Positions 1 through 64,000 of a DNA stretch of 64,000 nucleotides are shown here, one piece after another. The notes beneath the pieces were generated by a model. That model did not search any database. It saw only the letters and a program-made list of their open reading frames with translations, and was not told the origin of the DNA. Numbering within the stretch: position 1 is the stretch's first letter; each line of letters opens with the position of its first letter. A program made the translations under genes and the position numbers. This DNA is from Albifimbria verrucaria (lineage: Eukaryota; Ascomycota; Sordariomycetes; Hypocreales; Stachybotryaceae), in contig JAHREC010000049.1 in NCBI GenBank assembly GCA_020081605.1, forward strand, positions 3,968,001-4,032,000. The letters are read 5' to 3'.

Positions 1-15
1 AGTTACTCATAACTA

Positions 16-2088
16 CTAGTCCTCATCCCATCTCTCTCGAGCTTCGCTGTATTCTTCCGAATCGGATGTTTCAGAGTCAGAATCCCTTAAATTTGTTTTG
101 ACGAGCTGATATTCAGCAATAGATGGCTCTTCTAAACCCCTCTTACTAGCTAGTTCTTCGGCAGCAGTTGGGATCGTTTCGCCTGACATTATTTGTGGCC
201 TTGCCACCGATTGTGATGAAGACTTAATTGAAAGGTCATCAGTGACAGATGTGTCATTACGAGCTGACTCAGAATCCGATGGGGATCATCGATTGAAGCC
301 GTTTCTTCGTCCAAATCCTCCTCATAATGATGATATCGTGTATGTCTCTCTCGCCGAGTCGGCGTCAAAAGCCGCTGTATAAGAGTGTCGACAACCTGAT
401 CAACAAGATCTCGGGGAGGCAGTCGGGAGGACTGGCCGTAATATCTTGGGTTGTTGTGGGGATCTCTATGGTAGCTAGTATATTCTTCCGGGCCATAGTC
501 TTCTTGGTATGGTTCGTTGTCGTAAGGTTCATCATCGGTTGAGTTGGTCGAGGGACATCTGGTACACTTGGAAGACGTATTTCTTGAGAATCACCCGAAT
601 CTGAGCTTTTAGCCAACGGGCTATTAGAAGACGAGGATTCTGAACTGGCAGTCAAACTGGTAGTCAAACTGGATGGCACACGAAACTGGTCGACAGCACT
701 GCCAACGGGTCTCGGATTTGGCTCCTTCATCACCGATCTGGGCCTCTGGGTTGATGTTGACCCTCTATTAGCTGCATCTGCCTCTGATTTTACCGAGGAC
801 ATCTGGGATAAATCCCTATCCTTCAGTATCTCGGGCTCGCGCTTCGAAGTCCTTTCGAAGTCGAGTAGCAACTCTTTCCTGCACATGGCTGTGATAGTTT
901 CCACAGTCTCCAGCAGCTTCTCTCTTGTTAGAGCTTCGATCTGTTCCCTGGATCTTTCTAATTCTTTTTGTCTTTCGATCTCGGCGAGTCTTTCTGTCTC
1001 TATCCGGAACCGAATCTCCCGTTCAAGGCGCCTTTCTTGAGCCTCAAGCATTCTGCTTCTTTCTTCTTCGGCACGTTTCTCAGCTTGTATCTTTAAACGC
1101 GCTACTCGTTCAGCCTCAAGTTGAGCCCTTTCAAACTGACTCCGTCTTTCTTCTTCGGCCTTCCTCTCAGCCTCTATCCTAAAACAGGCAGCATTTTCAG
1201 CCTCCCGCTTAACATTTTCAATTTCTACCTTTGCTTCTTCCTGGGCGCGTCTCAAATCTTCCATCCGCCGCTGCAAAGCTTCTTCTGCATCCTTCCTGAT
1301 AACAGCCTCCTCCTCCTTCTGTTTTTCAAGCTGCTTCCTTTCTTCCGACCTTGCTCTGAAAGCGGCAAGCTCGGCTTCTAGACGCATCTTCTCCGGATCA
1401 GCAGGGGACGAAGCTAGCGGTGGGCGTGTCGCGGAGGCGAGAGGTTCCGGCTGATACATTCCTGGCTGTTGCCATGGCTGCTGATGCATGAAGGCTATAT
1501 TGGGATTGTACGGGTAGCCATATGGATATCTTGATGCACGGCCGGATGGGTAATTGTACGGAGTCATGTATGCTGAATTGTTATTCGCTGAATAATTTGG
1601 CATTGTGTAATTTGGTGCCGGCAAGTCTTGAGCAAGGTAGTTGTGGTTGGTCGATTGACGGTTACCAGCAGGAAAAGGACCCGGATTGCTTGAATCATGT
1701 GCTGCCGTCGTACCAGGTGGTCCTAGATGCCAGTCTGGCGGTACACCACCATAGTCCATATTGTGACCTGGATAAGCATTTAATGGCGCATATCGAGCAT
1801 AAGAGCGGGTTGCTCTGGGGAGTTGGTGAGTTTGCGGTCGCTGGCCATGATGTGGCGGGTTAGGATGGCGACGATGATGCGCGTTGACAGAAACTACCGG
1901 CCGACTTTGATGCGAGTTTTGCGCTCGATGTTGTGGCTCCGGGGTATGTGACCGCTCGCGGGAGGCTGCACTCGAGCAGGTTCATCAGGCGCCCCAGAAT
2001 CTTGGCTCTCTGTCTCTTCGTCCTCGATGTAGCTTGTGACATCCTCAGAGCCGGTGTTATATGATGCATGCCGCATTTCAAGAGGCAT
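16..2088 (-). CDS. Coiled-coil low-complexity protein, function unknown
   Basis: One reading frame runs from the ATG at 2088 to a stop at 16 once three single-base deletions are allowed for, at G runs (plus strand) 1960-1962, 552-554 and 281-284; the corrected length is 691 codons. The N-terminal ~220 residues are acidic, then His/Pro/Asn/Tyr-rich low complexity. About residues 230-420 form a long charged coiled coil rich in Glu, Arg and Lys with repeated AE-R/K-AEEER units. The tail is Ser-rich and acidic, with a Tyr/Asp/Pro patch and an ending rich in Asp, Ser and Glu. No signal peptide, membrane segment or enzymatic domain is visible. The gene is divergent from the NACHT receptor, with 473 bp between the starts. 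I do not recognise the family; a cytoskeletal or scaffold role would be a guess. The frame restoration is convincing because all three joins keep composition continuous. Confidence 0.7.
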
Positions 2089-2561
2089 GACGAACTGTCT
2101 TCAATGATTGTGTTCAGCTACATGTCTCAAAATACCTCTGCAATTAACAGATGAAAGATTAAGGCGGTGCTGAAGGGTCCGTATAGCACTCAAGTAAGTG
2201 GCAGACAGATGACAAAACGTTTGGCTGTGGAAGAAAGGGGCTGAATTCAATGCTATTGAGGCTTGGGCCATACCAAATTCCATATTTCAGCTTGCTTCCG
2301 GCCACCAATCACACATGCGATATGGAGAGTGGCAAGAGTGGTCTGGAACCAACCATGTCGAAAGACAAGGTGCATAAACGCCGAGCCTTGCTTGCGCCCC
2401 TCACAAGGCTCTACGAGGGTGAGGCTCTGTGTCCATTTCAAAGGTGAAACAGGCAGCACAGGAATGTCATCATTTCTTACTTGGATATACGGTACAGGAG
2501 ATGCTCTGGAAAGCCTCTATACAGAGTACTGGGTAGCTGCAATAGGGTCTTTGGCAAGACA
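2089..2561. promoter_or_regulatory. Divergent intergenic region between coiled-coil gene and NLR
   Basis: This 473-bp gap separates two genes transcribed away from each other, so it should hold both promoters. I saw no clear TATA box or convincing small gene; the short ORFs present have no protein-like composition. The receptor could start slightly upstream if a 5' exon exists, because its frame stays open for some distance before the ATG at 2562. Confidence 0.4.
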
Positions 2562-5500
2562 ATGGCCAATATGCAGCAGCACAACACTATAGAAAACCAT
2601 GGGACAGGCAATCAACTCAGCCACCATGGTACAGGAGACCAGATCAAAGTCGAGAGCCATGGCACAGTACTCACTGATCGTAGCACTAACATTACCAGTA
2701 TGACTCGCTGCTTGTCTTCCCTCCCTTTCTAACCTTTTGGATAGTTTATGGAATCCCGCTGTATATGACTGGAGGCATCGAAAGCCTGGAGCACGATCCA
2801 AGAAAGCCGTTGCGTACGCAAAGAAAAAATTAATCCGCGCACCCCACAGTTCAGTTGTTATTGATACGTACCATAGGTGATGTATTGATCGACTGGCTTC
2901 AACGACAGAAGCCGGGATCTCACTTAAGCCTTGGTCGTCGACATGCCGAGCTTATCAGGCAGCGAACCCCAGGTACTGGACAGTGGGTTCTAGAGACCGA
3001 CAGCTTTAAGGCTTGGAAAGACATCTCGACCTCTACACCGAGTTTATTGATACATGGTCCTTGTAAGTACGGGCTATTCCGCAACTCTGGCTTTACTAAC
3101 GAAGCGAAGTGGGAGCCGGCAAAACGATGCTGTCGTACGTATCTTGTCTTAAATGAACATGAAAACTTCTGGATAGCGTACTTACACAACTCAGGGCTCT
3201 TGTCATTGAGACATTGCGTGAAGAAAACAAACACAGACCTCAGATACCTTGTGTATACTTCTATTTTGATGCGGTCAATGATGACCTCACATACGCTGAT
3301 ATCTGGGCAATTCTTTTAGAGCAGCTTCTACGGCATGAAGGCTCCTCAGAAGCCGCAAAGAAACTGATCGCCAGATATGATAAGCCAAGTCAATATTCAT
3401 CTTCACTGAACCCAACAGAATGCTTCGAATTCTTCAAGGAACAAGCCGCGATCTACCAGGCAGTGTACTTGATTATTGATGGGATGGATAGCTGTCCAGG
3501 TGGCAAAGAAAACATTTTCGAGGAATTAGTGCGAGACCTAGAAGGCGTTCCTAACAATGTACGACTCCTTGTCACCTTTAGAAGCGACACTATTGCATGC
3601 AGTTTGAAGGTCTCACGAAGATTGCGCATGTCGCCGACACGGAGTGATCTAGAGCTGTATGCTCGATTTCGCATAACGAAGGACTTTAAACTTGATAAGA
3701 TTCTTATCAATGATGCGGACCGCGAGAGAGTCGTATCTAGTGTCGCCGCCGTTGCACTCGAAAGCGAGATGTTGGTGCTGAACTTGCCTCTCTATCAAGC
3801 TATCGCTTACGTGTGTCAGGTTCATTTTGGCTCGGTTACTCTTGGACAATCTATGCAAGCAGACCACGTTGGCCTATGTGAATTCATCTCTCCTTGATCT
3901 TCCAATTGATCTGTCACATGCAATTGGCTCATCCATTTCCAAAATCACCAACATTCACGAAGAGTCCGAAAGGGTTCTCGCCAAACACGTTTTTACTTGG
4001 GTAATGTACGCAGGAACTTCTTTAACTGTTGACCAAATACGAGATAGTTTTGGAGTTTCCAGGTGCCTTGGCAATAACTACGTTGAGTATAGACCTACAA
4101 AAGAGTCGATACTCACCGCATGTGCTGGGCTTGTGATAGAAGATTCTAAAACGAATACGTTACGTCTAGTCCATGAATCAGTGCGTTCGCACATACTAGA
4201 GCACAACCTGGTCATTCCTGAGCCGCATATAGCCTTAGCAGAGACTTGCTTATCGTATCTTCTGCTTGACGAATTGACTCCCGGCAGCGTCGAGACACCT
4301 ACCCTACTCCCTTATGCAGCGAGGTATTGGAGTCGGCATCTCGGACCTCGATACGAACCGGTTCATAAAGTCATCAATGAATTGATCAACAAGCTTTTTG
4401 AGGACAGCAGGAAGCTGATCAGAACCATGAGCGTCATCCCAGAAGCACGCGAATTCGTTTTTCTGGTATGGCAGCTGTTCATGCTGCCGTATATTTCAAT
4501 ATCTACACCGCTATTAAAGACACGCCAGCATCCATGCTGCGGGTCAATACGCAATGTTCTGATGGTCAATCAGCTCTTCATTGGGCTGTTCGACTTGGAC
4601 GATTCCAGATGTTGAAATTGTTAGTACGTCGACACCCAGACATTAATATGCAAGATAGGTTGGGCGAAACACCGCTTCACAAAGCTGTTCAAAAGCCAGC
4701 CAAAGATGCTGAAAAATCGTGCAATTTTTGATCGAAAGCGGCGCACGATCAAATATTCGAAGTAAATCCAAGGGCTAACAGCACTTGAGTCCACAATTAG
4801 ATACGGACCGACAGTCATTGCCAAGATATTACTTGAAAACCGGCCCGACGTCAACGAAGAGTTGACACATGGTTGGACAGCACTGAGAGAAGTTTTCCAC
4901 CACGGTCAAGATATCCATGGAAAGATAGGCCAACATGCCGATGGTCAGACAACAGTTCAAAACGCCGGCAAAGACCATGAAAGTTGCCTTATCGATGTTC
5001 TCCTTCAACATGGTGTTGATCTTAATAGTCCTACAAAGGATGGATGGCTACCCTTGATACACACAGTCTCCAAGGGAAGCCTCAGTGTGATTGAAAGGCT
5101 GCTGAAGAGATATCCACGCCCAGCAAATGTAAACATAAGGAACACAGAGGACAACAAATCACCTCTCAGATTGGCTATAACTTACGATCGATATGACGTG
5201 GCAACCTTTTTGCTTGATTATGGTGCTGAAGTCAATGAGGTTAACGAAGATGGATGGACACCACTTGCTGAAGCTGTGAAGAAACACGCAACAGATTTAG
5301 TCTGGACATTGCTGCGAAAGGGTGCAAACCCCAACACAATGGGCAATGATAACTGTCCCGCACTGTTTCACGCCGTGGAAAAGAAAAACCACGATTTGAT
5401 CTGGCTACTCATTAACAAAGGTGCAAATGTCAATATCGATGGTAATAGCCTAGTGGAATTGGCTTTGCGTAACGAGGACTATAGCACTGCTTGGTTACTT

Positions 5501-6256
5501 TGCGAGCATGGTGCCATCCCTGACACGCGGAATGCTGACGGGATGTCAACACTTTTCAAGCCTGTCTTTCTATGCAAATCGACACAGTTAGATTTCTTCT
5601 GAGTCGTGGCATACAGGTACACTACAAAGACGTCAAAGGATTCACCGCTCTACACCGCGCAGTCCTAATGGACTGTAATGAGATAGTGACACTATTGGTA
5701 TCAGGAGGAATTCGACAAGAGTTCCTTGATGAACCTGATCCCATAGGAGGATACAGCCCTAATTCTGGCAATCAAAGAAAAGAGATTAAATATCGTACAA
5801 ACTCTACTGCGCAACAGAGCTTCACACCAAGCCAAAAACTGGGAGGGCTGGACAGCTCTGCACTGTGCTGCACATGTGGGGTTCAATGATGGGTTGCGAT
5901 TGCTTCTGCGTCTAAGAAGTGACCCCAATATCACAGGCGGAAAAGGGATGTCGGCTGTTCACTGCGCTGCAAGTTCCAATCATTCCGATGCCGAGACCAT
6001 ACAGGTATTAGCTGATAACGAAGCAAACCTAGATGCTCGCGATATGTATGGGCGCACTCCTCTCATGCATGCGGTGGACAGAGACAACTTTCTTATAGCC
6101 AAGAAGTTACTATCTAGAGGGGCAGACCTAGATGCGGAAGATGATAAGCGCTGGACGGCTCATGCTCTATTAAAAGAGGAGCAGGAGGAAATGAGAAGGA
6201 TTATTGAGAAAGCACTTCGGAGGCGGGAGAAACAAAGGAGGAAAGATTCGAGGTGA
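2562..6256 (+). CDS. STAND receptor: amyloid-type motif, NACHT NTPase, ankyrin repeats
   Basis: Six exons with introns 2698-2744, 2815-2877, 3063-3109, 3135-3194 and 3771-3819. Together with six single-base homopolymer deletions (4458-4462, 4712-4716, 4772-4774, 5553-5556, 5740-5742, 5757-5759) they give 1144 aa, exactly in phase. Residues 14-27 read GTGNQLSHHGTGDQ, a duplicated GxGxQ motif like the sigma amyloid motif of fungal NLRs. A WVLETDSFKAW segment precedes Walker A (GPLGAGKT, residues 129-136, split by an intron). A Walker B-like LIIDGMD lies near 230, followed by LVTFRSD and the FILARLLLD helix typical of fungal NACHT proteins. Roughly 13 ankyrin repeats fill residues ~575-1110, and the C-terminus is basic. 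Such STAND proteins sense a ligand through the repeats, oligomerise, and template an effector amyloid through the N-terminal motif. It is convergent with a SesA gene, 32 bp away. The frameshifts look technical; a decayed allele is the alternative. Confidence 0.85.
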
Positions 6257-6288
6257 TTTAATGTTCATTATTCGGTCAAGAGAAAAGT

Positions 6289-6911
6289 CTATCGATTGGA
6301 GAAGTTGAAGGTACTGCCATGTGATGCTCCATTAACCTGTATACCGCCATTGGATGACATGTTCTGATTTCCGTTACCTGAGTGGTTCCATTGTCTTCCA
6401 GACCCTGAGTTGTGTATTATGGTATTAGATGCTTCCCAGTTGATGTCTTGCTCCCGACATTCCGTCATTATTTCCCAAATTTGTGCTCTCGTGGCCAGCT
6501 TTATTGTGTGTATTACGGTTAGGATCTGAATATCTGCCATTATACCCTCCATGATATCCTTTACTTCGTCAGATTTGGACAAAGCTTTAAGCATCATCCA
6601 GTGTTTTGTTGTCCGACTTGCTTCTGCTGGTGGAATTACCGTTTTGAAGATATCATGAAGCGTGACGATCCGAGCTTCACAAGCTTCTAAGACTGACTTC
6701 AAATTCCCATAGCTCTCATCAGCCACAACTGATCTGTCGAGGCCATCGCTTGCCAGATTTAGGCTGTCTTGAATTAGGGAAGCCGGGTTATTACGCCTCG
6801 AAAACTTGGTGGTAGACCAGTCGCATTTCCGGCGGCCTTGTAAATCTTGATGGATGCTTCGACGATAGATGCGATACTAGAGATGAGGCCAATTATTTCG
6901 AAGCCGGACAT
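6289..6911 (-). CDS. SesA-domain protein with C-terminal sigma-like amyloid motif
   Basis: The ATG is at 6911. One base is missing in the G run (plus strand) 6777-6779, which breaks the frame after codon 45; the restored protein is 207 aa. The hydrophobic helical N-terminus (GLISSIASIVEASIKIY) and the following FRGVITRLP, LEACEARI, HDIFKTVIPPAEASR and MEGIMADIQ segments match the fungal SesA N-terminal domain (Pfam Ses_A family, from knowledge). Residues ~168-184 carry NSGSGRQWNHSGNGNQN, two GxGxQ units nine residues apart, matching the receptor N-terminus and the neighbouring SesA gene. In characterised systems such proteins are cell-death effectors activated when the receptor's amyloid seed templates the motif. 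The gene is tail-to-tail with the receptor and divergent from the second SesA gene. Function is inferred from architecture and linkage. Confidence 0.85.
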
Positions 6912-7596
6912 TATCAGAGTTTGTCAAATTAACCCCTGCTGAATGGACCAGTTGGATTGAAAAGTATGGGTTGGAGCATGAAGTGAGTGAGCAGGGGGCG
7001 AGTCGAGCCTGGTGAAAAGCTGAATTTTCATGCAGAGTGACACTGCAGATGTGGCGATGCCGGCGACCAATCATTATCCAATTTAAAAGACTTGCGTACA
7101 AAACTAAGCCTGGTTAAACTGATCCAAGCTGCAGGCTGTCAGGCAGAAACGCAAGGTGAGGTAAGAGAGCATGGGGCTGGCGATTGAAGCTGATGAGGTA
7201 GTCAATGGTAGAGGTACATGACTCACCACTAGGTAAGGTTAGCTGAGATGGTATTCGGAGAAGAAGAAACGTCGTTATCAATGCTCGGTGATAGGAAAGG
7301 GACTCAATATTGCGTGCTGCTGGGTCGCGGTCGAATATTCTAAAGGTAGGGCAATTAATGAGGAGGCTTGAGCCCACGGCGTAAGCGCAAGGTTGCATCC
7401 ATGACAGGAAATTGCTAGTTCATTGGCTCACACTGTGGCCTACCTGTCCTAGGTAGCATTACTGGTTAACAGCCTCCTTCATCCCTTATAGATAGCTTGC
7501 TTGCTGCGCGCTTTCATGAATGATACCTGAATCTGTTGGTACAAATACAATCTATCATATACAACTATAACATTTGAATTGGTCAACATTACAATA
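6912..7596. promoter_or_regulatory. Bidirectional promoter region between the two SesA genes
   Basis: This 685-bp stretch separates two divergent SesA genes, so it should drive both. ORFs inside it do not look protein-like. No clear TATA box or shared operator could be identified by eye. Confidence 0.45.
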
Positions 7597-8338
7597 ATGT
7601 CTAAGCATATTATTACCAAATCAGAAGCCCTTGAGAGTATAGACTTTGCTGTGTTCGGTCTACAAAGAGCAATTAATTCGAGTGCTAAGATTGAAGAAAA
7701 GATGGCATCCACGAGGCTTTTTACGAAGTCGCCAAGTGTTTACCCACTTTACATAGTGTGTATCAGGCTATCCAAGTGAATTTGGATACTTTCGATGAGA
7801 CAGCTGCGCAAGCTCAGGACGAGTTCAAACTTGTCATTGTTGCAGGAAAGGCCTGCGAGAAAGATAGCCGATATATAAGTGCTCTCTATGAAGCCGTCCG
7901 CCAAGGGGCAGTTCCGTGCAGGAAAAATACCGCGCAGCAGTGGTTAAAGACCGTACCATTGAAAAAGTCATGGTCGACCTCCTGGAAGCTGCTATCAAAA
8001 TATGCCAAGGTTCATTGGTCAGCCCTGAACAGCATCAATCTCTCAAGGATACGCTTCAGCACATCAAAGCCGTTCCGGAGTCATTAGAGCTGAGCCCAAG
8101 GAGCTACAACAATATAGCAAACTATGGCGATGGAACTCAATGGAACCATTTGGGGACAGGACACCAAAATTATAGCACCGGTGGGGTGATGGTGACAGGA
8201 AATAATGATAATGCACAGTACAACTTCCACAGCGAACAGCCAGGAACTGCAAGACCCAGGAAAGAGAATTTGGAGGGTTTTAGATATATTCTTTTGAAAC
8301 TAAGAAGGATTCCTTTCATTTCTACCTTCCATACCTAA
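7597..8338 (+). CDS. Second SesA-like protein with sigma-like amyloid motif and basic tail
   Basis: The start is the ATG at 7597. Two bases are missing, in the A run 7697-7700 and the G run 7905-7908; with both restored the protein is 247 aa. The N-terminal region (SIDFAVFGLQRAINSSAKI, then EAFYEVAKCLPTLHSVYQAI) has the alpha-helical layout of the SesA domain, as does VMVDLLEAAIKICQG further on. The motif NYGDGTQWNHLGTGHQN at ~176-192 matches the other SesA protein and the receptor. Unlike its partner, it continues for about 30 residues past the Gly/Asn-rich stretch with a basic, aliphatic tail that might be membrane-active or might reflect an unrecognised lesion. It lies in a cluster with the receptor and the first SesA gene, so it is a likely second effector of the same signalling module. 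Confidence 0.78.
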
Positions 8339-8989
8339 GAGGCGAAACTTGATCAAGTGAATGTAATGGTTGGTTACTATAGCTCTTAGTACAACATAGG
8401 ATCATTCTATAAATCGCTGTTGATTATCCCCGTCTGGCCCAAACGACACTAACCAAGAAATGCATGCCAAGGTGTGGCAACCTGCACGGTATTGTAATAG
8501 CAGATACGCTACACCCTAGGTTGACAACAACCTCGGTTTCTTGCTAGACAAGCTGAGTTGATTGGATCTGTTCAGACACATTCTACATTACCAAACCTCT
8601 CGATACGATGAGGGTAGTAAGCTGATTCTGGAAAGGTTTCGTAGAGTAGCGTTGTGAACCAAGACCGTGTAGCAGGCTGTAAATGGCCACTCATCAGATG
8701 TGGGCTCCCACATGGTCAAGGGTTCTATTGTGGAGGTCTAAAATTGAGTCGAAATCTGGTTGTAGGCAAGTACTTTGAAGTTGTTCGCGCGCTAACACTT
8801 GTCCATAGCATACCTTTAACATTGTTTAGAAGGATACGACGATTGGATGTTCAGCCTACATGAACATATCGTGAATATCAATGGGAACACTCCTTAGGAA
8901 AAGATCACCCCCGCCCCGGTTTTTATGTTGCTCTTTCTGGGATGCTGGTGGATCTGATTCTCTGTCCTCAAGCTCTCTGGGTTAGCTAT

Positions 8990-9210
8990 TCCATTTTACC
9001 CATCAATTCAGCATTTTATCTTACATTGTGGATCATATTCTCTTTGAAAGACATTTTCATATCCAAATGTCTACACATTTTCTAGCGCTAACCCATGACA
9101 GGCCGACGTGGATAATGTCAGTCACCTGTTATTCTACACAGAAAATAGAACGGCGAATATTATACACACAGCTTAGGGCTCTTGTCATTGAGACATTGCA
9201 TGGGGTATAT
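8990..9210 (+). pseudogene. Decayed NACHT receptor fragment
   Basis: Bases 9175-9199 are identical over 25 nt to 3193-3217, the last intron bases and exon start just after the Walker A exon of the receptor. The flanking sequence resembles the corresponding receptor intron (a gaaaa...tacacac stretch before the AG). No open frame survives. It is most simply the remnant of a duplicated receptor gene. Confidence 0.55.
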
Positions 9211-9484
9211 ATAATACGATGCGTTAAGATTTAGCTACGGTTTCGCCTAGTGTCCTTAGGAGTGTATCCTTAGCCGTCGATAGTAAGCGTGTATCTCTTA
9301 TAGGCGGCAGCATCTATAGATCCCAGCCGGTGGATAGTAGGTAGCGGCCATGGAGGGAAGAATGGGCATCAATTGGCACGAAACCTGAACACCTGGTTGG
9401 GACTTCTGTCTGCTGCTTTCTATTTTTAGAGGGACCTTGGCTTCATGATCGCATTGTATAACATTACGTAACTGAACGCAGCCT

Positions 9485-9492
9485 TATATAAA
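9485..9492 (+). promoter_or_regulatory. Probable TATA box
   Basis: TATATAAA lies about 200 bp upstream of the ATG at 9693, a plausible position for a core promoter with a moderate 5' leader. Confidence 0.45.
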
Positions 9493-9692
9493 CGAGGTGT
9501 TATTTGGCGCCAGCCGTCCAGCCCCCAACTTTTACAGGCTAATCTCACGATCTCCTTTGTCTGCACTAAAAGCTTAGAGGGACTGCATCCGTGCGCACGC
9601 TCCGCTGGTTCTACGACTATATCGATTACAACACATACGAGTCAATAAGGACGCCCCAAGTGAGGACTGGTCACTTTCACGTGTTCTCCAAT

Positions 9693-10745
9693 ATGCGGTT
9701 TCGAGGATTCACGATGGCCGCGCTCGCCTTCATCTCAAGCGCATCGCCAGCTTCATCCCAAACGACGAGCCAGTTCCAGGAGTTCTTCCCTGCCTGGAAC
9801 GAATGGCTGCTGGATATCATTGACCAGCATTGTGCCAACGAGCGCGAGATATACGAAAATTCGTCCCACCGGAACAGCCACGCATTTCGTTTCGCCAATT
9901 GTATACTCGATAATATGTTAGAGTCTTCTAAGGTTGAGATGGGCGTTGCATCTCTCCTCCTAGGTCTTCTTCCGACAATACTGCAGTCAATCGGCCCGTC
10001 GGTAGATGAGGTGAGTATTCTCGCCACGCGCCGGCCACTGCTCGCTTTTATGCTTAGCTTTGCAATGCCGTTCGTTCGCCTTAACCGTTCACCTGCCGAA
10101 TATCTCAAAACCCTGCAAACCCCACTGGAACTAGATTTCATTGGCAACAAAGCGCATAAGTGGTCATGGCTCTGGATCTTCATATCGGCAGTGGAGTATC
10201 TGTTTGCTGTAGCCGCCGCTGCTAATATCTTCTATCTCGTTTACCAGCTTGCTTTCCTGTCTGTCTCAATATCGGCCATCTCCATAAAGAACAACGTATT
10301 GCCGCAGACCTACCCGCCCTTCCTCTGGATTTTACTCCTCATCCCCGTTTACGTTCTTAGTTACCTGAGTCTTAGACTGGGGTATAAAATACAATACACG
10401 GCCATGAATAAGCAGGGTTCCGTGAGGACGACATGGCAGCAAATCATTGGTGACGAATTTATGCCCTGTGCCAAAAGCGATGGATTACACGTGGGGAAGC
10501 GGAAAGAACCAACATATATGCTTCTATCAGCTGTATTGTCCTGGTTAACCAACATGGCCATGCTTATCTTGTTTATCTTTGGTACAGTATTCTTGTCTAG
10601 CCAGATGTTTGTTAGCTTGGGCGATATGATTCCGGTCATCGCTCGTGTGATCGGCAGTTGCATGGTTGCTCGGGGTGTTATGCTGTTTGAGTTATATGGA
10701 TTAAGAAGGGGACGGCTGGAACGTGTCAACAATGCGGCAATATAG
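9693..10745 (+). CDS. Multi-pass membrane protein, unknown function
   Basis: An uninterrupted ORF of 350 aa from the ATG at 9693; the frame is open further upstream but without another ATG. The N-terminal MRFRGFTMAALAFISSASPA followed by polar sequence resembles a cleavable signal peptide. A hydrophilic lumenal or extracellular stretch with conserved-looking Cys (QHCANEREIYEN) is followed by about six hydrophobic segments, near residues 95-115, 120-140, 165-200, 220-245, 275-310 and 315-335. I do not recognise a family; it resembles lineage-restricted fungal integral membrane proteins. No frameshift is visible. It is isolated between the receptor relics and a gene-poor interval. Confidence 0.72.
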   Translation: MRFRGFTMAALAFISSASPASSQTTSQFQEFFPAWNEWLLDIIDQHCANEREIYENSSHRNSHAFRFANCILDNMLESSKVEMGVASLLLGLLPTILQSIGPSVDEVSILATRRPLLAFMLSFAMPFVRLNRSPAEYLKTLQTPLELDFIGNKAHKWSWLWIFISAVEYLFAVAAAANIFYLVYQLAFLSVSISAISIKNNVLPQTYPPFLWILLLIPVYVLSYLSLRLGYKIQYTAMNKQGSVRTTWQQIIGDEFMPCAKSDGLHVGKRKEPTYMLLSAVLSWLTNMAMLILFIFGTVFLSSQMFVSLGDMIPVIARVIGSCMVARGVMLFELYGLRRGRLERVNNAAI

Positions 10746-12548
10746 CAGTGCCGGTAACTCAGAGTGCCTACGCTCCCATCACAAAATTGGAGCAGGATGG
10801 GCATACAGCGTGGCAGTAGTTAATTATGCACTCTCTTGGAAATTCCAAGCTAGTGGGCGGATGGCCACTTAGTTGCCAACTCTGAATATCAGTTAAATTG
10901 CTTCTCATATATGTGTCAGCCTCGGACAGATGTCTTCCTCAGCAACCCACTCATCTCCAGATCGGCTCCCAGTCCTTCCACCGAAATTTGTATACTGCGC
11001 TTTCTCCCGAGCCCTTTACTTATGCGCAACGAACTGGGAATATATTGAGCAGCATTAAACTGTGCGCAAAGATGTCTCTAACATGATTCCAACACCTGGT
11101 AGGATGCGGTCTAGGCTCACCCAAGTCTCCACTGCGCCTACAGAGGTTAACTTACCTCCAGTTTAATGGCATGATCTTTTTATTCGAAAGTCTGACCATC
11201 TATATATTAACTTCAGTTCAGCGCTGGATCAGTAGCCTCACCTAGACCCATAATTTCTTGACCTTCACATGTCTTTCTGCAACCTTCTGTATTGAGACAT
11301 ACTAAATTGACCGTTAGATATTGAACCATTCCAGCGCGTGGAAATAGCAATGAAGTTATGACCACCGCGTATTTTAAAAGCTACATATCCGTGATGTACA
11401 GGAGAGCAGAGCCCAGCATCAGTAAGTTGGTTACAGAAGATAATCCCACGCTTTGTAGGTTAAGTGGCTTCTATACAATAGTGTAATGGCTCTTCCATTA
11501 TTATCATAGTGACTTTAAATATCCCTAATTAAAAGCGTAGAAAGTTGGCGCTTGATCGTACCTTGTCAGATTCGTTGGCTCCGCTGATTTGGAGTTCCTT
11601 TCTCATGTCTATCCTGGGATTATCCAACAGTACCTGGCAAGGCCCACCGAGAACAGGTAGTTACTATCAGCATCAAAGTTATTTATGAAATCAGACCTCG
11701 CTGCTTGAGCGCACCCCATTCGTCTTGCGATCCCAAGTTAATGCTATGTCATTCTACACAGAAAATAGAATGGCGGGCATTGTATTTGAGTCGTTTCATA
11801 TTGTTGTGTTCTTGATAATAACCCAAATAGTCTCAAGTTTTTGGAGCTAAGGATATGGAATTTTCCGGTCCTAAGACTATCCTCCAATTATTTAAGCGAT
11901 ACCATCCGTTAACCGCGCGCAATACATACACGGCCTACTCTATCAACGGCAACTATGCCTCCACCTCCATATGTGGCTAAGGACATCGGCGCAAGCTATA
12001 CTTTACTTTTGAGGGATTTTTTTCAGTGGTGTGCGTCGTATTGAATTGTAAGCGAGACGGAGGGTTCCCGAAGGGATAGCTTTGTCGATTGTGGTGGCAG
12101 TCAGTGCTTATTAGCTGTGTTTATGCTGGTTGAGTCTGAAGGCTTCGTCGAGTCCTAACAAGGAACTCCATTTCGCAACAACTACAGCCTATTACCGAAA
12201 AATTTTTCGATCAGCAACGTTTCGTTCTTGTCATTACATGACTGATTAATGAAGAGGGCCACTATAAGTAAATGCAGATTTTAGTAGATGTGTATGCGTC
12301 ACGCGCATGTCTTACTGTGCCTCTCATCTGCAGGTCGTTCCTAACAAGCTGACAAAAGCATTTTCACCCAGATGCTCCGTTACTATTATAGCTTAGCCGC
12401 TTGAGGTTATTGAAGACTGGTTCAGGGCACTGCTTCTGTGGGATATTTAGCATGATGGATATATGGACCATCTATTAATATACGGCGGAGATCCTTTCCT
12501 ATTCTTTTTAATTCTCAAACCGACTGCCAAGCCTCTCAACCGCTTATC
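10746..12548. other. Gene-poor interval with a short repeated fragment
   Basis: About 1.8 kb of AT-rich sequence without a convincing coding region. It contains the short repeat at 11751-11790 and, at the right, the promoter of the pectate lyase gene. Confidence 0.5.
11751..11790 (+). repeat. Dispersed copy of the receptor-relic sequence
   Basis: The first 20 bases (11751-11770) are identical to 9131-9150. In the following ~14 bases all five mismatches are transitions (C/T or A/G). This suggests two RIP-mutated copies of one duplicated sequence, the 9.1-kb copy being continuous with receptor-derived sequence. Confidence 0.5.
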
Positions 12549-13885
12549 ATGTTAGCCTTAAGCGCGATTCCGGTTCTTCTTGCCTTTGCCTGTGGCGTCA
12601 ATGCTCAGGCACCTAATTGGGGTCAATGTGGTGGAATGAACTTCACTGGTCCTACGAAATGCAACCCTGGTGAGTGGGATAGTGCAAGCAATGACTCCCT
12701 AAGTACTAACCGTGTATTTCACTAGGGTGGATTTGTATCCGCCTCAATGACTTCTTCTCACAATGCCTCGAGGAGCCCACTGTTAGCGCCACGTGCAGTA
12801 ACCCTGTCAACAAGCTCCAGGGCTATGCTGCTGGTGCTACTGGTGGTGGCCTTCGAGAGGGAGTCACTGTGACCTCCTGCGAGGCTCTCAAGTCAGCTGC
12901 CGAGGAGGGAGGTGTGATCCGGGTGTCAGGCACATTGTCTGATTGTGGCATTATTAATGTCAATGGCTACACAAGCCTATTGGGGATTGGAAGTGATGCT
13001 GGTGAGTACCCAACGCAAGTAAAAATCCACCAGTGTCAAACCACTAAATCCGGCACAGGGTTTGTAAACGGCAGCATTCGCGTTGTAGATGCCACTGAAG
13101 TTATCATCCGCAACCTACAATTCACTCGTCCTCCAAAGAAACACAGCTCTATTCTGCTGGACCGCGCCACTCGCGTCTGGATCGATCATAACGAGTTCAA
13201 GAATCGAGGAATTCATGGTGATAGGGACTATAGCCAGCTTGACATCAGAAGCAGCTCTTTGGCGACTGTATCCTGGAATACCTTTACCGAAAATGTAAGC
13301 ACATCTCTTTCTAGAACATTTATTTACCAATCAGGTCAATCCTGGGAACAATGTAAGACAAGGAGCATATGCTAACTGGTGAGAAAATAGTGGGAAGGGT
13401 CGTCTGCTAGCAACTTTGCTAGCGATCCTACAGCAAGCAGCGGGACGCCATGGATAACGTACCACCACAACTGGTGGCATAACATCAAATCTGATGCACC
13501 GTCTATCCTGTCTGGCGTTACCCATATCTACTCAAGCTGTTTTGAGAATATCACTACGTCTGGGGTCAATGTTCGTGAAGGATCCAGGGCTTTTATCGAG
13601 AATAATCAGTTTTCTTCAGTTAACCAGGCTATCACCACCAATCTGAGCACGAAAATTCAAGGATACGTTACCGAGCGCAACAACACTTTCTATGAGAGTC
13701 CAACAAAGATCACTCAGACTGGACACTACGCTCCAACTTATCCCTACTCGTAAGATTGCTTCTGGTGTATACGAGCCGTATTGCGACCGTTTAATGCTAA
13801 CACAATTGCTTTTAGGATGGATGCAGCAGAATGTGTATGCGACCGTCTCCATGCAGAGGCTGGCGTGGGTAAGATTGGCTTGTAG
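12549..13885 (+). CDS. Secreted pectate lyase (PL1) with N-terminal CBM1
   Basis: Five exons with introns 12670-12725, 13002-13058, 13295-13390 and 13750-13815 give an exact 353-aa frame. A signal peptide (MLALSAIPVLLAFACGVNAQ) is followed by a fungal cellulose-binding CBM1, starting NWGQCGGMNFTGPTKC and ending SQCLE. A short linker leads to a polysaccharide lyase family 1 domain: GYTSLLGIGSDA, VIIRNLQF, RVWIDHNEF, QLDIRSSSLATVSWNTF and YHHNWWHN are recognisable beta-helix segments, with Asp residues in the Ca-binding region. It cleaves polygalacturonate by beta-elimination in plant cell walls, and the CBM would anchor it to cellulose. No frameshift is present. Plant-biomass induction is expected from the family but not shown here. 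Confidence 0.92.
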
Positions 13886-14609
13886 TTATTCTGTATCAAT
13901 CAAGCCTTAGCTAGAAGCCTATAAATCTTATACATTGACCATGCTGTCGCTTCGTATATGCAGCCCTCGTGAAGCATTTTTTCCTGCGCATTACACGCTC
14001 TGGAAAGTAATTTCTCGTAAGATCATTACGAGATATCAAGCAGCCATTGTGCTACATGAACTTTTGCTTTCACTTTCTTCAACAAGCCGCTTTTGGCTAA
14101 GCGATTACGCCGGATAGGGGTCCATGTCGCAGCACTGCCTTGAAACAGGGCCCCTTCGTATGCTTCATTTGCCGCTAGGCGGCTGTTATTGGCCGGTTCG
14201 CTCAAAGTTGGACCCCTGTCTTCTAATTTTATAATTATGACGCGAGCTCCTAACCTGTATCTGACTCAGATACAGGTTAGAGTTGGGTCCAGTCGGTAGC
14301 ATAAGGCTGAGCGAGCGCGCCGTTCAGCCTAACATGGTTTAGTTATTGGGAACTCGCCAAAGGATTCCCCAATCCCAGGGAAGTCGGCGGCAGCCTATAT
14401 CCAGTTAACCGTTTGCCCAATCAGTGGTTCACCATAGTCTAAGCCACCAGGGGTTTATGCGCCCGGTATCCGGATGGGGTCAACAGGATGGAGGAGAGAT
14501 TGTGATACATATAGACGTATGCTCCTCGAACTTGTTCAATCTGACTTGTACTTCAGAAAATTTGCGTAACCTGTACCACCGCCCCTCATCAACCTACCCG
14601 TTAACGAAT
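13886..14609. other. Intergenic interval holding a perfect palindrome
   Basis: No coding sequence was recognised between the pectate lyase stop and the RTA1-like start. The notable element is the perfect inverted repeat at 14250-14280. Confidence 0.5.
14250..14280. repeat. Perfect 15-bp inverted repeat with 1-bp spacer
   Basis: The arm CTAACCTGTATCTGA at 14250-14264 is followed by one C at 14265 and its exact reverse complement at 14266-14280. This could be a transposon footprint, joined terminal inverted repeats, or a regulator site. There is no adjoining transposase. Confidence 0.7.
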
Positions 14610-15617
14610 ATGCCGGAACTCAAACCGTACCGAGAAGGTGTCTATCTTTGGCATTATGTCCCTTCGAAACCTGCCGCCATCGCCTTTATGGCCGCTTACG
14701 CCGCGATAAGTGCGGCCATTATTTACAAGATGGTTCGCACAAGATCATGGTTCAATATCCCGTTCATTCTTGGTGGCCTGAGTACGTCTTATGTCGCATT
14801 GTATTCGAATACAGTTTACTAACGACCAGGAACCAGTGGAGTTTGTTGGTTATGGCGCCCGTGCATTATGTACCGAACGAACGGATAACCTCACCCTTTA
14901 CGCGATTCAATTCATCCTCATTCTCATTGCGCCAGCCCTTCTTGCGGCATCTATCTATATGGCCCTCAGCCGTCTCATCCGCAGTCTTAGGGCTGAGTCC
15001 CAGTCGATTATCTCGCCGAGGTGGCTTACTCGACTCTTCGTTTTTGGCGATGTTCTCTCCTTCATCATCCAGCTTGGTGGTGGTGCGATAGCGACGAATC
15101 CCGATGCCAACCCCGATATCGCCAAGTGGACAATTCTTGTTGGTCTCCTTCTACAAATTGCCTTCTTTGGGCTGTTCATGATCACCGCCGTCATCTTCCA
15201 CAAGCGCATGCGTAGCTGGCAATCGATGGGCACTCCCAGCGCCTTCAACTGGCTTTCCGTCCTCTTTATGCTCTACATAGTGAGCGGACTTGTCATGGTG
15301 CGATCCATTTTCAGAGTCATCGAGTACACTATGGGTTTCGACAGTTATCTATTCAAGAAAGAGTGGCCGATTTATGTGTTTGACGGCGTCCTCATGCTCA
15401 TCGCAATGATCGTCTGGGGCTTCCGTTTCCCAGGAGACTTGACTGCTTTTGCTGCGGTGGGAAAGGCGCAGGACGAAATCCCTCTGTAAGTTTCACAACA
15501 ATTAGAAGCGAGAAACGAACGCAATCTAACAGATCTAGGTATGCGCAAACTCAATATGGAATGCCACACGGACACCAGCCTCCTCCATTCCACTCACACC
15601 CAAATATGTCAAGATAA
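14610..15617 (+). CDS. RTA1-like lipid-translocating 7-TM protein
   Basis: Three exons with introns 14782-14836 and 15486-15538 give 299 aa in frame. The ATG at 14610 precedes the typical YLWHYVPSKPAAIAF opening. Seven hydrophobic segments follow, including IQFILILIAPALLAASIYM, the FVFGDVLSFIIQLGGGAI segment characteristic of the RTA1 family, and RSIFRVIEYTMGFDSYL before the last helix. Family members are stress-responsive plasma- or internal-membrane proteins linked to sphingoid-base export and drug resistance in yeast (Rta1/Rsb1). The C-terminal third exon is Gln/Pro/His-rich. No lesion is visible. Confidence 0.9.
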
Positions 15618-16566
15618 ATGACAACATTACGAGGACTTTTTCACGAACAGACGTTATTATAGATTCCACCACTTGGTTTATTGTATTCTTATTTTTATTC
15701 TTATTTTTTTTTTTTTGGAATTATTGGTTGTACAACAGCGTTCAGGTCGGGATAGGCGAGTCCTAGACAAATATTGGTGTTCGGAAATGTAGAATTTATG
15801 GCAGCTACTCAAAGCGAGGCAATTCACAATTACCCATATCTTACGATTTGACGTTGTGAACTATGTGGGCAAGGAGCATTGCCCTTAACATTGTTTACAT
15901 CCAATTTATCGGCCTCATACGAAAGCGACTGACTTTTTCTGTACAAGAACGTAGAAAAGAAGAGAGTCCTTGTGACAGTTTGTTTCTTCTTCTAATTATG
16001 GGAAAAGAAAGGCTTGTATGTTGTCTAATGATGGTGATTAAACACTCCAGGTGATAATGTCCTAAAATATTCATGATGCCAGTAGGTAGCCCCAAAGACA
16101 GATGGCATCAATTGCAGCTCCGAAGCGCTGACATCGCCTCATACCAGATGGGATAAATATGTGAAATATGGTTTTAAACATAGAGATGAAGTAAACTGCC
16201 TAGATTTAGAAATATCTTTGCTACATCGTTGTCGGAGATTCTTCCAGACATTTCACAATGAACAACCTTCGGAGTGTTGCAGCTTCGGTCATGGCTGCAG
16301 TCACAGCTGCTTATACAGTTAGCAAGTCCGCTTGAAAGAAGCCTTTAAATGATGGATCTGCTTGGATCATACATCAAAGTCACCATGATCCTATTCTATC
16401 AGCTCTATGTTCACCGGTGACGGTGCGGCTACACAACCCCCAAGTCGTACATGATTAGGTAAGGCAAAGGTGGATGAATAGCTTCGTGATTAAAGTCGAT
16501 TGACACCTCGGGGTAATTTTTCTTCATAGCTTCAACCTGTTGGAGAATCAACACTTGACAGCCAAC
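15618..16566. other. Intergenic interval with T-rich tract
   Basis: No gene was recognised. A T-rich stretch with a run of about 14 T lies near 15690-15718, just after the RTA1-like gene, and may mark its 3' end region. The promoter of the CorA-like gene must lie at the right end. Confidence 0.45.
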
Positions 16567-18247
16567 ATGCCAACTAAATCCTCACACTTTCGACCCTCAG
16601 TAATGTTGAATCCTCCACCGGGGAAAGATGACGATGGAGTATGGATGTGCGCAGACGGACCATATCTTGACTATATTAAGCGGGCTTGTGCACTTTATCC
16701 TTATTTACGAGCACCAGATCCTCGCAACAGTGCTCTTCCTCTCTGGAATAGATCCGCGCGCGTCACCCTCATCGACTTCAGTGAAAGTAACCCCTTAAGG
16801 ACAGATTTTAAAGATCCACAAAGCCTTCGAAGCCACTTTGCAGAATTGCATTGCCTTCGTACAAGTTCCGCACCGAGCAGACGCTTTCGATTAGTGTACC
16901 TTCTAGAAGGCCTTAACCCCGAATACATCGGCATCTTGGGTCATGAACTTCGCGTCGATCCGGAAATCTTCTCCTCTCATGAGCGCTCGTCGATTTATTT
17001 GCGGTTGCCCCATGAGATTAGCCTTGCTCCTCGGCTACCCTCCCTCCTCAAAAACGCACCGAGCTTCACTGCAAGCTATTATGACCCTCGGGCTGTTGAG
17101 CAGCCGCTCGAGAGCTTCACTATCTCATGTGGAGAAAGCGGGAGGGATGCATTAACAACGAGGCTCAAGGGTGAATGGGAGCGGGTAGTTATCCTAAATC
17201 AGAAATGCTCGATATGGGAGAATTCATCGAAAGATCTAAACAACTGGAATAGTAAGGACATAATTCTTTCGTCCATGAGAAAAAACCGTTGACGCTCCGC
17301 AGTCTTGATACTTTGCGACCCGCCATTCCGGAAAGCCCAAACCTGGTCCCAGCCCTCAGCTTCAGGCCCTTGGCAGGTTGAAACGAGTCCTATAATGAGC
17401 AAAGCTTTTCAAGGCGGATATGCGGACTTTGTCCCCGGATTACCTTCCTCAGAAGCATGCCAGTATGGTGGCCCGGATCGCCAAGGGCTCTTAGAAGATC
17501 TCTGTTACTACATGATTAAACGTGCTCCAGGCTTTCTAGGCAAAGATATAGCCATGCGTGACTTGACGGTTTTCCCAAAGAAAATCATCGCGTCTCAGTA
17601 TCTTCAGTTGATCGAGTATCACTCTGCCATTCTTGGTAGCATGGAGTTCCCATTACAGCGCAAAAGGACTTCCACTCCGTCCAAACCACCCTACTAGAAG
17701 GTCAGTGGAGTGATATACAACTCATCTGCAGCCGGTGCGATCGATACCTTAAAGATGTAGAGTTTATTATGCTCCAACTCGGCATTCCGCGCACGGAACC
17801 GGATACGTCAAGAGCAGGGCTTTCCTGGACGGATAGTTGCCACGCTGATTTCCAGCACGTATATGCACAACTGAAAGCTCTCAAAAGCCGAGCAGTATTT
17901 TTCAACGAGTCTCTTACCGGGTTGACCGGTATCATAGGTAACGCACGATCATTGACAGAGGCTAGAAGATCAATCCGAGAGGCGAAGACGGTCAAAATAC
18001 TGACATTCCTAGCTATGGTTTTTATTCCACTGTCATTTACCACAGGTCTATTTAGCATGGGAGAGGACTATTTGCCTGGAAAATCAAGCTTCTGGACTTT
18101 TTTGCCGTTTCACTTCCGATGGTGTTGTTTGTTTTTGGAATTGCTGTTTTGCTCGACCTGGGATACGATGAGAAGGGGAATTGGGACCTAAGGGTGTTTG
18201 GTACGGGCGTTTCCAATCTATTTGTGCGGAACAAGAAAATCCTCTAG
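16567..18247 (+). CDS. CorA-like divalent-cation transporter family protein
   Basis: Two exons (intron 17252-17302) and two single-base homopolymer deletions (A run 17662-17665, T run 18098-18103) give 543 aa. The large N-terminal soluble part has the features of fungal CorA-like proteins: NILILCDPP, GGYADFVP, LLEDLCYYM and IIASQYLQLIEYH. The long helix SLTEARRSIREAKTVKILTFLA runs into two C-terminal membrane helices (LTFLAMVFIPLSFTTGLFSM and a second from ~490). The canonical GMN loop is not present; the loop reads FSMGEDY, as often in this fungal branch, so ion specificity is uncertain. The starting ATG is the first that gives a sensible N-terminus. Confidence 0.8.
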
Positions 18248-18647
18248 AAATATATTTAAACTGCAGCCTACATATGCTCTTATTAGGACTGTGCAAACGG
18301 TTCGTTCTGCAACAAAGATTGAGCACAAGCATTGCTACTAGTATCCAAACAGACTCTGGTTGCTATTGAAAGCCAAACCTTTAAATTCCACCTAATCATG
18401 TGCCCTGTAAGGGCCTACAAGAATGTCTTAAGGCTTATTACTACGGTTTTATGTCAGGATAAAACACTGCAGAAGGCGGAGGGAACTTACTCGCAGAACA
18501 CCGCGGAACTGTTAGTACTCTGCCTCCAATCACGAGAAATCAGTTCTGTAATGATCATAGCATCTTGCTTTTTGGTGCATGTTAACTACCAAACCTCTTC
18601 CTAAATGGAAGATTTAATAGACTATATGTACCGTAATAATTATGGCT
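18248..18647. other. Short intergenic interval
   Basis: About 400 bp between convergent genes. I see nothing coding or structured in it. Confidence 0.4.
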
Positions 18648-19029
18648 CTAGGTCTTTTGTTCTTCTTTAGTGGACTGTTCTTCGTTGGCAGCCTGTTCTT
18701 CTTTAGTGGGCACACGAACAGCACCCAGAACATGGCCCGATTTATGCTCGTCTCGGACCTTGAGATGTATAAAGGGGCCTTCAGGCGAAGAGGAGAGAGA
18801 GGCAGCCTTCTCCAGCGCCTTATCCTCACCTGATATAGGGCCTTGTCCCTCTGTCCAAGGGGTGGACTGCTGCGATAGACAACAGTGTTGGGCCCCAAAA
18901 ATCAGTGATTTTTATTTCATTGGTTCCTAGACCACTCGCAGCCTCGGTTATGTTTTTTGATGATAGCAAACGAGTCTGTTCATCATCGAACTGATCTTGA
19001 TTGGTGATTTGAAGAATTGTAATTGTCAT
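18648..19029 (-). CDS. Small hydrophilic hypothetical protein
   Basis: The ATG at 19029 opens a frame that continues to a stop at 18648 if one base is added at each of two runs (plus-strand A run 18897-18901 and CC 18829-18830), giving roughly 127 aa. The product is polar, with QFDDEQTRLLSS early, a middle segment resembling LGPNTVVYRSSPP, and a C-terminal repeat of Glu/Lys/Gln units (TKEEQ twice). No domain, signal peptide or membrane segment is seen. The second shift rests on a run of only two bases, so an intron or plain decay is possible. Family unknown. Confidence 0.4.
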
Positions 19030-19777
19030 TGTGAATGGGTTGTTCGTCCAACACAGATTTGTTTCTAGCAGAGCAGTAAAGACAGAAAAATGTGATTGCT
19101 TCAGGTGAGTTAATGGGTATGGTTTAACAACAAAGAACCTGAATAGGTACGTGTGAATTGTTCCTTAAAATAAACATTGAAATAATAGTGCCGCAAAAGG
19201 AGCATCGAAAAGACGTTAATAAACTTTTCGTTAACAGCAGTGCATCACTTTCGAAATGTTGAGTAATGGAATATAACCGGTGAAATGGCAGCTTAGCAGC
19301 TGGCTGTGAATTGGGCCAAGCTCATAAAATGTGAATGCGTCAAGCATGATACCTGATTCACTGATTGAATATATTTCTGACTGAGAAAATAGATATCACA
19401 ATAATATGCTTGTGAAGTGATCTGAATCCATTTTATGAAAATCTAAGTTGTGTAATGGGTCTACGTTGTGGCCTATACCATAGTGAGTGGCATGAAATCC
19501 ACATGGTTGATCTGTTACGCCCTGCTATGCCATCAATCACGATGTTTATTACAAGAGAGTCAAATAGACGGGATGAGAGCATATGGAGACTCTGTGTGTC
19601 GGCCATGGTGAGTCCAGTGCACCACTGTTGGAAAATGACACTGGAACAATTTTCCGTCAAAGGAGAGCAAATCCCATGGGCTCACTTATTCTAAGAGTAT
19701 GTTAAATATGAAACTGTGTACCCTGTAATAATAAAGCCTTATGCTGAGAGCCTACATGAGTAATTAAATATTGTTAG
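19030..19777. other. AT-rich intergenic interval
   Basis: About 750 bp with no ORF of protein-like composition. I see nothing structured. Confidence 0.4.
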
Positions 19778-20965
19778 TCAAGCTTCCAATTCAAACCAGC
19801 CATGTTCTAATATTTGACTAGCAGAGAGACGCTCCTTCGGGTTGTATTTGAGTATCTTGGCGAGGAGATCAGCAAACACCTCAATTTCCGCAATTGAAAT
19901 ATCCCTATGAAGCCCTTTTGGGCCGCGTTTACTTTCATATACCAAGCCCCAGCTTAGTGCCTCTTTCAACGATCTTGGCTCGGGCCGCTGAAAAGCAGTG
20001 GCATTTCCACTATCAACTTTTTCGCGTGTATCATTCCGATTATCTAGATCTATCGGTTTGTGAACCTCAACAACTCTTCCATATTCATCTGCATCATCTT
20101 CGAAATAATTACATCGCATTTCCCTGGTCTCAGACCACCATGGCTCAGGGTATTTACCTAGAATGGTAGCAACCGTGCAGAGATGGTCGTCCACGTCATT
20201 GTCAAATGTTCCAAATAGCTTTCTTCCAGTCCGGATTTCGAACAGTGTGCAGCCCAGAGCCCATAAGTCCCACTCCCTGCCAATCTTCTGCTCAAAAACC
20301 TGCTCAGGTGAGCAGTAGCTCTGTGGAATACCTAGTTCTGTGGCTGGTCGAAAATCCAGAAGGTATTATCGATTGATAAGCAAGCATTTGCAAGTATGAC
20401 GTTTGAGATGGAATGACATACCACCATGGCAGATACCATGCTTGTGAAGAGTAGTCAAAGCTAGAGTGGCCTCGAGACACATCTTTCGCAGTTTCAGACC
20501 AGGGTCCTCCAAGCGTGCTATTTGGAGCATTCTTGATGCTCGGGGTCCTAAAATTTGGTAGACAAACACATAATGATCGCCATTTGGCCCATGAATCTCG
20601 AAGTGGTCAAGTGGTCGCGACAGATATACCGCTGCCTTCTCGTCACAACGACTTCTTAGAAACTCAGTAATACGGAGCTCAGGACATTCCGCAGTAGAAT
20701 GATCAACCATGAGAGTTTTGATTGCGACATACCTGGGCGTACTGGCAGAGACATCGCGACAGAGCCAGACGTTGGCAAAGCCACCACTTCCGAGTTTGTG
20801 GATAACCCGAGAGCGACCATGCAGTACATCGCTTAGATGTATCGGATGATGGTCTCCCGCTTCATAGTCGTATATCTTCTCTAGCTCCCATGGAGGCCCT
20901 TCAATGGCTAACCCATTGTGCTGTACGTGTGCACCGCTAGATATGAAAGACCCAGAACCAAACAT
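19778..20965 (-). CDS. SRPK-like kinase lacking catalytic loop and DFG (pseudokinase)
   Basis: Two exons joined across the intron 20344-20421 give 369 aa in frame with no homopolymer lesion. The N-lobe is intact: PWELEKIYDYEAGDHHPIHL, the glycine loop GSGGFANVW and the VAIKTL lysine. The sequence reaches HKHGICHG and then continues directly with ELGIPQSYCSPEQ, the activation-segment end, followed by DLWALGCTLFEIRTG. The roughly 80-residue part that in related fungal SRPK-type kinases carries HGDFRPAN and the DFG motif is missing. The intron's last bases still spell a HGDFRPA-like sequence (CTGGATTTTCGACCAG), so the ancestral acceptor seems lost and a downstream AG is used. Either a non-catalytic pseudokinase or a decaying gene. 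Start at the ATG at 20965; an upstream exon is possible. Confidence 0.75.
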
Positions 20966-22678
20966 GGTCCATCTGCTACCCTTGGCGGCAGATGGCACAA
21001 GTTTAGCATGCAGAAGATTTTTGCAACAGAATACTGCTTTGGAAAGTTAATAAAAATAATGCACTGACAATTGGATGTATGCAGAGGAGATAATAAAATA
21101 TTGATGGCGAATTGGTAAAGAGCGCTGTTAAAGTCGCAATTTGGAAGTGGAGAGGGGTTCCATTTATTGTCTCGCAAGTGTCGAAATCCAACTCAACACA
21201 ACGAACAATAGCTGCCTTCCGAGCACAAGATTACTTTATTTCCTGAAGTATTGATGATGGTCCATTTATCTGAAATTGAACCATGGGACTGAAACCTCCT
21301 TGCCACCAGGTGTCTGCACCTATCAGCATCATCGCCAGTCACAGGCAATAGTATATCACAAGAATAACTAGAACCGTTATAAATTCCCTTATACTTTGGA
21401 TTAAGTTTTAAATTCAGTGAGAATACCTTTCAGGGTCGGCAATCAGGTTGTAAGTGAGGTCATGAGGGAAAAGCTCCAGTCAATGGTAGCTGAACTGGCT
21501 AACAAGTGGCTTCCGGTTACAGGTGACATCGACTAACGATGAACTGCGCCATTATATCAGTTGGGAGGCTAGTTTTCTAGTCAACTTGTTTCTTGTTCCT
21601 TAAACCTGGTGGCTTGAGGTTATCCCTAATATCAAAATTACAATTGTAATCTTCTTTCACAGTGCAAAGTTACTATTTATTCCAGAACAGCTCTCACAAG
21701 ATGGAGCCAACTTGTTCAATCTTATCGCAATGCATTTCTTACTGGAAACACAGCAACCGATATTCCTCATACAGCAATACTTCCTTTATGCAATACCATC
21801 AACACCAGTGGCACCGAACATCCTTATTGGTCATGCATAGCCGAAGCCTATCACCGTAGTTATCATTATCTACTCGGTACGCTTTGACGATCCTCATGGG
21901 GAATGGACCCGGTGGAGCTTCCAGTGGACTGCCTTGGTCAAGACCCCTGGTCTGACAGACAATCACAGGCTAGGCAAGCTAGGTCTTGTGGACGCAGTCC
22001 AGAGCAAGTGCTGGGTTGGGAACGGAAGAAGACTTTTCAGGTTTCATCGTTTCGCTATTCGATATTGATAGTAATATATAACCCTCTCCAAAATTGCTCA
22101 CCCAATTCTCCGCTAAAAACCTTCGCTTGACATCAACATGCAAGACAAACACTCGGGCAAACATCAAGACGACCCCAGACTTACCCCGCAAGGCACTATC
22201 TCCCTAGCGCTTAGTGCTAGACCCTCGACCTGTGCAACGCCCCGCGAACCGATGACGAAGGCCAGGGCATGAAATGGGCCCCGGTGGAGCGGCCAGCACC
22301 GGTTCTGGTCGGCCGCGGTCACGAGGGTGGCCCGGAGTGACACGAGCTTGGGCTTTGCCTTGCACCAGTTGCTTGCTCATCATGCCTACTCTTCTTTTTC
22401 ATCTCGCGTCTCTTTGTTCAGTCATTCTGCAGACCCTTTGCTCCTCTGGACGGTGTGGAAGAGCAATCAGGCTTGTTGATATCCGACTTAGACGAGGGGT
22501 TGACCATTGGTCTACATACCTATCGTCCGATTCCGGCCTCGGCTTGCTTTTATTAGGACCGGCAACTTGATACGGCACATACCTCTCCAGATGGGGTATT
22601 GGCAACTCGTGCTATAATCTGCAAATCTTAAATACTGTTCCTCCCTTTTGGCTTCTCAATACCACCTTAAACCCCGTT
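20966..22678. other. Intergenic interval with possible gene remnant
   Basis: About 1.7 kb between divergent genes. Apart from the protein-like remnant at 21690-22068, I see no supported gene. The right end must contain the promoter of the TPP enzyme. Confidence 0.4.
21690..22068 (+). pseudogene. Possible broken gene or exon remnant
   Basis: A protein-like frame (21690-21887, with segments such as WSQLVQSYRNAFLTGN and YWSCIAEAYHRSYHYLLG) ends in a stop, while an overlapping frame from 21880 continues with FDDPHGEWTRWSFQW and LVKTPGLTDNHRLGKLGLVD to 22068. The two look like parts of one protein, but the +1 shift needs two missing bases or an insertion. No ATG or splice structure could be settled, and the family is not recognised. 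Confidence 0.28.
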
Positions 22679-24798
22679 ATGACCTTCCTCCGACGTGCCG
22701 CTCCAGCAACCGCGCCCAGCCTGTCACGCTGCCTCGGCTCGGGGCGCGGGCGCGGGCGCCTCTCCGGGCCAGCGTCGGTATTCGCCGGCAAGCGGCACAT
22801 CCACAGGGTTGCTGTCTTACCTGCGCTGCAGCACCAGGTGGATAGGAAGCCCACTGCAGTTTCTGGAGTCAATGGAAATGCGAAATCTACGAGATATTAT
22901 TCTTCCGCGTCGGCGGTGCAGGAACATGGCATGTATACAGCTTCATTTGCGTTTTTCGAGGCCTTATGGGAGGCTGGTGTTACGCATTGCTTCGTGAACT
23001 TGGGAAGCGATCATCCTAGCATCATTGAAGCCATGGTCAAGGGTCAGAAGGATGCCCAGGGAAATTCCCTCGTATCATTACGTGCCCAAATGAGGTGAGA
23101 TTTCAGCTACTTCCACTTGTAGATCGTGTGGCTTACGGATCCATCTAGATGGTTGCCATGTCGATGGCGGATGGCTACGCTCGATTGACTGGCAAACCAC
23201 AATGCGTGATTGTCCATGTCGACGTTGGCACCCAAGGTCTTGGCGCCGCAGTGCATAATGCATCTACAGGCCGCGCGCCAGTCTTCATCTTCGCTGGTCT
23301 GTCACCCTTTACCCAGGATGGTGAGTTACGTGGCAGTCGCACAGAGTACATCCACTGGATCCAGGACGTACCAGACCAGAAACAGATTGTTGCCCAGTAC
23401 TGCCGCTACACCGGGGAGGTCAAGACGGGTACTAATGTAAAGCAAATGGTCAACCGGGCCTTGCAATTCGCAAAGTCAGATCCGCAGGGTCCAGTGTACC
23501 TATACGGTGCACGTGAGGTTATGGAAGCGGATATTAAGCCGTATAAGCTGAAGCAGGAAGATTGGGAACCAGTTGAGCTAGGAGGGCTTCCCAAAAAGCT
23601 GTCAACAAGATCACCGATGCATTGGCTGGGGCCAAGGAGCCGTTAATTATTACCGGTTACGGCGGGCGCAACCACAAGCTGCCGGCAGCGTTGGTGGAAC
23701 TCGCGGATACAGTCAAGGGTTTGCGTGTTCTGGACACGGGCGGAAGCGACATGTGCTTTCCTTCGGACCACCCAGGATGGTTAGGCCTGCGGTACGGCGC
23801 GGACGATTCGATTACCACAGCCGACGTGATCGTCGTGCTAGATTGCGACGTCCCATGGATTCCGACGCGATGCAAGCCTCGAGATGACGCCAAGATCTTC
23901 CACATCGACGTAGACCCCTTGAAGCAGCAGATGCCTGTCTTCTATATCCAGTCGCAGCACCGATACCGTGCACACGCGCTAACGTCCATTGAGCAAATCA
24001 CTGAGAGCCTCAAGACTGGTGATGCCGCGACCAAGCTGCAAGCACGAAACTCGGAGCAGGCCACTAGGAAGCTCATGGAGGAGCACAAGACACGTCTCGA
24101 CGCCATCGCCAAAGCTGCAGAGCCCCTTGAAGATGGGTCTTTCGGAACAGGCCACCTGTGCCAGACCCTGCGCAAGCTGTGTCCCGAGGACACGTTGTTT
24201 GCGGTCGAGGCTGTGACCACCACGGGTTTCGTACACGACAACCTGCAGCCTAAGCTGCCAGGATCGTGGATCAACTGCGGCGGCGGAGGCCTCGGTTGGT
24301 CAGGTGGTGCGGCGCTGGGCATAAAGCTGGCTAGTCAAGCAGAGCACGGCGGCAAGGGCAAGTTTGTAGTACAAATCGTGGGAGACGGATCGTATCTGTT
24401 CTCAGTGCCTGGAAGCGTGTACTGGATTTCAAAAAGATACGACATTCCTGTGCTGACGATTGTGTTGAACAACAAGGGTGAGTCCATGGTGTGTTCAAGG
24501 GAGACATTGGAAGAAATGGCTAACAGGAGCGAATGCAGGATGGAACGCACCCCGCAGATCGCTTCTGCTGGTGCACCCTGACGGCCTCGGCTCCAAGGCA
24601 AGCAACGACGAGATTAACATCGCCTTCAACCCATCGCCAGATTACGCGGGCATTGCCAAGGCAGCGGCCGCAGGGGACATATTCGCGGCACGCGTGGACC
24701 AGACGGCAGACCTGGAGCGAGTGCTCAAGGAGGCCATCGGGGCAGTGCAATCAGGCCAGACAGCAGTCGTGGACTGCAAGGTTGCTCCGAATTGCTGA
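22679..24798 (+). CDS. TPP-dependent enzyme, acetolactate-synthase-like
   Basis: Three exons (introns 23095-23148 and 24478-24538) with two missing bases (C run 23067-23069, A run 23593-23597) give 668 aa in frame. The N-terminal ~60 residues are rich in Arg, Ala and Ser without acids, as in a mitochondrial presequence. The TPP enzyme core is clear: MYTASFAFFEALWEAGV, then PNEMVAMSMADGYARLTGK with the catalytic-type Glu (split by the first intron), HVDVGTQGLG, a middle domain with LIITGYGGRN and LDTGGSDMCFP, and a C-terminal GDGSYLFSVPGSVYW ... LNNKG(W)N cofactor-binding motif. These enzymes decarboxylate or ligate 2-keto acids; whether this one makes acetolactate or acts on another keto acid cannot be told. 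It is probably a paralogue rather than the main Ilv2, whose motifs differ (family knowledge). Confidence 0.85.
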
Positions 24799-27028
24799 AG
24801 ATTGAGACGTGCGGAGCATCGAAGGCGCTGGCGGTCGCGATTGGCAGAGGGCAATGCCGGGCGAGGTAGATGCATGCGTTTGGATAATTAGAGCTCGAGA
24901 TGCATGAGCACTAATTCAAAGACACAACGTTACACTAGCAATGTCGGGCCCGACGCTCGCGTGAAGACCAAGTTGGTGAGAGCGTAGGCGACTGTAGACT
25001 GTGGAGGCCCCGCCAGAAGCAACCGGTGAAGAGGCCGAAGATATTGGCTGCAAGGTGAAACTCCCACACAGCAGTCCCCACGATTGCTTCTCCAGCTCCG
25101 ACATGGAGAGAAGCACCGAGCGACCCAGTGCAAGCGGAGAAGCTTGGCGTGGTTGGGGTCGTGAGGCTTGCAGCATGGATGTCAGGGTCCTGCAGGGGTG
25201 GTGAGACTGCATGTAGTCACGAATCCGAACCGAGGCCCAGTCACAGTTGATGAGTAAGGCATGCTCGGGTTGCTGTTTATTCTACAACGCAGCAGTGGTG
25301 AGGAGTCTGCAAGGATGTATGCGGCGATGGCGATGCAGCATCACCAAGTTGTCCGACGTGCTGGTGGACGTTTATAGAGTAGGTGAGTTGGTAGGTAAAG
25401 AAGAGAAGAGAAAATGGCTTTTGCCCAAACGAGGTGGTGCGAGGGACAGGCGTTTCTGTTTCTGGTGCGGGGAGGCGCCGCGGTGGAAGAAACAATCCGC
25501 CTGGCCCATGAAACGGAAACAACCTGTCCTTGGTTCTGGGCTTTGCAGGCGGGTTGGCAGGCGACTTGCAGGCGACTTGCAGGTGGCGCCCAAGCGAAGT
25601 GCCCCTGAAGGTCCCCTAAAGAAGTCGGTGTCTTCAAGGGCCTTCCATTCCACCATCAGCCATCAGCCATCTGGCGGCGCATCGATCCATCACGCTGCAG
25701 ACGGGAGGTACCTACAGCAGGTACCTACAGCAGGTACCTTACCTGTCGCCAGTCCCAGCCAGTCTCATGATCGACCAATTTCTCACCATTTCTAGACAGC
25801 CCTCTCCCCAGCGCTCTGCCATCTCCATCTCCATCTCCATCTCCAAACCCCCGTCCCGTCCGTCCCAAGACATTCCGTGTGCGACTCCCGTACCACAACC
25901 GCTCTTTTGTCTCGTTGCCCTTCGTTACGTGAGCCTCCCCGTCCTAATAGCTTAAGCCATGTCTTGGTCTCTCACCATCTCTCGACGCCTATATTGCGCC
26001 TTGGATTCCGCTTGATCAACGGTCCGACGTTCCATGCCAAGCATCGTCTCTCTCATCCGACATCGAAACGGGGACCCTCTTTCTCCCTGGGGCTCGACAA
26101 TCACGCGGGAACGATAAGAACAGGACCCCCTGTCGCGACCCTGTCGCCGTCCCTGCCTGGGCCTGCTTCCCCATCTTTCTCCCAACCCATCCACCCATCC
26201 ATCCAACCATCCATCGCGCATCCTCGTCCAAAGTCCCGGCTGAGCTGTACGCCACTTCAATATCACAGGCCTAGAAGAAAATTAAGCCGATCTGCGATCC
26301 CTGATGTGATCGCGTCTCCTCCTCTGCCTCGTCCAATCTAGCGCAGACGTTTCGCCGCCGAGCCTCGACGCTTCCATAGATCAAACCACGGGCTAGACGA
26401 CCCAAGGTGGCCCGCAATTAAAAAGACCACACAAAGGCCTGGCTGGTGCTGGTCGGTCAAATTTACTTGAGCCCCGCATCAGAAGCAAAAGCGAAATCAG
26501 GCACGGCAGAAAAGGATTCTCTTCCGTCCGTCCAAGCTCGCGCTTCATTTCCGGATCCCGCCCGGCTTTGCCCTTCTTCTTCGTCTTCCCCAATTTTTGT
26601 ATAATATTCGTCTCCTCTGTCTGCCGTCCGTCGGCTTTCGACGTGGATACCGCGTGTCACCGAGGTGGTACGATTTCACTCTTCTCCTCACCAAACCGTC
26701 TCGCCCACAGCATCTCCCACCCTGCCTCGCAAGAATACGAGGCGGGGAAGCGTGATCCACGCAATACGTGAAGCAAGCCTTGCTCCCCTTTGCACGCTCT
26801 AACCTTTCGTTCTGCTGCATCTTGTTGTCGGCATCGAAAACACCGCGCGGCTCCCATCCTCGAGATCATGAGTAGGGTAGAACTCGCTATCCCCAGAATT
26901 CTTGGCCACCTCAGAGACAGCATCTCGTGACCAGCCGTCGCATTGCTATAGTCTCTGTCCTCTCCTTCTTTCTATCTTTAGTATCAACTATTAGGCTGCT
27001 GTAGCCGCCTAGTGTCGTCGCCGCAACC
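24799..27028. other. Intergenic and long pyrimidine-rich leader region
   Basis: About 2.2 kb without a supported gene. The right half, ~25.7-26.4 kb, is rich in C and T (CCATCT and CCATC repeats), as is common in leaders and promoters of highly regulated fungal genes, and probably belongs to the PREG-like cyclin. Many overlapping ORFs here have low-complexity Pro/Ser composition and are not credible genes. Confidence 0.45.
25707..25742. repeat. Tandem 13-bp repeat
   Basis: GGTACCTACAGCA is repeated two and a half times in the presumed upstream region of the cyclin gene. Function unknown. Confidence 0.55.
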
Positions 27029-28188
27029 ATGTCCGACCAGCACGCCTCTTCAACCGCCACCGCGACCACCCATGTGGTCCAGCAGGCCCAACCCACGATC
27101 CAGCTCGAGCAGCCCGCCACCGATCGCGAGCCTCCTCCGCCGCCCGTCCCCGCTTCTGATCCCCGTCTTGCCGCTCCCAAAGACGGGTCGCCCAACTCCA
27201 CCGACGATCTCTTCCAGCTCCCTGCCTCCGAGGCTCTGAAGCTGCTGAGCGCCAGCGTCGAGCTGCTGGTGCGCATGACGGGCGACATCCCTCCCACCCC
27301 GCCTCCCAAGACACCGACCGACCCCAGATGAGCGATATCAGAGCCGAGAAGGAGCGCATAGTTCGATCGCACTCGGAAAAGAGCCTTGCGCGCCTGCGCC
27401 AGCAGGCCGAGAGGGAGATGGAGATGAGCAAGAAACAGGCAAGGAATGGCGACTCCGAAGCGCGCAAGAGGATAAGTGGAAGTCAGATGAGCAGGACACA
27501 GGTGGGCATAAGCCAGCTCCAGGCCTATAGTGCCTCCATGTCGGCTAAGCTTATGGCCCAGCAGAATGAGATGATGTCCCCATCCGCTTCCGCCAATTTC
27601 TCGCATTCCTCCGATACCATCGACGGCGTCCGCCTCCGCAAGAGCCCGGCACCGACCTCCCCTCCGACCCAACCTCGCCCGTACGTTATAATCGGCGCCG
27701 ACTCGCAGCCGCTCAACCTGCAGCACGGTGCCATCACCCGAAAATTTTATAGCAAGAACGAACCTCCCATCTCGATACACCAGTACCTCCTCCGCCTGCA
27801 TCAGTTCTGCCCCATGAGCACCGCCGTTTACCTCGCCACGTCGTTATACATTCACCGTCTAGCCGTCGAAGAGCAGGCCATACCCGTTACGCGGCGCAAC
27901 GCGCACCGGTTGGTGTTGGCAGGACTGCGAGTAGCCATGAAAGCGCTCGAGGATCTTTCCTATCCGCACGCCAAGGTCGCCAAGGTGGGCGGCGTCAGCG
28001 AGGTGGAGCTGGCTCGCCTGGAGATTAGCTTTTGTTTCCTTGCGGGCTTTGAGCTTGTCGTGGACGAGCAGCTGCTCAAGCAGCACTGGGAGACGCTCAG
28101 GGATGGCAAGGCCCAACAAATGCTGCGTGGCATCGAGGTTCCAACGCTTAAGCTGAGCCGCAAGCGCCGAGGCGACCCTACGGACTAG
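27029..28188 (+). CDS. PREG/Pho80-like cyclin
   Basis: From the ATG at 27029 one base is missing in the C run 27322-27325; corrected, the protein is 386 aa. The N-terminus is Pro/Ser/Thr-rich, with a conserved segment ALKLLSASVELLVRMTGDIP and a Met/Gln-rich helix. The cyclin box follows: KNEPPISIHQYLLRLHQFCP, STAVYLATSLYIHRLA, RRNAHRLVLAGLRVAMKALE and VGGVSEVELARLEISFCFLA. This matches Neurospora PREG and yeast Pho80, which pair with the PGOV/Pho85 kinase to repress the NUC-1/Pho4 phosphate-starvation regulator. Nuclear or cytoplasmic regulation is expected. A single lesion in so conserved a gene argues that the lesion is a sequencing artefact. Confidence 0.9.
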
Positions 28189-28781
28189 AATTAAGCATGA
28201 TATAAACCACCATCTTGCTCGTTCGTATTCTCATGCCTCTTTTATCAAGAGAGCGATAGCCTCTGGTTAGAACCAAGGCCGAGGCAAGCATATACTTCGA
28301 AGACGATTCACGCCTTGTACACATAGCAAATGCTATTTTGACATTTGATAGCACCCATATGGAAGCAGGCTTTTCGTGCGACGTGCTCTCGACTTCTTAA
28401 CGGAAGTTGACAAGAGTAGGGGACCAAGATGGGCCTTGAGGAGTTGACGGCAGTAGGGGGCTTTGATTGTTATGATTGATACCCGCATATGATTGGTTCC
28501 ATCTTGAAGATGATTTCTGAGGGGTACATATTTTAGGGACATGGGCTTTGATGGGAATAGTAATGATCTGTCTGAACATAGCGTGGTTATAGGGAATATG
28601 CATCTTTCACATGTTGATCTGAGCTGGTGTCTGTCGTGTGAGGTAGCCTTGATGTCATATGAGTATCACAGAGGCAAAGAAAGCTGCAAGGTCGTCGATC
28701 TCGTGTAACGACAAACATTCTCCGAGCTCCTGCAATGCACCACGACTAATTTCCTAACTAAGTATACCACTATGGAGAATG
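28189..28781. other. Intergenic interval
   Basis: About 590 bp downstream of the cyclin gene. I see no gene or structured element. Confidence 0.4.
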
Positions 28782-29152
28782 CTATCTTCTTGATCTTCCA
28801 GCGAGCCGGCGAAACTCGAGCAGAAGCAGACGGGATCCATGTGACCGTATTTGTTGTAAGTAAGATGTATCAAAAGAGTAGCAGAGTTCCAGGCTTTCAC
28901 GATCAATAATCATCCAGTATTTTCCCTCGTCTTCACCGAATTTACCTCTGTCACGAGAACCTTTTCCATCCTCCCACTCCGCTGGATCGGCACAGACACA
29001 ATGTCTCAGACGACCCTTTCCCATCCCTCTCCATGCTGAATTTAAAGAGGCATCGTCGAACCCGTAAGCTAGCTCCAGCCAAAAGAGCCAATAAATTCGT
29101 ATGGTCGCATCACACGACCACACAGGCTCCACTTGAGTGACTCGGGTGATCT
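28782..29152 (-). CDS. Possible terminal exon of an unrecognised gene
   Basis: An open frame preceded by an acceptor-like GTCTAG runs to a stop at 28782. Its composition is protein-like (WSCDATIRIYWLFWLELAY, GKYWMIIDRESLELCYSF, TSYLQQIRSHGSRLLLLEF) rather than random. There is no ATG at its start and I could not find upstream exons; the adjoining 29.16-29.25 kb is a simple G/T-rich repeat. It may be a truncated gene or an exon of a gene whose 5' part is lost. Confidence 0.3.
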
Positions 29153-32135
29153 AGACTTATAGTGGGGGTTTGGAGGAGGGTTGGAGGAGGGTTGGAGATT
29201 GGGGATCGTGGTGGTGGTGGGGTGTGTGGAGGTTTGGTGTGCATGGGAGGAGATGGGTTCTTGGTGAGAGGGTGAAGGAGTGTTAAAAAAATGTATCCAT
29301 TTGGGTTGTTATTAACCCTCAAGTTAAGAAGTATAGTGTATAAACTAAACCACCTTCGTATCTGAACAACTAAAGAATGGAAGACGGCGTGTTGGCTCAC
29401 ATCAGACACCGAATTTGGCCAGTATTTTCAAGGGGGTCCCATTTCTAAGTCAAGCCAAATACGGCAATCGTCCAGGGCTCGCCTCATTTTGGTAATTCAG
29501 TGTGTGTTACATGAATGAACATGCCTTGATGTTGGTAAGCATCGATACGAGCCAGTAACAGGTTAACAATTGTTTCGTGTGTAATGTTTTCCCAATCATA
29601 ATTATTGCTTTTTAATTGAGTCTCGGTTTGGTCGGGGCCTTGTGAAACGACACGCAGCCCTCATGTAGACTAGTGCCTCATTTGACAACTACACAACAGC
29701 CCGTCATCGCTCCAATTCTAGTTCCCGCGGCATCCTTTTCAAGATGGGGCTGCCATAATCCCAATTGAGAGAGAAGACAAGCCCGCAGTCGGCTGTGGAC
29801 GTGAGGGTCTTTGCCGACTTTTCTTAACATTATTGCCAGTCATGCGGTCGTTCCAACATGGAGCTTACCACCAGGTGGTGCATGGGGAGGATAGTTTATC
29901 TGGTGAAAGTACCTTTACCCTCGCGACTGGTCAACCAGGACAATTCGCTCAGTGTCGGATAGTGGTTACTCTGCGATGAGGACGAAGGAATAGAGGGCAG
30001 TTCTATCGAGCTTAAAGACATTTGCCACAGTCACCATTTGTGGACAGATGGGTTGTAGACAAGAGGCCATGTCTTACTGTGGAGTAGTAGGACTGGGTGT
30101 CTACCTGCCACGATCTACTTCTCAATGTTGAGCATGGTCTGTTCATGGGCAACTCAATCTCCATGATCAGGTGCCTTGGATGTCGTCGGTCAATTCGTCG
30201 GTAACATACTCGCATGCCCACATGCAAGAGGTTTGAAATCGTGTTCTCGCCAATGGACTAGGAACTACCGGTATTCTTGCTCCTCCATGTAGATACACTC
30301 CAACGTATGGTTGTTGGGTATTGTTTCGGTCGTCATAACGGAGACTGTATATAACTCTTCGCTGTATTTGGTTGAGAGGAGCCTTGGGCAGCTCATCATC
30401 GACTTGTGACTTTCAGTCCGGATAATAGGAAATCTCTTAGTGGGTTTCTACACTAGGACTCGATGGCGCAATAGTTTGATGAAGAGGAATCTTGAGACGA
30501 ATTACTAAAGGACTATGATAATGAGAACCGACGTTGAATAGATGCAAGTTTACTTTCGCAAATGGCGAGCTTAAGAAGGCAATGACTCTCTGCAAGGATA
30601 CGAGGGAAAGGAGGATATGACGTTTGGAGAAGAATACCTTGATGAAGACGTAGCCGAGATCAGAGTAGAAAGTCTACATGTGCTTGAGCAGTGGGTGATT
30701 TTACAGACGTTAGCGAGAGGAATAGGGTAGCACTGGGGCTGAAAAAGGAAACATGCGCTGCTTGAGAGCGAATGGTGGACCAGTCTTTGGGGCCTGGTTC
30801 GTAGGGAGTTGCGTGGATTGGAGAATTAGGCCAGATTTCTAGTTACAGCTCCCGGCTACTTGACCCCTTACTGTCTGCTACGATACCCCTATTTGACACT
30901 GGCCACCTCCACGATGTAACCGAAATTCTTTCAAGGCTCAAGACCAGTGGCGTACTTCCGCCGATGTCATTTTGAAGATCAGCTGAAATTCTTACAGGCA
31001 TGCGTTTGCTCTGATTTGACTCAACTGTTTGAGGCCAATATGCCAACAGGGACGGCAAATCCGATTGACTCTGCGCGTCAAGTCCTCGTCATGAGTCCCA
31101 TTCATACTAGCCATAATAGTGCCCATTGATTAATCTCGTTGCCTGGCTGCTTAGTACAAGCAACGTGAATGGTACGCGTTCACCGAAGGAAAGTAAATCG
31201 GAGTAAGCGGAATTTTCTAAATCACTCAGAAGCCACTGATAAGACAGTCAAGCTACGGACAATTATTTTCCGGGACAGAAGAGAATCTACAACACAATCT
31301 AACAATAGAAACAAGGATACGCAAACCGATGACCGCACTTACACGGTTACTCCTAAATCCGCGAAACGGTAGGCCCCGAGGGCCGGCCCGCAACGCAAAC
31401 CAGTTTCTTTTTGGTACTTTGATTACAGTAGCAAAATATGTGCCTCATAATGTAACCCTTGCCTAGCTTCAGGTCCTGGTGTTTCTGCACACAGACGTCA
31501 AGTGGCGGAACTCCTTAGCGGATTTCCGAATGCCGAACGTCCGGTCATACATGCCCAATATGGCAATCCTTACTCCCGTCAGCGAATGTCTCGATGAGAT
31601 TCTTCGACCAGCATCCATAACGGTATTCCCGTTGACAGGCACAGTTTAGACACCCTTTGATCTACATGGCGCACGGTTCAAGCATAAGCCAACCGAGATG
31701 CCGAGAGCCGGCAATTAGGCGGCCTTGGAACGCGAATATTGCAACCTCATGTACATTTTGGGCGTATGGGTCACGCACCAAGTCACGATGCTTCACTTTC
31801 GCCCAAAACATCTCTGTGCGTGCTCATCCCGGTCTGCCGAACCGCCGTGACAGTGACATGAACCAGAACCATTTTGGGCATCACTGCAGTATGTTACAGT
31901 GAGGGCAAGGGCTTGGCTCGCTTCCACCCGTGGTGATCCTAATTGACTGGATGTAAGCACTACCTCATCATCCATTGGCGAGGCTGAGGTTGTATTTGGG
32001 ATACCACCAGTTAGGTATGCGTCATCTTCCAGAGAACAAGCTGCACCGCATCGTCATGAATGATTCCGGGTTACACTGTGTCGGGAGGCTCGGCGAGATG
32101 AACCTGCTCACGATAGTTCTTGAGTCTTCTTTTGA

Positions 32136-32144
32136 GTATATAAG
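32136..32144 (+). promoter_or_regulatory. Probable TATA box of the germin-like gene
   Basis: GTATATAAG lies about 155 bp upstream of the ATG at 32295, a typical spacing for a highly expressed secreted-protein gene. Confidence 0.5.
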
Positions 32145-32189
32145 GACTGGGAACTCACCAGGAAGTCGAGCTTTCTTTCCTCATCAGCC

Positions 32190-32224
32190 CTCAGCATCCT
32201 CAGCATCCTCAGCATCCTCAGCAT
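32190..32224 (+). repeat. 9-bp tandem repeat in the 5' leader
   Basis: The unit TCAGCATCC is repeated almost four times between the TATA box and the start codon of the germin-like gene. It probably lies within the 5' untranslated leader. Confidence 0.65.
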
Positions 32225-32294
32225 CGAGAACATAAAGAACTCTTCATCACAGCAATACTTGCTCCCAAGTTGATAACTCAGCCCAATCTTCAAA

Positions 32295-33104
32295 ATGGTC
32301 AACTTCACTGTCATCTCCGCTCTCACCGCCGTCTTGGCTATGGGAGTCTCAGCTACCCCAATTGACGTGCAGCGCCGAGCTACATCGACCACGGGTACTA
32401 TATACCCTACTCTCACTCCTGAGCAGGTCGAGTCTCTGAAGAAGGAGCTATATGTGGCTCCCTCTGAGTCTGAGAGAGAGGCTATCTTATTTCCCCATGT
32501 CCCTGATGCCAGCAACATCACCTACCAGTTCCTCAACAACTCTGTCAAGGCCCCTACTGGTGGTACTATCGCCATTGCTAGTGTCGACGCGTTTCCTGCG
32601 CTTATTGGAACCAACGTCGCCATGGGCATTGGCTTTGTCAACCCCTGCGGCCTCAACACGCCTCACCTGCACCCTCGTGCCAACGAGTTCCTGACTGTTG
32701 TGCAGGGTGAGCTTATCGGCGGCCTGATTCTTGAGGAGAACCCTGGTGGCGCAGGCAATCTGAATGGCCAGAACCCCACTGGCCCTGTTCGCCAGGTCAA
32801 TGCCACTCTGTCCAACTATCGCGGCATGGTCTTCCCTAAGGGTCAGGTGCACTTCCAGTTCAACCCCACGTGCGAACCTGCTGTCTTCTCTGCTGCCTTC
32901 GATAGCCTGGACCCCGGCCGCACCCAGCTTGCCCGAAACTTCTTCTCTGTGCTGCCTGACGATGTCCTCGTTACAGCCGTTGGTGGCGACCCTGAGCTCC
33001 TTGATGCCAGCAGAATCAACAAGCTCAGGAAGATTATCCCCGCCGCCTTTGCTGAGCAGATGGAGAATTGTGCTAAGCGATGCGGTATTCCTACCGACGC
33101 CTAA
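32295..33104 (+). CDS. Secreted germin-like cupin
   Basis: An intact 269-aa ORF. MVNFTVISALTAVLAMGVSA is a signal peptide, followed by a possible dibasic maturation site (QRR). The cupin core is evident: GTNVAMGIGFVNPCGLNTPH, LHPRANEFLTVVQGE with the HxH...E metal-binding set, and the later GQVHFQFN histidine. This is the spherulin/germin-like branch; members are extracellular, often Mn-binding, and some have oxalate oxidase or superoxide dismutase activity, which cannot be judged here. Fungal homologues often respond to stress or spore development. Confidence 0.9.
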   Translation: MVNFTVISALTAVLAMGVSATPIDVQRRATSTTGTIYPTLTPEQVESLKKELYVAPSESEREAILFPHVPDASNITYQFLNNSVKAPTGGTIAIASVDAFPALIGTNVAMGIGFVNPCGLNTPHLHPRANEFLTVVQGELIGGLILEENPGGAGNLNGQNPTGPVRQVNATLSNYRGMVFPKGQVHFQFNPTCEPAVFSAAFDSLDPGRTQLARNFFSVLPDDVLVTAVGGDPELLDASRINKLRKIIPAAFAEQMENCAKRCGIPTDA

Positions 33105-33759
33105 GGGCATCAACGTTGAGTAATCATGAGAGAGGGAGGAGGTAATGCGTGGCAAGACGAGGTGGAAACGGTTCAATTCGGGTGTGAGACGGATTTAGAA
33201 GAGTCGTTTTATAGAGAATATGATCGTTTATGGTAAATCGTTTGTTTTCTCGCACAAAATTGATTGTCCATCTCCATACTACGAGGTGATGCAACCCCTA
33301 ATGTCGTCTATGCGATATGCTATAAGTGATCATCCTTAGCCCTAACGGATTGCGCCCTTGATAGACACCCTCTTTCTTCCGCCAGGCTAAGTCAGTATCT
33401 AGTTAGACTCATGACAAACATAGTTTAAAGCTGTAAGACCAAGGGCGCGCCCCACACAGATCAACCGGAAGTATGGATGGGAGACTCCACAAGGGTCCAT
33501 CACAAGTAAGAACACCAATCCAAAACTGGAAATACAAGACGTCTAGTTATCGTCAGTGTCCACTGATGAGCAGGCCCAGGGCGGCTTGAATTGAACGAGG
33601 CAATTGCCGAAACTATTCCAGTAACATGATGTAAATGTGTTTAAAGAGGCGAACTCCTCAACTATTTGAGAAGCAATCATACAAACCAATTTGTCAATTG
33701 CACAAAGCACACCTAGACAACCAACTGGGAACCTTGGCACAACCTCACAATACTTCAGC
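33105..33759. other. Intergenic interval
   Basis: About 650 bp between the germin-like gene and the decarboxylase. No gene seen; it should contain the decarboxylase promoter. Confidence 0.4.
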
Positions 33760-35211
33760 ATGGGTTCACTAAACTTGCCGACGCAAGCTCTTTCAAAAGA
33801 TCTTGAAACAGTCGTCAACTCCATTCAGAATGTTGCGCAACGCCTCGTTGCCACAACGCAAGACGTTGCTAACGACCCTATCATCCATATTGCCAAGCCA
33901 ACAGATGTTCCTCTATTAAGAACTATCGGCACCCCTGGAGACGCACACGATGTTGAACAAGTTATTGAAGAAGCTTTCACTGCATTCGACTTTCGCATGA
34001 GAGTAAACCACCCGCGCTTTATGGGACTGATTCCGTCTCCGACGTCCCCGATCGCGTGGCTGGGAGACTGTATCGCCACGGCTTTCAATGCACTCGGCGC
34101 ATCAAAACTCCAGGCCTCAGGCCCTGTTGTTATTGAAAAGACGCTAATTGAATGGCTTGCATCCCGAGTTGGGTTCCCGGATAGTGCAGGAGGAATCTGT
34201 GTTTCCGGCGGATCCATGGCCAATCTCATGGGCATCGTCCTTGCCCGTGACAGATATGTGCCCCATGGAATGGAGACCAAGGCTGTTGCGTACTTTTCCG
34301 ACCAAACACACTATTCCGTGGCAAAAGCTTTGAAACTGCTAGGATTCAGCAAACATCAAATTCGACATTTGCCAGCTGATGACGCATTCCGGATGAGCCC
34401 AGAAACCTTGGAGGACGCTATCAAATCTGATCGGGACGCTGGCTTAGTGCCATTTCTCGTTGTCGGCACATGTGGAACAACAAATGTTGGTGCTGTTGAT
34501 CCATTAGCCCGAATTTCCGACGTTTGCAAGAGGCAAGGACTTTGGCTGCACGTCGACGGAGCATACGGAGCATCAGCCGTCCTGTCTGCAACGAGATCTG
34601 GGGAAGTCAGTGAGCTCAAGCATGCTGACAGTTTATCCTGGGACGCACACAAGTGGCTATTTCAGACATACAGCTGCGGGCTACTATTAGTAAAAGACAA
34701 GAGCAATCTCGTGAGAAGTTTCGCCAATGAGGGTGACTATCTCCGTGACGGCGTGGCCATTGAGGACGAGGACATCCCTAACTTCTGGAACTATTCTATG
34801 GAACTCACTCGTCCTGCATCACGTGCAATGAAGCTGTGGTTCACATTACGTGTACTTGGCGTCGAACGGGTTGGGGAGATGCTTGACCATGGTTTCAAAC
34901 TTGCAGAGAGGGCCCAAGAGGAGTTACGCAAACTCCCGGACTGGGAGATCACAAGCTCTGCCAATCTAGGTGTCATAACATTCCGCTACGTGGTGAAGGA
35001 TAAGTCCGCAGAAGAGTTGGACGAGCTGAACACAGAAATCTCAAGAAAACTTGTATCAAGTAATACGGCTGGAATACTTACAACCAAAGTTCGTGGTAAA
35101 GTCGCGCTGAGGATTTGTGCGTTGAGTCCACATCTAAGCCTCGATGAGATGTCGGATATTATACAAACAGCCGATAAATTTGCAAAAGGATCGAAGAACA
35201 CCAGTGGCTAA
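33760..35211 (+). CDS. Group II PLP-dependent amino-acid decarboxylase
   Basis: The ATG at 33760 opens an intronless, intact frame of 483 aa. Signature segments appear in order: HPRFMGLIPSPTSP near the N-terminus, ICVSGGSMANLMGIVLARD, THYSVAKALKLLGF, VGTCGTTNVGAVDPLA, LWLHVDGAYGASAVLS and SLSWDAHKWLFQTYSCGLLL. The Lys in DAHKW forms the PLP Schiff base and the Asp in HVDGAYGA contacts the cofactor. It belongs to the aromatic-L-amino-acid/glutamate/DABA decarboxylase superfamily; the substrate cannot be assigned. A compact, intron-free gene in a gene-poor neighbourhood is compatible with a secondary-metabolism role or horizontal acquisition, but there is no direct evidence for either. Confidence 0.9.
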   Translation: MGSLNLPTQALSKDLETVVNSIQNVAQRLVATTQDVANDPIIHIAKPTDVPLLRTIGTPGDAHDVEQVIEEAFTAFDFRMRVNHPRFMGLIPSPTSPIAWLGDCIATAFNALGASKLQASGPVVIEKTLIEWLASRVGFPDSAGGICVSGGSMANLMGIVLARDRYVPHGMETKAVAYFSDQTHYSVAKALKLLGFSKHQIRHLPADDAFRMSPETLEDAIKSDRDAGLVPFLVVGTCGTTNVGAVDPLARISDVCKRQGLWLHVDGAYGASAVLSATRSGEVSELKHADSLSWDAHKWLFQTYSCGLLLVKDKSNLVRSFANEGDYLRDGVAIEDEDIPNFWNYSMELTRPASRAMKLWFTLRVLGVERVGEMLDHGFKLAERAQEELRKLPDWEITSSANLGVITFRYVVKDKSAEELDELNTEISRKLVSSNTAGILTTKVRGKVALRICALSPHLSLDEMSDIIQTADKFAKGSKNTSG

Positions 35212-36420
35212 TGCCTAAATAGTACTTGAAAGAGTTTAGAAGGCTTATCTAGATATCAACTAGGTCCAAAATAGATTTTGAATAGAGAGGTTGCTCGGGC
35301 ATCATCTTCTTGGTGTCATCGGGACCTTGCCGGTTACACACTCGGAGCATCGTGGCTTAGAGGCATCCCCTAGAATGACCATCATCACCCCGATATTGAC
35401 CAGTACGTAAGAAGTAAACTCCGATACCAAGAGTACTGAGTCAGTTACAAATTATGCTTGCCTCTGGTAGAGCCTGGTCCGACACCGCGAGGATTCGTCA
35501 GCCTGTAGGACTTATGCAGAACATTAACGCCACTTGGCCTTCAAGGTCTCCGACGCCTCTCGTATCACCAACACAATGGCGTGCCATTAAAAGAGCCCGT
35601 AATTCGTATCGATCAGAAGTTGATATGACGGAAATGATCTTCCACCTCAAAGGGAGCACCTGACCCTCCCACCGCTAACGCAATGCAAATGCGGTGCAAC
35701 CTGCCTTGCTTCTACACTCCCTCCACTCTCGGGATCATCCAATCCTAGCAAGGGGATTCGTAACTGACAGCCTTCAACTTGGTCCTGTGACAGAACCTGC
35801 CTGTCTGCCTGTTTAATACGGCCCACAGTCTCTTATTCATACCCCCGTTATTTAGTCCGCGGACCGTGAAGTGGAAAAACCGTGGGGTTGAGGCATCAGG
35901 CAGCCTTGGGGGCTATCGATAAGTAGGGGCAGGCAGGGCAATGGGATCCTCAGAAAATCATGTAAGAATTCACTCATAGTATTACCATAATTTCATTCCA
36001 TGCCAGAGGATGCTATCACAATCTTAATGGATGAGTTCTGTGAATGAATATGTCTATGAATGTATACACTTTTTTTTTTTTGAAGGAGTTTCCATGCAAC
36101 TGCAATGGCTACAATCCATGATAATCGCATGTCATGTCAGACTTGAATAAATAAAACGTATGCTCTTAAAACTAAGCTGGAAGTCTAAGCACGGAGTGCC
36201 CTAACCATAAGAAACGAGAAAAATAAAATTGAAATATCGAAGGGTAAAAATGTTTGACGCTTCACTGTAACCAGAATCCAAGCCGGCAGCGTCTGTCGAA
36301 AAACCGAAGGTGAATAGAATTGTAAGGAGACCGAATGACCGTCAAATGGTCACAGCTCCGTCCAATCCAATCCATGATGGGGGCTCATGCGGCTAGTCTC
36401 AATGTCTAAGTCGAGAGTGT
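35212..36420. other. Intergenic interval
   Basis: About 1.2 kb without a supported gene. It contains a T12-13 homopolymer near 36070 and otherwise ordinary AT-rich sequence. Confidence 0.4.
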
Positions 36421-37304
36421 TCACCTACGGAATCTAGAGAACGCATCTTCGACCTGCTTCGCCATTGCAGCTGAAGCACCTTCAATCTAGCAAGTAGTCA
36501 GAATTGTGAGTTAAATTCAACAGGCGAAATCTTACATCCTCGGGTTGAAGGAAGTCAGCGGAACCCCAATCGATGATGTTGACATGGGTGATCTGCCCAG
36601 CACCATCTGAAACGAGCAAAACATTGGCTTCGGTAACATCCCTAGAGTCTGTAAGTATACGCTCATAGACCAGATAGAATGTGCTTACCGATGAAAGATT
36701 AGATTGTTCGTAATAAATGATTGCGCGTCAGCTGTAGTCATAGCAATGACCTGGTCAACCAAGGCATTGATTGCGTCCCGGTTAGCAATTTCATCATTGA
36801 GGAGGTCAATATACTCCTGAAGTCTGGACAGATTACTTCCACCACGTAGTTCCATGACCGTGAAATAGTCCTTGTTGAACTTGTCATCAAATACGGCCTT
36901 GAGCTGGTTGATCCTAGCAAGGCTATTTCGTTCCTCTTCAATTTCGATGTTCTTGGTGTGATACTTGACAACGACTGGACCTAGACTTGCACAGTCGGCA
37001 TCACCATCGCATGTGGTAAGATACACCTTGCCATAACTGCCTTCGCCGATCTTATTAATAATTCTGATCGTAACTTGACTACCATCGGCGGTATAGGTCC
37101 TGCCCACGGGGTCGTTGGTAGTTTTAGTGACGACGATTTGGCTGCCCAGTTCTATACGGCGGTCAGTATGATCAACCTTCAAAGGCGAAATAGGCAATGC
37201 TCACCGGGAGCACGGGCGACAATCCGGCTAGATCTCTCAGCCTTGGATGGATGTGCCGCACTGAAAGATGCAATGGCCACGAGGAACAAGGTGGAGAAAA
37301 GCAT
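36421..37304 (-). CDS. Secretory-pathway protein-kinase-fold protein
   Basis: Four exons (introns 36487-36535, 36642-36688 and 37152-37204) give 244 aa in frame. The first exon encodes a clear signal peptide (MLFSTLFLVAIASFSAAHP) followed by a dibasic/RIVAR segment. The mature part has a glycine loop (IGEGSYGKVYL), a VAIK-type lysine (VVVKYHTK), an ERNSLARI segment where the alphaC glutamate is expected, the intron-split catalytic loop HRDVTEANVLLV, and DWGSADF in place of DFG. The protein ends soon after, so the C-lobe is truncated: no APE or later helices. It could be an extracellular or ER-lumenal kinase-like effector, or a degraded kinase. Exon boundaries are strongly supported by phase and motif continuity. 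Confidence 0.75.
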
Positions 37305-38646
37305 GGTGCAAAGGAATTCAGCTAGAAGTCCTAAGAGTAATAACAGGCGAAAGACTTGTTGTGAAACAAAGAAAGTGGTTATGAACAAGAATATGAGTAT
37401 AAAATAAAAGCAGCGTTTGAATGAGAGAGTAAAAATGAATGAAAAGAAATGAAATGAAATGAATGGTAAACTGTGTTGGATCTGTATGAAGAGACCAAGC
37501 AAATTCTCCAAAGGCCTTTTATATTGAACATCTCGTCCAACTGATCTTACTTCTGACCCTACTTCGAATTTGCCATAAGGGATGACCAGAAACCCGCAAG
37601 AGGTAATTTTTCACATGCAATCGATAACGGTGACCCCAGGAAGAAGCTTAGAATGCCTTACTTGCGGTTTCAGCCGCCCATAGCTCGAATTATTTCTAAA
37701 GCCTGCGCTTATCGTTTAAAGACCGTGGTCTATAGTGTGGAAAGGCTCAATAATAGCACTTAGGAGTTTGATGACACCACGATTGCTCACGCATGCTTAT
37801 GCGCTTATGCCAAGAGTCTTTCTTCAAGCTGGAAAAAGAACTATTATACGTTCGTAACATGGTTATTTACTTATACGGCTGTTTTTCTATTTCAAGTATT
37901 AATTTGCTTTACCACCAGTATTCATTATTCATATTGACACCTTTATAGGTGGAAGTCATGGGCACTGATCAACTTGTTCTACTCTGGCCAATCGCATAAT
38001 GGCAACCAATCCGAACAACAAGTTGGCCAGATGTTCTGTAATGACGTGCGGTATCGCACCGTTTATATCATCTTAAAAGATTTTATCAAGGCTAGATAAA
38101 ATTGGTATCTGCGTCTCATTCAGCTTGTCCACGTGAGAAAGTCATATGAAGACTATATAAAACAAGTATTCATACTTAATTGAGGTGCAGTGCGGTATTC
38201 GAGGGATGCCCGCAATCTCGGAGAATTTCTCCTGTAGACTAAACAAGTAGAATAGCCATCTTGGTAATTTCTGCTTCATACTCAAAGCATGCGCTGAAAA
38301 ATTCATTTTCAGGTCAAATAGACGAAAGGATTACATAACAAGGGTCTATCTAGATATAATAGAGAAGCTGATGGCATGGAAAGAGATTCGGTTTGCAGTG
38401 AGGTACAGCCAATACAGCGATATATGGTCAAAGTTCATCGCCATACAAAAGGTTTATCCTCGGCGCAAGCCAGTCTACTTGATAACAAATATCCGACTGA
38501 TATGTTTTTATCATACATACACTGTTCAACACAAATTATGCATACGGGATAAGGCTTGTCTTCGGATGCAAGTCATGCATAAATTCTTGAATTTAATAGC
38601 TGGTGAGCCCCTAACGCGTCAAAAGAAAGTATTATTTGGTCTGCTC
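37305..38646. other. AT-rich intergenic interval
   Basis: About 1.3 kb with low GC and no ORF of coding character. The left end should contain the promoter of the secreted kinase-like gene. Confidence 0.4.
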
Positions 38647-39307
38647 TTACTTCAGCAGGCCTATAAATTCCTTGGTTCTTGTTATGTCCTGAGTCACTGG
38701 GTCGTTGTATGAACCTTCAAGCCTAGAAGTGTTGGGATTTTTGGAGCAGCAGAACCAGTCAGCGACACACTGGCTGAGCATGCCACGACGCCCTACAGCC
38801 TTAAGCATGATAGAATGATAATTTATTTTATCATTTAGTGCCTGCATATTGGGATCCAGAATTGCAGGCGATATATTAAACGCTCCTGATGCGTTGGGAA
38901 GAAGCAGCATAAAATAAGAAGAAAACGAAAACTCCTTCCTGGGCTCTGCCTTATCTGCACTTGCTAGTTCCGTCTCTACGGATTGCATACTGAATAGACA
39001 AATTAGTCAGGGATACTATCCTGCACAAGATGAAAATAGGAACTTCATCACCCTAGCCAAGCGGCTAGAGATACGACTAGGCCGACCTTAGAGAGGCTCT
39101 GTTTATCCACAATGGCTTTTTAAGAGCCCTGGCGCGTCTGGGAAGGGGAGCAAGGTAGCGCATCCTACAGGAGATGAGACTCTTGGCCAGCTCACTGGCC
39201 TTGCTTTCATGTTCCACAATGCCGCCCATCATGACTGCAATTGGAGGATGTGGGACATTTTCTCGGATCAGCCTCAGCCTTTTTGCTTTGCCACGGTCTG
39301 GAGACAT
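38647..39307 (-). CDS. Hypothetical protein, probably two exons
   Basis: A frame from the ATG at 39307 (HPPIAVMMGGIVEHESKASE ... RALKKPLWINRASL) and a second from 38988 (MQSVETELASADKAEPRKEF ... YNDPVTQDITRTKEFIGLLK) lie in tandem on the minus strand. Between them is an intron-like stretch with a CTGACTAA branch site and TTCAG acceptor; joining at a GTCGGC donor keeps phase, but that donor is weak. The second ORF alone (113 aa) has its own ATG. No domain or signal is recognised in either part, so two separate genes, or non-coding ORFs, remain possible. Confidence 0.35.
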
Positions 39308-39435
39308 GGGTATATGTCATTAGTCTCTTTCTCGAACACTCCTATCCAGGCAAATAAAGCTTCCTTCGTCAAAACCTCATTTTGCTCCTTCATTGACCAC
39401 CTGGAAGCCTCCTGGGGCGGCTCAATGATAGCGTT

Positions 39436-41106
39436 ATGTGGCCTACCTGGAAACTTTTCAATAGGCCGGTTGAGATTTTAGGCACTGTCTTATGGCTGGT
39501 AGCTCACGCCGATGCTGACTGCACACCCTACCCCGTCGCAGCCCCAATACGCAACGTCACATTGTCAAACGGTCAAATATCCCGAGGTATCGCGTTGTCA
39601 ATTGGAACTCCAGAGCAACATCTAGCCTTCACGCCTCGATGGTGAGCATATATTGACGCGTCCAAGGCTCTTATATTGACTGTAACAGGCCCACCAACAA
39701 TGTCATCATCCATAACTCTGACAATGGATATTGTCGGAACCCAAGCTTCACCGAGACTGCATGCACAACATGGCGTGGGGTCTGTATGATTTGAGCAGTT
39801 CTGATTCTGCTGGAGTAGCTGACCCCAGCTCAATCGCGGAAGAGTTAGATGACGTAAACAACATCGCGTCGGGCTACATTGCAGAAAGGTTTGTTCTGAG
39901 TGCGAACACATCCATATCAGGTATGCCTTTTGGAAAGGCTTTCCGCAATGGTGATGTCTATGAGTACTCACCTCGCAACATGCTTGGCATGGGCGATAAT
40001 TCTACTGTGCTACGGATTCTCAAGGATACTGGGCGAATAGTTTCCCGTACGTGGAGCCTGTACGCAGGATGGAATGGAGCCGCAACCAACCACCAACGGG
40101 ACGGTGTGTTTGTCTTTGGCGGCTATGATCAAGCGAAAGTATCCGGCCGCGGTTACAAATTTCCCATGGGAGGATTCGGAACTGGCTGCCGCTCGCGCCT
40201 CAGAATTTCCATCAGCGATATGGTGCTCAATCTCTCGAACGGAACCAATGTCAGCTTGTTCGAGGACGATACGAAGCCATTCGATACCTGCATTTGGCCA
40301 CAAGTCCCATTGCTCATGACGTTGAACAATGACCCTTTTACAAGATGATGGACAAGTTCATCAAAACATCTCAACCGTCACAGCACGGTTTGCTGCCCGA
40401 CACTAGCCCACTTAGCTCGAAGGCGCCACCTTACACTGGAGATTTGACTATAACGATCGACGGAGGTCCCTCTATTCGCATACCAAATCACCAGCTGATC
40501 CAGCCCGACCAATCGGTTACAGAACCTGACGGAGAGCTGATAAGGAATGGGACTGTGGAACTGCTAACCATTAAACGAATTCCGGACGGATCGAACAATT
40601 ATCCTACCCTGGGTAATATCTTCCTGTCAGCGGCTTATCTCATGGGAAACCTGGATGCGAATGAATTCACGATATGGGAAGCGAATCCGAGCGATGACGA
40701 GAATCTAGTGGCGGTGGATGAGATTGGGCAGGAGGTCAAAGAGTTTTGCACAGAAGAGCAGACATCCTCGGCTCCAGAAACAACACCGCCTCCAAACAGC
40801 CAGAATCCAGAGAAGGACTCAAGTGGTTTAAGCACCGGGGCTATTGCAGGCATTGCCGTTGGCTCTGTAGCCGGCATTGCAGCCTTGGCCGTGGGATTGT
40901 TCCTCATCTGGCGCCGTCAAAGAAAGACTGCCAGCTACGACACAACTTCAGACCGAGGGTCCGACAAAGAATTAAACCAGGGGTTCCAGACATCGATCTC
41001 TGGGCAGCAATCCGAGCTACATGGAAACAGCGTGAAGCCGGAGTTGCACACAACCGAATTCAGGCCAGAACTTCAGGATACAAGGGTTACTCCTGAGTTG
41101 GCATGA
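39436..41106 (+). CDS. Pepsin-like (A1) membrane protein without catalytic Asp motif
   Basis: Two exons (intron 39642-39688) and two missing bases (G run 39777-39780, T run 40336-40339) give 541 aa. An N-terminal hydrophobic segment (VEILGTVLWLVAHADA) acts as signal sequence. The A1 fold is visible in ALSIGTPEQHLAFTP, VFVFGGYD and NYPTLGNIFLSAAYLMGN(L)D. However, where FDTGSS is expected the sequence reads FTPRWPTNN, and no second DTG/DSG is seen, so proteolysis is unlikely. The C-terminus has a Ser/Pro-rich stalk, one membrane helix (AGIAVGSVAGIAALAVGLFL) and the stop-transfer WRRQRK, then a cytoplasmic tail with three PEL(H/Q/A)-type repeats. It may be a surface receptor or scaffold derived from an aspartic protease. 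Confidence 0.8.
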
Positions 41107-41658
41107 TCACGCACCACCAGTGGGATGTGGTGACTGGTCGCAATAGCCGCCAAGACAGCTGCATATGTTTACCTACATTTTGAATTTGATAATGAGATGA
41201 GGATTTCCTGATATTGCTGCAGATAATTCCATCAACCAGTATATCCTGCTGGTTTCAAAAATAATGGATGGAGTGGGGTAGGCTGGAGTAGAGTGGTGCC
41301 TCGCAGCAGATGTCATAAATAGACCAAAAGACAGTTTAGGCTTGAATGATAAAATAGAGTAACTACTGGAATCAAATGGCTTCCAATGATACATGCACAT
41401 CTCTATGTACTATTTGCGCGGATATGTGGTTTATTCCAAGCTCTAGACTGAAATCGGAGGAAAGGATATCGGAGGATCAGGACCTATAAATGTAAACGTG
41501 CTGTACTTCAACCAGGGAAACTTAGGTATACTGTAGCTAGTCTAACTTTGCTACCTTTTCCGAAGCTGATCAGTTCAGGCAGACCATAGCCTTTCTAGAA
41601 CACGCACTCTGCATCTCTTGATACATGCCACGTAGGCACGTGGGAATTGGCGCAGTTA
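41107..41658. other. Convergent intergenic interval
   Basis: About 550 bp between convergent genes. No gene or structured element seen. Confidence 0.4.
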
Positions 41659-43361
41659 TCACACGACTTCTTTCACGGTAGCTTCAAATCCTGTCTGGCG
41701 TTTCGTTGTGATGATAAATGAATCGCTGTACGGTTCAATATTCTCATGCATTCCAAGAGCAAACGTGAAATCGAAACGCCGAACAATGGTAGCTGTGGCA
41801 ACGTACAGCTCAGCCCAAGCAAGACTATGGAAATAGTGAGCACTTCTTGCTACAACTCGCGGCATGTTTGATCAACACTTACTACATCCCCATGCAGATT
41901 CTTGTACCTCGAGAAAAGGGAGCATATGTGCCATCTGCTTGTCTTCGGGCTTCCGCATCAAGCCATCGCTCTGGTCTGAATGACTTAGGCTCGGGATAAA
42001 GGTTCTCATCGAGATGCATCAACAGTGTTGTCATCCCCACCGGTGTGCCTGCTGGAATTTGCCACTCCTTATAAACGAGACCACGATCTGGAGCAATTCT
42101 TGCCAAGCGAGTGCAAATACCTGGCATCAAACGTAGGCCTTCCATTAATACAGCGGTTAGGTATGGTAGATTCTCAAGAGTGGCCCAGCTGAGAGGCTCG
42201 TTTCCCTTGCTTAGTCCAACAGCCTTAAGTTCAGATCTCAGTTGACCCAGAATGTCACGATTACTGTAGATATAGTATAGCGTGACGCGTAGGACTTGAG
42301 CGGTTGTTTCGAACGCAGCTCCTGTGATGGTGCTAATATCGTCATTTACTCGTTCAAAGGTCTTTTCCGAGGCAGGTAAATCAGATTGTAAAATGGCATG
42401 CACCAGAGTCGGCGGCTTTGAATCTCCGGGTTTGTAGTCAGAGATGCTAGCCATAATGCTCTTAACAAGTTCCATGATATCCTTTAGTATAAGATAGTCA
42501 GCTAGCATGTTCATGGCGAGGTCCAAGCTCAATGGGCTCTGGACGGCTAATGGTAAACGTACCCTTGTATATGAGAAGAAAGATCTTGTCCCAGCATCTC
42601 CCATATTCTCCAGGAAAGAGAGAGGTATTGACTGCAGCAATGGGCCGTACCATCGAACATGCTTGGTGATTTGCCACACAATACCACCATTCTGAAATAT
42701 TGTTGCCATAGCAGCATTAAAATCTTTGGCATCTAAGTTACCGTAGCTCTTCCCCAGGAGATATTCAAGCGCCACATCTCGAGCAAATGCGCTCACAGCA
42801 GCACCCAGATCTAGGGAGCTTGACCTGCTAGCAAATTCGCTGATGCGTTGACAAAGCTTATTTGTCTTAGCCTGGATAATATGCTCATTCTTGAGGATAT
42901 TTCGCTTCGAGAAGAACGGGTTTAAAGGGCCTCGGCGTTGTCGATGCAGATAATGATCGGCTGTACAGATCGTGGATTGTTTGACTCCAAAAGCATCATA
43001 AGCCCAGCTGTACTTATTCCAGCGACCGTCTTGGCGATACAAGTATTCATAGAATGTGGCGTCGCTCACATGAAGCTCATGTGGGCTGATGCGAATAATG
43101 GGCCCTTTGCTTGAGTAAGTTTCTCTTCCAACACATTGCCGTCTACACATTACCATATTTTTTATGCAGCTCAGCAATTTTGAAGGTGTAACGTCCGCGG
43201 CAAACCACATCATAGTAAGCCTCATACCATCTTGTTGCCGCCGCCAGTTTCGGGCCAGGAAACTTGGCCAGAGGATGGAAGTATAGCCTGTATGTCAAAG
43301 TGCCAGCTATGTAGAGTACAATAGCGGTGGCGAGGGCCGAGGTGACTGTTGTTATATCCAT
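41659..43361 (-). CDS. Cytochrome P450 monooxygenase
   Basis: Four exons (introns 41825-41882, 42482-42562 and 43105-43153) give 504 aa exactly in frame. The N-terminal anchor is [20 protein letters not shown], followed by the Pro-rich hinge [14 protein letters not shown] and [15 protein letters not shown]. The I-helix reads [11 protein letters not shown] (Phe-Glu where many P450s have Gly-Asp), the ExxR motif is EGLR, the PERW motif is FRPERW, and the heme loop is [17 protein letters not shown] with the ligand Cys, interrupted by the last intron. It resembles class II microsomal P450s of fungal secondary metabolism (trichodiene-oxygenase-like group, inferred), acting at the ER with a reductase. 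The 81-nt intron 42482-42562 keeps frame, so a retained form is possible. Confidence 0.9.
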
Positions 43362-44811
43362 GGTGTTGTGTTCGTTATGATTAGAAAGAAACATAAGTTC
43401 TAACACGGGCAAGTAGCTGATATCCCTCTGTGTGCGTCTCTGTGAATAAGAGACGGTGGCGGAGAGGTAAACAAACCTCTGGATGTTGACTTGAAGCAGT
43501 CAACTCAAATAACCCCAACCGGCCAAATTCGGGGCAGAACCAACATGCATATGCTACGTCCAACAAGTTGTTATTCCGCAGCCAATTCGCAATTCGTAAC
43601 AGCCCCTCTTTTCTGGGCCACCCAAGGAATTACATTGAAGTTTGAAGCAGTCCAATCTACGGCTGGCCTGGGGAGATTGGATATCTGCAGTTGGTCCACC
43701 AAAATTGATATTGAATGTCTGATCGACCTCACGGCTCGATGCAAGGAAGGTGTTGGTCCTCCCATATAATTCTTGATACTGCAATAGAGTACTCTGCTAT
43801 TTATTTCTCTTTTCGTATGGTCATTGAGAAGCTTGGCATTGAAGGGTCAAAATGTAGCATGATTTGGCATCTATTAGTGACAATTCATATTTGAGGTGCG
43901 CTCCTATTTGCCGTTGCACCTTTTGAGGCATGTACACTTATTTACTAGGACAAGGTGTTTGTGTTCGCAAGGAATCGCACAGGTGGTCACTGGTTAGCAA
44001 ATTCCTCGTCTTTTAGAGGTTATGTCGGTAACTGTAGAGTACTAGTAGGTCAAAGCATTCTGATAGACTGAAGCAATGCTTAACTCCATGACTCATTTCC
44101 GTACGTGATATATGCCTTAACAAATATTCGTCATTGTCGCTCACTCATTCTTCGGAATAAATTACAGTGCCATATTAGTTGCTCTTACCGATAGCCTTTC
44201 TCATGCTTGACTTTCCATTTGCAAGTCTGTATCTTAATTTTCTTTTGGATGCACCGCTTTGTCCCAGCACCATAGACGCATTTCAGCTTCCAACCCATTA
44301 AACCGATGGCCAATGTCTTCTTTTGTGTAATTGTTGCGTCGATAGCTTTAAATAATTCACATTCACATAAATTGTGTGCTTATCAACCAGAGACGAACGG
44401 TAGCTCTTAAAAATGTACCGGCTAGGCCATGCATCAATCTTCACCAGCAAGAATTCTCAGTAGCGAGGGACTTTCGCTTAAATATAGCATGCTCCAAACC
44501 CATATCATGTTAGGGGTAGACCCTCTTTCAAATTCGGTTTCTGGGGCAATTAAGTGAGAGGCTCATTGCCGCAGCCACATCGAACCAATAGTGCGGATCG
44601 TCATTCGCGGAGAATCCTTTCCTGCAACCCTTGTCAAAAGGCATAGCCACCTTGTGTCAAACCAGGAATGCTCCCAACCCCTCACCGCATGTCGCCGATT
44701 TTCAGCCTCAATCCCTCTTCAACAAATCCTACTCTGGTCCCACAGGCCTCCCCGTTCTTCCATCACTATCCACTGAGCCCACATCACTCTGCATAGTTCG
44801 GTCAACGCAAC
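43362..44811. other. Divergent intergenic interval
   Basis: About 1.45 kb between divergent genes; it must hold both promoters. No coding sequence supported. Confidence 0.4.
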
Positions 44812-45858
44812 ATGGTCAGCAGATTTTGGACAGTGGCCGCTCTGGCAGCGGCCTTCTACTCAGCACCTGGTTGTGCTCAGTCCAACGAGCAGAAGCCCTT
44901 AACCGATGAGGAGAGGCACCCTGGCAGCGACACCCAACTGTCTATAGTCAGGGACCCAGAGTACTCATGTTACAGCAAGGTGATGAAGAAGCTGGATGTG
45001 CCTGTCAACACCTGCGTCTCGGCCAACTTCACTCTTGATAGCAACGTGCACATTACGAATCCCGGATCGTGCCCTGGTACTGGCCGTTCGCCGTATCTGG
45101 CCATCTATCCGAGCTCAGACTGCACTGGCGAGTACAGTCATCCGACCTGGTACGATGGATGGGGTCATTTTGGGCCTGGATACTGTCTTAGTACGGCCGC
45201 TTGGGGACAAAGAGTCACGCCGGTTGAGAACCAATGGTCTATCCTGTTCCGCTGTGGCGAGCCTGAGCCCTCTGAGCTGAAGAAACTCGAGATTGGTCTA
45301 CCCACGCCGCCTCCGAAGGAAAAGCCCAAGGCGCAACCTCGACCTACGACCGCCTCCATCAGCGACTCGGCATGTTATATCCCAGGCCTCCCGGGTCTGC
45401 AAGGCGCACCTCGCTTCATATTCAAGCGTACCGAGGCGGACAACTGCATCAATATCACACCCAAGAGACGCCTCAAGATCTATCGCAACGCTCTGTGTGC
45501 CAACGGCACGGAGGCGCTCTTTGCACGCTACGCCGGTACAAACTGTCGCGGCAGCCCGGTCGTGCTGCGTGAAGTGACTGAAGATTTGATGGCGACAAGG
45601 TATGAGAGCTCGTGCATTGACATGGGCGGAGAAGAAGCAAGCAGCTACACATTTTGGTGCACGGGTGAAGTACACCAGAAGAAGGTCACGGAAGACTTGT
45701 TTGGGGATGACAGAGAGGGCGTCACAAAGCTGCATTTCACCAACATGAAGCCGGGCCACGTTTCGTCAGACAACTCGGCTGCTGGTGCATGGCGGACCGG
45801 TGCCTTTGGTATTGCCGTGGGCGTTGTCGCTGTAGTTGTTGGGTTCCTTATGTCTTGA
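44812..45858 (+). CDS. GPI-anchored Cys-rich cell-surface protein
   Basis: An intact intronless ORF of 348 aa. A signal peptide (MVSRFWTVAALAAAFYSAPG, cleavage near GCAQ) is followed by two Cys-containing domains of about 100 residues, each with patterns such as YPSSDCTGEY or RYAGTNCRGSP and a closing FRCGE or FWCTGE. They are separated by a Pro/Lys-rich linker (PTPPPKEKPKAQPRPTT). The C-terminus has small residues (SSDNSAAGAW) before a hydrophobic tail (GIAVGVVAVVVGFLMS), a typical GPI attachment signal. N-glycosylation sequons (NFT, NIT, NGT) are present. The repeated domain is not one I can name; a structural or adhesin-like wall role is plausible. Confidence 0.85.
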   Translation: MVSRFWTVAALAAAFYSAPGCAQSNEQKPLTDEERHPGSDTQLSIVRDPEYSCYSKVMKKLDVPVNTCVSANFTLDSNVHITNPGSCPGTGRSPYLAIYPSSDCTGEYSHPTWYDGWGHFGPGYCLSTAAWGQRVTPVENQWSILFRCGEPEPSELKKLEIGLPTPPPKEKPKAQPRPTTASISDSACYIPGLPGLQGAPRFIFKRTEADNCINITPKRRLKIYRNALCANGTEALFARYAGTNCRGSPVVLREVTEDLMATRYESSCIDMGGEEASSYTFWCTGEVHQKKVTEDLFGDDREGVTKLHFTNMKPGHVSSDNSAAGAWRTGAFGIAVGVVAVVVGFLMS

Positions 45859-48376
45859 GGAAGTTTTCCTTTGTGGCTGTGACGATTTACCGGCATGAGT
45901 GTATGAGATTATGAACAGCGTCTGATATGAAGTATTAGTTTAGATATCTCTATGGTCACCTTTGCAATAACAAGATTATTTGGCATTGAATACACTTTGG
46001 TCTGTGTAAACTGACTGCAGCAGCCACCATGTCTCTTTGCCACTGGCGCAGTAATGGTGCAGACACTGCCTTGGAGTCACGATACTGGACTCGGCGCATC
46101 ATTACGTTTGACAAACTGCCGTCGTGTGCTGCGACTCATTGACTGCCACCTCGGCTTGATGTACGGTAAATGCGGTGCAACATAACTCATGCAGCATGCT
46201 CACAGCCCATGGAGTCCATGAGGACACAAACCACAGCAAAAGATCAACATACCAGCTTGCACCCAGTCACCCACGCCGCGTCCGAATGACAGAATCAGGG
46301 TAGGGGCGTGCATAGACACACCCTCTCCTCCCGCTCCGCACCGCCGTCCTTCCCTTCCCACCCTGTCACGGAACGGCAAATGGTCATTGTCCAGAGCTCT
46401 CAGGACTTCCACCAGGCAGCAACGGTGGGGTTTTATCGATAAGCTGCGGGGCATCGAGGGTAAAAAACAGGAAGATGGGCCAAGACATGCATCACCAAGA
46501 CATTTCGCCGGTGGGTGCATGGGGAAAGATGGAGGGGCGTGTGCTTCGGTGAAGGGACGCTGGTGAGTCAAGGTAGACCGGGCTTGACAGCCATCGGCGA
46601 GCAACCGGAAGACTGGACTCTGGAGACTGCGGGGAAATTAGGCAGAACATGATAACATCTACCTGAGCATACAGTACGGCGCCTTGTGAATGTGCAGTTC
46701 TGGCAATGAGACTCCCCATTGTTGGACAATGGAAAGGGTGTCCAATTCCCCACGTCGAGCCCTCCAAATCCCCAACCAAGGAAGAGAATTGGACGGGGCA
46801 GTGCAAGCTGAAATGATCCATGGCACTCCCACGCAAGAAGTTGAACAGCTTTGTCCTGATTTCCCAAGTCAACTGTTTTTTTTTGTTTATTTAATTTATT
46901 TTACTGTATGTTATTTGCATATTATTAATGCTTATTACTGCATCTATTAGTTTGTTATGGCATTGCATGCACAATAGAACGACTGTTCCGCCCATCGACA
47001 CTGGAAAAGTGCACGGAAGCCAATTCAGGTGTATGCCTCACAGCAGCTATGAAAGTATTGACAATTGCTTTCAGCGCTCCTCGCGACGAAGCCGGCAATT
47101 GTCAGGGCAGGAGGGGGTTGGAACATAACATAGCACAATGGCTAGTTAATTGCCTCTTCTGCGGACAGAGAATAGATACCCTTTGTCTTGGAAAATCGTT
47201 CACCATGCAAAACCCTGCGCTACGGCGGCTATCTTTCCACCACGTGTAATCAATGAGAACAACACATTGTTCACATAACCCAAGATTATACATAATTAAA
47301 ATTATGAATTTCGTTGGAATTAATCTGACATTTAAAAAGATGATGAACAAGTTATGCATGTCCACAACGATACATCTGGAAGCGAACAGTACACCAAGCC
47401 TCACATTTGCATCCTCGTAGAGATTCGCCCCATTGAACCTTGGAGATCAATCGACAGACTTGAACGACATTGGCCTCAACAGACCGTGCCTCGACAAACT
47501 GTGTATACTGAACAAGATGATCTGTATGCTACTTACAGTGGTCCTTGCCATCATTCTCGTGTATTATATCCTCATTCTCCTTTACACATGGTTCATCATC
47601 ACATTGTTGGTAACACTGGCCAAGTTCATGGGGCGCCGACTAGGCTTTTAACCAACGTAGCTATGGACTGTGAGTGGTTAGAGGGTGCCTTTCGGAGCCA
47701 TTCCCATAAGTTATACTGTAATACCCTCCTTTCCATTGCTAGATAAATAGACTAATCTACTCATGTCATTGCATTCTACCTGAAGTGACTTTTTAATAGA
47801 AGCCTGCCACTGCGTCGCGGTTCGGTTGTTAAATGCATAGCAAGCCTACCTACCCACTTGATCTTGTTTAGCGACAACACATTGCCCACAGTCATTGTCT
47901 AAATGCACATTAATTCCTCTAACAACCAAAACCCAAATATTTTATTTATTCAATTCACTATTCACGGTGCAAATGCCTCTTTTTATATCTTAAATCGCGG
48001 ACCATCGTCGTTGTTTTATTTTTTTACTTATTTCTTTGTTTTGTGTGTTTTCCCAATTCCTACTTGCCTATTCAAGCAGGCGTTCCCAATGTGGTATCTC
48101 CAGCTAAATATGTTCCATGAAGATTGAACAGCCAAAAAAAAAGTCCCAGACGTGCTTTCAGAAATCACTCGCTCTAATATCACATAGCCCATTTCCATGC
48201 CCTGTCCCTAATATTTCCATGGTATCGTTGACTTTGGTACTGTTCGTAATAACCCAAAGTGTGTGCAAAGTACAAAATCAGCGTAGTAAAACACAAAAAC
48301 CCAGCAGCTAACAAATCTGCAAGTCTATAGAAGCCAAAAGATTCAAACATCCGCCCATTGAACACTAGGAAATCGT
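45859..48376. other. Gene-poor interval
   Basis: About 2.5 kb without a convincing gene apart from a very small hydrophobic ORF at 47517-47651. The right part (47.9-48.35 kb) is AT-rich and probably 3' flanking sequence of the basic coiled-coil gene. Confidence 0.4.
47517..47651 (+). CDS. Tiny hydrophobic ORF (44 aa)
   Basis: The ATG at 47517 opens a 44-residue frame that is almost entirely one long membrane segment (VVLAIILVYYILILLYTWFI) with a basic end (KFMGRRLGF). Its hydrophobicity is striking for a random ORF, but its size, isolation and lack of a recognised family leave it doubtful. Confidence 0.25.
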   Translation: MICMLLTVVLAIILVYYILILLYTWFIITLLVTLAKFMGRRLGF

Positions 48377-49424
48377 TTACTCCATGCGGTAGACACCGTC
48401 TTCGTAGAGGACACGAGTTCGGCGGCTGCCAGGGCCCACCGTTGCGCGTCGCTTGGGCTGGATACGCTCAAGCAGGCGTCGACGCTGGGCTTCCTCTTCA
48501 CGCTCTACCTCTTCAGCAGCGCGGCGCGCCTCCTTCTCGATTCTGAGGCGGCGGACTGCCTCTGCAAGCTCATCCTGGTCGCGGTCGTTGATTTCAACGG
48601 CGGGGCGAGTGAAAGTGGCAGAGCGGCGAGGCGGCGCGGGAGGCATAGGCGCGGCCGGTCGGTTGGCGATTTCACGGTTGGCTCTGTCGATGCGGGCACG
48701 GATCTTCTGCTCACGAATCTCCTGCTCTTCACGGCGACGCTCCTCCTTCCGACGCTCGCGTCGCTGCTGGCGCTCTTCCTCGTCGGTGTATGATGAGCGG
48801 CGCGAATGACGGCTGTCGTGTGAGCTTGTAGAGGAGTGGCGTGCGTGTCGGCTCGTGGTGGCAGGGTCAACCAGCTCGATTGTGACTCGTGGGCGGCGCT
48901 CGTCAACGATGACTGGGCGGCGAGAGTAAGAGTCGCGGGGAGCGGGAGCGTCGACAATAAAGGGCACAGAAGGCGAAGGGGAGCGGTGCGAGGGCCAGTG
49001 TAGGTCTGAGGAGGCGTGCGAGGGGTTGGGGGCCGTCCACAAGCACGATGCGCTCGTTGCTGCGGCGCTCGCGACGGTTCATGTCGACAACGGGCTGGCC
49101 GTTTACGCTAACGTAGATGCCAGATGAACGCTTCTTGCTGCGGCTGGACGAACCGCTGTGGTATGAGCGGTCCGACTCGTCGCCGGAGCGGTAGTTGGGC
49201 GTGGATGAGCGAGGAGTGTAAGTGGGTGTGGGTGGTAGGTGCGAGCCCATGTATGAGGTGCCAGCGGGAGCTGAGGCAGCGCCGACGAACTGCGAGGGAA
49301 GCTGGAAGACGACGTTGTCGGAGCAGGGCTTTCCGCGGCGGGAATTGGGGCAAAGGCTGGGCTGCTCGATGGTCTCCTTGCGGCCGTCCGAGTGGACGTA
49401 GGAGTAGACGTTGGTGGTGCACAT
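48377..49424 (-). CDS. Basic coiled-coil fungal protein
   Basis: The ATG at 49424 (MCTTNVYSYVHSDGRKE) matches the typical start of a widespread fungal family of unknown function. Two single-base deletions (plus-strand G runs 49028-49032 and 48978-48981) interrupt the Pro-rich middle; corrected, the protein is 349 aa. Recognisable parts are a Cys/Ser N-terminal segment, YRSGDESDRSYHSGSSS, SSGIYVSVNGQPVVDMN, the PSVPFIVDAP segment, a long Arg/Glu coiled coil (EEERQQRRERRKEERRREEQ), and the conserved end RRATVGPGSRRTRVLYEDG. No membrane or signal sequence. A nuclear or cytoskeletal role is speculative. Confidence 0.82.
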
Positions 49425-52400
49425 GGTGTCTGAGTGCGACGTACGCCGCGGGGGTAGTAGTGACGGTTGGTATAGGTCTGGGCGCAGGAGGGCGCTCCTG
49501 GATGACGACTGGTGTCGGACGGGACAGTCCAGTCGAGATGAGAGTCTGGCTTAGACGACGCTCTCTATGCTGGTGGTGCTGCCTGCGGTGGTTTACGACG
49601 CGGTTCTCGACGATGACCACGGGGTTGGAGGCTGGCGACGGTGAAGACAACTTGGTAGCTGGAGCTGTATACTGCTCAAGGTAGTTGGCACGAGAGGTAG
49701 GTTCGATTGAGTTGCGTTGATAAGCTATGGTGGTGGTGGTGTTGAGTGAACGAGGTAGAGAGAAGGTTGTGCAGGGCGGATCAGGTTATATATCCGTAGT
49801 TGTGGTTGAGTGTCTTGTAAGATGAATGAAGCCAAGAAAGAAGAGGAAGCTCGTCTGGGTTCTCGGTCGAGGTATAAGTAATTGGGATGTGGTCTGGGGG
49901 AAGTAGAAAATGTGTGGATGTCGTGGGATGGACACGATAAATAAATGGGAAGCTTTTTGGAGTAAGAGAGAGGGAGGGGCGTGGGCCTACAAGCAAGGGT
50001 GGGAGGGTGTGGCAGAGCCCCATTACCACAGAGAAGGGAAAGGGTAGACTCGAAGAGTGCGACTGAAGAGTGCGAGAGGCAGCTCGAGCTATTCTGCTCC
50101 CCTGTCGAGTCGGCGTCTGCCTTGAGGTCCTACGCTCGACCGAATGACTGACCCAGAGTGGAGAAGCCATGACCAGGGGTGGAGCCTGAGAATGCAGGAC
50201 GCGGAGGGAGACGGGAGCAAGCAGAGCAGAAGATGGCATTGCTGCTGCTGCTGGGCTGTGCCACACATCTGATCAATTAGCACTGACAAGGAGCCAAGAG
50301 CTGTCAAAGAGGGAGCGGCGAGACGCTTGGATCTCGAAACAGCCGCCGAACGTCTTTCCATAGAATGATCCACCACGTATGTGGAGCGGCCATGCTAACG
50401 ACCAAGGCGGGAAAGGGAAAAATAGCAACTCTCGAAGAAGAGAAAGTCGAGAGAAGAGCTCGGATTTGTGCAAGAGAAATGCAGTTGGTTGTGCACGTTT
50501 CGGCTGGCTCCTTGGAACAAACCAGAACTGAGCGCAGCTGGAGAGTGGCCTGGCCTCTGTAATAGGCCAGGGCGCTTGATCAAACGGGCTTCGTTCATGG
50601 CGGCCACCATTTGCAGTGGACTACTGTCTGTTAGTGTGTGGGCTTGGCCAGAGCTACGGGGGAGGGAGATGGGTGGTGGTGGTGGAGTGGACGGGTCTCT
50701 CTGGGGAGAGAGGAGGTGACGTGCATTGACTGCTCTGCTTCACTGAAGCAGATCCTGAGCATCCAACCTCAGCAAACTAGCTCGCTGGTAGGCACAAGTG
50801 GAGGGGGTGGGCGACACAGGATTGGATAGACACAGCTTGCAGCCTGCGTGGTGGATTCCGGCCGCAAGGCACCCACATCACATGAGGGATAGGTTCGTAC
50901 ATGGGCCGGGGAGGTGAGTCACTTGTCTGCTTCCCGAAAACCGTGAGACAGGACACGCACAGGAAGAGAAGAAGAAAAAACGGCCGGAAACACAAAGCTT
51001 AGCATCAAAGTCCTAGTCCTACGCACGCCCATCCCGTTGTGTGGGGGACGGCAAAAGTGGAAGAAGCCCGCACAGAGTGGACGAAGCCCGCATCTGTCAT
51101 GAAACGGGAAAATACGTGCCAGAAACAGGAAGATGTACAGGATTAGGGTCAGGTCATTACGACGCCGCGGCTTTAAGCAGAGTCTTGCAGATTCGCAGTT
51201 GCGCATGTTCGCCGTATGGCGTCCCAGCGGACGGCTTGAACCACTTACACGCCTCTGCCGTCCCGCGATTTTGCGCGTTCCTGAGTCAACCTCTGCCTCT
51301 GCAGACGCACGATGAATGTGCGATGTTACTCATGATTTTTTGGAGTCTTTCTATCACGTACATGCGGTTGCGACGGTGTTCTGCAGCATGCACAGCATAT
51401 TTTTCCCCAAACCCACGCCCAAGAGCTACTCCGCGATGGCAACAGGAGACACACCCGTGGGTTTAGCCAAGCTGCGAGTGCCGATTGACGAAGAATGTGG
51501 AGAGTAGATCTGAATGTGCAGTGCATAGCCTCGTGGTACCAGGAGATTCCTGGGATCAAGCGTCTGCCACAGTGACATCCGGCTGGCTACGTGAGAGGCA
51601 TCCAACAGGCTCTGGAGAGTAAGCTGGACCTTCAACAACCCTGAGTTGCTTCGAGGCTGGCGAATCAGGCCTCGCCGAGAACGCCGTCGGAGAAGTGGCT
51701 CTCTGCCAGACTCGACTCCCTACCGTGTCTCCTCTCAGCCGCGTTTTAGGCCCTGAGGCTGTGCAGGCTGGATACTGTGGGCTGTCTGGCCCGTGACGAT
51801 TGGCTCCCTCCCGTTCTCTCCCGTTTGACAACTTCATCAACAGCCACAGTTATGCTCCACTGAGAGCCTCATCTGATCCTTGACAGCCACGCTCAATTGC
51901 CATGTCCTCATAGGCCTTTGGTCTGTTCACAGCCTCAGTCACTAGCAGTTAGTGACCACATTTTCAAGGCCACCCCCTCTGGGGATGCTCCGCCCGTTCA
52001 GCCTTGCATAGTGCCCTCTCCAAACTCCTTGATGTTCGGATTTTGGATCCGAGCGATGATGTAGTTGCTTCTTTGTGAATTACTTCATCGGCGTCGACCG
52101 AGAAGACAAGCGATTTCGTATTGCATTGCTCAACCATTTGCTATTTTTTGCCAAAAGGTATACGCGTCTCACACTGCCTACATCTTCTGCCATCGGCGAA
52201 GGCTCGATATAGAATCTCGCCACTAGGATTTACTTCAAGTGGAATAATGCACTGGGCTAGTAACTCCTTCGCAGCAACAGTCAGAAAAAGAGAGGCGACT
52301 ATACCAGACACCAACGCCGAGTCGCGAGTCCTCCCAGTGCTACGCCAGGGTCTGCACATGTCAGCACTTTGACCACTGCAGCGACCATCATCCAGGGGGC

Positions 52401-54934
52401 GTAGGCTCTTTTCATTGGCTTGTCATCATCACCATTTCAACGTCGACTACGTGGGGCCTGCACAAATTCGTGCACCGCGCGGGACGGCGCTGAGGCGTTC
52501 GTTGTGTTAAACTTGCCATTTGGCCAGTTTGGATTGCACTCGGCAGGCGGTTTTTCTTTCATTCCGTCATTACACTCGTCTATCAACTCTTGCCTCCTCT
52601 GCCGTGGATAGTAAAATTGCCAATTTACCGTGCTGCTCAGCTGCGCTGTGGCCATGCCTGAGGCTCTTCAGCACTAAGAGCTACTGCTTACCCTTGCCCT
52701 GTGCGTCCAAACGGCCAGGACGGACGCAAGGGCAATCAATGTGAGATCGGGCGAGAAGAACTGTTGCACAGACTTATTCATCAGTAGTAGAAAATGCACT
52801 TTACACGTTACACGTTACGCGTACGTTTTCAATGCTAGGCAAGCACGTAAGTGAAGAAAAAACAGTTGGTGCCTACTTGAAGGATCGTAGTGACAGGGGT
52901 TCTATCATTTTTGGCACCTTGCTCAGCTCTACAGGGGCCTAGATCGAAGAGCAGAGGCATCAGAGCCGTTCCAGCAAAAGCCGAGTTGAAGAGGCCTCAA
53001 ATTGAGGCTCTTGGATGGTTCTCTTGGCCCATGTATAGATGATGCAAAACACATATCAGTGCTTACTGACGATGCCGGTAGTTGGCAGTTCAAGCGATGG
53101 GTATGGATGGATTCCCACGCGAGCAATTGCCATAGAATCCAGCTCAGCCTCTGTGCTCTGGTTCGCCGTGGAAGACGATGGGTGGAGAAGCAGCCCTGTA
53201 AGGCCAGAGCACAGCCACGTCGTCCACTTGACTTGCCCGCCAGCCTGATTCCGTCCAGTCAATGGTTCGACCCCTTTGAAATGTCTCCGACGATTCTGAG
53301 CTAGCCGTGTCCATGGGAATTCATCGGCATGAACGGACGAGCTTGATCGACGCCGCCAAGTCTGGTGATCTTTCTTACAATAGCACACACTAAGTAGTTT
53401 AAAAATATACACTTCTCGAAGGAACAGTCGTTCGAGGCAAAATGTTGCCTCTCTTCTCCACAGCCCCTTATGATTGATCAGCTGTTCTCAGCGTCAATTG
53501 CGTTTGATATCGTACGCGGCTCTGCGTCCCTCTCTATTACCACTGGTTTCCAGCTCTCTGGGAAGGCCATTGTGGAGGCCGCCTGCGCTGAAGGATCCAC
53601 GCCAGCGTCTATTCTTCGTGGCCCACCCGCGTCTTGTTTCAAGCCTGGGCCGCGGCCACCAGCGACCGTATAGTCCACCAAGATCGATTAATTCACTGGG
53701 TCCCATTTACACGCCTGCTACGTGGTGTTGGTTCGTGATATACAAATTCGGATTCTCCTGACACTAGTGCTGGCTTCGTAGGTTCTCATGATTGCAAAAT
53801 TCATGCTGTTGGTTTCTCGCAGTCTCGAGCGGGTTCCGCCTCCCAGCGGCTCGAACCACATCGGCGGCAATGCATGCAATGTGCCAAATTTCCGTTAATT
53901 CGAGGCTTCACCACCGGCGCTTGAAGGAAGGGGCTTCAATGCAAAGTTTCAGGGGCTTCATCCCGTCTTACTCTTGTAAACATACACCCCTGAGAATGTA
54001 GTTCCATGAGCCGCAACATTCCGATCAGACCTGTGCTTGTTTGTAGCGCAAGCACCCTCGATTTTGGTCCCTCCACACACTTGGGTCCAATTGTCTTAAT
54101 AGCTAAGCGCTAGGTGATTTGCTGTGTGCAGTTTATGTAAGTCATGCTCTGATAGAGAACCCTGGATAGCTGGTAGGGTCGTTGAAGCAATACCGGCTGA
54201 TGCAAGTCTTGAGCATGCTTTTTGTTCTTCCAACTATTATGCAGTTTCCTTATATTCCATAACAAATATACTCCTCTTACAATGAACTTTACCAAATTAC
54301 CGCGTAAATTAAGATCGAAAGCAGAAGTCGTGCCATATAGAAAGGATGCAGTTGCTGATCACGGAAGTCTAGGGTAGGAGACCATGCTTGGTGTTTCATG
54401 GAGTAGTCTCCGCCAAACTAAACTATCAAGAAGTTACCAGTGTTTTACATGTTGCAACAATCTCGAATATTTCGTCAGCCAACCAAGGTAGTTTTACAGA
54501 TGCTCTCACTTGAAAAGTCCAATTTGTTCCCGAATAGGAATACACACATGCGGCACCTAACTAGAATTGTAGCATTTTAGGCGGATCATGATGCGTAACA
54601 AGGCCAACCCTGTAAACTAAAGGCTATGACCTCCTGCGAAACACGGTTCATATTGTACAGACAATATTTATTCCACCAGAGCTTAGATATGATCCATATT
54701 TCCCACTTGCCAAGTAATTGGAAGGCAGTCTGCCTGTCTTCGACATCCTTGTTATTGAACGGCGCTCAATGCAACCTCTCCCACACGAACGATTGGTCAA
54801 GTAAAAACAGCCTCGCCGTTTCCATGGGGCAGTGAAACCAATCGTTCTTTTCTTTTGTCCAGCAGTGGCGAAGGGAATTGCTGCGCCTCCAGATATTCAT
54901 CACATAAAACCACACTCCGCACATTCCTCCACAC
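49425..54934. other. Long gene-poor interval
   Basis: About 5.5 kb without a gene I can support. The left end (49.4-50.3 kb) probably contains the promoter and leader of the basic coiled-coil gene. ORFs throughout are short, with low-complexity or random composition. I see no transposon ends or long repeats. An unannotated non-coding RNA or decayed element cannot be excluded. Confidence 0.4.
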
Positions 54935-55905
54935 ATGTGGCTGCCCATACTTTCGAGTGATTCCTCGCTGCCATCCATCAAGATGAATTACTATTTCGCC
55001 TCGGTTCATCGCACGCCTTCTAAAATTGTCAAGATACCAATTCGATCATATGGAGGCAACTCAGCCCTAAAAGTCGTATCAGAGGACCATGGGAAGTTGT
55101 TCGCTGTCGTTGCAAGCACAATTTTCCCCGGTGCATTCCGTGTCATGGACCGTGTACAACAAAACGTCCTGCCTGAACGAGAAGGCACTGATCCGATGGC
55201 TTTTAAAGCAGCCTTTGTAGCAGATTTGAACAACCTGGCCGTAGCAGCGGCATTGATTGCCCAGCTTTCCTTTGGCGCGTGGCAGCTTCCACTACTCAGC
55301 AATGTGCACTGGATATGTAAAGCTTGCTCGTTATGCAGCCTTGGTTTTGCGGTCCTGTCAACTTTCTGTGCCGTGAATATGTCGCGTAACCTCAATTCTT
55401 TTGATGTTAAGGAGGACTTCAAGGACTGGTTGAGTAGGCCTTGTTCTAGAAGAGACGAAGAGATGTTTTGTCAGAACCTCGGAAGACAGTACCCCCAGCT
55501 ATCATCAGCACCGCACGGAACAAAACTTGCTGCGGCTACTCAAATCAATAATTTCATCCGTGCGAAAAAGGCGACACGGGCGAGCTTTACTCCTCATTGA
55601 TGCTTGTCTTACCGTCAACCCTTCTTCACGTGGCAATCGGTTTATTTCTATTAGCTGTCGCAATTTATTTGGGGGTTGTGTACGGGCATCACCTCGATTC
55701 GATAGAGAGCAATGCCGCATCGAGAGCTGTACTGATATGTTATATTCTAGCCATTTCCATTGCTCTCACCTTCTTTTATGGCTCTCACAATTTGAAAGAC
55801 TTCGAGTTACATACATTGAGAACCCTGGCAAGGGATATTGACAAGTTCGAGAGAGCGCATGAGTCGTCGAATACCGGAGCAAACATTGAACTTGGACATA
55901 GATGA
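54935..55905 (+). CDS. Fungal multi-pass membrane protein
   Basis: Start at ATG 54935 (an alternative ATG at 54983 is in frame). One base is missing in the A run 55565-55569; corrected length 323 aa. Hydrophobic segments near residues 95-113 (NNLAVAAALIAQLSFGAW), 125-150 (ACSLCSLGFAVLSTFCAVN), and, after the lesion, STLLHVAIGLFLLAVAIYLG and VLICYILAISIALTFFYGS indicate four membrane helices. The cytoplasmic loop DFKDWLSRPCSRRDEEMF and the C-terminal tail are hydrophilic. I recognise it only as a hypothetical fungal membrane protein. Two separate genes joined by chance is the alternative, but the frame restoration is seamless. Confidence 0.65.
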
Positions 55906-56708
55906 CTTGAGAGAAATAGGCTGTATGAATGGCTCACTTATGTAAAGCTCGGACAAATTTGGATCGATAACGTATAGAAGAGGATTTGAAATGGCTGGAA
56001 CAGCTACACTTGAAGATAAAGAAAATGTACCATTGAATGCCTGCTCTCGTTGCCTCTAATAGTTTAAGTAACGAGATGACGAAGGACTCAAATCAGGACA
56101 CCCGATGCAGCGCTGTATGTCAGAATTATGGGCGCTCAAGTGAAAGAAGTGACAAAGAGTTGATTATAAGTAGAATAAATTGTCAAGATCAACATAATGT
56201 AATCCTACCATCGCCAACAGGTGTATTGCAATGAGATTAACTGAAAGGCCGCATGTCGATTCGGTGTCTACAGTAGCACTGATATTTTGGTGTGCTCAGG
56301 GATAGCCCCAGAACCCATCCAGGACTCGATTATGTGATACAGTCACTTTGCATCGCTCTTTCAAGTTAAATAATCACAAAATAATGTTTTGCTAAGCCGG
56401 ATTCTAAGGGATGCTCTTCTGGCCATTCAGGAGCTGTTTGGATTACCCAACGCAAAGATGGCGACTCGTGATTTCTTGGTGGCCTGAGATCAACAATGAC
56501 TTTCCAATCTGGATAGTTAGCCAATCAATATTGCATTCCCCTGTCACGCAATTGGTTCCGAAGGAGCAGCACAGCCTTTGGTTTATGCATGTTGGTTCCT
56601 ACCTGCATTACTAGCCTTGCCCATCTTTGTCTCGGCGGTTATATGACTTGCCATTTAAAACCGAGGTAGTCACACTCCGATTGAGGATTGGATTTCGGCT
56701 TCAATTGT
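55906..56708. other. Intergenic interval
   Basis: About 800 bp between tandem genes. No gene or structured element seen. Confidence 0.4.
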
Positions 56709-57888
56709 ATGCAGAGAATGAGCTCAGTCTCCAAATCTTCATCTTCTATTGCCGCAATGAATCAACCTCTTTGGGATCCATCAAACTTATTACAGATAAC
56801 GTCTGATGCCGATGGCTATCATGGCGAGATACAATGTGTCGGCGAAACCAGAATGCGAGGTTCTCGATGTAGATGGACCATCGCCGACCCTGCGCTCTCG
56901 CTTATCCGCCCTCTGCTCTTAGACATGTCTTGCAAAAGCCAGGTCTTGTCACGAAAGCCACACTCCGCAGGCTAGCCGCGCTGTGCCTTTGCCCTAGTTA
57001 TCATTCGCATCAAGTTGAATCTACCGTCGAGCGATGGACTCGCGTTGTGGAAAAAGCGAGCCAGCATCACAAGAACCTCCTAGCCAGTGCCCGCATGTCA
57101 GAAACCACTGAAGGGCCACTCAATTCCACCCCCATGGACTTGAAACAAATAGAGCTAAAGAAATCCGAGGCCGCTTGTGCTCAGTATAAAAGCGCTCTTG
57201 CAACAGAACAGAAAAAGATGAAACAGGAGTCCGCTCTGCTAAGGGCTCAAATTGATGGACTGCGCAACCAAGTTTTGCAACTGGAAGAGCAGAATGACAA
57301 AAGTAGGCAAGAAATTAGAACTAGTGAAAGCACAATTTCACAGTTGCAGAAGCTTAATCGAGACTTAATGGAGAAACAAAGTCGGGATGCAGCAACAGGA
57401 GAGAGGACACAAAGGAAATTGTCGCACTTCGCACAGCTTTAGTTCAAGCGAATGACAGAGTCCAAGCTTCTCAATCAGACCATCAAGTGGCTCGCGCCGA
57501 TTTAGACGCTCTCAAAACCGACCAAGCGGCCCGTCTGGAAGAAATAAACGTACTGAAGAAGCAAGTGAACAATCTGAACGCCGAAGTCGACAAAAGGAGA
57601 AAGACAGAGGAAGAATTGGTGGCAGAGCGCGCAGCTCAAGCGACAGAATTGCAGCGGCAGCTCGTACAGCTCGGCGACGAGCGAAGATACAAACTTGATC
57701 TTGAAAAGCGTCTCGTGAACCTCGAGCTCTCTATAGCTGCCCTCAAAGAAAGCATATCCCGCTGCTTGATGCACAGGTTTTGGGGTTGGGCTGCGCGACT
57801 TCAGACTAGGATAAGACAAATCTTTCGCCCATTGTCGACGAGGGAAAGGCTGAGGATGAGATTGCACTCAAACAGGATGTTTGAGTGA
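56709..57888 (+). CDS. Cys-motif and coiled-coil protein, unknown function
   Basis: The ATG at 56709 and two single-base deletions (A run 56934-56937, GG 57398-57399) give 393 aa. The N-terminal part has a short Cys motif, IQCVGETRMRGSRCRWTI, followed by a Leu-rich helix ending LAALCLCPSYHSHQVEST and VERWTRVVEKA. This arrangement (QC-G-T...RC-, then a helical region with paired Cys and WH/YH) recurs in fungal proteins, sometimes fused to GIY-YIG-like domains, though none is visible here. Residues ~140-330 are a long coiled coil (KKSEAACAQYKSALATEQKK, LEEINVLKKQVNNLNAEVDK). The C-terminus is basic with WGWAARLQTRIRQIF. Function unknown. Confidence 0.65.
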
Positions 57889-58246
57889 AGGCTCACATGT
57901 CACAATGAAAATAGTGTGAAGATGTAATATTATTGCTTCATTTTGAGAGTCGTGAACTCTAGGGCTTATAGTTATGTACCAAGTAAGGCCTGACTAAAGA
58001 AGGATGGAAGCGATGAGGTGCGAAGACAGAAAGTTATAGGTCCTTCAAATTCTATAGGTTTGTCCCTTCTTGTTTTCTTATAATCAACAAGTTCTGCCAC
58101 TCCAAATAACCTATTTAACGTCGCCAACCCTCAATCAAGATATATCCAACACCCAACACCATCACCACATGCTCTCTCACAATTGTCATAAACCACCAAC
58201 ACCCTAAGACCCGACCGATGCACATAAAGAATCCCGCGAATCCAAT
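57889..58246. other. Convergent intergenic interval
   Basis: About 360 bp between convergent genes, containing only probable 3' flanks. Confidence 0.4.
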
Positions 58247-60805
58247 CTAGAACCCGTTCTCAAAGTGCCCTTCCGCAGGCATCGCCAGGTTCGCACACTT
58301 CACCACCTCACCTCCCGCATTTATCCACCCACCTGCATCCACGCCCTGCAGATGCACGCTGTTCCCCACCAGTGGAGCCGCACATCCAAGCGCTGCAGGC
58401 CAAAGAACATGATCAGCCCTGATATCCCAACTCCCGCTATGAATGAGCTGCTCATGACGTACGCGTAGCGCTCCCACCACGCCCCCAGCGGCGTCGCACC
58501 AGTCCATTGAAGAAGAGTGCCAGCGCGAGCGTTCCCTGGATGTAGCTCCAGTTGTACGGCGCCCAGCCGAGCGGCCCAGCAAGGAATATCGGAATGTTGA
58601 CATTACGCCATGCTGAGCCTGGCCAGCGCTTCATGGCGAAGTAAGCAAGCACGGGCAGAACCACGCCGAGAGGAATGGCCCATGTCACGGTGTTGTACGG
58701 TGCGCCGAAGCTAAACAAGCGTCGAGGACCGATGACGCCCCATAGTACCGAGGACAAGAAATATGAATGCGTATGCGGACACTTGAACCGGTCCACCTGT
58801 CCCGGCGTACACAAGTCCTCTACATTCTCCATAACCCAGTGGTTAACGCCCAGCGCGACAAACGCAGCAAGAACCGTTGCATAGATCTGGGCAATAAACG
58901 CCGTCCGAGGAGGAATCTTTGCGTAGTGCGCCATCTTGAGATCCGCCACGAAGTTGAGCGATTGTGATGTCGCCATGTAGCTATACATCTTGAACATCAT
59001 GTTTGGCACGACGCGGCCCTCGAGGGCATATCCGCCGACGACCTGGGCGAGGATACTCGTTGAAACCTCCATATTAGTGACGGCAGCGAGGATGCCGACC
59101 GGAATCTGCAGCACTGTAGTGAAAATCACGGCGAGGAAGATGGTCCAAATGGGCATGCCGGTGGGCCAAGCGGCAGCTGAAGCGCACGCAAGAGAAATCG
59201 ACACGACAAGAATGACTAGGTACCACCAGCGTGGACATTCCTCATATGAGCTCATGAGGCGGTTATGAACGTCCTTGAAGTCGTCGGTCCGCTTCGTTCT
59301 CTTCCAGATAGAGCTCACGCCAGCGACAATATCCTTACGGTACCAAAGGGCAATATGCGCCGGTATGGAGGCATACAAGGCAAAGAAGCCTACATAATTG
59401 AGAATCTGCGTGATTGACATCCAAGGGATACTGTACTCATGGTAAGCAGTCGAGTTCATCGTCATGTCGTCGTTGAGAATGCGGCGGACGTCGTAGATAT
59501 TGCCAGTGTTATCGTACACTCTGTTTGTGTTGATGGGCAAGTACCCGCTGTTCCAGACATTACGAAAGTAAAGAATCGGCGCAAAAACGAAACCCATCAT
59601 TGCCATACCCGTTGCAAAGTTCAGCAAAGTAAACAACGGCGTGACGATCGGATCACCGAGAAAGGTCGCAATGTTCCAGTCCAGGGTGGGCAGCGGGTTC
59701 AGCCCCAGACCGCAAGTGCTGCCCATGATGATGGCAAGCGTTACATTGCCCGGAGAGATCCAAGTAGGCCAGTTGAACAAAGCGACGGCCTCGAACAAGT
59801 AATTGGGCACCCAGTACCAGACAAACATGGCGAAGAAACAGATGAGGAAGAACCGGTACCGCGACGTAGTCCAGCCGTTGGCGGAGGGGATATCCTCACT
59901 CTTGTTGTCTTTGACGAGAGCTCTGGTCAGAGCAATTGTTGCGAGAGGTTTCCGCCAGATCATGGCAGCCGGATAGACGAGAAACCGACGGGCCATGCCA
60001 GCACAGCCATAGCCGAGTAATTGCGTTGCTAGGAGTGTTGTAATCTGCCACGGGATGCTGTTTGAGAGCACCTTTTCGCCATAAAAGACATCAAGCTTGA
60101 GCACCTGGATCATGCTGACAACGTAGGCACCAGTCGAATGACCCCAAAGGCGACATTGGCCATCATGGCAATCAGAATATGCTCTTTCTGATTGAAAGCA
60201 CCGGGATTCAGTGTAAAGCTCCACCACCCGCTACCAAACGTTCGCGTAGGGAGCCACTTTGCCAGCAACAGCCCAAGCGGCATGCTCAGCAGCTGGACGA
60301 CATAGGTGGATATGCTGATACTGGGTAAGCGCAGCGAGAAGAATTGCTGTATCGCGGTGCCGGCCAGAGTGAACACGGTGCCCAAGAGAAGCACACGAAA
60401 TGTTCCAACAGGCAACGTCGGGTCATCAGTAGGATCGACGACAGCACGAACTTCAGGATAGGCCGAGTTGTTGAGGACAAGTTCCTCATACTCAGCAAAG
60501 TCATTGACCAGAGACTGGGCACGCTCGGCATCTGGAGCAATTTTTTCATCGTTGCCATAGTCGGCGAGAAACTCCCGCGCACGTTTCAGTATGTCTTGCG
60601 GGAAGTTCTGATCGAGTTCACGCTCGCGAATGAGACATTCGAGCGCCTCGACGAAGGTCTCCTTGGGCTCGTTGCCCGAGGAAGAAGACGGACGCTCCAC
60701 CATTTGCGTCTCCCTTGGGGCTGGAAGTGGCAGCGCGGACGAAAGGAAGGAGGCTGTTCGGACGAGGCAAGCTATGGGGTGTATCACATTTGACGATGGA
60801 GGCAT
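58247..60805 (-). CDS. OPT-family oligopeptide transporter
   Basis: A single frame from the ATG at 60805 to a stop at 58247 is restored by three single-base additions at plus-strand C runs 60142-60145, 58482-58486 and 58375-58378, giving 853 aa, normal for the family. MVERPSSSS (60700) is an alternative start. About 12-16 membrane segments are visible. Typical OPT sequences include DDPTLPVGTFRVLLLGTVF, NPGAFNQKEHILIAMMANVA, SIPWQITTLLATQLLGYGCA, VPNYLFEAVALFNWPTWISP, LPTLDWNIATFLGDP, EVSTSILAQVVGGYALEGR and APYNTVTWAIPLGVVLPV. It imports small peptides with protons at the plasma membrane. The gene is conserved and otherwise complete, so the lesions are probably technical. Confidence 0.9.
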
Positions 60806-61093
60806 CGTAGGCGGAGGATTTTATTTCAGGGCCAATGGACCATCCAAGCATAAGATTTCTATCAAAAGCCAAGACTCGCAAGGTAGGACATTAAGTTAAC
60901 AGGAGACTTTGTGGACAAGCCTCCTGATCAGATATGCATGGTATCATGTCTACTGCATGGCCAAGGTCAAATCTCAGCGAGGTCAATGGGGTATAGATGA
61001 TGGGGTGCCGAACGGTGCCGGATCTTTGATGGGTAATCGCGATGTTCCCATGTGTTAGGCAATATGCCGCCTGGCTCAACATCAAGGCTCGAT

Positions 61094-61357
61094 TTATGAC
61101 AGCAGCTCGATCATAACGTATTCAGGAGCATGACTGTCTTGGTCAATAAAGGCGGGTGATGCTCGTTGGGATCGCCAGAATTGAGTTGCCGGTGCGAGCT
61201 CCACCAGGCGTCTCAAACCCCAGCCGAATGAGCACGACTGAATTCGAAAGAAGGTCACGGGTAATCGATAGTCCTTGCTGAAGTCAGAAAGGGCCGGGGC
61301 CAGGGCTGCGGGCACAAGTGGAAGTAGGAGAAGAAAAGAAGCAAAATTGATTGCCAT
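61094..61357 (-). CDS. Small secreted protein candidate
   Basis: The ATG at 61357 opens an 87-aa frame. MAINFASFLLLLPLVPAALA is a strong signal peptide; the remainder (DFSKDYRLPVTFFRIQSCSF, then LAPATQFWRSQRAS) has a single Cys and no known domain. It sits between the OPT transporter and a membrane-protein gene, all on the minus strand. It may be a true small secreted protein or the first exon of a longer, lesion-broken gene. Confidence 0.4.
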   Translation of the reverse strand: MAINFASFLLLLPLVPAALAPALSDFSKDYRLPVTFFRIQSCSFGWGLRRLVELAPATQFWRSQRASPAFIDQDSHAPEYVMIELLS

Positions 61358-61535
61358 GTCAGTAACTCAAACAAATGCTCGCTGTTACACCGAGGTATCT
61401 TCAAGTCCAAAGCCGGCAAGAGCCTCATCCAAAGCCTATCGATTCAGACGGGCCGGGCCCACGATTGAGATGATTTAAAGAAAAGTCCAGATGAACGCCG
61501 GGAAAATGATCCATAGTCGTAAAGTGAAATCATGA

Positions 61536-62377
61536 TTAGACAGCAGTCGCGTCGCCTTCGGTGGCCGCCCTTGCCTGTTGAGCGCGCCTCCTCTCGCGAC
61601 GTCTCGCTTCGCGTTGTTGCCTGCTAAAACTACGGGCATTCGAGGAGCTGTCGCAACATGCCCATATGCAGAAGATGAAGCGCCACAAACTAGAAAGTGG
61701 TGTGTGAGTACGAGTGTGTTGGCGGCGTAGGGTTGGGTCAAGGGTGCTTACGAGACGGCGCCGAGAAACCACATGGCCATGACAGTCATCAGTCTTCTAG
61801 ACGGTCTTTGGGTGTCATGCTCATCCTCGATCTTGTTCATGTCTTCGTAAACCATGCCCCATCCAGTCCAGCTGTAGCGCTTGCCGAGCTCGGAGAAGAG
61901 GATGAGGATGATGCCGCCGAGGGAGACGGCGAGGAGAGGAGGTCGTAGAGGAGGATTCGGGGCGGAGCGAGGCGAGGGTAGCCATGGGACCTATCGAGGA
62001 GACCGACGACCTCTATGCTGTCGTTGAGGAGGGCTAGGGATGCCTAGAGCGATGGACGGATGGTTAGCGCGCAAGAACTAGAGATGGATGAGGGCGCTGG
62101 AGACTAGTCGTGTGTGCGTGGCTCGGACCGCGCCGTCTGTGTTTAGAGGGGGCCGAGTTCACAGCGGACAGAGACAGAGGGCGGGAAAGGCAAGGAAACA
62201 GCAACGTACCCCAATCATGCCGGCGGCGACGGTGCCGCCTCGCTTGGGCCATCGGTGGGCGATGAAGCCGAGGACGAGGACGGTGGTGACGGCCACCAGC
62301 CAGCCCACAAATCTTAGGCCGAGCTGCACCCACGTCGGCCGGTCGAAGTGGAGCTGGAGCTGGAGTCCTCGCGGCAT
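61536..62377 (-). CDS. Four-TM membrane protein, unknown function
   Basis: Three exons (introns 61690-61751 and 62044-62209) plus one missing base near 61930-61945 give 204 aa in frame; the exact lesion site is uncertain within a CT-rich stretch. Four membrane segments are visible: LRFVGWLVAVTTVLVLGFIA, AAGMIGASLALLNDSIEVVG, a segment around LAVSLGGIILILFSELGKR, and MTVMAMWFLGAVSLWRFIF. Between the last two lies YSWTGWGMVYEDMNKIEDEH, a polar loop. The C-terminus is very basic (QREARRRERRRAQQARAAT). The topology resembles fungal MARVEL-like or related small membrane proteins, but I cannot assign a family. Confidence 0.65.
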
Positions 62378-63750
62378 CTTGCGACGCGCGCGGGGAGATG
62401 CGACCCAACGGGGTTGAGAAGGGAGAAGGAGATAAAAGTGCGACCGAGGCTTTGGCTGGATGCTTGGGTTTCGGTCGGTTTCACCGCGGTCGACGAACAA
62501 CAGCGGATGGGAAAAGGTTTGTTTCAGCGACGGCGAAGCATGTTGGTTGGCGCTGGCTGCCAGAATGCAGGTGGAAGGAGAAACGAGGGAAGGGGGAAGA
62601 GGGAAAGGAATGGCTGGCTGGGCAGGGAGCCGGCCGGTGTGGTTGGCTGGATAATGGTATGGATTGTTTGTTTGATGGATGGATGAACAAACAGCAAGGG
62701 AGAGGAGAAGAGGAAGAGAGAGAAAAGAGAGACAGGGAAGCTGAGCCTGCATCATCCCTGCACAGGCACAGCCAGCAAGCAGAGCTTGAGCCCAATCAGG
62801 CCTGAGGCGGGGGCGGGTCACTGCGCTAAAACACCTGTAAATACAGTAAAGATTACAGGGCGCCACGCCCGCTAACGCCTTGTGGCCTAACCCCGCTGTA
62901 GCTTAATCTACAGCGCAGATACAGCCTTACCTGCTCCACCGCCTCCCAATTGGGTCTGATGACGATGACGCTGGTCTTGCAATTAAAACAATTAATGTAA
63001 ATACAACACAATGACAGCATCGCTCATCCTGCCACCCAATACAACACAGGTGCAGCAGCTGTTCCAATCGAATCAGTGCAGGTGCTTACCAAAGGGAGAC
63101 CAGGGCTTGTATATATATCGAGTGTGTTTATTATACAATGATAGACATTTCGCCACAATTCACTTTATGGACCAACCAACCAACCAACCAAGCACCAGAA
63201 CCACGTAATTCTACACCAGTCAGTACAGCTTCCTACATAGCGGACGCTGCTCTAACCCCGAAAGGCCGCCCAATGATAATTTCCTACAAATACTACAAAT
63301 AAAGAATGGTAAGTTTAAGACTATAACCTGATTGCCTACATGGAGAAAGTCGGCAGACATCTTAGTTTTGTCTTGCATATTTGTTTTTGTTTAGATAGGC
63401 CTCGTAACTTAATAGATGAGTTATGCAAGTTACCAGATCAAGAACGGGAAAACCAGCTGAAGCTATTGCCCTACTCTCGTCCTGGAAATCATCACTGCGG
63501 AATACCCACTGCAGGCCCTTTTCACAACCGTCAAGACACTAGCCAATTCATGTGAAGCTGCCTAATTTGAGTCACAAATTCGTATTACTTGATTGAGTGG
63601 CGCATGCAAACTTTCTTCTCAATATTGCTACCCACGCCAGCAACTCTAACAACTGTGGTTTCTCTCTAAATTATGATTCTTTGGATGCCATCGTTGTCCA
63701 CCTTTCCCGTGGTCTCTTTAATTTCGACGGGCCTTGGAAAGGACGGCTCA
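62378..63750. other. Gene-poor interval
   Basis: About 1.4 kb with no supported gene. The left part is the presumed promoter and leader of the four-TM gene (purine-rich GGGA/GAGA sequence at 62560-62740). A CCAA tetranucleotide repeat lies near 63171-63192. Confidence 0.4.
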
Positions 63751-64000
63751 TTATAGCTTCATAAATGTTTTCGATTGTTCAACCAATTGCATTTTGGCAT
63801 TACAGCCATCAAGGGCTTTATTCGAACTCACGTCTCTGAAACTAGCTCGAAGACCGCCTATTGTGTCAATGGTATACCCGAATTTATCATAGTCAAGTTT
63901 CGAATGAATATCCTTCTTCTTTCTGTTGACCTCATCGGACCACGACTTCTGTTCCCCAAGGACCTAAAAAACAGTAAGCATTTGTCTTTGAGCTTCCTCT
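63751..64000 (-). CDS. 3' exon of a gene extending beyond the window (partial)
   Basis: After an acceptor-like TTTTTTAG (intron side begins at 63964), an open frame runs from 63963 to the stop at 63751. It encodes about 70 residues of coherent, polar sequence (LGEQKSWSDEVNRKKDIHSK, FGYTIDTIGGLRASFRDVSS, CNAKMQLVEQSKTFMKL). The upstream exons lie beyond position 64000. Family not recognised. Confidence 0.4.

Follow-up and report, generated by a model that had tools for sequence, protein, structure and literature searches.

Does a NACHT-ankyrin receptor gene lying next to two SesA genes in Albifimbria verrucaria encode an amyloid-signalling module, and is such a module of a new kind? The locus was analysed within a window of 64,000 nucleotides, the whole stretch of DNA under study, in which tRNA and Rfam scans gave no matches. 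The cluster spans positions 2562-8335 and comprises three adjacent genes: a receptor (NLR) gene (2562..6256, forward strand) with a sigma motif, a NACHT domain of the NPHP3_N type, a winged helix and ankyrin repeats; effector 1 (6289..6911, reverse strand) with a SesA domain, a hydrophobic first helix and a C-terminal sigma-type motif; and effector 2 (7597..8335, forward strand) with a divergent SesA domain and likewise a C-terminal sigma-type motif. A GxGxQ repeat is common to all three proteins; it lies at the N-terminus of the receptor and at the C-terminus of each SesA protein. An earlier note, made from the letters alone, had described a NACHT-ankyrin receptor beside two SesA genes with a common GxGxQ motif, and domains, motif and adjacency bear this description out. 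Judged by its sequence, the locus is a divergent sigma module of the HET-eN/SESA type, which supports the note's identification of an NLR/SesA amyloid-signalling module. We put at roughly 0.8 the probability that this filamentous ascomycete carries here a sigma-type amyloid-signalling cluster, in which two SesA effectors accompany a single HET-eN-like receptor; the alarm would probably be relayed by amyloid templating through the shared short repeat.

The first exon of the receptor gene encodes NTIENHGTGNQLSHHGTGDQIKVESHGT and carries the sigma-type motif (2583..2690, forward strand). A probable 47-base intron (2698..2744, forward strand), read by eye as GT...CTAAC...TAG, would join this exon to the receptor body, and the residues GIPLYM following it resemble GIPSVWNL in homologues. 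The introns of the gene are located in its 5' half. In the Pfam scan the receptor domains sit on separate frame pieces: the NACHT domain (NPHP3_N; 2834..3897, forward strand) was recovered in pieces with E values of 8.7e-4 (below the cut-off) and 9.3e-12, its P-loop region lying between introns; the winged helix (GPIID_WHD; 3965..4210, forward strand) scored 29.1 bits against a cut-off of 27 (E 1.3e-6); and ankyrin repeats (4462..6253, forward strand) were found over several frames with E values down to 7.1e-38. The Pfam search thus confirmed both the NACHT and the ankyrin assignment of the earlier note. An unbroken relative of the receptor, P0003, has 794 amino acids and is 98% identical. Separately, positions 9166-9202 hold a 37-nt copy, at 92%, of a receptor stretch.

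For the effectors, the Pfam SesA profile (PF17107; curated cut-off 26.3 bits) gave a divided outcome. The longest frame piece of effector 1 scored 52.9 bits, and its unbroken relative P0001 93.3 bits. The three frame pieces of effector 2 in the window matched no profile above its cut-off, the best SesA score being 15.5 bits, and effector 2 is absent from the listing of the genome-wide SesA scan, whereas its unbroken, 98%-identical relative P0002 reached 34.2 bits. We therefore assigned a SesA domain to effector 2 through this relative. The bodies of the two effectors differ widely, P0001 and P0002 being identical at 26 of 151 positions (17%) in the body versus 20 of 44 in the motif. The AlphaFold model of P0001 is mostly helical, but its mean pLDDT of 41, from a two-sequence alignment, is too low for a fold search. 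No SesB lipase was recognised by the domain scan among the pieces of the locus and the two flanking frames.

In the shared motif, each protein has two clear GxGxQ units and a degenerate third: GSGRQ, GNGNQ and GGIQ in effector 1 (6292..6429, reverse strand), and GDGTQ, GTGHQ and a degenerate unit in effector 2 (8102..8242, forward strand). The motif, described before as duplicated, is indeed repeated, and a threefold repeat with a degenerate third unit fits it better. Pfam profiles did not detect it: NACHT_sigma scored 15.9 bits on the receptor, below the cut-off of 27.6, and the locus was not listed in the genome-wide NACHT_sigma and Ses_B scans. Pfam sigma profiles alone were hence set aside as too insensitive for the motif variant at this locus. 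A profile built from the N-termini of 25 homologous ankyrin receptors and searched against 4,846 frame pieces matched the receptor motif at E 2e-5 and effector 1 at E 0.001, with a best match of E 1.3 in a five-fold shuffled control set; effector 2 was not significant with this profile (E 1.8). A match to sigma/Ses_B profiles, on which the earlier note had staked its reading, therefore failed with the Pfam profiles and was obtained for two of the three proteins with the profile from homologous receptors. As far as profiles go, the receptor motif is recognised only with the one derived from homologous receptors, and that of effector 2 only via effector 1 and the receptor.

Comparison of the motifs with one another showed that effectors 1 and 2 match reciprocally (the effector 1 motif matches effector 2 at E 5.2e-6, and the effector 2 motif matches effector 1 at E 1.1e-5), and that receptor-effector similarity is weaker than effector-effector similarity (E 0.003 to 0.08). 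The two best non-self matches of the receptor motif were effectors 1 and 2, effector 2 being reached at E 0.0028 and showing a receptor match at E 0.01. At genome scale, a search with either effector motif listed, besides the query itself, its partner effector and nothing else (E 2.7e-4 and 2.4e-4), and a search with the receptor motif, at E up to 10, returned only itself and neither effector. An alternative is that the motif is a signal-free, low-complexity Gly/Asn/Gln tail that arose or spread through chance or local gene conversion: N, Q and G account for 37-38% of the 60 C-terminal residues in P0001 and P0002, the motif stays under Pfam cut-offs, and receptor-effector scores barely exceed those of the best shuffled frames (receptor to effector 1, 11.7 versus 10.7 bits; effector 2 to receptor, 14.9 versus 13.9 bits). 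However, order and spacing of the residues are kept beyond composition, as permuting one motif against the other gave the observed score in none of 5000 trials for the two effectors, in none of 5000 for the receptor and effector 2, and in one of 5000 for the receptor and effector 1. Moreover, homologous receptors in other genera keep the same register, and simple duplication does not predict that the receptor should carry the motif at one terminus and the effectors at the other. We consider a signal-free tail highly improbable; as read from the letters, the sharing of the motif is above chance.

The earlier note had called the module complete. Its gene content agrees with this, and yet in the assembly each of the three reading frames is interrupted. 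Against the unbroken 98%-identical relatives P0001, P0002 and P0003 we counted eight frame breaks, each losing one or two bases: five in the receptor (in the 3' exon, against P0003), one in effector 1 and two in effector 2, the stop of which also differs from that of P0002. Such breaks could mean a decaying pseudogene cluster, with the receptor and both effectors truly frame-broken in this strain and intact in a close relative. The breaks are concentrated in three adjoining genes, at a density (eight in about 3.7 kb) above that in the housekeeping genes examined (three in about 5.9 kb of PRP8, one in about 2.3 kb of the acetyl-CoA carboxylase gene and, at two out of three Rpb2-type loci, none inside the domain); long frames on both sides (368-1981 and 9570-10742) are unbroken, and the 37-nt receptor copy could be a sign of earlier duplication and loss. 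Nevertheless, among 1,221 aligned codons, with substitutions counted at the amino-acid level only, there are 11 substitutions and as many as eight indels, a high share of indels for ordinary decay. All eight breaks are net base losses, an error type of long-read assemblies, and five of them have a homopolymer of at least four bases within 9 bases, compared with 17% of random places. In the same assembly the essential PRP8 is split over four overlapping frames and acetyl-CoA carboxylase over two, which makes assembly error the likelier cause. Real pseudogenes as the main cause were accordingly ranked below assembly error, and we hold them to be improbable. Errors of assembly thus most likely account for the frame breaks, and the gene cluster in the living fungus is probably intact. 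The same longest contig, of 120,011 bases, is reported for P0001 and P0003, which suggests that these genes are linked. Since overlapping frames break up genes in this assembly, automatic annotation may mis-split genes of this kind.

The pairing of one ankyrin receptor with two SesA effectors, previously thought unusual, is contradicted by passages of the 2012 paper that defined the sigma motif (PMC3321046), in which the receptor of the founding locus, HET-eN, combines NACHT and ankyrin domains, certain loci carry "two adjacent copies of sesA", and SesB is not found at every sigma locus. The cluster thus belongs to a kind of gene cluster known since 2012 and is not a new one. As portrayed in excerpts of two papers (PMC3321046, PMC5485727), the HET-eN/SESA/SESB locus of Nectria haematococca likewise has clustered genes, a NACHT-ankyrin receptor with an N-terminal sigma motif, encoded by a gene whose 5' region contains an intron, and a SesA effector with a C-terminal sigma motif; it differs from the present locus, which has two SesA genes, no SesB lipase recognised in the pieces and two flanking frames scanned, and a degenerate third repeat. 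Going by a one-sentence description (PMC3321046), loci in which a STAND gene is flanked by two adjacent copies of sesA appear alike in gene content, with one receptor and two SesA genes. Ankyrin NLRs of Fusarium, Trichoderma and Hypoxylon (e.g. P0004, P0009, P0011 and P0040) are 38-43% identical to the receptor over the winged-helix and ankyrin part, and have an N-terminal sigma-type motif (three units in P0004 and P0011, two in P0009) of a different variant. According to excerpts of PMC5485727, the HET-S/NWD2 and PNT1/HELLP/SBP systems share the logic of an N-terminal receptor motif and a C-terminal effector motif, and PNT1 also serves two effectors, whereas their motifs (HET-s/HRAM, PP) and receptor architectures are unlike those found here.

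By analogy with HET-S/NWD2 and HELLP/PNT1, a ligand would bind the ankyrin repeats of the receptor, upon which the NACHT domain would oligomerise and the clustered receptor motifs could fold as a beta-arch amyloid. The folded motifs would then template the C-termini of both effectors and free their SesA (HeLo-like, MLKL-related) helical bundles, which may damage the fungus's own membrane and lead to cell death in allorecognition or defence. The N-terminus of P0001 is hydrophobic, with a mean hydropathy of 2.0 over 13 residues, whereas within the first 45 residues of P0002 the value is no higher than 1.07; P0002 thus lacks the hydrophobic first helix seen in P0001, and its SesA match is weaker and begins later in the profile. 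On this basis the two effectors might do different jobs, with effector 1 killing the cell and effector 2 serving as a non-lytic relay, decoy or brake on the shared amyloid channel, like HET-s beside HET-S; we regard this as rather doubtful, as the hydropathy difference comes from two proteins only and P0002 has a more hydrophobic stretch near residue 125 (1.7). It is likewise unlikely that one sigma receptor drives two unequal SesA proteins, a membrane killer and a divergent one without a hydrophobic first helix that would tune, amplify or brake the response, as a HET-S/HET-s-like pair on the sigma motif. Two SesA proteins with a near-identical motif layout and very different bodies would offer a clean test of one receptor steering effectors with different outputs.

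Furthermore, the same genome carries at least one further sigma locus (C15), where the motif takes a form of its own; this is relevant to the question of how amyloid channels running in parallel escape cross-talk. The likeness of the effector 1 motif to C15 makes this question concrete: we rejected the three motifs as mutual best matches, since the effector 1 motif scores better with C15 (E 0.012) than with its own receptor (E 0.055).

We consider the locus a sigma-type receptor/SesA amyloid-signalling module with a probability of roughly four in five, a reading in which the domains, the shared motif and the adjacency of the genes are directly observed. By analogy with HET-S/NWD2 and HELLP/PNT1, the ankyrin repeats would sense a ligand, the receptor would then oligomerise, its motif would template amyloid and membrane damage would be the outcome. 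The genes of the locus contain introns, and the assembly around them comprises 41 contigs totalling 48.4 Mb. The short first exon of the receptor gene (2562-6256, plus strand), starting at 2562, codes for MANMQQHNTIENHGTGNQLSHHGTGDQIKVESHGTVLTDRSTNIT. Ahead of YGIPLYM, the 47 bases at 2698-2744 carry, by eye, fungal-type intron signals; we infer an intron there, and YGIPLYM resembles the GIPSVWNL of homologues at the same position. A single in-frame stop at 2831 makes the gene model provisional just ahead of the NACHT domain, and past it a Pfam scan gave NPHP3_N/NACHT, a winged helix and ankyrin repeats, in that order. Among the best 120 of 526 homologues, the named proteins closest to the receptor are ankyrin NLRs of ascomycetes (Fusarium albosuccineum P0004, 42%; Trichoderma ghanense P0009, 43%; Hypoxylon sp. 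P0040, 38%), with bacterial and other ankyrin proteins from two-thirds down. Together with the introns, these matches point to a filamentous ascomycete as host. Effector 1 (6911-6289, minus strand, convergent with the receptor) codes for a SesA protein whose C-terminus is IIHNSGSGRQWNHSGNGNQNMSSNGGIQVNG followed by a short tail, and effector 2 (7597-8335, plus strand, directed away from the receptor) carries IANYGDGTQWNHLGTGHQNYSTGGVMVTG near its C-terminal end. The longest frame piece of effector 1 passes Pfam SesA at 52.9 bits, against 93.3 for the unbroken relative P0001; the frame pieces of effector 2 reach at best 15.5 bits, so that this gene passes only via its relative P0002 (34.2).

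Motif searches covered 4,846 pieces of six-frame translation, each 20 residues or longer, from the window and other loci, a few of them doubled where loci overlap. The effector 1 motif matched effector 2 (E 5.2e-6), then a sigma motif on contig C15 (0.012) and the receptor (0.055); the effector 2 motif matched effector 1 (1.1e-5) and the receptor (0.01, 14.9 bits); the best non-self matches of the receptor motif were effector 2 (0.0028, 16.1 bits) and effector 1 (0.077, 11.7 bits). Compared with the best matches in five shuffled copies of the set (1.9, 10.1 bits; 0.11, 13.9 bits; and 0.8, 10.7 bits, for the three queries respectively), the effector-effector match is strong and either receptor-effector match by itself modest. 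Permuted motifs reached the observed score in 1 of 5000 trials for receptor and effector 1 and in 0 of 5000 for both other pairs, so the motif proposed in the earlier note as common to all three genes is shared above chance, at no more than 1/5000 per pair. In the whole genome, at E up to 10, the two effector motifs each retrieved the pair of effectors and nothing more, and the receptor motif retrieved no sequence but its own; this search is coarse, since it left the C15 motif unlisted.

To assign the motif, we built a profile from 25 of 119 homologue N-termini (P0003 excluded), picked by eye with the repeat region at the start and in register (for example NHASGCQYLGPGDGDQNVVSSNGVQFND). The repeat is partly or wholly visible in others left out of the profile, P0009, P0018, P0058, P0065 and P0075 among them, and was not seen in the rest of the 119, many of which are truncated. 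The profile matched the receptor exon (E 2e-5, 27 gap-free columns), the effector 1 C-terminus (0.001) and the C15 motifs (9.7e-7 and 0.0086), with effector 2 at 1.8 and the best shuffled match at 1.3. Against the curated Pfam NACHT_sigma the receptor scored 15.9 bits (cut-off 27.6), and 2562-8335 was absent from the genome-wide matches of both NACHT_sigma and Ses_B. Because the Pfam models fall short while the homologue-built profile matches, we call the motif a divergent sigma variant; the anticipated sigma/Ses_B match thus holds for the receptor and effector 1 with our profile, and fails for effector 2 and with Pfam. The motif had also been described as duplicated, which fits its two clear A-like units and overlooks a degenerate third.

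The earlier "complete module" is accurate as to adjacency of the receptor and two SesA genes, but none of the three reads through in the assembly. Relative to unbroken relatives there is one break in effector 1, two in effector 2 and five in the receptor's last exon, to which the receptor comparison applies, its first half having no unbroken relative; the same alignment holds 11 substitutions and 1,210 identities. Seven of the eight breaks are single-base losses; at the eighth, where the alignment shows a codon gap plus one base, the net loss is two bases. A run of at least four identical bases lies within nine bases of five of them, versus 17% of random places. The stop position of effector 2 differs from that of P0002. 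Elsewhere, PRP8 (C41:1395500-1405000) is split over four overlapping frames, all of which contain PRP8 domains, and acetyl-CoA carboxylase (C36:4084397-4086651) over two; such overlaps cannot be introns, so indel errors are present in this assembly. Of three loci with the Rpb2-type domain, two have it unbroken and one has it in two pieces separated by 42 bases. Some true decay of the locus genes may have occurred, as breaks are denser here than in the PRP8, carboxylase and Rpb2-type genes and the cluster is flanked by two long frames with no break, but with indel errors evident elsewhere the breaks are very probably in the main assembly errors. A longest contig of 120,011 bases is reported for both P0003 (794 residues) and P0001 (207 residues). 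This shared figure suggests a close relative in which the receptor gene is linked to effector 1 and both are intact; for P0002 the figure is 31,955 bases.

The pairing of one receptor with two SesA genes, previously regarded as unusual, has published precedent: PMC3321046 mentions loci with two adjacent sesA copies, and a subsequent review (PMC5485727) gives two effectors for PNT1, whose motif is PP, and for sigma as well. Hence the gene content is of an already known kind. What sets this locus apart is its variant of the motif, the contrast of the two SesA bodies and the fact that no SesB partner was recognised among the pieces scanned. P0001 and P0002 are identical at 26 of 151 body positions (17%) and at 20 of 44 motif positions (45%), which fits a remark in PMC3321046 that extensions are more alike within one cluster than between orthologues. 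A hydrophobic segment opens P0001 and is absent from the start of P0002; for HET-S, a role of the N-terminal helix in membrane targeting is mentioned in PMC12881547, and PMC4986451 notes a strong overlap between SesA and HeLo-like annotations.

Further sigma-type loci were found in the genome. At C36:2966984-2970241 (about 2.97 Mb), a SesA gene whose product has a sigma-type tail at its C-terminus lies next to a divergently oriented NACHT receptor (NPHP3_N, E 2.1e-34) with GEGSQ and GSGAQ units visible in its N-terminal part; both genes appear frame-broken. At C15:6613500-6622500 (6.62 Mb; L021), GPQNVAAGSG occurs in both a PNP_UDP frame and the adjacent receptor, which has NPHP3_N and ankyrin domains. 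There a sigma motif appears to lie upstream of the phosphorylase frame in a provisional gene model, an odd N-terminal placement for an effector if the model is true. At C6:2852500-2861500 (2.86 Mb; L022), a PNP_UDP protein near an NB-ARC frame (E 2.8e-8) has a Ses_B-like C-terminal tail scoring 19.1 bits by hmmscan (cut-off 23.2) and 23.5 with its neighbours in the genome scan.

At the PRP8 locus (L018:300-3182, minus strand), the frame also gives a match to Hom_end_hint, an intein-type Hint domain (E 2.4e-9), ahead of the best U6-snRNA-binding stretch, and this region is probably a PRP8 intein. In the window, 9166-9202 is a 37-nt, 92% identical copy of receptor positions 3184-3220, about 6 kb downstream, and may be what is left of a duplicated receptor gene; beside it, a 38-nt repeat (9127-9164) recurs at 11747-11784 (84%). 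Frames for a TPP enzyme (23577-24578), a pyridoxal-dependent decarboxylase (33670-35208), a cytochrome P450 (41885-43294) and an OPT transporter (58455-60230) possibly form a specialised-metabolism neighbourhood.
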